Source of the DNA: Natroniella sulfidigena
GTDB taxonomy: Bacteria > Bacillota > Halanaerobiia > Halobacteroidales > Halobacteroidaceae
Direction of reading: 5' to 3'
DNA length: 41,523 nucleotides
Assembly: GCF_023223645.1 (NCBI RefSeq)
Contig: NZ_JALKBY010000021.1
Location: 1-41,523, forward strand
Below, piece by piece: positions 1 to 41,523 of the stretch. A program made the translations under genes and the position numbers. The notes under the pieces were generated by a model. It saw nothing but the letters and a program-made list of their open reading frames with translations, did no database searches and was not told where the DNA came from. Numbering within the stretch: the first letter of the stretch is position 1; every line of letters starts with the position of its first letter.

Positions 1-144
1 AGCCCATTCAAAAGTAGCTTAAAGTGGGACTATGAAATTATTTTTAGAAAATACTTGATTTATCAGAAACAATGCAAATATGTATCAAACCAAATAAAAA
101 ATCCTACATAACAATCACACAAAAATTACCAAGGAGCGATAACA

Positions 145-840
145 ATGAAAAAAACTCTATTTTTAACCTTAATCCTAGTCACTACTATACTTAACACTAG
201 ATTAGCTCAAGCAGTTGATAATAATTTTATGATTTCTCGGGGTAACTTGGCAGTAGAAAGTAAGACACCTGATAATATACAAAATAATGATTTTAATACA
301 GTCATCTTTAATTATCAAGATGATGGAGGACAGATCTTGTTACCATCAGAACTGAAGCTTACTTTAGCAGATTTTAATACTTCTGAATTAAGTCAAGATT
401 ATAATATTTTGGATTTTACGACTTATACAGAGCTTCTTATTGAGCAACCGGGCCAACACAATCTCGGCCTAGGATTTAAGGCAGTGACTTTAAATGAAAC
501 TGATAAAGCCGATGATTACACAGCTGAAAGAAAAGCATATGCAATTCCAATAACTTTAAAAACAACTCAAGAGGTAACTCCAACTGTCGACTTTATTGGA
601 GGAGTTTCATTCTTCCCTTGGGGTAGATCTTCTCTGACAAGTAGTAATGATTTCAACTTTGAAGGTGATTTTTCTGGTTATGAAGTTGACCTAGCAGTTA
701 AAGCTAATCTAACGGATACCTTTGCACTTAAAGGTGGTTACCAACAAAAAAGTTATACTTTTGGAGATCCAGAGGAAGAGTTTGCAGAACTTAGCAATGA
801 TTTCAGTGGTATTTATCTCGGTGGAGAGATTGCATTTTAA
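145..840 (+). CDS. Putative outer-membrane beta-barrel protein
   Basis: Secreted protein of 231 residues. Residues 1-23 form a typical signal peptide (two Lys, a hydrophobic core, then an AQA cleavage site). The mature part has alternating polar and hydrophobic strands, many Gly and aromatic residues, and ends in ...GGEIAF; a C-terminal Phe after a final amphipathic strand is the sorting signal of outer-membrane beta-barrels handled by BamA. The strands around residues 160-231 look like three or four barrel hairpins, so this would be a small barrel. A barrel protein would agree with a diderm Firmicute. The start is supported by AAGGAG eight bases upstream, and the gene is followed at once by a strong terminator, so it is a single-gene unit. 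No enzymatic motif was seen; the function (porin-like or structural) is unknown. Confidence 0.65.
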   Translation: MKKTLFLTLILVTTILNTRLAQAVDNNFMISRGNLAVESKTPDNIQNNDFNTVIFNYQDDGGQILLPSELKLTLADFNTSELSQDYNILDFTTYTELLIEQPGQHNLGLGFKAVTLNETDKADDYTAERKAYAIPITLKTTQEVTPTVDFIGGVSFFPWGRSSLTSSNDFNFEGDFSGYEVDLAVKANLTDTFALKGGYQQKSYTFGDPEEEFAELSNDFSGIYLGGEIAF

Positions 841-880
841 ATAAATTAAGGGGTGCCCAATTGGGCACCCCTTAATTTAT
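841..880. terminator. 40-bp perfect palindromic terminator
   Basis: A perfect 40-base inverted repeat starts directly after the stop codon of the outer-membrane protein gene. Its GC-rich core is GGGGTGCCC, mirrored as GGGCACCCC, with A/T-rich flanks that supply U-tracts in both directions. It can terminate both that gene and the small leftward gene at 888-983. Confidence 0.9.
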
Positions 881-887
881 TCTCAAT

Positions 888-983
888 TTAATACTTAAGT
901 CCTACGTCACCGCCTAATAATAATAAGATCAAGATCAAAAAGACTAAGTACATGATATTGTCATCTCTAAATAAATCACCCAT
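888..983 (-). CDS. Tiny single-helix membrane protein, sporulation type
   Basis: 31 residues: a charged head (MGDLFRDDN), then a single transmembrane helix built almost only of Ile, Leu, Val and Phe, then a short Gly/Lys tail. A GGGGG ribosome site precedes the ATG. It shares the FLILILL core and length with the small proteins at 18543-18638 and 13485-13565, which resemble the YjcZ family of tiny sporulation membrane proteins. The upstream promoter-like sequence (AC, 17 bases, CATAGTATG) fits a mother-cell sigma factor. The family link rests on pattern and size only, since so short a sequence carries little information. Confidence 0.7.
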   Translation of the reverse strand: MGDLFRDDNIMYLVFLILILLLLGGDVGLKY

Positions 984-1015
984 TATTTATACCCCCTTTT
1001 TTCTTATTTTCAATT

Positions 1016-1043
1016 CATACTATGTCCTTAAGGGGTAATCTGT
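1016..1043 (-). promoter_or_regulatory. SigK/SigE-like promoter of the 31-residue protein
   Basis: On the minus strand an AC dinucleotide at 1043-1042 is followed after 17 bases by CATAGTATG (1024-1016). SigK promoters in Bacillus read AC, 16-17 bases, CATAnnnTA. The same arrangement is found before two other tiny membrane-protein genes in this window. Confidence 0.45.
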
Positions 1044-1057
1044 GAATGGAAAAATAA

Positions 1058-1153
1058 GAAAGTTGCCTCCGGCAATTCAGCTTAAGTCTAAGATTAAGTT
1101 TAAGTAAAATCAACAAATACAAATTAATAAAAGTTATCCATAATCTTACTAAA
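1058..1153 (-). repeat. Post-terminator repeat, copy A
   Basis: Copy A of a dispersed intergenic element. Read on the minus strand it follows the terminator of the gene at 1200-1676 and contains in order a DnaA-box-like 9-mer (1134-1142, TTATCCATA on the plus strand), a row of 6-base units of the type AGTYTA (about 1079-1109), and a short hairpin (TTGCC, GGA loop, GGCAA) followed by T residues. The other long copies are at 13321-13440, 23309-23428 and 28451-28566. Confidence 0.85.
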
Positions 1154-1154
1154 T

Positions 1155-1194
1155 AAAAAAAGCAAAGTAAGAAATTAGATTCCTTACTTTGCTT
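1155..1194 (-). terminator. Rho-independent terminator of the floA operon
   Basis: Minus-strand stem AAGCAAAGTAAG paired with CTTACTTTGCTT, followed by seven T residues. It ends the operon running from 4213 down to 1200. Confidence 0.9.
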
Positions 1195-1199
1195 AAAAT

Positions 1200-1676
1200 T
1201 TATCGCTCAGAACGATATGGTGGTCGATACTTTCGTAAAGCCCGTGGTCGATCAAGAATTTCCTTAAAGATAACCCCTCGCAAAATATCATCACGACTGA
1301 TCTCTTCTGTTAAAATTTGTGTTTTCTTAAGCTTTTTCCTTTGAGCATTCAATTTATCTTCTAAGCTAGCTTTTCTTCTTTTAACCCTTGCTTTAGTAGT
1401 TCTTTTAACCTCTTCTTGCTGATTAGATTTAGGACAAGACTCCTCCTTAGTTTCAAGATCAATTTTTGGCTCAAAGTTAGGCTTCATCTCTTCTGGCTTA
1501 GGGATTTTTTGCTCTTGATCAAGATCTCTTCTTTTCTTTCCAAAATCTTCGATCTCGTCTTCTCTATTCTCTGTAGTTGGTTCTTCTTCTATCTCCTTAT
1601 TGAGGCCATGTAGAATTTTAGCTAATAGATAAAGAAAGAAAATTACTCCTGGTAAACTCTCAAGTAAATTTCCCAT
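1200..1676 (-). CDS. Membrane-anchored charged protein, last gene of the nfeD-floA operon
   Basis: 158 residues, not assigned to a named family. Residues 7-24 form one hydrophobic helix; the rest is a long, very charged, probably coiled or disordered linker rich in Glu, Lys and Arg. A compact C-terminal motif of about 25 residues (ILRGVIFKEILDRPRALRKY) looks conserved: I/V-x-x-E-I-L-x-x-P-x-A-L-R tails are seen on small proteins of other Firmicutes. It starts 11 bases after floA, so it is co-transcribed with it, and a terminator follows directly. The position is that of yqfB in Bacillus but the sequence is not obviously YqfB. A role at flotillin membrane domains is inference from the operon. 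Confidence 0.75.
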   Translation of the reverse strand: MGNLLESLPGVIFFLYLLAKILHGLNKEIEEEPTTENREDEIEDFGKKRRDLDQEQKIPKPEEMKPNFEPKIDLETKEESCPKSNQQEEVKRTTKARVKRRKASLEDKLNAQRKKLKKTQILTEEISRDDILRGVIFKEILDRPRALRKYRPPYRSER

Positions 1677-1687
1677 CAGCTCAGCTC

Positions 1688-2698
1688 CTATTCCTTATCT
1701 TCTGTAGAAGATTTCTTAGTTTTAGAACTAACCTCAGATTTAGGATCTAATCCAGAAAGACTATCTCTCATATCTGTATCGGCCTTTATATTTTCTAAAT
1801 TCATATAATCCATAACTCCCATATTACCAGAACGTAATGCTTCTGCCATAGCCTTAGGTACATCAGCTTCTGCTTCTACTACCTTAGCTTGCATCTCTTG
1901 TACCCTAGCCTTCATTTCTTGTTCTTGTGCTACCGCCATAGCTCTTTTCTCTTCAGCTTTAGCTTGAGCAATTTCTTTATCTGCTTCTGCTTGGTCAGTC
2001 TGTAATTCTGCTCCAATATTCTTGCCAACATCAACATCAGCAATATCTATCGATAAGATTTCAAAAGCAGTTCCTGAATCTAATCCTTTTTGTAATACAG
2101 TTTTAGAAATGGAATCCGGATTTTCTAAAACTTTAGTATGAGCATCTGCTGAACCAACAGTCGTTACAATTCCTTCGCCAACTCTAGCTAAAATAGTCTC
2201 CTCACCAGCACCTCCAACAAGGCGATCAATATTGGCTCTGACTGTTACTCTAGCTGTAGCCATTACTTGGATTCCATCCATGGCTACTGCAGTTACTACT
2301 GGTGTTTGGATCACCTTCGGATTAACACTCATTTGAACGGCCTTTAAGACATCTCTACCTGCTAAGTCAATCGCTGCTGCCCGTTCAAAGGTTAGATCAA
2401 TCTCTGCTCGCTGTGCTGCTATTAAAGCATCAACTACTCGATCTACATTACCCTCTGCTAAATAATGTGCCTCTAACTGATCAGTATTTAAATCAAGACC
2501 AGCTTTATAGGATTTAATCATTGGAGCTACAATCAATGAAGGTACAACCCTTCGTAATCTCATTCCAATTAAATTGAAAAAACTAATTTTAACTCCAGCA
2601 GCAACTGCTGAGATCCATAATCCAATTGGAATAAAATAAAAGAAGACCATTGCAACTAAAGCTATTGCAATCAAAATCAATAATGAAGTAACTGGCAT
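1688..2698 (-). CDS. floA: Flotillin-like protein FloA (SPFH/UPF0365)
   Basis: 336 residues, the usual length for FloA (YqfA), a membrane scaffold that organises functional membrane microdomains. Residues 5-45 hold two adjacent hydrophobic segments that form the membrane anchor. The SPFH/PHB domain follows, with family-typical stretches such as [19 protein letters not shown] and [20 protein letters not shown]. An Ala/Glu/Gln-rich coiled coil spans about residues 225-300 (EA repeats), and the tail is charged. It lies two bases after nfeD, the classic yqeZ-yqfA order of Bacillus. Identification rests on strong sequence resemblance along the whole length; the last 25 residues (Ser/Lys-rich) are variable in the family. 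Confidence 0.97.
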
Positions 2699-2700
2699 TT

Positions 2701-4014
2701 TTAATCACTCTCCTCTTTAATTGATTTAACAATAATTCTACTTCCTGAAACTTGAATAATCTTTACTTCTCTTCCAGATTCAATAAATTCTCCTTGACTT
2801 ACTACATCAAGATACTCCTCTGCAACCTCTATAGTTCCAGTAGGTCTTAATGGAGTTATTACTCTTCCTTGCTTTCCTACTAAATCTTGCTGATTCTTAT
2901 CAGTAGCAGTATAGCCTTCTTCCCTTTTTTGTAATGAAATTCTGTTCCAAAAATGGCTAGTTCCAAAGTATTTAATCATTATTATTAACCCAATCAGTGA
3001 TAATATAACAGCAATTGGTATCACTGTTAGAGCCATTTCAGCAGTAGGAAAGACAAAAAAGAGGCTTATAAGAATACAGATGATTCCTCCTGCACCAGTA
3101 ACTCCAAAGCCTGGAATCACAACTAACTCTAAGAATAATAAAAATACTCCTACTAAAAATAAAATAATCAAGCCCCAACTAGCAACCCCATTAATAATAT
3201 ACCCACTAAAAAAGAGTCCTAAACTAACTAAACCAGTCGTTCCTCCAACTCCCCAACCAGGAGTTATTCCTTCTAAAAACAATCCCAAAAAACCTAAAGT
3301 CAATAAGAAAACACTGATTGTAGGGTTAGTAACTATACCTGCTAATCGTTCAGCAGAGGTTGGTGTTACTGTTACAAGTCTTGCTTCTTCTAAAGCTAGC
3401 TTTTCTAATAATTGATGCTGATCTGCTACCACTAAATCGGCAACTTGATTATCAACTGCCTCAGAAGCAGAAAAACTCAATAGTTTATCTGCTTCAATCA
3501 CCCCTGGAACTTGCAAGCTAGAATCAACCATTGCTTCTGCTAGCTTGGAATCTCTTCCTCTTCTTTCTGCTGTAGCTCCAAATTCTTTACGTAATGCAGA
3601 GATATACTTCTCTTCTCTTGGCCTCGTCTCAGCAGCACCTATACTACTACCCTCTGCCATTGCTAGCTTTTCACCTGCCAAAGCAATTAAAGCTCCTGCA
3701 GACCACGCACGATTCTCCACATAGGTAATTGTAGGAGTTTCAGTAGCAAAGATTAAATCTCTAATCCTGATTCCAGAATCAACCAATCCACCATAGGTAT
3801 CAAGTTCAATTATAATAGCGTTGGCCCTTGCTTCTTCAGCTTCATTAATTCCCTTCTCAACTAAATTGACCATTCCCGGGCCGACATCTCCATCAATAGG
3901 CACTCTATAAACAGACTCAAAGCCACTTGCTAGTCCCAATGAACTTGTCCAAGTTAACCCAATTAAGAGAACTAATCCTAAAAACAAATTATAAAAAATA
4001 ATCTTTCTTTTCAT
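2701..4014 (-). CDS. nfeD: NfeD long form, membrane-bound ClpP-class protease
   Basis: 437 residues. It has a signal sequence at 1-29, then a ClpP/SppA-like serine protease domain (about 35-220) with the nucleophile in the [10 protein letters not shown] motif and the downstream [11 protein letters not shown] segment, then four or five transmembrane helices (about 235-355), then the small OB-fold NfeD domain at the C-terminus ([18 protein letters not shown]...). Long NfeD proteins cleave stomatin/flotillin partners; the archaeal homologue cuts stomatin near its C-terminus (family knowledge). Here it is immediately upstream of floA, its expected partner. The operon leader is a zinc-ribbon gene 20 bases upstream. 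Confidence 0.96.
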
Positions 4015-4033
4015 TTGTTATCACTACCATTCT

Positions 4034-4213
4034 TTAGTCAGAAATTTGTTTGTTTTGCTTCCAACTATAATCACTTGCTAATTCTATCTTATCTATATCA
4101 GCTTTACATTCCAAACAACCTTTATATAATTTAAAATAGCCTATTTCTTTTATCTTTAATAAAGCCAAATCATTTCCGCTCCAACCACACTTAGTACAGA
4201 TCCATTTTCCCAC
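4034..4213 (-). CDS. Small zinc-ribbon protein, first gene of the floA operon
   Basis: 59 residues with a GTG start preceded by GGGGG ten bases upstream. Two CxxC knuckles, CTKC at 6-9 and CLEC at 33-36, make a minimal zinc ribbon, beginning MGKWICTKCGWSGND. The second half is charged and helical. The stop lies 20 bases before nfeD, so it heads the nfeD-floA operon. It starts with GTG, so an ATG-based gene search would miss it. Its function is unknown; a nucleic-acid or protein-binding adaptor are equally possible. Confidence 0.75.
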   Translation of the reverse strand: MGKWICTKCGWSGNDLALLKIKEIGYFKLYKGCLECKADIDKIELASDYSWKQNKQISD

Positions 4214-4419
4214 TCAGTTTATCCCCCTCTATAAATTAGTCCTATTTATATTATGATATAATTATAGTTTCTTATTTATTAAGCAAATCATCAAGTAAAT
4301 TATGTAAACACAATAATTAATTTCATATTTTAATTTAATATAGAAATTAAAACTCCTAATAAAAATATTCATAATTAGAAAAGATAAGATTAATAAGGAA
4401 AAAGGAGAAATCATAACTG

Positions 4420-5658
4420 ATGATTAAATTATCTATTAAAATTTTAGTTAAAGAAGATAAAGAACTTAAAGAACTAGAAACTATAACTGTTGAAACTAAA
4501 ACTCCAACTTTACACTTAACTCCAGATAGATTAAAAGAACAAATATCTCAACTTAATACGACCAAAGAGATCTATGGGATTAGAGTAAAAATAAATTGTA
4601 AGCGAGCTATTTTACATATTAAAGGTTTCAACTATCTTTCTTTAACTTCTGATATCAGTAAAGAGGCTAATCTTCCTTACTTAAAAGTAACTGGCTGTAA
4701 AGATTCATTTCAATTAACTAATTTACAGATCAAACAGCTTGATATAGAAGACTCCAATTTAAAAGTAGTTAAATCAAACATTAATGAATTGAATTTAGGC
4801 TTAAGTGCTACCTTCACCCCTCCAGACAAAAAATTAAAAGAAAACCAACTGAACAATTTAACTACATTAATTAAGCATTCACGAATCAAAGAGTTTAGAA
4901 CCTTTATTCCTCAACAATTAATTAAAATTAAAAAATCTCATCTTGATAGGTTGGCCATTGAATATGAAGTCGAAAAATTACGTGAAATTAAAGTCTTAGA
5001 AAATTCGATTATCAATCGCTTCACCTTATCTGGCATGATTAAAAAACTTACTATTGATAATGCTACTATCTCTCATCTTGAATTTAGAACAGATTGTAAG
5101 ATCGAAAAATTTAAAGCAGATAGATATTCAATCTATAATTCATATAACTGCTTACCTGATACTATTATCAATCAATCCATCACTACCTGGAAGTTGGTTA
5201 TGGATTCTGCAAAAAATAGGGATAACTCTTCATTATATGCTTTTGCTGGGTTTAGATATATGCAGGCCAAACGAAAAAAATTAACCACTCTAAGGTACAA
5301 AATCCCTTATCGGTTGATGGCACTTATTTGTGGTTATGGATATAAGCCTTTCAATACGCTCATAACAGCAATTGTTATTTGGGCCAACTTTGGTCTCATC
5401 TTTTGGCTATTGACCATCACTACTGATTCAGGGCTTTCATTACCTCCTATTCATGCAGAAGGAGCAACCAAAATCTTATATACCTTAGGTTATTCTCTCT
5501 ATTTTTCGGCAATCACCTTTACTACAACCGGTTATGGAGATATCATACCTGTTGGCCCGTTAGCTAGATTTCTTGCTAGTACTGAAGCAGTCTTAGGAGC
5601 TACTATACTTTCTATCTTCATCTTTGCCCTAACAGAACGTTTTGGTAGGTTTAAATAA
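4420..5658 (+). CDS. Two-helix K+ channel with novel N-terminal sensor-like domain
   Basis: 412 residues. The C-terminal 100 residues are a minimal potassium channel: an outer helix (about 312-335), a pore loop with selectivity filter TTTGYGD (about 366-372), and an inner helix (about 380-405). The first 290 residues have no transmembrane segment and show a row of short strands (for example QLDIEDSNLKVV, EFRTFIP) that suggests a beta-solenoid or stacked-strand fold, perhaps the ligand-binding or gating part. Unusually, the soluble domain is N-terminal; most bacterial ligand-gated K+ channels carry RCK domains after the pore. A GGAG ribosome site lies 12 bases before the ATG, a little far; a CTG directly before it could be used instead. 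It converges on the diguanylate cyclase gene with five bases between stops. Confidence 0.85.
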   Translation: MIKLSIKILVKEDKELKELETITVETKTPTLHLTPDRLKEQISQLNTTKEIYGIRVKINCKRAILHIKGFNYLSLTSDISKEANLPYLKVTGCKDSFQLTNLQIKQLDIEDSNLKVVKSNINELNLGLSATFTPPDKKLKENQLNNLTTLIKHSRIKEFRTFIPQQLIKIKKSHLDRLAIEYEVEKLREIKVLENSIINRFTLSGMIKKLTIDNATISHLEFRTDCKIEKFKADRYSIYNSYNCLPDTIINQSITTWKLVMDSAKNRDNSSLYAFAGFRYMQAKRKKLTTLRYKIPYRLMALICGYGYKPFNTLITAIVIWANFGLIFWLLTITTDSGLSLPPIHAEGATKILYTLGYSLYFSAITFTTTGYGDIIPVGPLARFLASTEAVLGATILSIFIFALTERFGRFK

Positions 5659-5663
5659 TATTG

Positions 5664-7721
5664 TTAATTAGCAACACAAGTCTGATCCCTACCTGCTTCT
5701 TTAGCCTGATATAAAGCATTATCTGCAGCATTAATCAGCTCTTCAGCTTGCTGTCCATCTTGATAATTAGCAACTCCAATACTGACTGTTACATTCAATT
5801 TTTCATTCTGATAATCAACAGTCATCTCCCTTACAGATTTATTCAATCTTACTCCTAACTCCACAGCTCCTTGACGATCAGTCTCTGGCAAAATAATAAC
5901 AAACTCTTCACCACCATACCTAGCTACTAAATCAGGTTCACGAGTATTTTCAACTAAAACTTGGGCCAACTCTTTTAAGACTTCATCGCCTGCTTGATGA
6001 CCATAAGTATCATTAAAGAGTTTGAAATTATCAATATCAAGCATCAATAATGAAAGATCCCGTTGATAGCGTTTTACTTTATCAACCTCTTTTTTTAATA
6101 CTTTCTGGAAGTAACTATGATTATACAACTTAGTCAATCCATCTTTTCTCGCTACTTTTTCCATTTGTTCATACATTTTAGCATTCTCAATCGAAATAGC
6201 AACCTGATTAGCCAACGTCGTTAAGAACTTCTTGTCAGTTTCCTTAAACTCTCTTTTAAAACCGGTTTGAAGTGCAGTAATCACTCCAATATAATCTCCT
6301 CTAATTGCAAGCGGAATACCGATTACCGACATAATATTGAATAAGTTGAATTCATCTTCTAAATATTGACTAATATTATCTTGAATAATAGGCTGCTTTT
6401 GTTTAATCACCTCTTTAGCAAGCGTCTTGATTGCAAAGACTAGATCTTCTTGTTCATTATTATCAGGAATCCCAGTAGAAGAAGCAAGTTTTAATTGCCC
6501 TGTTTCTTGATCAAATAAAAATAGACAGACCATTGAGACTCCCATCGTTCCCATAATCATATCTACAGTCAGAGTCAATACTTCCTCTAAATCCAAAGTT
6601 GAATTGATCGTATTGCTGGTCCTTTGTAAAGTAGATAAGCTGGCTACATTTCTCTCCATTCGCTCAAAGACTCCTGCTTTTTTGATCAATAGTGGTGCTT
6701 GATCTACTATCGTTCGAATAGCTAATAAATCATTAGCATTAAAGTAATTAGCTTCTTCTTCTAAAAAGAACATGATCCCTTTGACCTCTTCATCAATAAA
6801 AACAGGAGAAACTAACATAGATTTAAACTTATCATCAGTTAAAGAAAAGCACTCTCCTAATTCACTTTTGGTTAAGTCCTTAATAATATAACTTTTTTTG
6901 GCCCTTAAGATCCGTTTTAAACAACCTTTTTCAGTCAAATATCTCATCTTTTTAAAGTAGTCATACTCCAAACCAGCTAAAACCTTGACTTCAAAGTACT
7001 CAACACCATCTTCAATTAATAATAGGCCACCTGATTCAATCTCTAACTGTTCACAACCAATCTCAACTAATGTTTCATAGGTCTCATCTAGACTGAAGTT
7101 AGAAGCCATCTTTTCATTGATCAAATTTAATCCTTTCAAACTATTATAAGCACGCTTAAAATCCTTCAGTCTTCTTTCTTGAGATTTAATTCTGACTGCT
7201 TTCGATCTATAATTACTAATGATAGTCAGAACGATCCAAAAAATAATGAAATAATGTATAAAAACCAATATAGTATTCTTAAAACCAACATCAGCCAAAA
7301 TAAGAGTAAAGGCCAACCCCGAACTAATTATTAAATCTCGCCAATAATAATCAATATTTTTTAACTTTGAAAGATGATAAGAATCACTAATTATTCCTAA
7401 TAATAAAGACTCCAGTCCCCAAGGATAAATATTGAAATTAAAATTAACTCTATAAACTGCAGCAATAACTCCAGCAATAATTCCATAAGGAAAGCCTAAT
7501 AATCTACCACTTAAAATAATATATAACCCCAGAGCATACTCTCCAAAGATGATAAGTGCTCCCAAAGAAATTAGCCCTAAAACTAAATTCAAGTATAACT
7601 TATCCTTCAATTCAATATTATTTCCTATTAATATCTCAGAAAAAATATCAGACTGAATAATTAAATAAGTTATGGCTATATATATAATTAATTCTAAGAA
7701 TAACTCACCATATAAACTCAT
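5664..7721 (-). CDS. Diguanylate cyclase, 5TM-GAF-GAF-GGDEF
   Basis: 685 residues. The N-terminus (1-175) is a polytopic membrane module of the LytS 5TM-receptor type, with the Gly-rich segment GRLLGFPYGIIAGVIAAVYR. Two GAF domains follow (about 205-345 and 375-515), then a GGDEF domain (about 525-680) with the active-site motif RYGGEEF. An allosteric I-site RxxD (REPD) stands five residues before GGEEF, so the enzyme should make cyclic di-GMP from two GTP and be inhibited by its product. The Mg-binding Asp in LMLDIDNFKLFNDTYGH is intact. AAAGGGG upstream supports the start. It appears monocistronic. An HD-GYP protein at 38910-39953 is a possible opposing phosphodiesterase. Confidence 0.96.
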   Translation of the reverse strand: MSLYGELFLELIIYIAITYLIIQSDIFSEILIGNNIELKDKLYLNLVLGLISLGALIIFGEYALGLYIILSGRLLGFPYGIIAGVIAAVYRVNFNFNIYPWGLESLLLGIISDSYHLSKLKNIDYYWRDLIISSGLAFTLILADVGFKNTILVFIHYFIIFWIVLTIISNYRSKAVRIKSQERRLKDFKRAYNSLKGLNLINEKMASNFSLDETYETLVEIGCEQLEIESGGLLLIEDGVEYFEVKVLAGLEYDYFKKMRYLTEKGCLKRILRAKKSYIIKDLTKSELGECFSLTDDKFKSMLVSPVFIDEEVKGIMFFLEEEANYFNANDLLAIRTIVDQAPLLIKKAGVFERMERNVASLSTLQRTSNTINSTLDLEEVLTLTVDMIMGTMGVSMVCLFLFDQETGQLKLASSTGIPDNNEQEDLVFAIKTLAKEVIKQKQPIIQDNISQYLEDEFNLFNIMSVIGIPLAIRGDYIGVITALQTGFKREFKETDKKFLTTLANQVAISIENAKMYEQMEKVARKDGLTKLYNHSYFQKVLKKEVDKVKRYQRDLSLLMLDIDNFKLFNDTYGHQAGDEVLKELAQVLVENTREPDLVARYGGEEFVIILPETDRQGAVELGVRLNKSVREMTVDYQNEKLNVTVSIGVANYQDGQQAEELINAADNALYQAKEAGRDQTCVAN

Positions 7722-7833
7722 CTTCGTCCCCTTTATAAAATCTAATTATAAATTCTCCAGTTAAGCTTTATTATTCCACTATTAACTCTTTCTTTAAAAG
7801 CCTCTCCAATTCCTGCTAAATCTTAAAAAGAAG

Positions 7834-7855
7834 AAAGCTGCCGCAAGGCAACTTT
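7834..7855 (-). repeat. Hairpin-only relative of the post-terminator repeat (G)
   Basis: Stem AGTTGCC / GGCAGCT with a short loop and T-rich 3' flank on the minus strand. It resembles the terminal hairpin of the dispersed repeat and again sits a short distance behind a terminator (7892-7917) of a minus-strand gene. It lacks the hexamer array and DnaA-box part. Confidence 0.5.
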
Positions 7856-7891
7856 AAAATCATCTCTTCTTAAATTGTTAGCAACTATTAG

Positions 7892-7917
7892 AAAGCTGAG
7901 TCTAATAACTCAGCTTT
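7892..7917. terminator. Hairpin terminator behind the 44-residue gene
   Basis: AAAGCTGAG paired with CTCAGCTTT around an 8-base loop, beginning five bases after the stop codon of the small gene at 7922-8056. The T-run is short on the minus strand and better on the plus strand. Confidence 0.7.
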
Positions 7918-7921
7918 TTAC

Positions 7922-8056
7922 TTAATTCATCTCTTCAACTGCTAAAATAATAACCGGCTCCTGATCACGTTCTGAATTTAAAGCATCTTCCATATCCATT
8001 AACTTTCTTTCCTGATGTTCATCTAAATCCGCATATTTAACCTCAATATCTACCAT
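7922..8056 (-). CDS. Small acidic protein of unknown function
   Basis: 44 residues beginning MVDIEVKYADLDEHQERK and ending in a hydrophobic strand (PVIILAVEEMN). A near-perfect ribosome site (AAGGAGGAG) lies six bases before the ATG and a terminator hairpin follows the stop, which makes it a real gene despite its size. It is strongly acidic with a central helix of Glu/Asp and Lys/Arg, and has no membrane segment or metal motif. It is not recognised as a known family. Confidence 0.7.
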   Translation of the reverse strand: MVDIEVKYADLDEHQERKLMDMEDALNSERDQEPVIILAVEEMN

Positions 8057-8135
8057 GACTTCTCCTCCTTTTTCTTTTTATTATTTAAATTCACACTCTT
8101 TTTATGTATTCAATAAGAAGGAAAAATTTATTATC

Positions 8136-8678
8136 CTATTTTAAATAGTCTTTAGTATATAATAAAGGTAGAATAGATAAAGAATGATTTATTCGTTCAG
8201 AATTAATTAATTTTTGAATCTTATTTAATGGTACTACTTTCAATTCAATATCCTCAGTCTTATCTAAACTCTGTTCACCAATCAATTTTACATCTTGAGC
8301 TAGATAAAAGTGGCAATAATTATTTTGAATAGCTGGATTAACTGCTACTTTTCCTAATTTAACCAGCTTTTCACTATCATATCCTGTCTCCTCTAACAAT
8401 TCTCTCTTAGCAGCCAATTTAGAATTTTCCTCTCCTGGATCTAATGTACCACCAGGAATCTCTAAAGTAACTTCTTCAGTTCCAATTCGATATTGCTTAA
8501 CCAATATGACTTCTTGTTCAACAGTAATTGGAACAACAGTAACCCAATCTAAAAACTCCATCTTAAAAAAGTCATATTTAATCCCTTTTTCCTTATGACG
8601 ACATGATCTTTCTTTGAATTTAACAAAGCCTCTATCATAAATCGTTCTAACTTCAATCGTTTCCCATAATTTTTTCAT
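8136..8678 (-). CDS. nudF: Nudix hydrolase, ADP-ribose pyrophosphatase type
   Basis: 180 residues from the ATG at 8678, chosen because TAGGAG is eight bases upstream; a GTG six bases earlier is too close to it. The Nudix box GTLDPGE...KRELLEETGY lies near residues 78-101. The spacing between the first Glu and the RE pair is eight residues rather than the canonical seven, a one-residue insertion that leaves all metal-binding Glu in place. The N-terminal strand-swapped part (IEVRTIYDRGFVKFKE) and the sequence VVPITVEQEVILVKQYRIG are typical of ADP-ribose pyrophosphatases that cut ADP-ribose into AMP and ribose 5-phosphate. The gene is alone, with no co-directional partner closer than 80 bases. 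Confidence 0.9.
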   Translation of the reverse strand: MKKLWETIEVRTIYDRGFVKFKERSCRHKEKGIKYDFFKMEFLDWVTVVPITVEQEVILVKQYRIGTEEVTLEIPGGTLDPGEENSKLAAKRELLEETGYDSEKLVKLGKVAVNPAIQNNYCHFYLAQDVKLIGEQSLDKTEDIELKVVPLNKIQKLINSERINHSLSILPLLYTKDYLK

Positions 8679-8734
8679 AATCACTACTCCTATATACTCT
8701 TAAATAATTATCATCTTGTTTTTTATTGATCTAT

Positions 8735-8833
8735 AGTTTAAGTTTAAGTCCAAGTCTAAGTTTAAGTAAGAACTAAAAATCCTTATGTTTTTGATGGTTG
8801 ACTCAGACTTAACCTCAGCCTTAAACTTAAGCT
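8735..8833 (-). repeat. Hexamer-phased long inverted repeat
   Basis: Six consecutive 6-base units (AGTTTA AGTTTA AGTCCA then AGTCTA AGTTTA AGTAAG) fill 8735-8770. The right arm (about 8805-8833) read on the other strand is again a chain of AG-starting hexamers, so the two arms fold into a long imperfect hairpin ending in AGCTTAAGTTTAAG on the minus strand. The hexamer type is that found inside the dispersed post-terminator repeat. It is located downstream of the DUF296 gene and could serve as its 3' end. Confidence 0.7.
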
Positions 8834-8894
8834 ATTTATTCACTTCGAACACCTATAATACCAACATTCTTTTAAGCTAACACGAATGAAATAA

Positions 8895-9320
8895 TTATTT
8901 AACCCATAGAGGTAAACCAGTCTCTTGATCTAATCCCCTTCTAAAAGGCTCACCTTGATACTCCTCAATAATGAATTCACAAGCAAAGACAATCGTACCT
9001 TCTTCTAAATGTCCTCCGTATAACATACCATCTTCATCTCCTAAAGCAATATGAGCATGAATGATCGGCTCTCCATCCTTTAATGATATATTACCAATTA
9101 AATTGATTATTTCTAAGGGTTGAGCCAGGTTTTTAGCCCCATATTTCTGCTTGTTTTGATCATAAAAAGAAACAACTGCTTCTTTTACTGCTCCAAGGGC
9201 AGTTACTTTTCCAGTAGTAATCTCTTTTTCTTGAACAATTTCAGTCAATTTCGTTAATAAATCATCACCTAGTTCTAATTTACCTTTATAAATATTATCT
9301 AGAGTATATTCTTTTAACAT
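8895..9320 (-). CDS. DUF296/PPC-domain DNA-binding protein
   Basis: 141 residues from the ATG at 9320. The start is set by AGGGAGGG eight bases upstream; reading on to an upstream codon would add 18 residues without a ribosome site. The whole protein is one PPC (plant and prokaryote conserved, DUF296) domain, a trimeric fold. It has the family marks GKVTALGAVKEAVVSFYD and HAHIALGDEDGMLYGGHL, the His-x-His and GGH being possible metal ligands. In plants the domain accompanies AT-hooks; the bacterial stand-alone proteins have no proven role, though DNA binding is often assumed. The gene stands about 100 bases after the lipid kinase gene on the same strand and may be transcribed with it. Confidence 0.92.
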   Translation of the reverse strand: MLKEYTLDNIYKGKLELGDDLLTKLTEIVQEKEITTGKVTALGAVKEAVVSFYDQNKQKYGAKNLAQPLEIINLIGNISLKDGEPIIHAHIALGDEDGMLYGGHLEEGTIVFACEFIIEEYQGEPFRRGLDQETGLPLWVK

Positions 9321-9419
9321 TGAATAGCCCTCCCTAATAATCATAAAATTATATTGATTATTATTCTTGATCAATCATTCTTACTCCTGCTTTATTGGCC
9401 CTCAATTAGTAGCAATTAA

Positions 9420-10319
9420 TTAAAAATTACCAACTACTTTTAATGCCTGAGAATGTAGAGTAACCTCTAGAGGGAGTTGAGGCCCTTTTTCACCATCTAA
9501 ATCAGAAAAATAAGAGTTACATGAGCGATCTAAAGAAGATATCTTAAAATAATCATCTTGTAAATAGATAATATTTTCATCAGCTAAATGTTCTCCTTGG
9601 ATGATTTTAACAAATAAAAGAGCAATCTCATGTAATGGTCGTGCTTTAACAGCAATTAGATCAAATTGTCCATCGCTAATTGAAGCATTTCTTCCTATCT
9701 TTTTAAATCCTCCAGCACTCTTTCCATTCAATATTAAAAACAAATAAATATCTTCATGAATAACTTGTTCAGTTGTTGTAATCTGAACTGGAATTGGCTT
9801 GAAGTTGGGAAGTTGTTCAATCCCCTTTAAGTAATAGCCTAGTTTCCCTAAGGTGTTTTTAAACTCTAGGTCAATTTCATGGGAGACATTAGCTAATAAT
9901 CCCCCTGCACAGACATTAATAAAATATCTACCATTAGCCTCTCCTATATCAACCTGTCTGATCTTTTCTTGTAAAATAAGATCAAAACAATCTTCAATAT
10001 CAGCCGGCATCCCTAAATGAGCAGCAAAATCATTTGCTGTTCCAACTGGAATGATACCTAAGGGAAGATTAATCTGATACTCCATCATTGTATTGATTAC
10101 TTCATTAACTGACCCATCTCCTCCTGCTACTACAATCAAATCATAATCCTGATCTATTACCTGCTTTACTCCAGTAATTAAATCTCCTTGTTGAGCACTT
10201 CTATAAATTCTGATCTCGTAGCCAGCAGCTTGAAATTTTTCAACAAATTGATCTAAATAATAACGAAAATTTCTATTTCCAGCCATCGGGTTATAGACTA
10301 ATTTCACCTTCTTACTCAC
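9420..10319 (-). CDS. Diacylglycerol kinase family lipid kinase (YegS/DgkB type)
   Basis: 299 residues from a GTG with AGGAGGGA upstream. The N-terminal catalytic domain begins KKVKLVYNPMAG and has the nucleotide-binding loop GGDGSVNEVINT (near residues 65-76) and GIIPVGTANDFAAHLG (about 89-104). The C-terminal beta-sandwich holds ISDGQFDLIAVKARPL. These are the hallmarks of the DAGK_cat family, which transfers phosphate from ATP to diacylglycerol or related lipids at the inner face of the membrane, usually to recycle diacylglycerol from envelope polymer synthesis. The exact lipid cannot be read from the sequence. It lies between a bactofilin-like membrane protein gene and the DUF296 gene, all leftward. 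Confidence 0.93.
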   Translation of the reverse strand: MSKKVKLVYNPMAGNRNFRYYLDQFVEKFQAAGYEIRIYRSAQQGDLITGVKQVIDQDYDLIVVAGGDGSVNEVINTMMEYQINLPLGIIPVGTANDFAAHLGMPADIEDCFDLILQEKIRQVDIGEANGRYFINVCAGGLLANVSHEIDLEFKNTLGKLGYYLKGIEQLPNFKPIPVQITTTEQVIHEDIYLFLILNGKSAGGFKKIGRNASISDGQFDLIAVKARPLHEIALLFVKIIQGEHLADENIIYLQDDYFKISSLDRSCNSYFSDLDGEKGPQLPLEVTLHSQALKVVGNF

Positions 10320-10400
10320 TTATATCCCTCCTTAAAAACTAAACAATCTATTGGATTCTATTTCCTGCTAACCCTACTTTAATCCTGCTTGTTAATTAAT

Positions 10401-11231
10401 TTAATCATCTTTAAGATCATTTATCTTTTCAATTTTCTTAAACCAAGGTTTATTCGTTCCAAACTTTGTATCAAATACTACTCCTAAAGCAAATAAAGCA
10501 ACGATCAAATAAGATAATCCTCCAAGTAGGGGTATAAATCTTACTAAGCCTAAAATAGTAATCCCCAATAATAGTTCTAAAAAGAGATTAAGGTCAAATT
10601 GGCCTACTTCCTTTATCCTCTGTCCTATAAATAATGCTACTGCAATATACCCAATAAATTTAACTATCATAAAAGCTAGAATAATAAATGGAATTAATGG
10701 TATTCCAATTAGTGATAGACCAGCTATTAATATAATTATAGGTAGAGCTAGTAAACTTACAAATCCTATCAATAATTTTCTGAGCGGATAATCAGCTAAA
10801 GATTTAGCCATCTCTTGTTCTTGTTCAGGCAGCAAAGAAATGATCAATACAGCAAGCCCATAATAAATAATCAATCTAAAGATTCTAAAACTCCAACCTA
10901 AAAAAGGAATATTAAACCTTCTGATTATCCGTCCATCAAATCTACTTATTTCAGTAATATCTCCATAGATCTGAGAATTTGGCCCTTGATTTATCCCACC
11001 TAAGACCGATATTACATCTCCTCTGATCAAATTATTAACCTTTATATCCCCCATTATAGCCACTACATCTTGAACAACATCTTCTTGTAAAATCTGAATA
11101 TCATCCATTACCCGTACGATACTTCCTTGACTCTCAACAGCAATATTTAAATTAGCACTCGCCACGCTAGAAGCTGCAGTAAGCAAGAATAGTAATCCTA
11201 TACTTATAGCAATAAATCTTCTCTTAACCAT
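10401..11231 (-). CDS. Bactofilin-like membrane protein
   Basis: 276 residues. Signal peptide at 1-26, then about 75 residues of short beta-turn repeats with Gly/Asp/Val spacing (MGDIKVNNLIRGDVISVLGG, then QIYGDITE) that resemble the right-handed solenoid of bactofilins and polymer-forming proteins. Four or five transmembrane helices follow between about residues 115 and 255, including a Leu/Ile/Pro-rich pair at 150-190. The tail is Lys/Asp-rich. Similar proteins with an extracytoplasmic beta part and a C-terminal membrane domain are common in Clostridia but have no assigned function. AAAGGAG precedes the ATG. The IS element begins less than 100 bases upstream. Confidence 0.8.
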   Translation of the reverse strand: MVKRRFIAISIGLLFLLTAASSVASANLNIAVESQGSIVRVMDDIQILQEDVVQDVVAIMGDIKVNNLIRGDVISVLGGINQGPNSQIYGDITEISRFDGRIIRRFNIPFLGWSFRIFRLIIYYGLAVLIISLLPEQEQEMAKSLADYPLRKLLIGFVSLLALPIIILIAGLSLIGIPLIPFIILAFMIVKFIGYIAVALFIGQRIKEVGQFDLNLFLELLLGITILGLVRFIPLLGGLSYLIVALFALGVVFDTKFGTNKPWFKKIEKINDLKDD

Positions 11232-11425
11232 TAAATTTCTCTCCTTTAAATTAGATACTTATATTATACAATGGAGCTACTTATATTATATCACGTTAAT
11301 GTCGCAAGGATGCCACCTGATTCATCTGGTGGAGGAATTGCAACGGTTTATCTTTTTTATATAGAATAAAACATTATACATATTAACATAATAATAGGTT
11401 ATATTATAATTAAGAGGTGATAAGA

Positions 11426-12505
11426 TTGCATTTAACTTTGCACCATTTAAAATTATACAAACCTACTAAAACTAAATTAAATAAAATTGAATTGCTATCT
11501 AAGAATTGGAATAAAGCAATTCGTTCAGCACTCAAAATTGTTAAACATTGGGGATTTACTGCTTATACTAAATCCCATAAACAGACATATAGAGTTTTAA
11601 GAAATAATTATAAACTTCCTAGTCAAGTAGCCAATGAGGCGAATCGTAAGGCTGTTGAAGTTTATAAAGTTAATGAAAATTCTAATTTTAATAGAATAGT
11701 ACCTGTTAGATTGGTACACAAAAAATCCTTTGAAATTATCAATAATGAAGGTAAATATTTTGCTAAGATATTAACTCCTAATAAAGATAAAGTTTATTGC
11801 CCGTTATCTTTTGGAGAATATCAATTAAACTACCTCGAAGATGATAATTACAAGATTAAAACTGCACAACTATATAAATCTAATAATGAATGGTATTTAG
11901 ATTTAACTTTAGAATATGAACAACCTAAAAGAGATACTGATACAACTCTAGGCATTGATTTAGGTATTATCAACCTTGCTACATTTAGCATTTTAGATGA
12001 AGATCAAAATATATTACATACAGAACATATATCAGGTGAACAACTAAGATTTAAAAGAATGAGGTATAAACAAAAACGTAAAGCTAAAGCTAGATCCTCT
12101 GGAAGTTTAAAAACCTCTTTGATTAAGGAAAATCAAATCTGTAAACAACTTAATTGGAAGATTGCCAATAGAATAGTTAATCTAGCTGATAAATATAACT
12201 CTAAAATAGTATTTGAAGATTTAAAGAATATCAGAAAAAATATTACAAATGGTAACACTTTAAATAACTATGAAAAGAACAACTGGGCTTTCTACCAACT
12301 AAAACAATTTATCAAACATAAAGCTAATTTAAAAGGACTTCCAGTTGAAGAAATTAACCCTAAAAACACCTCTCAAACTTGCTCTGTATGTGATCAAAAA
12401 GGATTTAGATCTGAATATAAACAAGACTTCTTTAAATGTGCTAATGGACATATTCTAAATGCTGATAGTAACGCAAGTATAAATATTGCTAAAAAAGCTA
12501 TTTAA
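11426..12505 (+). CDS. tnpB: TnpB, RNA-guided nuclease of IS605 family (OrfB)
   Basis: 359 residues from a TTG at 11426, which has AGAGGTGAT at the proper distance; the in-frame GTG at 11417 overlaps that ribosome site. The N-terminal wedge/REC part runs to about residue 170. The RuvC nuclease follows, with Asp177 in GIDLG, Glu264 in VFEDLKN and Asp347 in NADSNASINI, so the catalytic triad is complete. The zinc finger has the first CSVC pair, but the second knuckle reads FKCANGHILNAD, where a CxxC is usual, so one Cys is absent. TnpB cuts DNA guided by an RNA from the right end of the element, next to a short target-adjacent motif, and helps to retain the element at its site. The gene is intact, with no frameshift. 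Confidence 0.93.
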   Translation: MHLTLHHLKLYKPTKTKLNKIELLSKNWNKAIRSALKIVKHWGFTAYTKSHKQTYRVLRNNYKLPSQVANEANRKAVEVYKVNENSNFNRIVPVRLVHKKSFEIINNEGKYFAKILTPNKDKVYCPLSFGEYQLNYLEDDNYKIKTAQLYKSNNEWYLDLTLEYEQPKRDTDTTLGIDLGIINLATFSILDEDQNILHTEHISGEQLRFKRMRYKQKRKAKARSSGSLKTSLIKENQICKQLNWKIANRIVNLADKYNSKIVFEDLKNIRKNITNGNTLNNYEKNNWAFYQLKQFIKHKANLKGLPVEEINPKNTSQTCSVCDQKGFRSEYKQDFFKCANGHILNADSNASINIAKKAI

Positions 12506-12700
12506 AAGATAGCATACAGAGTAATCTGTAGCCCCTCTAGTTTTAACTAAAGGGATAGGGTAACATTTGTCAACTACCCTTCAACTTTCTTAATCCTGAA
12601 TTACCAACTTGTAGGTTTAAGAAGGTGTAAATCTTGTTAGTAGACTATACTGAGTATGGTTTTGAATTTAACAAGCTCCCTACTTCAGTGGGGAGAAGTT
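12506..12700 (+). ncRNA. Candidate omega-RNA (right-end guide RNA) of TnpB
   Basis: The 195 bases between the tnpB stop and the element's right end form a chain of stem-loops: TACAGA/TCTGTA at 12515-12530, AGGGTA/TACCCT at 12557-12580, CTTTCTTAA with TTAAGAAGG at 12585-12625, CTTGTTA/TAACAAG at 12633-12675 enclosing an inner ATAC/GTAT stem, and the end hairpin at 12676-12695. TnpB guide RNAs come from exactly this position, overlap the 3' end of tnpB and take their guide from the flanking host DNA. The first guide bases would therefore be the sequence from about 12701 (ACATAGCTAAAATG), if the right end is as estimated. Confidence 0.6.
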
Positions 12701-12763
12701 GACATAGCTAAAATGTAATTCTAATTCAATTTGCCCCTTCTTACCTTGCTAACTTAGACTAAC

Positions 12764-12797
12764 AAAACACCTAAGCCATCCAGCACCTAGGTGTCTT
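12764..12797 (-). terminator. Terminator of the 141-residue gene
   Basis: Minus-strand stem ACACCTA paired with TAGGTGT around a GC-containing loop, followed by TTTT. It lies 16 bases after the stop codon at 12813. Confidence 0.75.
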
Positions 12798-12812
12798 TAA
12801 AGAATATTAAAA

Positions 12813-13238
12813 TCAGACATAATTTTTTAACTTTTTATAAAACTTTTTAAACCTTTCTTGTTTCTCAATCTCTTTACTCTGCTTTTCGACAAATAAGTTT
12901 ATCCATTCTTCATTTCTGAATTTTAGTTGTACTAGCCAGGATCCAATGATAATTTCTTTCTCATCAATAACTACTTTTTGCTTTTGACTTATTCTCTCTA
13001 AATTTTCTAACTTATAAGTTTCAACTATAATCTCTTCATCTTGTGCTAAAGCTAAAAACCAAAATTTATTCTGTTCAATTATATAGATATAAAGCTTTTC
13101 ATCCTCTTCAGTTAAATAAAATTCGTCTACGCCATTTTCCAATCCAAAATGAAAATTTAATACTTCTTCTACAAGTGTCTTATTATTTGATTTCGTAATG
13201 ATCTGTTCTGAATCTTCTAATAATTTAGCTAACTTCAT
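12813..13238 (-). CDS. Hypothetical charged cytosolic protein
   Basis: 141 residues, not recognised. There is no signal peptide or membrane segment. The N-terminal 25 residues are helical; the middle alternates strands (EFYLTEEDEKLYIYIIEQ, then FWFLALAQDEEIIVETYKL), suggesting an antiparallel sheet; the end is a Lys/Glu-rich helix (KEIEKQERFKKFYKKLKNYV). AAGGAGGG seven bases before the ATG and the terminator behind it show that it is a real single-gene unit. It lies between the IS element and the sporulation block and shows no sign of being foreign. Confidence 0.75.
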   Translation of the reverse strand: MKLAKLLEDSEQIITKSNNKTLVEEVLNFHFGLENGVDEFYLTEEDEKLYIYIIEQNKFWFLALAQDEEIIVETYKLENLERISQKQKVVIDEKEIIIGSWLVQLKFRNEEWINLFVEKQSKEIEKQERFKKFYKKLKNYV

Positions 13239-13320
13239 TGTTATCCCTCCTTAAATAAAATATTTCCATAAAAAATGGAACAATCCTGTTAAAATCATAT
13301 TCTTTTAAGCCTACTAAATA

Positions 13321-13440
13321 AAAAGTTGCCTCCGGCGACTCAGTTTAAGTCTAAGATTGAGCTTAAGTAAAATCAACAAATACAAACTAGTAAAAGTTAT
13401 CCACAACTTCTAAAAAACATAACTTCCTTAATAATAAAAA
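13321..13440 (-). repeat. Post-terminator repeat, copy B
   Basis: Read on the minus strand it starts right behind the terminator of the 26-residue gene (13443-13472). It contains a consensus DnaA box, TTATCCACA, at 13397-13405 on the plus strand, then the hexamer row AGTTTA AGTCTA AGATTG and so on (about 13343-13372), and ends in the hairpin around GCCGGAGGC with T residues. It is nearly identical to copy C over more than 100 bases. Confidence 0.9.
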
Positions 13441-13442
13441 AC

Positions 13443-13472
13443 AAACCTTAAGGAGTTAACTCCTTAAGGTTT
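13443..13472. terminator. Perfect 30-bp palindromic terminator
   Basis: AAACCTTAAGGAGTT followed by its exact reverse complement, 13 bases behind the stop codon of the tiny gene at 13485-13565; T residues follow on the minus strand. Confidence 0.85.
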
Positions 13473-13484
13473 ATACTATTAAAT

Positions 13485-13565
13485 TTACCAATAGCTAACG
13501 CCTAACACTAACAAAATAAGAATTAAAAATATCACAAATGCCCCATGGCCACGCTTATGACTCAT
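13485..13565 (-). CDS. YjcZ-like tiny sporulation membrane protein
   Basis: 26 residues: MSHKRGHGAFVIFLILILL then VLGVSYW. A Gly/His head is followed by one hydrophobic helix ending in aromatic residues. This is the pattern of the YjcZ/tiny-transmembrane family, made in sporulating Bacillus (head, GxFAL-like start of the helix, GxSY-like end). AAAGGAGGG stands seven bases before the ATG, its own terminator follows, and a mother-cell-type promoter (AC, 17 bases, CATATTATG) lies upstream at 13590-13617. It sits directly downstream of the spoVR gene end. Confidence 0.8.
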   Translation of the reverse strand: MSHKRGHGAFVIFLILILLVLGVSYW

Positions 13566-13589
13566 CTTTATCCCTCCTTTCTTTTAATT

Positions 13590-13617
13590 CATAATATGCA
13601 AATAATTCTAAAAATGT
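13590..13617 (-). promoter_or_regulatory. SigK/SigE-like promoter of the 26-residue protein
   Basis: AC at 13617-13616, 17 bases, then CATATTATG at 13598-13590 on the minus strand; the ATG is 25 bases downstream of the -10 element. It matches the AC-N16/17-CATAnnnTA form of SigK promoters except for the last base. Confidence 0.5.
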
Positions 13618-13637
13618 TAATTGAATATTAGTTTTCA

Positions 13638-13666
13638 GAAAAAAACCACCAGTTTTAACTGGTGGT
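13638..13666 (-). terminator. Terminator of the prkA-yhbH-spoVR operon
   Basis: ACCACCAGTTTTAACTGGTGGT is a near-perfect hairpin with seven T residues behind it on the minus strand, 38 bases past the spoVR stop. Confidence 0.92.
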
Positions 13667-13703
13667 CAAAATCAATCTATTCTACTTTCAGTCACTAAAC
13701 TTT

Positions 13704-15089
13704 TTAACTATCTTTTACAGTTATCTCTTTATCTTGATCACAAATTATTTTTTTTGCTTCGTTATCAATTATTGTCTCTAAGTGGATTGGCCCTCCCCAT
13801 AACTCCATCATATATTTTAAGGTTTCTGTAGCATAACCCATCTTCAATTCCTTTCCAACATATTCATGTTGCAGGTACAGAATATTATCCTTTTTAGAGA
13901 ACTCAACTATCTTGATTGTAGGAAATTTATTCATTCCAACTGAATTAGCTAATGTATTTCTGATCTCTCGCCAGCCACCTTCATCAGCTACTTCTGAGAT
14001 TGAATAATACCTTTTCTTCTCATCATATTTTAATAACTTCATCTCTCTGATCAAATCAAATGTAAGATATTTTCTAATAAAAGACTCATCTCGCTCTAAT
14101 TTCCTAACTTCAAATATTTTTTCTGCTTGGTCAGGATTTTTTTCCTTGATATTATTAAATATCTTATAGCCTATATAATATGGATTCAAATTTAGTCCTT
14201 TCTCATTTGGAGAAATCAGTTGATTATGCCTTTTGATAAATTCTAAGTGCATTCCTTGAGGTAGATCTAGTTCATTTAAAATTTGATAATGCCAATAACT
14301 TGCCCATCCTTCATTCATGATTTTTGATTCGAGCTGAGGAATAAAGTAAGCAGTTTCATCGATTACTATCTGTAAAATATCCTTTTCCCAATCTTCTAAG
14401 TCACTATATTCAATCAAAAAGCTTAAAATATCTTCCTCTGGTTCCAAAGGAATTTTATTCAGATCAGGCATTTGTTCATCCTTTTTATCTGTTAACAGTT
14501 GAAACTCTTTATATTGAGGCTGATATTTTTCTTTGATTCGTTTAATCTTCTCTTTTCTAGTTAGCTTCTTTTCGTTAATTACCTTAGAAGTTTGAAATTT
14601 TAAAGCATGAGCAGTATCTAAGATTCTTTCAACTCTCTGATAGCCAATTCCTGGGTTAGAAATGTACTCCCTAATTCGCTTGGCATGATTTTTAAACATC
14701 TCTAATGTATACTCGGCATTGGTCCCTTCTCTAAATAAACGATTATTTTTAAAAAAGTCATTATGTCCATAAACATGGGCCATAGTCAAAATCTGTAATA
14801 AAAGTGAGTTTTCCTTCATTAAATAAGCTAAACAAGGATTAGAATTAATCACCATCTCATAAGGTAGGCCGGTTAAATTATATTTATAAAAGGTTTTAAT
14901 CCTCTCATAAGCCTTCCCATAACTCCAATGGGGATAACGAGCAGGCATACCACTATAAGCTTGATAGCTAATCATATCTTCAAAAGAGCAAATTTCAAAC
15001 TCTTGTTGATAATAATCCAACCCTAACCTATCAACGATATCTTCTATCTTTTTATTCCACTCAATCAATTCATTAATACTAAATTCCAT
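13704..15089 (-). CDS. spoVR: SpoVR family sporulation protein
   Basis: 461 residues, close to Bacillus SpoVR (468). Family marks include the FEICSFEDMISYQAYSGMPARYPHWSYGKAYE region near residues 27-60 (here cited only as a location), the AHVYGHNDFFKNN stretch near 103, the MNEGWASYWHY motif near 258-268 with acidic and His residues typical of a metal site, and the ANSVG...P segment near 385. SpoVR is needed for cortex formation in the mother cell of Bacillus; its E. coli homologue YcgB belongs to the YeaG/YeaH group. It begins 10 bases after yhbH and is the last gene of the operon. Its molecular activity is unknown. Confidence 0.96.
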   Translation of the reverse strand: MEFSINELIEWNKKIEDIVDRLGLDYYQQEFEICSFEDMISYQAYSGMPARYPHWSYGKAYERIKTFYKYNLTGLPYEMVINSNPCLAYLMKENSLLLQILTMAHVYGHNDFFKNNRLFREGTNAEYTLEMFKNHAKRIREYISNPGIGYQRVERILDTAHALKFQTSKVINEKKLTRKEKIKRIKEKYQPQYKEFQLLTDKKDEQMPDLNKIPLEPEEDILSFLIEYSDLEDWEKDILQIVIDETAYFIPQLESKIMNEGWASYWHYQILNELDLPQGMHLEFIKRHNQLISPNEKGLNLNPYYIGYKIFNNIKEKNPDQAEKIFEVRKLERDESFIRKYLTFDLIREMKLLKYDEKKRYYSISEVADEGGWREIRNTLANSVGMNKFPTIKIVEFSKKDNILYLQHEYVGKELKMGYATETLKYMMELWGGPIHLETIIDNEAKKIICDQDKEITVKDS

Positions 15090-15098
15090 CCTTATCCC

Positions 15099-16262
15099 CT
15101 ACCCTTCTTTATCACTTTCTAACATCTCTTTGAAAGAAGGCCAGATATCTTCCTTTTTTGTAATTCTAACTAAAGCTAGGTTATCACTATCAATATTTTC
15201 AGAGTAGATTGATTTAATTGCACTTCTAGTATAATTAGGCTTTATTTCTCCATAACCAAACAAATTACAAACATCACATAATTTTTTGGCATATTCTAAA
15301 GCCTTTTGGTTATCTTCACTCCAATTATCACCATCGCTACAATGAAAACAATAAACATTCCAATGCGATGGATCATAACGTTGTTCAATTATCTCCAATC
15401 CCTTTTGATAACCACTACTGATATAAGTTCCACCAGATTCTCCTTTGTGGAAGAAATCATCCTCCGTTACCTCTTTTGCTGTTGTAGTATGAGCTATAAA
15501 TACGATTTCAACATTTTGATATTTCATTTGGATAAATTGATATAATAAGAAGTAAAAACTACGGGCCAAATACTTCTTAGTCTGATTCATTGAAGCAGAA
15601 GTATCCATGATACAGATGACCACTGCATTAGATTCCTTGCGTTCCTCCTCTTTAATTCGATAGTAACGAAGGTCTTGATCATGAAAAGGAAACCTTTCCT
15701 CTTCATCAAAATCATCATGAGCTCTAGCATAAGCCTTCTTTCTTTTGATTCTTTCAATCATAGTTCTTTTCTTAGCTAATCTTGGAGGAATTCCTTTCTT
15801 TTTATAACCTGACTTCTTAAAAGTACTTTCAGTCTCAATTTGAGATAACTTCTTCCGCTCCATATAAGGCAGATCTAAATCTTCAAATAGATAGTCTATC
15901 AACTCTTCAATAGTAATCTCCGTTTCATAGATATCCTCGCCTTCTTCATTCCCAGCTTGATCTGAGCCCCCTTGGCCTGAACCTTGTTGCTTCTGGGGTT
16001 TAGAGATCTTATCTCCTCTCTTTTCTTCACCACTTCCACTTGCCACACCTGATTTGTTATTCCCATGTACAAAACGATACTCTTTTAAACCTTTAATCGG
16101 GATCTTGATCTTTTTATCCTTACTCTTTCCAATAATACTTTCATCAGCAATAATATCACTAATATTCTTCTTTATACTATCTTCTACCAACTCTCGATGG
16201 CGCCTACGATCTTCAGCAGAACGGTCTTTACCTGTGTTTTCATACTTTTTAAATATAGCCAT
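15099..16262 (-). CDS. yhbH: YhbH/DUF444 sporulation protein with VWA domain
   Basis: 387 residues, similar in length to Bacillus YhbH. The N-terminus has the family start IFKKYENTGKDRSAEDRRRH. A Gly/Gln/Ser-rich low-complexity linker (about 75-108) follows. The C-terminal von Willebrand A-like domain (about 215-380) has a MIDAS motif, DTSAS, and the downstream GGTYISSGY loop. Proteins of this family (YeaH in E. coli) are always paired with the PrkA/YeaG kinase and may be its partner or substrate. It lies 11 bases after prkA and 10 before spoVR. AGGGGG precedes the ATG. Confidence 0.96.
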   Translation of the reverse strand: MAIFKKYENTGKDRSAEDRRRHRELVEDSIKKNISDIIADESIIGKSKDKKIKIPIKGLKEYRFVHGNNKSGVASGSGEEKRGDKISKPQKQQGSGQGGSDQAGNEEGEDIYETEITIEELIDYLFEDLDLPYMERKKLSQIETESTFKKSGYKKKGIPPRLAKKRTMIERIKRKKAYARAHDDFDEEERFPFHDQDLRYYRIKEEERKESNAVVICIMDTSASMNQTKKYLARSFYFLLYQFIQMKYQNVEIVFIAHTTTAKEVTEDDFFHKGESGGTYISSGYQKGLEIIEQRYDPSHWNVYCFHCSDGDNWSEDNQKALEYAKKLCDVCNLFGYGEIKPNYTRSAIKSIYSENIDSDNLALVRITKKEDIWPSFKEMLESDKEG

Positions 16263-16273
16263 TTTCTACCCCC

Positions 16274-18202
16274 TTAATCTTTCCAGAGGTTATTAGCAGC
16301 ATACTTTAAGATTACATTACAGCAATGATCACAATAACCATTTCGTTTCATCTCTTCAACCATAGCATCGTATTTTTCCTTCTGATCTTCATCTCTTACT
16401 TTCGCTTGAGTTATAACCCGAGATAACTCTTTAACTGAAGCAATCAGCTTTTTCTCTATTGCCTCTTTTAACGGTTCATAACTCGTATAATCTACCTTAG
16501 ACCCTTTTCTCATCAAAGCAAACATATATGACGTTACATCTTGCCTAAACCCTTTAGCAGTCGTACCAGTAATACCAATTTGTGCTTCAATCGACTTTAG
16601 AAACTCTACATCTGGCTCTAGTTCTTCTCCAGTATTGTCATCCTTGATCTTTGTCTTATTGACAAAAGCTTCAGCATGATCTAAATAATTATTAAATAAT
16701 TGTTCGGCTTGTTCCTGATAGCCAACAACAAATGCTCTAGTAACTTCTTTTTCTAGAAGCTTATTATACTCCTTTTTAATACTATCCTGCAAAAACTCTA
16801 AATACTTTTTCTTCTCATCTTCACCGATTGATAACTCCTTAACAGATTTGATCAATGCTTCTAAAACAGATAATGGGTTGATACAGTTATGTTCTGATTC
16901 AGATAAGCAATTATCTAAACATTTAGTAATAAATCTTGGAGAGATCCCTTCCATCCCTTCTTCTGCTGCTTCCTCTCTTAACTCCATAATATCAACTCGC
17001 TTAGTAGTCCCTTGCTCTACAATCTCTTCACCATTATAAATCTTAAGCTTAGTTACAGGATCTACCTTATTTGAAGGGGCTAATCTACTTAAAATAGCAA
17101 ACATTGCTGCTACTTTAATTGTATGAGGAGCAATATGTGCATCAAACTTACTCTGGCCTAAAAGCTTCTCATAAATTTTCTCCTCCTCACTTAACTGCAG
17201 ACAATAAGGAACTTCAACTCTCACAATTCTATCAAGAATAGCTTCATTTGTATGATCAGACTTGAATTTATTCCATTCTGCTTCATTTGAATGAGCAATT
17301 ATTAGTCCATCAAAATAGATCATAGATCCTTTCCCTGGAGAAGGAATCACCTTTTCCTGAGTAGCAGTAATCATTGTATGAAGATACTCAACATCATTTT
17401 TAAAGACCTCAATAAATTCTACTAACCCTCGATTTCCTACATTAAAAGCTCCATTCAAAGAGAATGAACGCGGATCATCTTCGGGATATAAATCTAGTTT
17501 AGAGATATCTACAGATCCAATCAATACTGAAGTATCTTGGTTGTTAGGATCAACTGGAGGAACTACTCCAATCCCTTTTCTAGATGTAATTGAAAAATCT
17601 TCAGTTACTACCGGAAACTTCTCATAATCACCATCAAACTCATTTTCTAATCGATAGCGACAATGAGGGCACAACTCCCCTTCTATCTCTACTCCTAATA
17701 ATTCTTCAAATTCAGAACGAAGATGCTTAGGTATTAGATGAAGTGGCTCTTCTCGCATCGGACAGCCTTCTAAGGTATAAATTGGCGGTAATTCTTCTAA
17801 TCTTCTCTTTAACAGCTCAACTATAGAAGATTTTCCTGATCCTACAGGACCAAGAAGGTATAAAACCTGCTTTGACTCTTCCCCTTTCATTGCTGCTGAC
17901 TTGAGATAACGTACAATCTTCATAATAGTTTTATCAATTCCATAAAAGTCCTCAAAAAAGTCATACTTTTTAATTGTATCGTGACCATATATTCTCCGCA
18001 ATACTGGATCTTCATCAGTCTTAATCACATTGACATCCCTAGAAACAACCATATCATAAATTCTCTCATGAGCTAACTTAGTAACATCTGGCTTGGCAGA
18101 AACCACCTCTAAATAATCAAGAAAGGTTCCTTCAAACCTCTCCCTTTCTCTTTTTTCTTTACTCTTTTGAATTAAATCATTAAAATCAACTGTGTCAGTC
18201 AC
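16274..18202 (-). CDS. prkA: PrkA family AAA+ serine protein kinase/protease
   Basis: 642 residues (Bacillus PrkA 631). The AAA domain has Walker A GPVGSGKS near residue 118 and, downstream, the MIYFDGLIIAHSNEAEWNKF Walker B/sensor region. The C-terminal PrkA domain runs from about 390. Two Cys pairs are present, CPHC near 187 and CDHCC near 628, which may bind a metal. Bacillus PrkA is made in the mother cell under SigE and acts on sporulation through SigK, and has been described both as a kinase and as an ATP-dependent protease (established work). A GTG start follows AAGGAGGGAG. First gene of the prkA-yhbH-spoVR operon. Confidence 0.97.
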   Translation of the reverse strand: MTDTVDFNDLIQKSKEKRERERFEGTFLDYLEVVSAKPDVTKLAHERIYDMVVSRDVNVIKTDEDPVLRRIYGHDTIKKYDFFEDFYGIDKTIMKIVRYLKSAAMKGEESKQVLYLLGPVGSGKSSIVELLKRRLEELPPIYTLEGCPMREEPLHLIPKHLRSEFEELLGVEIEGELCPHCRYRLENEFDGDYEKFPVVTEDFSITSRKGIGVVPPVDPNNQDTSVLIGSVDISKLDLYPEDDPRSFSLNGAFNVGNRGLVEFIEVFKNDVEYLHTMITATQEKVIPSPGKGSMIYFDGLIIAHSNEAEWNKFKSDHTNEAILDRIVRVEVPYCLQLSEEEKIYEKLLGQSKFDAHIAPHTIKVAAMFAILSRLAPSNKVDPVTKLKIYNGEEIVEQGTTKRVDIMELREEAAEEGMEGISPRFITKCLDNCLSESEHNCINPLSVLEALIKSVKELSIGEDEKKKYLEFLQDSIKKEYNKLLEKEVTRAFVVGYQEQAEQLFNNYLDHAEAFVNKTKIKDDNTGEELEPDVEFLKSIEAQIGITGTTAKGFRQDVTSYMFALMRKGSKVDYTSYEPLKEAIEKKLIASVKELSRVITQAKVRDEDQKEKYDAMVEEMKRNGYCDHCCNVILKYAANNLWKD

Positions 18203-18473
18203 CTTGTACTCCCTCCTTAAAATAGTTTAACTTATTTAAAAATTATTTTATGATGATAAAATCAAACGCCTTTCCTAACTAACAACAAATCATAGATATA
18301 ATCCTTTACTTTATTATATTAGTTATAAATAATTAAATATTACTCTTTTGTAATTATTTTATAATAAATTAAAATCCATGTAATTAAAACAGATTGGATT
18401 TCAGCTTACAGCAAATAGAGCTGCTTTAAAACAACTAAGTCTTAACAGTAAAAATAAGTTTCTATTTTTATTA
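18203..18473. other. AT-rich divergent spacer
   Basis: Region between the prkA start and the next plus-strand promoter. It should hold the prkA promoter, but no confident -35/-10 pair could be picked. No open frame with a ribosome site and no strong hairpin was seen. Confidence 0.5.
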
Positions 18474-18500
18474 ACACATTTTTCATTGATACATACTATA
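18474..18500 (+). promoter_or_regulatory. SigK-like promoter of the 31-residue protein
   Basis: AC at 18474-18475, 16 bases, then CATACTATA at 18492-18500, a full match to the SigK pattern AC-N16/17-CATAnnnTA. The ATG of the tiny gene is 42 bases downstream. Confidence 0.55.
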
Positions 18501-18542
18501 TGGTAAAAGAATTAAATTTGGATAGAGAGGAGGAGACATCTA

Positions 18543-18638
18543 ATGGGAAAGCCTGTTCAAGATGATCCATATCTTTTATTCTTAATCTTAATTTTGTTGG
18601 TTTTAGGTTTTTACAGTTACTCTAGCTTTAGTGTATAA
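18543..18638 (+). CDS. Tiny single-helix membrane protein, sporulation type
   Basis: 31 residues: MGKPVQDDPYLLFLILILL, then VLGFYSYSSFSV. The helix FLILILLVLG is identical to that of the 26-residue protein at 13485-13565 and close to that at 888-983. AGGAGG lies seven to eight bases before the ATG, the promoter looks mother-cell specific, and a perfect terminator follows. It is the only plus-strand member and is divergent from the prkA operon. These tiny helices may insert in spore or forespore membranes or act as regulators of a larger membrane protein; that is inference. Confidence 0.8.
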   Translation: MGKPVQDDPYLLFLILILLVLGFYSYSSFSV

Positions 18639-18668
18639 CTTATTTTTGATTAATTAAGTTTACACAGC

Positions 18669-18702
18669 AAAAAGAACGGACTTTAAAGTCCGTTCTTTTT
18701 TT
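18669..18702 (+). terminator. Perfect palindromic terminator
   Basis: AAAAAGAACGGACTTT followed by its exact reverse complement and further T residues, 31 bases after the stop codon at 18638. Confidence 0.93.
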
Positions 18703-18710
18703 ATCATTAC

Positions 18711-18735
18711 TGAGTTGCCGGAGGCAACTTTTTTT
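18711..18735 (+). repeat. Hairpin-only copy of the post-terminator repeat (F)
   Basis: GAGTTGCCGGAGGCAACTTT and further T residues: the terminal hairpin of the dispersed element without its hexamer and DnaA-box parts. It is on the plus strand and lies just behind the terminator of a plus-strand gene, so the element's orientation follows the gene, not the chromosome strand. Confidence 0.8.
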
Positions 18736-18769
18736 ACTCAGTATTTAATTAAAATCTGTTAGATCAATT

Positions 18770-19513
18770 TTAGATAGCTGTATATCCACCATCTACTAAA
18801 AGATTGGCCCCAGTAATAAAGCTTGCATCATCAGAAGCAAGGAAAGTGGTAGCTTTAGCAACCTCTTTTGGTTCTCCTAGCCTTCCAATTGGATGTAATG
18901 AAATAAGATGTTTGAGCATATCTTCTTCTAATTCATCAAGTAATGGAGTATTGATATAACCTGGACAGACTGCATTAACTCTAATTCCATCCTTGGCATA
19001 TTCTGCAGCTAATGCTCTAGTTAGATTAACAACTCCCCCTTTTGCTGCTGTATAAGAAGCAGTTTGGGCTTGCCCTACATGTCCTAAGATAGAAGCACAA
19101 TTAATAATACTTCCCCCGCCCTTGTTCTTCATAACAGAAATTGCATGCTTAGCACACAAAAAGAGACCAGTTAAATTTATATCGATTACCTTCTGCCACT
19201 CTTCAAGTGATAATTGATCACTAGCAGCTTGATCTCCAATCCCAGCATTACTGAACAGAATATCTAAGCCACCAAACTTATCATTAGCCATCTCTACCAT
19301 TTTTTTGACCTCTTCTTCCTTAGTTACATCAACATGGCAATAAGCGGTTGTCTTTTCTGATTGATTTAACTCTTCAGCTAATTGTTGGCCCTTCTCATCA
19401 GCTATATCAGCTATGATAACTTTAGCACCCTCTTGTACCATATCCCTAACTGTTGCCTCACCAATACCGCTAGCACCACCAGTTATAATAGCCACTTTAT
19501 CTTTTAATCTCAT
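18770..19513 (-). CDS. Short-chain dehydrogenase/reductase
   Basis: 247 residues, the standard classical SDR length. It has the dinucleotide-binding TGGASGIG near residue 11, NAG near 90, and the catalytic Ser143 in the INCASILG stretch with Tyr/Lys in SYTAAKGG (about 155-160); PGYINTPL follows. The C-terminal GGYTAI end is that of 3-oxoacyl-reductase and glucose-1-dehydrogenase-like members. An Asp (IIADIA) at the end of the second strand predicts NAD(H) over NADP(H). The substrate cannot be deduced, and no pathway neighbours are present. AAAGGAGG precedes the ATG. It could be a polyol or hydroxy-acid dehydrogenase. Confidence 0.92.
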   Translation of the reverse strand: MRLKDKVAIITGGASGIGEATVRDMVQEGAKVIIADIADEKGQQLAEELNQSEKTTAYCHVDVTKEEEVKKMVEMANDKFGGLDILFSNAGIGDQAASDQLSLEEWQKVIDINLTGLFLCAKHAISVMKNKGGGSIINCASILGHVGQAQTASYTAAKGGVVNLTRALAAEYAKDGIRVNAVCPGYINTPLLDELEEDMLKHLISLHPIGRLGEPKEVAKATTFLASDDASFITGANLLVDGGYTAI

Positions 19514-19649
19514 AAGCCTGCCTCCTTTTATATCACATTAATTGCTTTTCAAAAAATATAGCCCAAGCTTCATTCTTAATTAGTTTTAGCTAGCTGAAAA
19601 ATATTATTCTCTAACTTAAAGAGGCAACCATTTAAAATTAAGCCAATAA

Positions 19650-19678
19650 AAAAATCAGATCCTTTTAAGATCTGACTT
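19650..19678 (-). terminator. Terminator, CAGATC family
   Basis: Minus-strand TCAGATC paired with GATCTGA and seven T residues, 17 bases behind the small gene at 19695-19781. Nearly the same stem recurs at 37036-37066 and 38871-38900. Confidence 0.85.
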
Positions 19679-19694
19679 AGCGACTCTTATTTCT

Positions 19695-19781
19695 TTAATC
19701 TCCTTTAGAAAAAAATAGATTCTTGATCAAAAAACCAATAATTACCCCTAAGATTGCAAAAATAATATTAGAGAATTCCAT
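19695..19781 (-). CDS. Small single-helix membrane protein
   Basis: 28 residues: MEFSNIIFAILGVIIGFLIK, then NLFFSKGD. One transmembrane helix with a GxxxG-like pair, and a short basic/acidic tail. AGGAGGGAG seven bases before the ATG and a terminator behind it make it a credible gene. It differs from the YjcZ-like proteins of this window (no FLILILL core) and has no recognisable mother-cell promoter. Function unknown. Confidence 0.65.
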   Translation of the reverse strand: MEFSNIIFAILGVIIGFLIKNLFFSKGD

Positions 19782-19872
19782 TTTTCTCCCTCCTAGATAA
19801 TTTTTTAGTAATGTATTAAAAAATTTCACGACGAACAAACTATTATAAAAGTAAAGAAGGTAGTGAGCAATT

Positions 19873-20661
19873 ATGCAGCTAGTTAACTTAATTTTACTCT
19901 ATCTTATTCCTGTTATTTCGCCGACCTATCTGATAACAGATCTATTTAAGAATAATCAACAGACAAAAAATAATAAACAATTGAGAAGGAAAATTATTAA
20001 GCGGATTAGTAATATTTATTTAGCGTTAGCTTGGTTATTCTTTGGGCTACTACTTTTTTGGCCTTTTTGGGTTATAAAATTTCCTTTGTTAAGTAGAATA
20101 ACTTTTTTCCTGATAGGATACTATGCAATTTCTCGAGTAGTTGAAATTTTTATTGTTTTTTTAGTGGATGGCAAAGATAAAATGGAAAATAAGCCGCGAG
20201 CAGAAGAAGGATTAAATTATTCTGATAGATATATACTTGCTTTAAAGAGTTACCTTGAGTTAATCTTAAATTATGGTTTGATTTTTTATGCTTTAAATAC
20301 TAATTTTGCCCAAAATCTTTTTGCTGCAGGAGAAAGTCTATTTAAACCAAAATTTAGCAGTGTCTTTGAAGCTGTCTATTTCAGTGCCAATACCATTACT
20401 GTAGTAGGATATGGTGATATCTTTCCCATTCATTTTCTATCACAATTATTCTCTATCTTTCAGATTTTAACAGGCCTCTTTTTGTTAATTATTACTTTGA
20501 CCATTTATGTAACGTTAAACTTTACCAATCAACAAGATCTAAAGCCACAACAAAAAAATAACCAACCGCTCAGAAAAACAGCTCCTACTGCATTACATAT
20601 ATTAACTATAATTTTGATAATTGTTGTTGGAGTACTAAAAATAAGTAAGTGGTTAAGATAA
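19873..20661 (+). CDS. Potassium-channel-like membrane protein
   Basis: 262 residues with about six hydrophobic segments: 1-20, 48-70, 73-103 (ending in IVFLVDGKDK), 127-147, the pore pair and a last one at 240-258. The pore loop and inner helix VYFSANTITVVGYGDIFPIH (about 172-191) carry the K+ selectivity filter VGYGD, followed by a long hydrophobic inner helix. Transmembrane helices ahead of the pore pair suggest a voltage-sensor-less multi-helix channel. The tail has a further helix after a Gln/Lys-rich linker, unlike typical RCK-type channels. The TTTTTG-rich upstream region leaves the promoter unclear. The ATG follows a weak ribosome site (GTGAGCAATT). Selectivity for K+ is inferred from the filter only. 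Confidence 0.82.
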   Translation: MQLVNLILLYLIPVISPTYLITDLFKNNQQTKNNKQLRRKIIKRISNIYLALAWLFFGLLLFWPFWVIKFPLLSRITFFLIGYYAISRVVEIFIVFLVDGKDKMENKPRAEEGLNYSDRYILALKSYLELILNYGLIFYALNTNFAQNLFAAGESLFKPKFSSVFEAVYFSANTITVVGYGDIFPIHFLSQLFSIFQILTGLFLLIITLTIYVTLNFTNQQDLKPQQKNNQPLRKTAPTALHILTIILIIVVGVLKISKWLR

Positions 20662-20769
20662 TACTTAATTTATAGTAAAAACTCTTAATACTTATAACAT
20701 TATTTCTTGATTCATCTTCTAAACCCTTCAATCACTTACTAAATTATACTCCGTGTCTATGATCGTTTT

Positions 20770-20806
20770 TTTAGAAAAATGATGTAGTATTAATTAGTGC
20801 TACACC
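20770..20806 (-). terminator. Probable terminator of the chemotaxis receptor gene
   Basis: Minus-strand TGTAGCACTAATTAATACTACA forms a hairpin with one mismatch and is followed by TCATTTTTC. It lies about 45 bases after the stop at 20847. Confidence 0.6.
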
Positions 20807-20846
20807 ACTTCTTATTCTCCCCAGCTTCTTTTTAAATTTTCTAAGA

Positions 20847-22433
20847 TCATACCTTAAATTCTTCTACTAGTTTCTGTAATTTATGGGCCATTACAGTTAG
20901 TTCTTGTGACGAACTAGTAATCTCATCAGACATATTTTTGATATCTTCTGTTGCAGTTATTATTTGATCACTACTTTGAGCCAAATCATTAGTTGCACTA
21001 GCAGTCTGTTCTATTTGACTTGCTGTTTCCTGTACTGAAATTTTAATCCCATTAAATACTTCTCCAGTTTTTTCTGCAATTTTTTGACCTTCTTTAGCTT
21101 TAATTTCTACCTCTTTAATTTTCTCAATCCCTTTTTTAGACTGATTCTGTGTTTTAGTAACTAAATTAGCAATCTTCTCTGTTGCTTCAGCAGTTTCAGT
21201 GGCTAACTGTCTTATCTCTTCTGCAACAACAGCAAAACCTTGTCCGTTTTCTCCCTTAGTAGAACTTGCTCTAGCAGCTTCTATAGCTGCATTTAAGGCT
21301 AATAGATTAGTCTGTTCTGTTATATTTGTAATCAATTCAACTATCTGTTCTATTTCTTCTGAAGTAGTATCTAAATCGTTAATAACCTCTACTGTCTCTT
21401 CAACTACTTTATTAATTTCTTTAATACTATCTACTGTAGTCTCAATATTTTGATTACCTACATCAGTTTGAGAATTAGCTTCTTCAGAAAAACTTGCTAC
21501 TTGCTCTGCACTGGCTGAAATTTGTTGAATTCCTGCTGACATACTTTGAATTAAACCATTAGTTGTTTCTATAGTGGTATTTCCCTCTTCTGCTGATGCT
21601 GCTAGTTGCTGACTATAAGATAAAAGATTAGATACTATATCTGATATTTCATTTTTCATAAAACTAATCTCATTATTTAATTTATTTTTCATCTTATTAA
21701 GGGCCAAATTTAGACTACCGATCTCATCTTCTCTTTCAGCTCCCATCAACTCTAAATCTAAATTTCCAGTAGCAATTTCTGTAGCAAACTTAATTGCTTT
21801 ATCTAACGGCTTGATCATTATTCTTTTCACACTAACAGTCATTATTATTGAAATAAATATAATTGCAATAATAAAGATGGTCGAAGTTGTTTGGATTATA
21901 TTAGAAGTTAAATCTTGGGGGGCTCCCATATACCAAATACCAATTACTTCATTTTGCTCATTGCGAATTGGTTTATATGCTGTTAGATGTTCTTCACCTA
22001 CAATGTCAGCAGTTCCATAAAATTCATTTTGCTCTTCTAAAACAACCTTGGCCACTTCATCTGATACTTGTGTTCCTAAAATTCTGTCACCATTTTGAGT
22101 TATATTAGTAGTTACTCTAGTATCATTAAGAAATATAGTCACACTACCACCAGTCAATTCCCCAATCTGATCTACAATCTCATAATTATCATTCATTAAA
22201 ACATCACCTTTATATAACCTATCCCCTTCTAATCGCCATTCACCTGGATATTTATTATCAATTATTTCATATCCCATATTAAAGTTAGTAGTTAAATTAT
22301 CTAATACAACAGGTTCAATTACAAAGGTATTTAATGAAAATAAAACTATACCTAATAAAAATAATAATGATATGAAAACTAATAGAGTTAACTGTACTTT
22401 TAAAGAATAATTTGTGATTGAAAGTTTCTTCAT
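20847..22433 (-). CDS. Methyl-accepting chemotaxis protein with Cache sensor
   Basis: 528 residues from the ATG at 22433; GGAGGGG seven bases upstream fixes this start, and a TTG 18 bases earlier lies ahead of that ribosome site. Transmembrane helix 1 at about 14-36; extracellular single-Cache domain 37-180 (with [15 protein letters not shown], and [20 protein letters not shown] before the membrane); helix 2 at 183-205; HAMP 206-258; then a long coiled-coil signalling domain with the conserved tip [16 protein letters not shown]. It would pass ligand information to CheA/CheW. No C-terminal pentapeptide for CheR/CheB was seen. A monocistronic gene; no other chemotaxis or flagellar gene is in the window. 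Confidence 0.96.
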
Positions 22434-22708
22434 TTTTCCCCTCCAAATCAAGTTTTACTTATCTTATTTTAATTCAAAGTTTGAACTGACTATCCAGTCT
22501 AAACTTTACATAAAAAATTATCTTTTTTAGTTGATAAGTATAATTAGTTAAATTAATATACATTATACCATATTATTCTATCTTTTTTAAGTCTAAACAA
22601 GAGATTTGTCTTGACAATACAATTAGTAGTAATTTTTTATTTGTGAAGAATGATTTTAGATAATTATAGTCATAAGTGACTATATAGCAACTGACCTTAC
22701 TTAATATA
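22434..22708. other. AT-rich spacer with a small inverted repeat
   Basis: Promoter region of the chemotaxis gene. The only structure seen is ATAGTCA TAAG TGACTAT at 22666-22683, a 7-bp inverted repeat that may be an operator or a small hairpin. No ORF with a ribosome site was found. Confidence 0.4.
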
Positions 22709-22741
22709 ATAAAAACTTCTAGGGCCAACATCCCCTAGAAG
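22709..22741 (-). terminator. Terminator of the gene at 22752
   Basis: Minus-strand CTTCTAGGG paired with CCCTAGAAG, followed by TTTTT, 10 bases past the stop codon. Confidence 0.9.
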
Positions 22742-22751
22742 CAAAATTAGA

Positions 22752-23207
22752 TTAAGTATCGATCACTTCTTTACCCCACCTAACAATAAAATAAGAAGCT
22801 ACTACTGAAAAAAGTAGATTATCTAAAAATAAAATCATATTACTTGTAGCATCATTAGGGACTATCCAAGCTCCTACATCATAAAAAAAGCCATAGATTC
22901 CAATATACATAATACCTACTATCAGAACTGGCCCTTTAAACCACCAGTAGTCTCTGCCTGTAACTCTGAATAGGTAGATAATCAAAACACCCAAAATCGC
23001 TGAAGTAATCATCCATAATGAAAACCCTAAAACTACACTTAAAGGACTACGAGTAAATTCTTCAAGCATATAAATACTAGAAGCTATTTCAAATGTATAA
23101 TATTCCATAAATCCTAATTGAACAGCAATGAAATTAAATAATAACGAAGGAATCGTTCCTACTATCCCAGCTAGACCTCCTAAAACTATCGTATCGTCAA
23201 TCTTCAA
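22752..23207 (-). CDS. Small four-helix membrane protein, paralogue family member
   Basis: 151 residues from a TTG with AGGAGGAG upstream. Four hydrophobic segments (about 8-30, 52-78, 90-112, 124-145). It shares with the proteins at 27980-28429, 29180-29623 and 35320-35763 the N-terminal GLAGIVGTIPSLLFN pattern (G-x-x-A-G then a Ser/Pro, Leu-Phe-Asn), similar helix spacing, and an ending of the type S-x-x-x-S-x-x-I-V-x-W/Y-G-K (SVVASYFIVRWGKEV). The family is not named here; it resembles conserved small membrane proteins of spore-forming Firmicutes. No catalytic residues are visible. A terminator follows. Confidence 0.75.
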   Translation of the reverse strand: MKIDDTIVLGGLAGIVGTIPSLLFNFIAVQLGFMEYYTFEIASSIYMLEEFTRSPLSVVLGFSLWMITSAILGVLIIYLFRVTGRDYWWFKGPVLIVGIMYIGIYGFFYDVGAWIVPNDATSNMILFLDNLLFSVVASYFIVRWGKEVIDT

Positions 23208-23308
23208 GCTAACTCCTCCTTACATTATTTAGCTCATCAAAGCCTTTTCAAGGTTATAATATCCAATTTAAGAACAACTATACCTTTTAGCGTTAAATAA
23301 CATAATAA

Positions 23309-23428
23309 AAAAGTTGCCTCCGACAACTCAGTTTAAGTCTAAGATTGAGTTTAAGTAAAATTAACAAATACAAACTAGTAAAAGTTATCCACAACCTTTA
23401 AAAAGCATAATTTTCTTAATAATAAAAA
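23309..23428 (-). repeat. Post-terminator repeat, copy C
   Basis: Follows the terminator of the LysM-protein gene on the minus strand. It has a consensus DnaA box TTATCCACA at 23385-23393, the hexamer row AGTTTA AGTCTA AGATTG AGTT (about 23330-23360) and the terminal hairpin with GGAGGCAAC followed by T residues. Closest to copy B. Confidence 0.9.
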
Positions 23429-23465
23429 AACAATAAACCCTCATCTATCCAATGAGGGTTTATTG
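23429..23465 (-). terminator. Terminator of the LysM-protein gene
   Basis: Minus-strand CAATAAACCCTCAT paired with ATGAGGGTTTATTG (14 bp) and a run of seven T residues. Confidence 0.93.
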
Positions 23466-23499
23466 TTAGGCAAATATTAATGTTAAATTATTAAAAATC

Positions 23500-23931
23500 T
23501 TAAGCACCATCAAAAGTTCTAGCTACAGGTACACAGATTATCTGTCCACTGACTAAATCTTCTGGTCTAATACCAGGATTAACTCTTCTTAATTCTGCTA
23601 CTGTAGTGCCAAATCTTCTTGCTATTGAAAAGAATGTGTCTCCTCTTCTGACAACATATTCTCTAGTTCCTCGTGGGCAACGCCTTCTTGGAGGTCTTCT
23701 TCTCGGAGGTCTTCTTCTCGGAGGTCTCCGTCGCCTTCTTCTCCGTCTTCTTCTTGGAGGTCTTCTTCTACCTGGGTTATCTGTTCCTCCTAGCCATCTA
23801 TCGTCGTCCCAATCATTGTCCCAGTCATCATCCCAGCCATTGTCCCACCAGTCATCATTCCAATCATCCCAGTCGTCATCCCAGTGATCACAATCTGCAG
23901 GATTAAAGGATTTATCATCATATTGACCCAT
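23500..23931 (-). CDS. LysM protein with Trp/Asp block and Arg/Pro block
   Basis: 143 residues from the ATG at 23931, chosen for AGGAGG seven to eight bases upstream. Residues 16-46 are almost only Asp and Trp with a few Asn/Gly (nine Trp); residues 55-84 are Arg runs broken by four Pro-Pro pairs; one Cys follows at 85; residues 91-137 are a LysM domain (EYVVRRGDTFFSIARRFG...LVSGQIICVP). LysM binds peptidoglycan or chitin-like glycans; in spore formers it targets coat proteins such as SafA to the cortex. There is no signal peptide, as expected for a mother-cell coat protein. The separate acidic-aromatic and basic blocks suggest self-association by charge pairing. A coat or exosporium role is inference. 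Confidence 0.85.
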   Translation of the reverse strand: MGQYDDKSFNPADCDHWDDDWDDWNDDWWDNGWDDDWDNDWDDDRWLGGTDNPGRRRPPRRRRRRRRRRPPRRRPPRRRPPRRRCPRGTREYVVRRGDTFFSIARRFGTTVAELRRVNPGIRPEDLVSGQIICVPVARTFDGA

Positions 23932-23983
23932 AATCTTCCTCCTTTCCTCTTTTACCACATTATATTCGAGGATGAAGATTATG

Positions 23984-24829
23984 TTAATTATTTTTCAATT
24001 TATCAATAAATTCACTAATATACTCCCAAAACTCTTCACTACGATGTAGATCATTATGCCCTCTATTACTTATCATCTTAAATTCCTTCTCTCCTGCCCA
24101 TTGATCATAAAGTGCTTTTGAATAGTCAACAGGTACTATCCGATCATCTTCAGCAGTTAGCATAAGGACAGGTTCTTCTAAATCAGATGCCTTAGCTATA
24201 GAATCAAACTCATGCTTTAAGATTAACTCCATCGGTAAAAAAGGAAAGATATCTTGAGTCAAATTTTTGATACTATCATAAGGAGAGATTAAAATCACTC
24301 CTGTTAGATCTCTATTAGCAGCTAAATGAACAGCAACACCTGTCCCTAAACTTCTACCCATAGTAAGAACGTTGTCACTATCTATACTCTCTAAAGAAGT
24401 AAAATGATCATGTAAATATAGAGCATCATTTAATATTTTATCCTCATCTGGTTGGCCCTCACTTAACCCATAACCCCGATAATTGACCAATAATAAGGAA
24501 TAACCTTCAAATCTCTCTTCTTCCTCAATTACCCCTGAAACTTCTTCTGCATTACCACCGAAATAGATTAGCAACGGAGTTTTCTTTTCTTCTGCTGCTT
24601 TAACTAACCAACCATGCAATCTGATACCATCAGGCATCTCAACTTCAACTTCCTCCGCCTGAGGATATTCAGTTTCAATCTCCTGTAAACGCTCTTCTGT
24701 AAGAGAAGACTTTCTAAATAACAACTGGTCTTGAAATAGATAAAAAGCAGTTACTAAGATTCCATAAATCACTAATACTATAATTAAGAGATCTTTAAAA
24801 CTTCTAGCCTTCAACCACTTATTCTTCAT
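23984..24829 (-). CDS. Membrane-anchored alpha/beta hydrolase
   Basis: 281 residues from the ATG at 24829, with GGGAAGGG seven bases upstream; earlier in-frame codons give an implausible AT-rich extension. An N-terminal membrane anchor (about 17-36) is followed by an alpha/beta-hydrolase fold: oxyanion region YFGGNAEE, LVNYRGYGLSEG, nucleophile elbow GRSLG (Ser near 162), Asp in TAEDDRIVP and His in GHNDLH. This is the BEM46/YqkD-like family of extracytoplasmic serine hydrolases with unknown natural substrate. It is divergent from the symporter operon across about 340 bases. Confidence 0.9.
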   Translation of the reverse strand: MKNKWLKARSFKDLLIIVLVIYGILVTAFYLFQDQLLFRKSSLTEERLQEIETEYPQAEEVEVEMPDGIRLHGWLVKAAEEKKTPLLIYFGGNAEEVSGVIEEEERFEGYSLLLVNYRGYGLSEGQPDEDKILNDALYLHDHFTSLESIDSDNVLTMGRSLGTGVAVHLAANRDLTGVILISPYDSIKNLTQDIFPFLPMELILKHEFDSIAKASDLEEPVLMLTAEDDRIVPVDYSKALYDQWAGEKEFKMISNRGHNDLHRSEEFWEYISEFIDKLKNN

Positions 24830-25064
24830 AATAATCCCTTCCCAATTATTAAAATATAAAAATAGATTCATCTTTATTATTGACTGAAAAATTAACATTA
24901 TTATAATTAAGTTTACACTAAATATCAATAATTCATCCTTTATTAAATATTTAATAATATTTTACTATATTTTTCTTGTGGATTAAAGCCAAAAAATTTT
25001 AACCAAACTGCAATTAATGTCTGTTTAAGGGTTATTTTCAAATAACAAAAGAAATTTTCATAGT
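24830..25064. other. Divergent AT-rich spacer
   Basis: Promoter region between the hydrolase gene and the symporter operon. Apart from the SigN-like motif at 25065-25081 nothing definite was recognised; no ORF with a ribosome site. Confidence 0.4.
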
Positions 25065-25081
25065 TTGGCAGGAAAATTGTA
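25065..25081 (+). promoter_or_regulatory. Possible sigma-54 promoter of the symporter operon
   Basis: TTGGCAGGAAAATTGTA matches the -24/-12 consensus YTGGCACGrNNNTTGCW except at two positions; the -24 GG is intact and the -12 reads GT instead of GC. It lies 89 bases before the small accessory gene. No enhancer-binding protein gene is nearby. Confidence 0.35.
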
Positions 25082-25169
25082 ATCTTTTTTGAATTTAAAT
25101 ATATGGTAGGAGTTTTTTGGCAAGTAAAGATTATGATCTTATTTACAATGAAAAGGAGTGATGTTAATA

Positions 25170-25331
25170 ATGTTGATGGTAGGTATGGAAGATGGTTGGA
25201 TTGCTCTAGCCTGGTGGCTATCTATTCTAACTCCAATTGCTGGAGCTGTTTATGGACTTTTAAACTGGAATAGAGAAGGAAAAATTGTTAAAGTTAAGCA
25301 AGAGGATGAAGGAGTGAATCAGAATGGGTAG
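25170..25331 (+). CDS. Small accessory protein of the Na+:solute symporter
   Basis: 53 residues: short N-terminus, one transmembrane helix (ALAWWLSILTPIAGAVYGLL), then a charged tail (NWNREGKIVKVKQEDEG). The AAAGGAG upstream fits any of three in-frame ATG codons (25161, 25170, 25176); the middle one is chosen. Its last eight bases, ATGGGTAG, overlap the start of the symporter gene, so translation is coupled. Small one-helix proteins directly ahead of SSS-family symporters are a recurrent arrangement and are thought to be accessory subunits. Confidence 0.8.
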   Translation: MLMVGMEDGWIALAWWLSILTPIAGAVYGLLNWNREGKIVKVKQEDEGVNQNG

Positions 25332-26952
25332 TGAAGCAATGGGGATTAATATTCAAATACTGACTGTAGTTATTATCTTATATGTCGGTGTGCTCTCATA
25401 TTTAGCTTATTTAGGTCATAAAGCAACTAATTCTTCAGAAGATTATTTAGTAGCAGGCCGGGATATTAATGGAGGAATAATGGCTTTATCTTATGGAGTT
25501 ACCTTTGTTAGTACCTCTGCTATTGTAGGCTTTGGAGGGGTAGCAGCTTTTCATGGTTTCAGCTTGTTGTGGTTGACTGTTTTAACGATATTGATCGGAA
25601 TTATTATTGCTTTTGCTCTTTTTGGAGTACCAATTCGTAAATTGGCAGTAAATTTAGGCTCAACGACGTTTGGTGAATTATTAGGTCAGCGTTATAATTC
25701 AAAATTTATTACTTTCTTTTCAGGAATTATGATCTTTATATTTATGCCTGCGTATACAAGTATTATTTTAGTTGGTGGAGCTCGATTTCTAGAAAGTTCA
25801 TTATTAATCAATTATGATATAGCACTCTTTTTATTGGCAATAGTTGTCGCGATTTATGTAATTACAGGTGGTCTAAAGACTGTTATGTATACTGATGCCT
25901 TCTGTGCTTTAGTTATGTTGGCAGGAATGGCTTATCTTTTATTCAGTACTTATAGTAACTTAGGTGGGATAGTTTCAGCCCATCAGGAATTAAGTGTTCT
26001 TCAGAATATGGTGCCAGAAGCTTTAGTAGCCACTGGGCATCAGGGTTGGACTGCTATGCCGGCCTTCGGTAGTGAAATCTGGTGGACGGTGATTAGTACC
26101 ATTGTGATGGGGGTTGGAATTGGAGTGTTGGCCCAGCCACAATTGGTGATGAGATTTATGACTGTTAAAAAGACTAATTCATTATATCGAGCCATGGCTG
26201 TAGGATGTATCTTTATCTTCTTTATGACTGGTACTGCTTTTATTGTTGGCCCATTGAGTAATCTTTACTTTGTCCAGCAAGGTGGTGAGATTGCTACTAC
26301 TGTAGCTGAAGGGAATGTTGATCTGATTATTCCTCTCTTTATCAATGAGATGATGCCAGGTTGGTTTGTCTATTTAATCATGCTCTCGCTTCTTTCAGCA
26401 GCTATTTCAACCCTTAGTTCTTTAATCCATGTTCAGGCAGCTGCCTGGGGGCGAGATATTATTCGCAATTTTCGGTTATGGAAATCTCCTGCCTCAATTA
26501 CTGCTGACGACTTGGATACTATCCCCTGGATTACTAGAATTGGTGTTTTAGTAGGGTTGATAATTTCTATACTTTTAGCCTATAGACTGCCAGAAAGTAT
26601 TATTGCACGGGCTACTGCTTTCTGGTTTGGAATCTGTGCTGCCAGTTTCTTACCTACTATTATTGGAGCACTTTACTGGAAAAACTCTACTAAAGCTGGG
26701 GCGATAGCAAGTATTATTAGTGGTTATACAGTAGCTATTTTTGGTTTTGTTTTTATGCACCTTGCAGAGTCTAAACCACTAGGAATTGCAAGGCTTATTT
26801 TTGGTAGGGATGCTTTATTTGAGTTTCCTTGGACTCATGTAGATCCTCTATTCTATGCTTTACCAATATCTGCAATTGTTTTTGTTGTAGTTTCGTTAGT
26901 TACTTCACCGCCAGCCAAAAAGCATTTAGAAAGGTGTTTTCATAACTTTTAA
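25324..26952 (+). CDS. Sodium:solute symporter (SSS family)
   Basis: 542 residues with about 13 transmembrane helices. The SSS family marks are SSEDYLVAGRDINGGIMALSYG near the N-terminus (given as location about 37-58), GFGGVAAFHG, the long VITGGLKTVMYTDAFCALVML helix region near 180, and SAAISTLSSLIHVQAAAWGRD near 360, a conserved helix around the sodium site. These are Na+-coupled importers of organic acids, amino acids or sugars; the subgroup with a small one-helix partner is often linked to mono- or dicarboxylates, but the substrate is not determinable. The start overlaps the accessory gene. A strong terminator follows the stop. Confidence 0.95.
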   Translation: MGSEAMGINIQILTVVIILYVGVLSYLAYLGHKATNSSEDYLVAGRDINGGIMALSYGVTFVSTSAIVGFGGVAAFHGFSLLWLTVLTILIGIIIAFALFGVPIRKLAVNLGSTTFGELLGQRYNSKFITFFSGIMIFIFMPAYTSIILVGGARFLESSLLINYDIALFLLAIVVAIYVITGGLKTVMYTDAFCALVMLAGMAYLLFSTYSNLGGIVSAHQELSVLQNMVPEALVATGHQGWTAMPAFGSEIWWTVISTIVMGVGIGVLAQPQLVMRFMTVKKTNSLYRAMAVGCIFIFFMTGTAFIVGPLSNLYFVQQGGEIATTVAEGNVDLIIPLFINEMMPGWFVYLIMLSLLSAAISTLSSLIHVQAAAWGRDIIRNFRLWKSPASITADDLDTIPWITRIGVLVGLIISILLAYRLPESIIARATAFWFGICAASFLPTIIGALYWKNSTKAGAIASIISGYTVAIFGFVFMHLAESKPLGIARLIFGRDALFEFPWTHVDPLFYALPISAIVFVVVSLVTSPPAKKHLERCFHNF

Positions 26953-26955
26953 ACA

Positions 26956-26985
26956 AAAAGACTGCTCATTTGAGTAGTCTTTTTT
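26956..26985 (+). terminator. Terminator of the symporter operon
   Basis: AAAGACTGCTC paired with TGAGTAGTCTTT (one wobble) and TTTTTT, directly after the stop codon at 26952. Confidence 0.9.
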
Positions 26986-27003
26986 ATTTGAATCTATTGC
27001 TTA

Positions 27004-27033
27004 AAAAAACTCATACCGCTTAAGGTAAGAGTT
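27004..27033 (-). terminator. Terminator of the STAS gene, ACTCTTA family
   Basis: Minus-strand AACTCTTACC / GGTATGAGTT around TTAAGC, then TTTTTTT. A related stem with the CGCTAAG loop occurs at 35216-35244 and 40119-40147. Confidence 0.85.
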
Positions 27034-27050
27034 TAGTGCTAATTAAGCTT

Positions 27051-27371
27051 TCAATTTTCTAACTCTTCTATTTTAATTATCTTATTGAGCTTAATTATTT
27101 TAAACATCCTTTTAATATAATCATTAGTCAGATTTATAATTTGCAACTCACCATTTCGTTCTCTTAATTTTTTATAAAATAATAACAACTTACCCAAGCC
27201 AGAAGTGTCAATCCGCTCAACATCTTTAAAATCAACTATAATTTCATCATATCCCTGTTCATAAGCAGCCTGTAATTTTTTTTCGAACCCATAAGAATTA
27301 CTGAGATCAATCTTATCTTCTGGACTAATAATTACTCTTCTACTATTCCGCTTCTCAACTTCTACTCCCAT
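27051..27371 (-). CDS. STAS-domain anti-sigma factor antagonist
   Basis: 106 residues, one STAS domain like SpoIIAA/RsbV. The phosphorylatable Ser lies in the conserved stretch VERIDTSGLGKLLLFYKK (about 53-70). Such proteins, when not phosphorylated, bind an RsbW/SpoIIAB-type kinase and free its sigma factor, or control other signalling chains. No partner kinase or phosphatase gene is in the window, so the pathway is open. AAGGAGGGG precedes the ATG and a terminator follows. Confidence 0.93.
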   Translation of the reverse strand: MGVEVEKRNSRRVIISPEDKIDLSNSYGFEKKLQAAYEQGYDEIIVDFKDVERIDTSGLGKLLLFYKKLRERNGELQIINLTNDYIKRMFKIIKLNKIIKIEELEN

Positions 27372-27555
27372 ACTTACCCCTCCTTATAATCAGTTACAAT
27401 TCAAAGTAGTAACATCAACACATTGAAAAAGTCAACAATTAGAAACCATATAATCACTAAATCTTTTAACATATAATATCTTCCTTAATTTAAAACTAAT
27501 CCTTGTACAAGTCAAGTCCAATTTAGACATAAATCAATCCCATTTATTATTAATA

Positions 27556-27600
27556 CTACATAATCTCCTTTAGCTCAATCATAACACCATCACCTCTACA
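27556..27600 (-). pseudogene. Possible remnant of a Spo0E-like gene
   Basis: Behind the palindrome, GAGGTG (27596-27591) and ATG at 27582 begin MIELKEIM and then hit a stop. The layout (palindrome, TGTrGAGGTG, then a Lys/Glu start) copies that of the Spo0E-like gene at 37737-37904. The downstream sequence is broken in all frames. Weak evidence; it could also be chance. Confidence 0.25.
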
Positions 27601-27602
27601 AC

Positions 27603-27623
27603 CAGTAATAGTAACTATTACTG
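27603..27623. promoter_or_regulatory. Palindrome, probable operator
   Basis: CAGTAATAGT A ACTATTACTG, a perfect 10-bp inverted repeat around one base. Its central 19 bases differ at only two positions from the palindrome at 37921-37939 upstream of the Spo0E-like gene, which suggests one DNA-binding protein for both. Confidence 0.55.
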
Positions 27624-27979
27624 TATCATATTTTTAGCTTTAACTCAAGTTTTTCTAAATTTAAGCTACTCTACTTATATTAGTATTATTTGTTTCTATC
27701 CATAATTATTTTATTATTTAAAATTTTCTGAATATTGTTAATAAAACTAAATTACTTATATATTTATATGCGTTTACTTTACTAATTAGTCAAAAAAAAT
27801 TATTTCCCTTTATTTTTTTGAAATTAAAACCCTGTTAGCTTCTTTATTATAGTATTTTTGCTTGTATAAATTAACTTAAGAAAGGAAAAGTAATAGATAA
27901 ATACTGTTTTATCAGGTGAATAAAATCTAGTATTTAGATAAATTTATAACTAGAAACAACATGAGAGGAGTATTTATTT

Positions 27980-28429
27980 ATGTTTGATCATGCTATAGGA
28001 GCATTAAGTGGAATAATTGCTGGCATTTTCATGGGCTTAATTAGTATGACATTATTTCGAATTGGCATCTGTAAGCTTTGTATAATTGCTATTGGTGGTG
28101 GAATCTTTACTGGTCAATTAGTAGAACTACAGCCTTATGGACTTATTATAGCCTGGCTAACTCATTTGTCCTTGAGTGCTGCCTTTGGAATACTTATAAC
28201 TATAGTGCTAAATCATTTTGGTAGTAAATACCATGTGTTAACAGGAGCAGTTTTATTAACCTTAATCTATTTAGCTAATATCGGTATTATAGCTCCACTG
28301 AGAGGAACCATCCCTGATGACCCAGAATATTTCGACTTACTTTTGATACTGTTATACCATATCTTCTTTGGAAGTTTAACTAGCTTTTTAATTGTTAAGT
28401 ACGGAAATAAAGAGCGATCCTACTCTTAA
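27980..28429 (+). CDS. Small four-helix membrane protein, paralogue family member
   Basis: 149 residues, four hydrophobic segments (about 6-50, 56-80, 87-106, 120-140). Start GALSGIIAGIFMGLISMTLF follows the G-x-x-A-G pattern of the family found also at 22752-23207, 29180-29623 and 35320-35763, and the end (IFFGSLTSFLIVKYGNKE) parallels that of 22752-23207. A CKLC pair near residues 31-34 is unique to this copy. AGAGGAG lies ten bases before the ATG. It is the only family member on the plus strand. Function unknown. Confidence 0.75.
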   Translation: MFDHAIGALSGIIAGIFMGLISMTLFRIGICKLCIIAIGGGIFTGQLVELQPYGLIIAWLTHLSLSAAFGILITIVLNHFGSKYHVLTGAVLLTLIYLANIGIIAPLRGTIPDDPEYFDLLLILLYHIFFGSLTSFLIVKYGNKERSYS

Positions 28430-28450
28430 AAAATAATCAAGGCTTACTAA

Positions 28451-28566
28451 AAAACTTGCCTCCCGCAACTCAGTTTAAGTCTAAGATTGAGTTTAAGTAA
28501 AGCTAACAAACATAAACTAGTAAAACCTATCTACAACCTTTAAAAAATATAATTTCCTAAATGATC
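28451..28566 (-). repeat. Post-terminator repeat, copy D
   Basis: Most diverged long copy. It follows the terminator of the DUF3231 gene on the minus strand, with hexamers AGTTTA AGTCTA AGATTG (about 28472-28502) and the end hairpin TTGC / GCAA plus T residues. The DnaA-box position reads CTATCTACA (28527-28535), so the box is degenerate here. Confidence 0.8.
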
Positions 28567-28613
28567 AAAAAGTAGCTAAGAAGGTAACATCTATCCCTCT
28601 TAGCTACTTTTTT
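28567..28613. terminator. Strong terminator of the DUF3231 gene
   Basis: AAAAAGTAGCTAAGAAGG paired with CCCTCTTAGCTACTTTTTT around a 10-base loop; T-runs on both strands make it bidirectional, serving also the gene ending at 28429. Confidence 0.92.
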
Positions 28614-28632
28614 ACTCCCCTTATGAATAAGA

Positions 28633-29154
28633 TCAATCTGGATTATAGATAGGATATACTGGCAACCACCCTTTAGCTTTTGCATATTTACAGCATTGGA
28701 GCATAACATCAGCTTCTTCTTTGACAAAGTCTATAAACATCACCCTTAAAGAATCACTATGAAGTACAGCGATCGCATTCCGTAAGTTTCTTTGAATTGC
28801 TGCTACACAACCATCACGTATACTCTCCATAATTAATTGATCATTAATTAAAGAGGTATCATTTGCACTTTCTGTTACCTTTACACTTTCTGGTGATCTA
28901 GTTGGTTGAGCGACATTGTATTTATCCATTTGCTCCTCTAACATTCCAATCTCTTTTTCTAAATATTTTTTTCCTGTTGTAATCAAAGCTTTTAGTTCAG
29001 TATCTTTGGCCCATTTGTGATAATGTTTAGTCTTTGCTAAACAGACATGTCTATAATATAACTGCTGTGACAATATAAAAGCCTCACCAATATCTATCTT
29101 TGGTTTTGTAGATGATTCTCCTTTACCGATGTGGAAATTGCCTATCTGAACCAT
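28633..29154 (-). CDS. DUF3231 family protein, single domain
   Basis: 173 residues, one DUF3231 domain, an all-helical, ferritin-like four-helix fold related in outline to the spore-coat protein CotF family. Typical features are the AFILSQQLYYRHVCLAKTKHY helix (start near 27), YLEKEIGMLEEQM, YNVAQPTRSP between helices 2 and 3, and the ending CCKYAKAKGWLPVYPIYNPD. Several His/Glu residues could bind a metal, but no clear diiron ExxH pair is seen. DUF3231 proteins occur mainly in spore formers. It is 25 bases behind the four-helix membrane protein gene, with GGGGG before its ATG: a two-gene operon. Confidence 0.88.
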   Translation of the reverse strand: MVQIGNFHIGKGESSTKPKIDIGEAFILSQQLYYRHVCLAKTKHYHKWAKDTELKALITTGKKYLEKEIGMLEEQMDKYNVAQPTRSPESVKVTESANDTSLINDQLIMESIRDGCVAAIQRNLRNAIAVLHSDSLRVMFIDFVKEEADVMLQCCKYAKAKGWLPVYPIYNPD

Positions 29155-29179
29155 ATTGCACCCCCATTAAGATTTTTAC

Positions 29180-29623
29180 TCATACTTTCAGTCTATCATC
29201 CAACCAATTAAGAACTATCCCTAATGCTAATCCCCATAATAAACCGGAGATAAAGTTAGAGATGACTGTTTGTAATTCGACATCTGCCAACTTTGGCAAC
29301 TGAAATAAGAAAGGTATTGCAAAAGATATAAACCAGATAGCAAGACCATAGATACTACTTTTTAATAAGTAATGTTGACTTGAAATTAGAGGTAGTAAAA
29401 AGACAAAGATAATACCTAATCCTCCTAAAAAAAGAGCTTGTGCGATTGAGGAAAAGACTACTTCTGCCACTCCAACAGGTCTATCACCAAATAAAAACAC
29501 CCCCATAAAATCTCCCCAAAGTAAATTGGTAAAGTTTAATGTATAGGCACCAATATTGAAGAGAAGAGATGGTAACCCAGCAATAACTCCTGCAATTAAG
29601 CCTCTTGTAAATCTATCTCTCAT
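29180..29623 (-). CDS. Four-helix membrane protein, DRFTRG type
   Basis: 147 residues from the ATG at 29623, set by AAAGGGG upstream and by the identical length of its paralogue at 35320-35763. Starts MRDRFTRGLIAGVIAGLPSL and ends LNWLDDRLKV. Shared with the paralogue are DFMGxFLxGxRPxGV in the first loop, SSxxYLLKS in the middle, IWF in helix 3 and LNWLDDRLK at the C-terminus. The Asp/Arg-rich ends face the same side of the membrane. First gene of an operon with a DUF3231 gene. Function unknown; a membrane dock for the DUF3231 protein is inference. Confidence 0.85.
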   Translation of the reverse strand: MRDRFTRGLIAGVIAGLPSLLFNIGAYTLNFTNLLWGDFMGVFLFGDRPVGVAEVVFSSIAQALFLGGLGIIFVFLLPLISSQHYLLKSSIYGLAIWFISFAIPFLFQLPKLADVELQTVISNFISGLLWGLALGIVLNWLDDRLKV

Positions 29624-29783
29624 ATTTATTCCCCTTTTAGTAGTATTCATTATTTAAGCTTTACAATTTGCAAAAAGTTTATACTTATTAAGAAGAATAG
29701 TTCTGTTAACCAATAATTCCTAACCGCCCTTTACTCTTCTTTAGTAAGATAATAGCCTAGTAATAGTTAAAGATTTCTAAAGA

Positions 29784-30992
29784 TTAACTCAAATATTTAC
29801 TAACCCCTAAAGCTGCTTTGGCTCCTTCAGCTGCTGAAATTATTATCTGCTTATATGCTATATTAGTCACATCTCCGGCTGCCCAAACTCCTTCTAAGCT
29901 AGTTTCATTATTTTCGTCAATTATAATTTCTTCAATCTCATTAACTTCGACTTTATCTGCTATAAAATCACTATTAGGTAACAGTCCAATCTCCACAAAG
30001 ACTCCATCTACATCTAATCTTCTTTCTGTTTCTTCATCAATATCAGTAAGTATGATTGAACTTAAACTATCATCTTTTTCATCCACTTCAATTTCTTTAA
30101 CCCCAGTCTCTGTATGAACTGTTATAAGTTCTTGCTCATAAACTTTATCTCTTAAAATTTGATCACCTGTCAATTCAGATTGAGCCTCAATCAATTCAAC
30201 CTTACAATCAATCTTTGCCAAATCAAGAGCTGCTTCAAGACCAGCATTGCCACCACCAACTACTGCCACCGGCTGACCTGCATACAGGTGACCATCACAA
30301 GTTGCACAATAATGAACTCCTCTCCCCATTAACTTCTTTTCTCCAGGTACATCCAATTCTCGATTAGTAGTTCCAGTAGCTACTAGCACCGCTTTAGCTT
30401 GAGCTTCTATTTCAGTATTTGTCTTTACAATCAAGCCTGCTTCAGGTTTCTTTTTTACCTCTACTACTCTTTCTCCTAACTCTACCTCAACTTCATAATT
30501 TTTTACATGATCCCAAAATGATTCTGTTAATTCAAGGCCATTGGTTTTCTGAAATCCTAAATAGTTCCCTATTTCACTTGTATTTACCATCTGACCACCC
30601 ATTACTTCTGCAATTATTAATATTTTTAAACCTTTTCGAGCTCCATACAAAGCAGCATTTAAACCTGCTGGACCAGCTCCGATAATTATCAAATCCCACT
30701 GTTGATCAAAATTATCTTCCGCTTCAACTCCTAGCAATCGATCTAACTCTCCTTGCTGTTTCTTCTCTATCATTGAGTCATAACCACCAACAAGTTGATC
30801 ATCAATAAAAATTTGTGGAACAGCCTTAACTCCATCAGTCCTTTTTAGCAGCTCCTCTTTAACTTCTGGCTGCTCAACATCATACTCCTGAAATGAAAAA
30901 CCTTTACTCTTCAAAAAAGATTTGGCCTTATTACAGTAAGGACACCAATTCAAAGTATAAATTTCTATTTTTGGTTGACTATTTTTAGGCAT
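29784..30992 (-). CDS. Glutaredoxin-thioredoxin reductase fusion
   Basis: 402 residues from the ATG at 30992 (GAGGGGG eight bases upstream). Residues 1-82 are a glutaredoxin with the active site CPYC near 17-20 and the substrate-binding VPQIFI and GGYDSM. From residue 96 follows a complete low-molecular-weight thioredoxin reductase: FAD loop GAGPAGLNAALYGARKG, redox pair CATC near 228-231, NAD(P)H loop GGGNAGLEAALDLA, and the C-terminal FAD motif VWAAGDVTN. The reductase should pass electrons from NAD(P)H via FAD and CATC to the attached glutaredoxin domain, which replaces a separate thioredoxin or glutathione. Such fusions are known in some anaerobes. No oxidative-stress partner is in the operon. 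Confidence 0.95.
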   Translation of the reverse strand: MPKNSQPKIEIYTLNWCPYCNKAKSFLKSKGFSFQEYDVEQPEVKEELLKRTDGVKAVPQIFIDDQLVGGYDSMIEKKQQGELDRLLGVEAEDNFDQQWDLIIIGAGPAGLNAALYGARKGLKILIIAEVMGGQMVNTSEIGNYLGFQKTNGLELTESFWDHVKNYEVEVELGERVVEVKKKPEAGLIVKTNTEIEAQAKAVLVATGTTNRELDVPGEKKLMGRGVHYCATCDGHLYAGQPVAVVGGGNAGLEAALDLAKIDCKVELIEAQSELTGDQILRDKVYEQELITVHTETGVKEIEVDEKDDSLSSIILTDIDEETERRLDVDGVFVEIGLLPNSDFIADKVEVNEIEEIIIDENNETSLEGVWAAGDVTNIAYKQIIISAAEGAKAALGVSKYLS

Positions 30993-31289
30993 ACTGATCA
31001 TCCCCCTCGTAATCATTTTTGTCTAAACAAAAACAATCATAAATCAAACAAGTCTGGATTGATAAAGGGCCAACAATTAAAAACTCCCATCTAATACGAT
31101 AAGAGTCTGCTGATAATTAAAGTTATATTCTGCTAAGACCCTTTTAATAATTTATACAACATTGCTTCTATTCATTCTTTAAAAAAAGATTATATTTGCT
31201 AATGCAGTATTCTCCTGGATCTTAAATAAATTATAATCTGGAAATTATATTGATTTTATGATATATTAGTTGGATAAGAGGTGATTTTC
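30993..31289. other. Divergent promoter region
   Basis: Spacer between the reductase and the GlcD-GlcF gene. A decayed hairpin of the ACTCTTA terminator family (ACTCCCATC ... GATAAGAGT, about 31081-31106) is present, with no gene ending there. Otherwise AT-rich with no recognised motif. Confidence 0.4.
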
Positions 31290-34160
31290 ATGTCGAATTT
31301 AGAAAAAGAAAAAATCAAACAGGATCTTGAAGATTTAATTGCAGGAGAAGTTTTGGTCGATGAAATTAGCCGAACTCTTTATAGTACTGATGCAAGTATT
31401 TATAAAATCAAACCATTAGGAGTAGCCTTTCCAAAGAATAAAGAAGATGTCCAAGCTATTCTAAAATATGCTTATCAACATCAATTATCTATCTTACCCC
31501 GAGGAGCTGGCTCAGGACTAACAGGTCAAGTGCTAGGAAAAGGAATAGTCTTAGACTTTACCAAATATATGAATCAAATTAAGAAGATAGATTTGGCTAA
31601 TTCCCAAGTTACAGTAGAACCGGGAATTACTTTGGGAGTTTTGAATCAGAGACTAGCTGAAGATAATAAATTCTTCCCTCCTGACCCTTCTAGCAGTGAT
31701 TATTGTACCCTGGGAGGAATGTTGGCTAATAATGCTTCAGGTGGTCATTCTGTTAAGTACGGCAGCACTTTGGATTATACTATAGAATTAGAAGTAATTC
31801 TAGCCAATGGTGAACAAGTTCACCTTAAAAATCTTAAGTTGGATAGTCCAAAGTTAGAAGAGAAATTAAATGCAGATAATTTAGAAGGAAAAATTTATAA
31901 TAGAATAAAAGATTTATTAATTAATAATCAAGAGCTAATTGCTGAACATATTCCTGCTGCTCCAAAAAACTGTAGTGGTTATAGGCTTGAAGAAGCTTTG
32001 ACTGGAGATGATCTTAATTTAGCCAATTTAATAGTAAGTTCAGAAGGTACTCTAGCAGTAATTACTGAAGCTACTTTAAAGATTGAGGAATTACCTAAAA
32101 CAAAAGCTATTGCATTATTACATTGTGATGAGTTAGACAAAGCAGGCCGGGCTGTCAGTGAAATTTTGGCCCTTGATCCTAGTGCAATCGAGATTATGGA
32201 TCACCAATTTTTAGATTTAGTCAGAGAAAATTATTCTGATATCGATGCTAGATTACCGGATCAGGTTTCAACAGCTTTATTAGTAGAGATGGAAGGTAAC
32301 AATAGAGCTGAGGTTGAAGAAAAAATAGAACAGTTAGAATCTAAAATATACCACCAGTTGGAATTGGCCTTTGAACTTGATACCGCTTATGAAAAGAAGG
32401 AGCAAGAGAAATTATGGGCCATTCGTAAATCAGCTGTACCCATTTTAAATAAATTAAAGGGGCCTAAACGAATTGTAGGCTTTGTAGAAGATGTAGCAGT
32501 CATGCCAACTAAATTACCAGATTATATTCGGGGCTTTAAAGAAATCATGGACAAGTATCAAGTCACAGCAATTATTTATGGTCATGCCGGTCATGGTAAT
32601 ACCCACCCTAGACCACTGTTGAATTTAAAGGATCAAGCTGATATTGAAAAAATGGAATCTATTGCTCGAGAAGTTTATGCCTTAGTCAGGGAATTGGATG
32701 GGACTATTAGTGGTGAACATGGTGATGGTTTGGTTAGAACTCAGTTTTTAAAGGATATCTACGGGCCAACCTATGACTTATTTAAGGAAGTAAAAGAGAT
32801 TTTTGATCCCAAAAACATACTAAATCCAGGAAAAATTGTCAATGATGATTCTTCCTTACTGACTAATAATCTTCGTTATGGTAGCCAGTATCAAGTTACA
32901 GAGATCGAACCTGAACTTAATATCGACTTTGCTGAATGGCAAACTGAAATCGAAAAATGCCATGGCTGTTCTAAATGCCGCTCTTTAGTCAATAGTGATA
33001 TGTGCCCTATTTTTAAAGCATTAGGTGAGGAGAAGTTTGCACCAAAGTCTAAAACAAATCTTTTACGGGCCATTATTACTGGGGAGTTAGATCAAGACTA
33101 TTTGGAAGATGAAAGCTTTGTAGAAATTTTTGATCTCTGTCTCAACTGTAAAAGCTGTTATCTTGAATGCTCTTCCCAAGTAGATATCCCTAAATTAGTC
33201 GTAGAAGCTAGGGCCCAATACTATAAAAGAACCGGAAAAGAGCCACTTGCTAACAAAGTATTAGGTAATAATGAAATAGTAAGTAAACTAGGTAGTATTA
33301 CTCCTGAAATCACCAATACAATTTTAGAACTGGAACCAGCTCGCAAAGCAATGGAAAAAATAATCGGGCTCGCTAGTGAAAGAAAGCTACCTAAATTTGC
33401 TACTCAGACCTTTAAAGACTGGTTCAAACAACGTAAAACAGTCACTAACTCCAAACAAGTAGCTTACTTTGTCGGTTGTTCTACTAACTACTATAATCCA
33501 GAAATAGGAAAAAGCTTAGTCAAAGTATTGGAAAAGAACGGTTATCAAGTCTTATTACCTAACCAAAAATGCTGTAATGTAGCTAAGCTAAATTACGGAA
33601 ATCTAGATTCAGCCAAAAAAAATATAGAGTATAATGTTAATTCGTTAATCGAACTGGTTAAGGAAGGAATAGATATAGTAGTCGACTGTCCTAGTTGTAG
33701 TTTTAGCCTTAATACCGAATACTTGGAAGTCGTCGATAGTCTAGAAGCTAAATTAGTAGCCGAGCATACTTATCATATTAATGACTATCTGCTAGAATTA
33801 TTAAATAAAGATCAATTAAATCTAGATTTTGCCGGTCAAAAAATAAATTACGCTTATCATCCCTCGTGTCATTTAAAAACTCAGAACCTTAAAGGAGCAA
33901 GTAAGGAGTTATTAGAGAAAATTCCTGGTGTCGAAATGAAGGTCTTAGAAGCCGGATGCTGTGGAATTGCTGGCACCTTTGGGATGAAGAGTAAGAATTA
34001 CAAGCTTTCGTTAGAGATTGGTCAAAATGTCTTTAATGAATTAAAAGATTTAGAGTACGATCAACTACTAACTGATTGTGATGCCTGCGGGATGCAGTTA
34101 GCAGAAGGAACTGATAAGGAAATTAGACACTCTATAGAGGTTCTAGCAGAAAATTATTAA
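31290..34160 (+). CDS. GlcD-GlcF fusion: FAD-linked 2-hydroxyacid dehydrogenase with Fe-S/CCG domains
   Basis: 956 residues from the ATG at 31290 (AAGAGGTGAT upstream). N-terminal half (about 1-460) is GlcD-like: FAD-binding PCMH domain with ILPRGAGSGLTGQ, PPDPSSSDYCTLGGMLANNA, and the FAD-oxidase C domain with GHAGHGNTHPRP and SGEHGDGLVR. C-terminal half is GlcF-like: two Cys clusters, CHGCSKC...CP near 550 and CLNCKSCYLEC near 620, then two heterodisulfide-reductase-type CCG domains; the first reads KCCNVAK (CCN) and the second GCCGIAGTFG. The enzyme should oxidise D-lactate, glycolate or a like 2-hydroxyacid and pass electrons through Fe-S centres to a quinone, or an electron-transfer flavoprotein. 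Substrate open. A small membrane protein gene follows by 32 bases and might anchor it. Confidence 0.95.
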   Translation: MSNLEKEKIKQDLEDLIAGEVLVDEISRTLYSTDASIYKIKPLGVAFPKNKEDVQAILKYAYQHQLSILPRGAGSGLTGQVLGKGIVLDFTKYMNQIKKIDLANSQVTVEPGITLGVLNQRLAEDNKFFPPDPSSSDYCTLGGMLANNASGGHSVKYGSTLDYTIELEVILANGEQVHLKNLKLDSPKLEEKLNADNLEGKIYNRIKDLLINNQELIAEHIPAAPKNCSGYRLEEALTGDDLNLANLIVSSEGTLAVITEATLKIEELPKTKAIALLHCDELDKAGRAVSEILALDPSAIEIMDHQFLDLVRENYSDIDARLPDQVSTALLVEMEGNNRAEVEEKIEQLESKIYHQLELAFELDTAYEKKEQEKLWAIRKSAVPILNKLKGPKRIVGFVEDVAVMPTKLPDYIRGFKEIMDKYQVTAIIYGHAGHGNTHPRPLLNLKDQADIEKMESIAREVYALVRELDGTISGEHGDGLVRTQFLKDIYGPTYDLFKEVKEIFDPKNILNPGKIVNDDSSLLTNNLRYGSQYQVTEIEPELNIDFAEWQTEIEKCHGCSKCRSLVNSDMCPIFKALGEEKFAPKSKTNLLRAIITGELDQDYLEDESFVEIFDLCLNCKSCYLECSSQVDIPKLVVEARAQYYKRTGKEPLANKVLGNNEIVSKLGSITPEITNTILELEPARKAMEKIIGLASERKLPKFATQTFKDWFKQRKTVTNSKQVAYFVGCSTNYYNPEIGKSLVKVLEKNGYQVLLPNQKCCNVAKLNYGNLDSAKKNIEYNVNSLIELVKEGIDIVVDCPSCSFSLNTEYLEVVDSLEAKLVAEHTYHINDYLLELLNKDQLNLDFAGQKINYAYHPSCHLKTQNLKGASKELLEKIPGVEMKVLEAGCCGIAGTFGMKSKNYKLSLEIGQNVFNELKDLEYDQLLTDCDACGMQLAEGTDKEIRHSIEVLAENY

Positions 34161-34192
34161 CAACTTCAAAAAGAAATAGGTGACTTTTGATT

Positions 34193-34438
34193 ATGATAAG
34201 TCTGGCTAAGCTAATTCTTTTCTTAACAATAGCATTTATGCTTAATATCCCCCTTGGCATGTGGAGATCAAAAACCAAAAAGTTCAGCTTAAATTGGTTT
34301 ATATCTATCCACTTAGCGGTACCATTAATATATTTACTGAGATTAAATATTGGTTTTACCTCTTGGCTAGTAGTGCTTATTTCAATCGCTTGTGCAGTCT
34401 TAGGACAATTAGCAGGCGAAAAATTATTCAAAAAATAG
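34193..34438 (+). CDS. Small membrane protein downstream of the GlcD-GlcF fusion
   Basis: 81 residues from the ATG at 34193; a TTG six bases earlier is closer to the AGGTGA ribosome site and is equally possible. Three hydrophobic helices: ISLAKLILFLTIAFMLNIPL, then WFISIHLAVPLIYLLRL, then WLVVLISIACAVLGQLAGE. The segment NIPLGMWRSK at the first loop and the H-x-x-V-P-x-I in helix 2 look conserved, and small proteins of this plan are seen in other Firmicutes with no known role. It is co-directional with, and 32 bases behind, the fusion gene, and is ended by a terminator. Confidence 0.7.
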   Translation: MISLAKLILFLTIAFMLNIPLGMWRSKTKKFSLNWFISIHLAVPLIYLLRLNIGFTSWLVVLISIACAVLGQLAGEKLFKK

Positions 34439-34468
34439 ATAAAGTAGCAGAATATTCTGCTAAACAAT

Positions 34469-34503
34469 AAGAAGACCTTCATCTTAACAGATGAGGGTCT
34501 TTT
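34469..34503 (+). terminator. Terminator of the GlcD-GlcF operon
   Basis: AAGACC(T)TCATCT paired with AGATGA(G)GGTCTT around TAAC, then TTTT. Confidence 0.88.
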
Positions 34504-34536
34504 ACAGGATTACAATAAGATCATTAAATTAAAAAC

Positions 34537-34620
34537 TTAAAGCCAAAATAAAAAAGCAGTAATGTTAGCCAATACACCTGCAAATAATCCAATAGTAAAT
34601 TTATCTTCAAGGTCAAGCAC
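34537..34620 (-). CDS. 27-residue mini-version of the DRFTRG membrane proteins
   Basis: Start GTG at 34620 after GGGAGGGG. The peptide MLDLEDKFTIGLFAGVLANI then TAFLFWL matches the first 20 residues of the 147-residue proteins (EDRFTRGFVAGITAGI and RDRFTRGLIAGVIAGL): the same Asp-Lys/Arg-Phe-Thr head and the G-x-x-A-G-x-x-A helix. It stops after the first helix. Whether it is a functional micro-protein or the surviving 5' end of a deleted paralogue cannot be told, but the ribosome site is intact. It lies about 50 bases behind the CBO0543-like gene on the same strand. Confidence 0.55.
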   Translation of the reverse strand: MLDLEDKFTIGLFAGVLANITAFLFWL

Positions 34621-34667
34621 TATTGCCCCTCCCAACTAAAACTACTCTAAGTTTTTTTCATCATTTA

Positions 34668-35147
34668 TTAACCTTGATTGAAACTTGGTAATCGATTAGT
34701 TCGATAAATATAATAAGTTATACCTAAGTGAATGAGTAAAGATGCTAAAAAAGTATATAACAGATTCCAATTTGTATAACTCAATAGTCCATAATCAATC
34801 AAAAAATAATGAACCACTACAGCAGCTAAAGGAAAACTTAAAATAATACTTAAAAAAGCAGGAATTGTTTTAAATTTAACTACTAAATAAGAAAAAATAA
34901 TAATAATTGGCAGCCAAGCAACAGAAAGTAAGAGTGGTATATCACCAATAACTATAATATCAACATTGTGAAAATTCCAGAAACCAAACATATTTTGCAT
35001 TAAATAAACCAGTATTAAAGCAAGTACTAGCCCTCCTACAAGACCAATATTAAAAAACTCTCTAATCTTTTGTTCAGGAACGACTAAAAACATAAAAAAT
35101 AAAGATAAAAGTAATATTAATCCTCCAACAAGATTCTCCAAAATCAA
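34668..35147 (-). CDS. CBO0543-like five-helix membrane protein
   Basis: 159 residues from the TTG at 35147, which has AGAGGTGAT upstream; the in-frame GTG at 35156 overlaps that site. Five hydrophobic segments. The loop and helix IGDIPLLLSVAWLPIIIIFSY (about 69-89) corresponds to LGIPIFIFIAWFAAIIIF in the protein at 37139-37615, and both have a preceding helix ending in N-x-x-x-x-W/F-R/N. This is the layout of CBO0543-type membrane proteins of spore-forming Clostridia and Bacilli, which have no known function. Downstream of the DRFTRG/DUF3231 unit but separated from it by a terminator. Confidence 0.7.
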   Translation of the reverse strand: MILENLVGGLILLLSLFFMFLVVPEQKIREFFNIGLVGGLVLALILVYLMQNMFGFWNFHNVDIIVIGDIPLLLSVAWLPIIIIFSYLVVKFKTIPAFLSIILSFPLAAVVVHYFLIDYGLLSYTNWNLLYTFLASLLIHLGITYYIYRTNRLPSFNQG

Positions 35148-35215
35148 TTTTATCACCTCTTAATTAATTTCTCCTTGCTTGATATATATATACATTTAGA
35201 AATTTATAAAAAGAA

Positions 35216-35244
35216 AAACTCTTATCCGCTAAGATAAGAGCTTG
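35216..35244 (-). terminator. Terminator, ACTCTTA family
   Basis: Minus-strand CTCTTATC TTAGCG GATAAGAG and TTTTTC; it ends the DUF3231/four-helix unit at 35320-36845. Almost the same sequence is found at 40119-40147. Confidence 0.88.
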
Positions 35245-35319
35245 CTGAAAAACTATTCAAATATTCTTGGCCTGGATAATACTAAAGCAAGATACTGGCT
35301 GATTAACGTCAAGCATTAT

Positions 35320-35763
35320 TTATGTTTTAAGCCTGTCATCTAACCAGTTAAGGATTAAGCCAAGACCTATACCCCAAACTGAAGCCCCGATAGCATGTGT
35401 AATAGCTGTCTTAATAGGTATCTTTTCAATCTCAGACAATTTAAAAAGAAATGTAAGAAAATACGTTGAAAACCATATGGTAACTCCAAATAACCAAGAC
35501 TTTAATAAATAGTTTTCACTTGAGAAAAAAGTGATTAAAAAGGCAAAAATGATCCCCATTAATCCCAATAAAACAAATTGTGATGTTAAAGTAAATGCCA
35601 TTGGCAGAACACCTTCAGGTCTCTTGCCAAGTAAAAAAAGCCCCATAAAATCTGACCAGACCAAAGTACTCAAGTTTAACATTTTACCACCAAAATTTAT
35701 AATGAAAGAAAGTATCCCAGCAGTAATTCCAGCAACAAAACCTCTTGTAAATCTATCCTCCAT
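35320..35763 (-). CDS. Four-helix membrane protein, DRFTRG type (second copy)
   Basis: 147 residues, same length as 29180-29623 and about 45 percent identical by eye. Starts MEDRFTRGFVAGITAGILSF and ends LNWLDDRLKT. Conserved between the two are DFMGxFLxGxRPxGV, SSxxYLLKS, IWF and LNWLDDRLK, that is, mainly the loop and terminal charges, which would be expected if these contact a soluble partner. It lies 116 bases behind the tandem-DUF3231 gene; in the first module the order of the two genes is reversed. GGAAGG before the ATG supports the start. Confidence 0.85.
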   Translation of the reverse strand: MEDRFTRGFVAGITAGILSFIINFGGKMLNLSTLVWSDFMGLFLLGKRPEGVLPMAFTLTSQFVLLGLMGIIFAFLITFFSSENYLLKSWLFGVTIWFSTYFLTFLFKLSEIEKIPIKTAITHAIGASVWGIGLGLILNWLDDRLKT

Positions 35764-35879
35764 TGATTATCAACCTTCCTATAACAGTATACTTCATTAT
35801 TAAATTACACAATTTACAAGAAAAATATGTAGAAGTGCTTTAGAAAAGTTATTTTAATTAAATTATATTCTTGGCTGGA

Positions 35880-36845
35880 TTACTTAGTATATTTAGGTGG
35901 TGTTGGTAACCATCCTTTAAGTTTGCCATATTTACTGATCTCATTTAACATATCCATCTCTTCATATAAAAAATCTTTAAAAACCTTCCTAATCCGATCA
36001 TTAACAATACATTGTTGAAAGGCTTTAGAATGTAAAGTCCCTGCCCATTGTAATCCAATAAATAATGATTTAAAAATATATTCATCCTTATAAGTAGTTT
36101 TATCATTAGTAGTTTTTACTACTTTAGGAGGTCTTTTAGGAACCATAAGACCAAAATGTTTAAGCTCTTTTTCCAATACTTTAACCTGGCTGTTCAATTT
36201 TTTTAAACCCTTTTCTAAAATCTTTTTGAAATCAGCATCATGTACAAATTCTTTCCATCTTAAGGTTTCTTCAATATTTACATAGCGATAATTTGTATGG
36301 GTCCATAAATTAAATGCTTCTATACTAGCTAGTTGTTCATTGGTATCTAGAGGAACATCTAAAAAATTAGGAGGAATATCAATCCAACCTTTAGTCTTTA
36401 AATATTTTAAAATATTATCAGTTTGTTCAATAGCATGCTTAGAAAACCTCTGTAAAAAGGTGTAGACTTCATCATTGTAATATGAATGTTGGATTGAATA
36501 AAGAATCAAATCAACTATTTGTTGTAAAAAATTGAAGTAATTTAAACCTATAGTCTCATCTGATATAACTTGTGAATTAGCATCTATGTGTGCATGTGAT
36601 TTTGGTCTTTGAGGTGCTTCTATTGAATATTTTTCTAATTCCTTTTCTAAAAGCTTGATATGCTCCTCTAGATCTTTTAAAAAATCTTTTATCAATATCT
36701 TTAAATCTTTATCATGGACTTGAGCATGCCAGACTTGAACATTATTTATTGCATGGTATTTAGAAGATAATAAATTCCATAATGCATGTGCTTCTAAAAC
36801 ACTTACCTTTTGATCTTTTCTAAAAAATGAAAAAATAATAGTCAT
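35880..36845 (-). CDS. Tandem DUF3231 protein
   Basis: 321 residues with two DUF3231 units (about 10-150 and 165-315). Each has the same order of marks: helix with W-N/T-L..., HDxDxK (VHDKDLKILIKDFL; VHDADFKKILEKGL), LEKEL-K-Y/F, a Pro-rich hinge (APQRPKSH; VPKRPPKV), and a terminal LKTKGWIDIPP or GKLKGWLPTPP. The duplication makes one chain equal to a dimer of the 173-residue protein at 28633-29154. Weak ribosome spacing: AGGGAG is only three bases before the ATG at 36845 and abuts a GTG. No signal peptide. Upstream of a DRFTRG membrane protein gene. A spore-related role follows from the family distribution only. Confidence 0.87.
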   Translation of the reverse strand: MTIIFSFFRKDQKVSVLEAHALWNLLSSKYHAINNVQVWHAQVHDKDLKILIKDFLKDLEEHIKLLEKELEKYSIEAPQRPKSHAHIDANSQVISDETIGLNYFNFLQQIVDLILYSIQHSYYNDEVYTFLQRFSKHAIEQTDNILKYLKTKGWIDIPPNFLDVPLDTNEQLASIEAFNLWTHTNYRYVNIEETLRWKEFVHDADFKKILEKGLKKLNSQVKVLEKELKHFGLMVPKRPPKVVKTTNDKTTYKDEYIFKSLFIGLQWAGTLHSKAFQQCIVNDRIRKVFKDFLYEEMDMLNEISKYGKLKGWLPTPPKYTK

Positions 36846-37035
36846 CACTCCCTGCTATTATGTTATCTCCTATAATATTAAGTTGAAATATACTTTCTTA
36901 AGTTACATCAATATAATCTCTTTACTTACGTTATACTTATTGGCTAAATATTATTCACTAATTTATTTGACCTTCCTAAATTACAATAATAGATTTATTA
37001 TACCCTATATTAGATTGGCATAAAGTTGGCCCGAA

Positions 37036-37066
37036 ATAAAAAAACAGATCTGTATAAGATCTGACT
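37036..37066 (-). terminator. Orphan terminator, CAGATC family
   Basis: Minus-strand CAGATC / GATCTG with seven T residues, but no minus-strand gene ends to its right; the next feature is the promoter of the gene at 37139. It may be left from a deleted gene. Confidence 0.6.
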
Positions 37067-37073
37067 AGGAAAT

Positions 37074-37093
37074 AATAGAATATATATTCTATT
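37074..37093. promoter_or_regulatory. 20-bp perfect palindrome
   Basis: AATAGAATATATATTCTATT, 46 bases before the start of the CBO0543-like gene; it could be an operator overlapping its promoter, or simply AT-rich symmetry. Confidence 0.4.
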
Positions 37094-37138
37094 ACTTTGA
37101 AATACTAAATTTAAAATAATTTGCAAAAGGATGATAGT

Positions 37139-37615
37139 ATGTTGCAAGAGATTATTGGAGATTCTTCCCCTGTGTATCCTATTTGGGCAACAATTATGAT
37201 GGTTTTGTCTCTGATACTTGTTAATAAAAAAGATTATCAATATTTATTACCACTTGGACTTCTAGGTGCAATTATCGCTAGTCTTATAGCAATGATCTCT
37301 AATCATATAATTAATGCTTGGAGGTATGTAGAAGCTGAGCCTTTCTCTATACTAGGTATACCTATTTTTATCTTTATTGCCTGGTTTGCTGCAATAATTA
37401 TTTTTCTTTGGGCACTTCCTAAAGAGAATCAAACTTGGATACACTACCTATATATCAGTTTGTTTTCTTTGTTTGGAGCCGCAATAGATGGTCTTTTCCA
37501 TAATTTAGGGATTAGATCATATGCAAATTGGTATAGAGGTTGGATATGGTTTTTTCCTTTATATTTAATCTTCTGGATCAATTATAGAATTTTCTTATTC
37601 CGAAAAAAATATTAG
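37139..37615 (+). CDS. CBO0543-like five-helix membrane protein
   Basis: 158 residues from the ATG at 37139 with AAAAGGATG upstream; a TTG 18 bases earlier precedes that site and is not used. Five hydrophobic segments. The central part YLLPLGLLGAIIASLIAM, then HIINAWRYVEAEPFSILGIP and IFIFIAWFAAIIIFLWALP, is the typical CBO0543 layout (GLxGA, N-x-W-R, SILGIP, AWxxxIIF). It is diverged from 34668-35147 but has the same plan. Unlike its neighbours it is on the plus strand. Function unknown. Confidence 0.78.
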   Translation: MLQEIIGDSSPVYPIWATIMMVLSLILVNKKDYQYLLPLGLLGAIIASLIAMISNHIINAWRYVEAEPFSILGIPIFIFIAWFAAIIIFLWALPKENQTWIHYLYISLFSLFGAAIDGLFHNLGIRSYANWYRGWIWFFPLYLIFWINYRIFLFRKKY

Positions 37616-37644
37616 ACTAAAGCAGTTTAACTATTTCTTACACA

Positions 37645-37680
37645 ATATCCCCTACCTGCATGAGCGCAGTCAGGGGATAT
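37645..37680. other. Stem-loop without T-tract
   Basis: ATATCCCCT at 37645-37653 pairs with AGGGGATAT at 37672-37680; an inner CTGC/GCAG stem sits in the loop. It lies between the convergent CBO0543-like and Spo0E-like genes. It has no T-run on either side, so it may be an mRNA end-stabiliser or a weak bidirectional terminator. Confidence 0.5.
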
Positions 37681-37736
37681 AACAAAAATCGCCTATTATT
37701 TTATTTGAAAAAGACTATTAAACAAGATCAAATCTA

Positions 37737-37904
37737 TTAAGAACTGTCCAATAAGCTCTCCTGCTTCATCATTTCAACAATCTTCTTATCCAACTTTCGA
37801 CTAACAGCTTGTACATCTTCATCCAATAATTCTTTATCTTGAGCTTCCTTAGCCATCCTTCTCCGCAAAAATTCAACTTCTTCTTTAAGCTTATCAGTTA
37901 TAAT
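37737..37904 (-). CDS. Spo0E-like aspartyl-phosphate phosphatase, non-AUG start
   Basis: About 55 residues: KLKEEVEFLRRRMAKEAQ, then DKELLDEDVQAVSRKLDKKI and VEMMKQESLLDSS. This is the two-helix Spo0E hairpin: LR in helix 1, an acidic turn, and the signature S-R-K-L-D-K-K-I in helix 2, whose Asp is part of the catalytic motif. Spo0E-like phosphatases remove phosphate from Spo0A and delay sporulation. GGAGGTG stands at the right distance from ATT (37904) or ATA (37901), and there is no ATG, GTG, TTG or CTG in frame before the first helix. The first in-frame ATG (37856) would cut off most of helix 1. An AUU start, as in infC, or a slightly decayed gene is possible. Confidence 0.7.
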   Translation of the reverse strand: MITDKLKEEVEFLRRRMAKEAQDKELLDEDVQAVSRKLDKKIVEMMKQESLLDSS

Positions 37905-37918
37905 TACACCTCCACATA

Positions 37919-37941
37919 ATAGTAATGGTTACTATTACTAT
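37919..37941. promoter_or_regulatory. Palindrome upstream of the Spo0E-like gene
   Basis: ATAGTAAT and ATTACTAT arms, symmetric about 37930 with one mismatch, ending 15 bases before the putative start codon. The inner 19 bases (37921-37939) match those at 27604-27622 with two differences. Likely the operator of the Spo0E-like gene. Confidence 0.55.
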
Positions 37942-38017
37942 AACGTGCTTTTCTAAATAAAGCAAATGTTTTCCAACTTAAATTACAATAAATTCCTAAT
38001 CTTATCATCCAACTTTC

Positions 38018-38272
38018 TTAATATCCTCTTTTTGCAAAAAAATGACCATATGTATCGGTACTAAACCAATAGAACTCCAAAGTATCATAGCTTCCGATTA
38101 GATCAGCTAAATTGACCAATGTTGGCCCGGCTAATCGATCAAGTAACAATAATACCGTAAGTTAAATTAATCCTACTTCTTCTAGATATACTACTTTTCA
38201 TCTCAGAAAAGACCTGCCAAGTATTTATTACTTCTCCTCTATTAGGATCACAACTACTCCAACCAACTAGCC
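38018..38272 (-). pseudogene. Remnant of an unidentified gene, frameshifted
   Basis: Two non-overlapping frames on the minus strand read like protein: LVGWSSCDPNRGEVINTWQV and on to about 38150, then after a shift LDRLAGPTLVNLADLIGSYD, TLEFYWFSTDTYGHFFAKRG and Y before a stop at 38018. There is no start codon or ribosome site for the first part. The rich amino-acid mix (Trp, Cys, His, Tyr) unlike random AT-rich translation suggests a decayed gene. Family not recognised. Confidence 0.35.
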
Positions 38273-38310
38273 GACCCTATCAATAAAGTTATATAAGTTT
38301 ATTATCCGTT

Positions 38311-38757
38311 CTACTCTTCAGCATCTTCTTTAGTTTCATGAACTGTACCACGTGGATGCTCAGGTGGCGCATAAATAGAGTACAACTTAAGTGGTCTACG
38401 ACCTGTATTGATCACATTATGCCATTTATCAGCAGGGATAAATATTGCAGAGCCATTATAGACTCTTTCTTGAAAATTTAGCTGATCTCTTCTATCTCCC
38501 ATCACAACAATCCCTTGCCCTCTTTCAATACGGATGAATTGATCATGGTCAGGATGAACTTCTAAGCCTATGTCATCACCAGCCTCGATACTCATCAAGG
38601 TAAGCTGTAAATACTCTCCTGTCCATAAAGCAACACGATAATAATCATTTTGCTTAGTAGCCGCTTCAATATTAATCACAAAAGGACATGGTCCATAATC
38701 TCTTAGCTGAATAAGTCGTTTCGGATTACGTGGATCAATTATATAATCATCACTCAT
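38311..38757 (-). CDS. Cupin-domain protein
   Basis: 148 residues from the ATG at 38757; AAAGGA lies nine bases upstream, and an ATG nine bases earlier is directly fused to that site. One cupin domain: motif 1 around GLEVHPDHDQFIRIERGQG (His-x-Asp-His, Glu, Gly) and motif 2 around IFIPADKWHNVINTGRRPLK (Pro, His, Asn). The His residues and the Glu would bind one metal ion. The C-terminal YAPPEHPRGTVHETK is typical of a cupin subgroup close to mannose-6-phosphate isomerase C-terminal domains, which in Clostridia occur as stand-alone proteins of unknown role. Single gene with its promoter in the decayed region upstream. Confidence 0.9.
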   Translation of the reverse strand: MSDDYIIDPRNPKRLIQLRDYGPCPFVINIEAATKQNDYYRVALWTGEYLQLTLMSIEAGDDIGLEVHPDHDQFIRIERGQGIVVMGDRRDQLNFQERVYNGSAIFIPADKWHNVINTGRRPLKLYSIYAPPEHPRGTVHETKEDAEE

Positions 38758-38822
38758 CTTAATCATTCCTTTCTTAGGCTTTTGGGATATTATATGTTAT
38801 ATCTTTAGAATCTGTTCTTAAA

Positions 38823-38870
38823 AACAAAAGTCATCCAGAACCTTAAAAAAGTATAATTTCCTAAAAAACT
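38823..38870 (-). repeat. Post-terminator repeat, partial copy E
   Basis: AAAAGTCATCCAGAACC and the following A-rich 30 bases match the DnaA-box-side part of copies B and C; the box is altered (TCATCCAGA) and the hexamer and hairpin parts are missing. Again it lies directly behind the terminator of a minus-strand gene (the HD-GYP gene). Confidence 0.7.
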
Positions 38871-38900
38871 AAAAAAGTCAGATCTGTTTAAGATCTGACT
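38871..38900 (-). terminator. Terminator of the HD-GYP gene, CAGATC family
   Basis: Minus-strand AGTCAGATC paired with GATCTGACT (9 bp) around TTAAACA, then TTTTTT; 10 bases past the stop codon. Confidence 0.92.
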
Positions 38901-38909
38901 GAATAATTT

Positions 38910-39953
38910 TCAAACTATTTCTATATTATTTTCTAAACTTAAATCAATTTCTTTGAAATTATTTAATTTATTACCATCTTTATCTTTGAAAATTCTGACC
39001 TTTGGTCGATAAGCATCTTCAGTCTGTTCAACAACAATTGCTTGGCTACCATCATCAAGTTTAACAATTTCGCCATTAGGATAAATAGAAATGAATGATA
39101 GAAGCTTGTCTACTATTTGGTCATCAAATTCTTTGCTTGCTTGTTCTTTAATGAAATCAACAGTCTTTTTAACGCTCCATGCCTGCCGATAACATCGATC
39201 AGAAGTTAAAGCATCAAATACATCAGCTATAGCTACTACACGCCCAAACTCATGAATATCTTCACCTTTCAACTCTTCAGGATAACCACTACCATCCACT
39301 CTTTCATGATGCTGTAAGATAGGTATTCTTGCTACTGGACTAATATCAAATCTTCCTTCGAACTGCTTGTATCCTTCTTCAGGATGAGTTTTAATAATTT
39401 TATATTCTTTAGCAGTTAATGAACTAGGCTTTTTTAAAATTTCTGCAGGTATTGCTAGCTTTCCAACATCATGTAAGATAGCTCCTAAACCAAGTTTGAT
39501 TAAACGTTTTTTCTTGTAATTTAATTTCTTTCCAATCATAATCGAAATTACAGCTACATTAACAGAATGTTGAAAAATATATTCATCAAACACTTTTAAA
39601 GAAAATAAATTAACTAAAGTATTATTGTTAGTTAATACTCGATCAACAATATTACCAATCCCTGTTTTTAATTTGGCCATATCTACTGCTTTATTTTGAG
39701 TTATATTTTCAATAACTTCTTTAACATCTTCTTTACATTCATCTTGTAATTGCTCAGATATTACTTTGTTCTCTTCTATACCTTTAGAGATCTTATCTTC
39801 AATATAGACTTGCATAATTCCATACTCTTCTAGTCGTTCTTTATATTTATCTATTCTTTGACAGCCTTCTCTTAAAAGAACTTGGCCATTGTACATAATT
39901 GGTTTAGCCAAAACCATATTTTCTGTTAATTTTTCTATTCTAACTTTTCTCAT
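38910..39953 (-). CDS. HD-GYP domain cyclic di-GMP phosphodiesterase
   Basis: 347 residues from the ATG at 39953 (GGGG nine bases upstream). The N-terminal 115 residues are a small domain (DUF3391-like, starting VRIEKLTENMVLAKPI). The HD-GYP domain (about 120-300) has HDVGKLAIP, HPEEGY, the HHERVDGSGYP signature with intact GYP, and ADVFDALTSDRCYRQAW. All metal ligands are present, so hydrolysis of cyclic di-GMP to GMP is expected. A C-terminal beta part of about 45 residues follows (GSQAIVVEQTEDAYRPKVRI). It can oppose the GGDEF enzyme at 5664-7721. Single gene with its own terminator. Confidence 0.95.
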   Translation of the reverse strand: MRKVRIEKLTENMVLAKPIMYNGQVLLREGCQRIDKYKERLEEYGIMQVYIEDKISKGIEENKVISEQLQDECKEDVKEVIENITQNKAVDMAKLKTGIGNIVDRVLTNNNTLVNLFSLKVFDEYIFQHSVNVAVISIMIGKKLNYKKKRLIKLGLGAILHDVGKLAIPAEILKKPSSLTAKEYKIIKTHPEEGYKQFEGRFDISPVARIPILQHHERVDGSGYPEELKGEDIHEFGRVVAIADVFDALTSDRCYRQAWSVKKTVDFIKEQASKEFDDQIVDKLLSFISIYPNGEIVKLDDGSQAIVVEQTEDAYRPKVRIFKDKDGNKLNNFKEIDLSLENNIEIV

Positions 39954-40118
39954 TATTTGCATCCCCTTTTAAGCACATAACATCACTACCATATAAAATT
40001 ATAAATTTACGTCATTGCAGTTCGCTCATTATCTTCTGAATTATGTACTACCAAAATTAACATTCATTATTTATTATTCTATTTAAAACAACATTATCCT
40101 TTTAATTTTTGAAACAAA

Positions 40119-40147
40119 AAACTCTCATCCGCTAAGATAAGAGTCTA
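40119..40147 (-). terminator. Terminator of the aspartase gene, ACTCTTA family
   Basis: Minus-strand ACTCTTATC TTAGCG GATGAGAGT, then TTTTTT. Nearly identical to 35216-35244. Confidence 0.88.
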
Positions 40148-40194
40148 CTGAAGAACCTATTTTAGATTTAATTCTATTTGTGGTAGAGAAAATT

Positions 40195-41442
40195 TTACAC
40201 CATTCCTTTAGGATCGATAGCTTGTAATATTTCATCTGTCAGCATTCCTTTTTCTTCTAACACCTGTTTTAATGTTTTATCTTGCTCATCAGCTGTTAAC
40301 CCGATCTGTGAGGCCATGTCATAACCTAGTTTAGGGCTTAACCCCGTAACTAAGGACAAACTCGCATTCATCCATTGCTTGCAAACTTTCTCATCTGCTT
40401 GAATACCTGTGATGCATTTTTGAACAAGGGTATTGATTGCATTACTCATTAATTCAATCGAATGAAGGAATGTATGGGCAATAACAGGCATCATCACATT
40501 GATTTCTAATTGACTAGCCCTAGCAGCAGTTGAGACGGTCGTTTCGTATCCTATCACTTGGCAACAAACCATATGAGTCATTTCTAAAATAGCAGGGTTT
40601 ACTTTCCCAGGCATAACCGTTGAACCAGGCTGAACAGGTGGCAATGTAATTTCAGCTAGTCCTGTCCTAGGCCCTGAACTTAGTAATCGTAAATCACTAG
40701 TTATTTTTATTAGATGAACAGCTAGTTCTTTTAATGTTAACATGCAATGTAATGGTTCACTCATATTTTGCATGAAAGCAAATATGTCTTTTGGCTCTCT
40801 AAAGGTCAAATTCGTCAGATTATTCACTTCTTGAATTACTTTTGGCACATACCCTGGTTGTAAGTTAATATCTGTACCTACAGCATTCCCACCTAAACCA
40901 ATCTCGTATAATCCTTGCAGGTCCTCCTCAATTTGTTGCTTCATATTTTGGATAGTTTGTGCATAACCTGAAAATTCTTGTCCTAGCCTGATAGGAACAC
41001 CATCATGTAAGTGTGTACGACCAGCTTTTAATACTGGCATGAATTGTTCAGATTTCTTTTGAAGCTCTTCTTGTAGGTTGGTGAGAGCTGGAATCAGTTT
41101 TTGTTGTATTGATTCAACTGCAGCAATATTTAATGCAGAAGGAAATGTATCATTAGTGGATTGTGACATATTAACATGATCATTAGGGTGGACTTGTTGT
41201 GCACCGTCCATGATTTCAGTTGCACGTCTAGCAATAACTTCGTTTGCATTCATGTTTTGTGATGTCCCTGCCCCTGCTTGATAGACGTCTACAACAAATT
41301 GTTCATCCCATTTACCATCAATTACTTCTTGAGATGCTTGGATAATAGCTTGACCAATATCAGGTGAGAGTGAACCTAGTTCTACGTTTACAGATGCACT
41401 AGCAGCTTTAATAATCCCCTGGGCTTTTATAAAAACACGAGG
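40195..41442 (-). pseudogene. Aspartase/fumarase family lyase, 5' end cut off
   Basis: The frame is open from about 41448 to 40195, 416 residues, all homologous to class II fumarase/aspartate ammonia-lyase: VVDVYQAGAGTSQNMNANEV, NMSQSTNDTFPSALN, AGRTHLHDGVPIRLGQEFSG and the signature GSTVMPGKVNPAILE with the catalytic Ser. The family usually starts some 45-50 residues earlier. Here the match begins at FPRVFIKAQGIIKAAS and runs into a stop next to foreign sequence, with no ATG until 41253, inside the domain. Translation from 41253 would give 352 residues lacking the first active-site loop, so the gene is probably inactive. AspA and FumC cannot be told apart with certainty; the wording is nearer to aspartase. 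Confidence 0.8.
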
Positions 41443-41523
41443 AAATCCCTATGTGTTAGGATAGTTGTCGTAAGGAGTAAAATCTGTGTATAATAAAGTA
41501 ACGACAATAAATCCTAAGGAGAA
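41441..41523 (+). mobile_element. Left end of an insertion sequence at the window edge
   Basis: The last 80 bases break the aspartase homology. They start GGAAATCCCTATGTGTTAGG, carry a promoter pointing outward (TTGTCG, 18 bases, TATAAT at 41491-41496) and end in a ribosome site (CTAAGGAGAA), exactly where a transposase start codon should follow. This is how many IS left ends look (IS256-like is one candidate). The family cannot be fixed without the transposase. Confidence 0.5.

Follow-up and report, generated by a model that had tools for sequence, protein, structure and literature searches.

The locus raised the question of why genes for a soluble DUF3231 protein and for a small membrane protein stand side by side twice in the same window (the whole analysed stretch of Natroniella sulfidigena DNA, 41,523 nucleotides), and whether the two partners function together. 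In module 1, a membrane protein ORF at 29180-29623 (minus strand; 147 residues, four long helices; alternative start at 29650) is followed after a gap of 25 bp by a single-domain DUF3231 gene at 28633-29154 (minus strand; 173 residues, ferritin-like four-helix bundle). In module 2, a tandem DUF3231 gene encoding two domains (35880-36848, minus strand; 322 residues) is followed after 116 bp by a gene for a membrane protein of the same family (35320-35763, minus strand; 147 residues). The two membrane proteins are 48% identical and share the motifs DRFTRG, DFMGxFLxGxRPxGV and LNWLDDRLK. Thus, both modules were present as the original prediction had described them, with the opposite gene orders that it had pointed out, and both orders were also found beyond this genome. 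The exact DRFTRG and LNWLD ends were found in a single close relative, L015 from genome G059, and in part in a few others, so they are not general to the whole membrane family.

A divergent homologue of the membrane family is encoded at 27980-28429 (plus strand), convergent with the module 1 DUF3231 gene; it was recognized by a profile in whose construction the sequence itself had been used, and its branch in the tree is long. The DUF3231 gene of module 1 therefore has a membrane-family gene on either side. Module 2 is flanked on both sides by a second family of small membrane proteins resembling CBO0543, with one gene downstream of the membrane gene (34668-35156, minus strand) and another divergent from the DUF3231 gene (37121-37615, plus strand; start possibly at 37139). 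Elsewhere in the window, at 22752-23207 and 23500-23958 (both minus strand), a further gene of the membrane family, whose product shares 56% identity with a member from genome G002, stands beside one for a LysM protein that is rich in Asp and Trp at its start and in Arg and Pro in its middle.

The assignment of the soluble partners was examined with the profile PF11553 (DUF3231; Pfam gathering cut-off 29.6 bits), against which the module 1 protein scored 41.3 bits and the module 2 tandem protein 90.8 bits in two stretches. The predicted structure of the module 1 protein was a four-helix bundle (pLDDT 88.9), and the closest solved structure was PDB 2RBD, the protein BH2358 from Bacillus halodurans (Z 20.3 and rmsd 2.8 over 155 aligned residues); ferritin-like proteins came next, with Z from 17 to 19.5. 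BH2358 has the same fold and a DUF3231-like sequence (profile E 4.2e-14), and it is 19% identical to the module 1 protein over the structural alignment. The title of 2RBD, "putative spore coat protein", is an annotation-based name as far as could be seen. The fold is also that of ferritins, bacterioferritins and Dps (ferritins and Dps at Z 17-18). Di-iron ferritins, however, bind metal through ExxH ligands, and no conserved ExxH motif was present across 27 DUF3231 domains, in which only E24, D51, D105 and W163 were invariant. E24, D51 and D105 lie where helices begin or just beside, and E73 is close to where helix 2 ends. A di-iron site of the ferritin type is therefore not expected, and the description of DUF3231 as ferritin-like holds for the fold but not for the metal site. 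The literature searched, which was incomplete in coverage, yielded no paper mentioning DUF3231, in line with the earlier statement that the family has no described function.

The membrane partner of module 1 was modeled as four long helices with a short helix in the conserved loop (pLDDT 91.9). Structure searches with this model gave no significant match in Foldseek (best E 0.69) and uninformative values in the VIA comparison (Z of 6.5 at most), and the family profile matched none of the sequences of solved structures. A slight lean of positive charge toward the N-terminus, the middle loop and the C-terminus weakly favours a topology in which both ends would face the cytosol. When 37 aligned membrane proteins were compared with known families at E values up to 1, 12 matched DUF6789 (PF20587), three DUF1440 (PF07274) and two YqhR (PF11085); the best E values were 4.6e-7 for DUF6789 and 0.0011 for YqhR. 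The family resembles DUF6789 and DUF1440 in size and in the four-helix layout, and several members matched these profiles over the full length, although every match listed for an individual protein was under the cut-off; the relative L021 came to 26.1 bits against the DUF6789 cut-off of 27.1 bits. The two module proteins in the window did not match DUF6789 at E values up to 1. The membrane protein may thus be regarded as a four-helix bundle distantly related to DUF6789. No homologues of the family were found on plasmids. Papers on DUF6789 and on CBO0543, as far as their titles and abstracts tell, do not appear to treat the function of either family.

To place the two modules in a wider context, positions of the families in 59 genomes of the same class were compared with random placement; contig ends, gene density and common ancestry are not taken into account in this model, which makes the numbers approximate. 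The genome studied contains five DUF3231 genes and 10 membrane-family matches. Of these five, the genes of modules 1 and 2 are the only ones with a membrane-family gene at 300 bp or less; another has two such neighbours, roughly 1.4 and 1.9 kb away. Over the class, a membrane-family gene was found within 300 bp of 3 of 36 DUF3231 genes (0.10 expected) and within 5 kb of six (0.55 expected). When both membrane families were counted, the number within 300 bp rose to 5 of 36 (0.14 expected), and with the home genome left out, five were found within 2 kb (0.25 expected).

The neighbourhood of DUF3231 was also studied in 398 genomes from the phylum of G059, a sample in which several genomes of the class are repeated. 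DUF3231 was present in 73 of them, often in several copies. Sixty loci, chosen for DUF3231 only and with recognized repeats left out, were taken with about 5 kb on each side and scanned with profiles built from the class proteins and two proteins of G059. Among 138 genes at most 500 bp from DUF3231, 6 were of the membrane family, compared with 2 among 475 more distant ones (Fisher p = 0.002); with the second membrane family added, the contrast gave p = 0.0005. The pairs came from genomes G175, G429, G442 (two loci) and G106. In G106, DUF3231 has a membrane gene on both sides, and in G175 the order is CBO0543-like gene, three DUF3231 genes, membrane gene. The association that the gene-neighbourhood statistics were to reveal therefore extends beyond this genome and beyond the class. 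It is real but loose: most DUF3231 loci have no membrane-family neighbour (33 of the 36 class genes have none within 300 bp), and the genes do not form a fixed operon. Of the earlier idea of a repeated two-gene module, the recurrent adjacency beyond chance stands, whereas the fixed unit does not.

The relation of the second membrane family to CBO0543 (NF041644, cut-off 35 bits) was found to be indirect. The proteins at 34668-35156 and 37121-37615 did not match NF041644 at E values up to 1, and they are linked to it only through L277 and L245, which were found with the profile of the window proteins and themselves match NF041644. CBO0543 proteins over the cut-off do occur next to or near DUF3231 in other loci (L282 in G389, L277 in G206 and L267 in G106), and CBO0543-like relatives stand beside DUF3231 in G029 and G175. 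These genes are less particular to DUF3231, as two copies adjoin a SASP gene. In both cases, which belong to one genus, the CBO0543-like gene directly follows the SASP gene on the same strand (G001, C1:1009475-1010179; G002, C4:101799-102755), which provides a further link of the family to the forespore.

The history of the pairs was examined with trees of both partners. The membrane proteins of the two modules grouped with one G059 protein, whereas their DUF3231 partners did not group together: the module 2 protein fell with proteins of G001 and G175, and the module 1 protein formed a long isolated branch. The origin of both modules by duplication of one pair is not supported: close paralogy holds for the membrane proteins, while the DUF3231 proteins stand on separate branches. 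One of the G175 genes that group with module 2 also adjoins a membrane gene. The G001 protein, by contrast, is a clear orthologue (81% identical in the C domain, 71% in the N domain) without a membrane-family neighbour. On contig C4 of the genome studied, a DUF3231 gene is closest to one of G442, and both lie near membrane genes, at different distances. Judging from these branching orders, the pairs seem to have arisen on more than one occasion and not as copies of a single pair. Short or degenerate membrane-family copies near DUF3231 (L240, 8961-9182, minus strand, in G175; L125, 5183-7152, plus strand, in G001) suggest turnover of the pairs.

The distribution of the two families was also compared with that of spore genes. 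In the class, 27 genomes were GerA-positive. All 20 genomes with DUF3231 were among them, as were all 14 with the membrane family, each of which also had DUF3231. Among the GerA-positive genomes, the membrane family occurred in 14 of 20 with DUF3231 and in 0 of 7 without it (p = 0.002, kinship ignored). Genome G059, which was found through its membrane protein, likewise has DUF3231 genes, though not adjoining the membrane gene. The confinement of the membrane family to GerA-positive genomes of the class links it to sporulation. SASP and GerA genes served as controls for proximity. At a limit of 10 kb, none of 45 membrane-family genes had a SASP gene nearby (1.4 expected), and two had a GerA-family gene (1.0 expected). 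The family thus shows no proximity to SASP genes and at most a weak one to GerA genes, so that its link is particular to DUF3231.

Upstream regions were searched for promoters with the consensus sequences of Bacillus. Exact patterns proved too strict and gave no matches; instead, the best match per region was set against shuffled sequences and 121 control genes from the same loci. Enrichment of sigma-G matches was seen upstream of DUF3231 (p = 2e-4) and of the membrane family (p = 2e-6), values that are somewhat too small, as are those below, since the gene sets include orthologues. A second matrix, which started from the sigma-G consensus and was then fitted anew to the promoters of SASP genes in the class, gave p = 1.6e-4 and 9e-5, respectively. 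Sigma-F matches were also enriched upstream of the membrane family, and the DUF3231 genes of the phylum loci gave p = 1.8e-5 for sigma-G and p = 0.006 for sigma-F. No enrichment of sigma-E, sigma-K or sigma-A matches was detected upstream of either family. This pattern points to the forespore and the inner membrane rather than to the mother-cell coat, and together with the phyletic pattern it bears out the proposed spore link. The sites in the window itself are weak. For the DUF3231 gene of module 2, a weak candidate promoter of the sigma-G type (approximately 36921-36957, minus strand; TGAATA-18-TAACGTA) has a score reached by 17% of control genes; its -35 part lies inside a block of 13 bases that is identical upstream of the G001 orthologue, where the site reads TGAATA-18-CAAAATA. 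The CBO0543-like gene at 37121-37615 has a sigma-G-like site, AGAATA-18-AATACTA. The module 1 genes scored no better than controls. Sigma-G control is thus supported at the level of the families, not gene by gene.

The observed adjacency, the shared phyletic pattern, the predicted folds and the promoter enrichment are best explained by sets of accessory proteins that are made in the forespore, belong to the spore inner membrane and include DUF3231 as their soluble subunit, a reading to which we assign a probability of about 0.45. According to it, DUF3231, single or tandem, would be a cytosolic protein of ferritin fold without a di-iron motif, made in the forespore under sigma-G, as would be the small DUF6789-like four-helix membrane protein and, at some loci, a CBO0543-like membrane protein of the same set. 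The membrane protein would be located in the inner membrane of the spore (the forespore membrane), its two ends pointing to the spore core, and DUF3231 would dock on the core face of that membrane. Such a set would most likely serve to adjust the inner membrane (its permeability, ion release or stability) during dormancy or germination, and not to store iron. Joint function, which the original prediction had argued from co-occurrence in both orders, is thus supported, with the spore inner membrane as its site, by that adjacency, by the phyletic pattern and by the sigma-G-type promoters.

It is possible, although we would rather bet against it, that DUF3231 has no joint function with the membrane families and that all are independent products of the forespore, gathered in the same variable regions as members of one regulon. 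The loose and mixed pairings, with different subfamilies in different genomes, and the CBO0543-like genes beside SASP genes in two genomes are what such clustering would produce. The membrane family, however, keeps no company with SASP genes and little with GerA genes, and it is absent from class genomes without DUF3231. Promoter type speaks against the idea that DUF3231 is a mother-cell coat protein and that the membrane proteins are unrelated or belong to the outer forespore membrane: sigma-G and not sigma-E or sigma-K types were enriched upstream of either family, which makes this idea clearly unlikely in spite of the title of 2RBD. The tandem protein did exceed the Coat F cut-off (PF07875; 28.7 bits against 25.7), and the single-domain protein reached 13.6 bits, but the DUF3231 score was higher in both, and far higher in the tandem protein.

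YqhR has been renamed FigP; it is reported to be a partner that SpoVAF cannot do without in an ion channel of spores (PMC11837508, PMC11841064). The modules resemble the SpoVAF/FigP complex of Bacillus subtilis in combining a small spore membrane protein with a partner, but the partner of FigP is the membrane protein SpoVAF, whereas that in the modules is a DUF3231 protein of ferritin fold. That the membrane proteins are FigP homologues partnering SpoVAF-type channels, with DUF3231 regulating the channel, appears very unlikely. The module 1 membrane protein matched YqhR at 16.1 bits over nearly its full length, the only such match in the class, another member reached the E value of 0.0011 given above, and GerA-family proteins of about 495 residues, the size expected of SpoVAF, are encoded in this genome. 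Yet the module 2 protein gave no match, nothing in the genomes of the class exceeded the YqhR cut-off of 27 bits, from which the module 1 score is far, and DUF6789 fits the family better, with matches in 12 of 37 members where YqhR had two. Moreover, ten GerA-positive class genomes, with those lacking DUF3231 set aside, gave no membrane-family match (the counts of 14 and 20 given above leave six), so SpoVAF seems not to depend on this family. The likeness to YqhR/FigP is therefore only suggestive, a lead to be followed. A membrane-tethered ferritin storing iron or another metal would agree with the fold, but the missing ExxH and the placing of E24, D51, D105 and E73 at or near helix ends leave iron storage unsupported and highly improbable.

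With DUF3231 linked to the forespore, to sigma-G-type promoters and to two families of small membrane proteins, three families of unknown function become one testable hypothesis on the spore inner membrane; how the permeability of this membrane is controlled is a central issue for germination. A bolder version, in which the sets form an undescribed modular forespore complex on the core side of that membrane, with interchangeable paralogous pairs that would control permeability or ion release in dormancy and germination in parallel to SpoVAF/FigP, is rather doubtful.

Other genes of the window were also noted. A row of SpoVR, DUF444 and PrkA genes at 13704-18202 (minus strand) constitutes a sporulation-linked operon. 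By eye, an ORF of 410 residues at 29784-31016 (minus strand) appears to encode a glutaredoxin-like domain fused to a thioredoxin-reductase-like protein, and one of 362 residues at 11417-12505 (plus strand) resembles a TnpB protein of the IS200/IS605 type.
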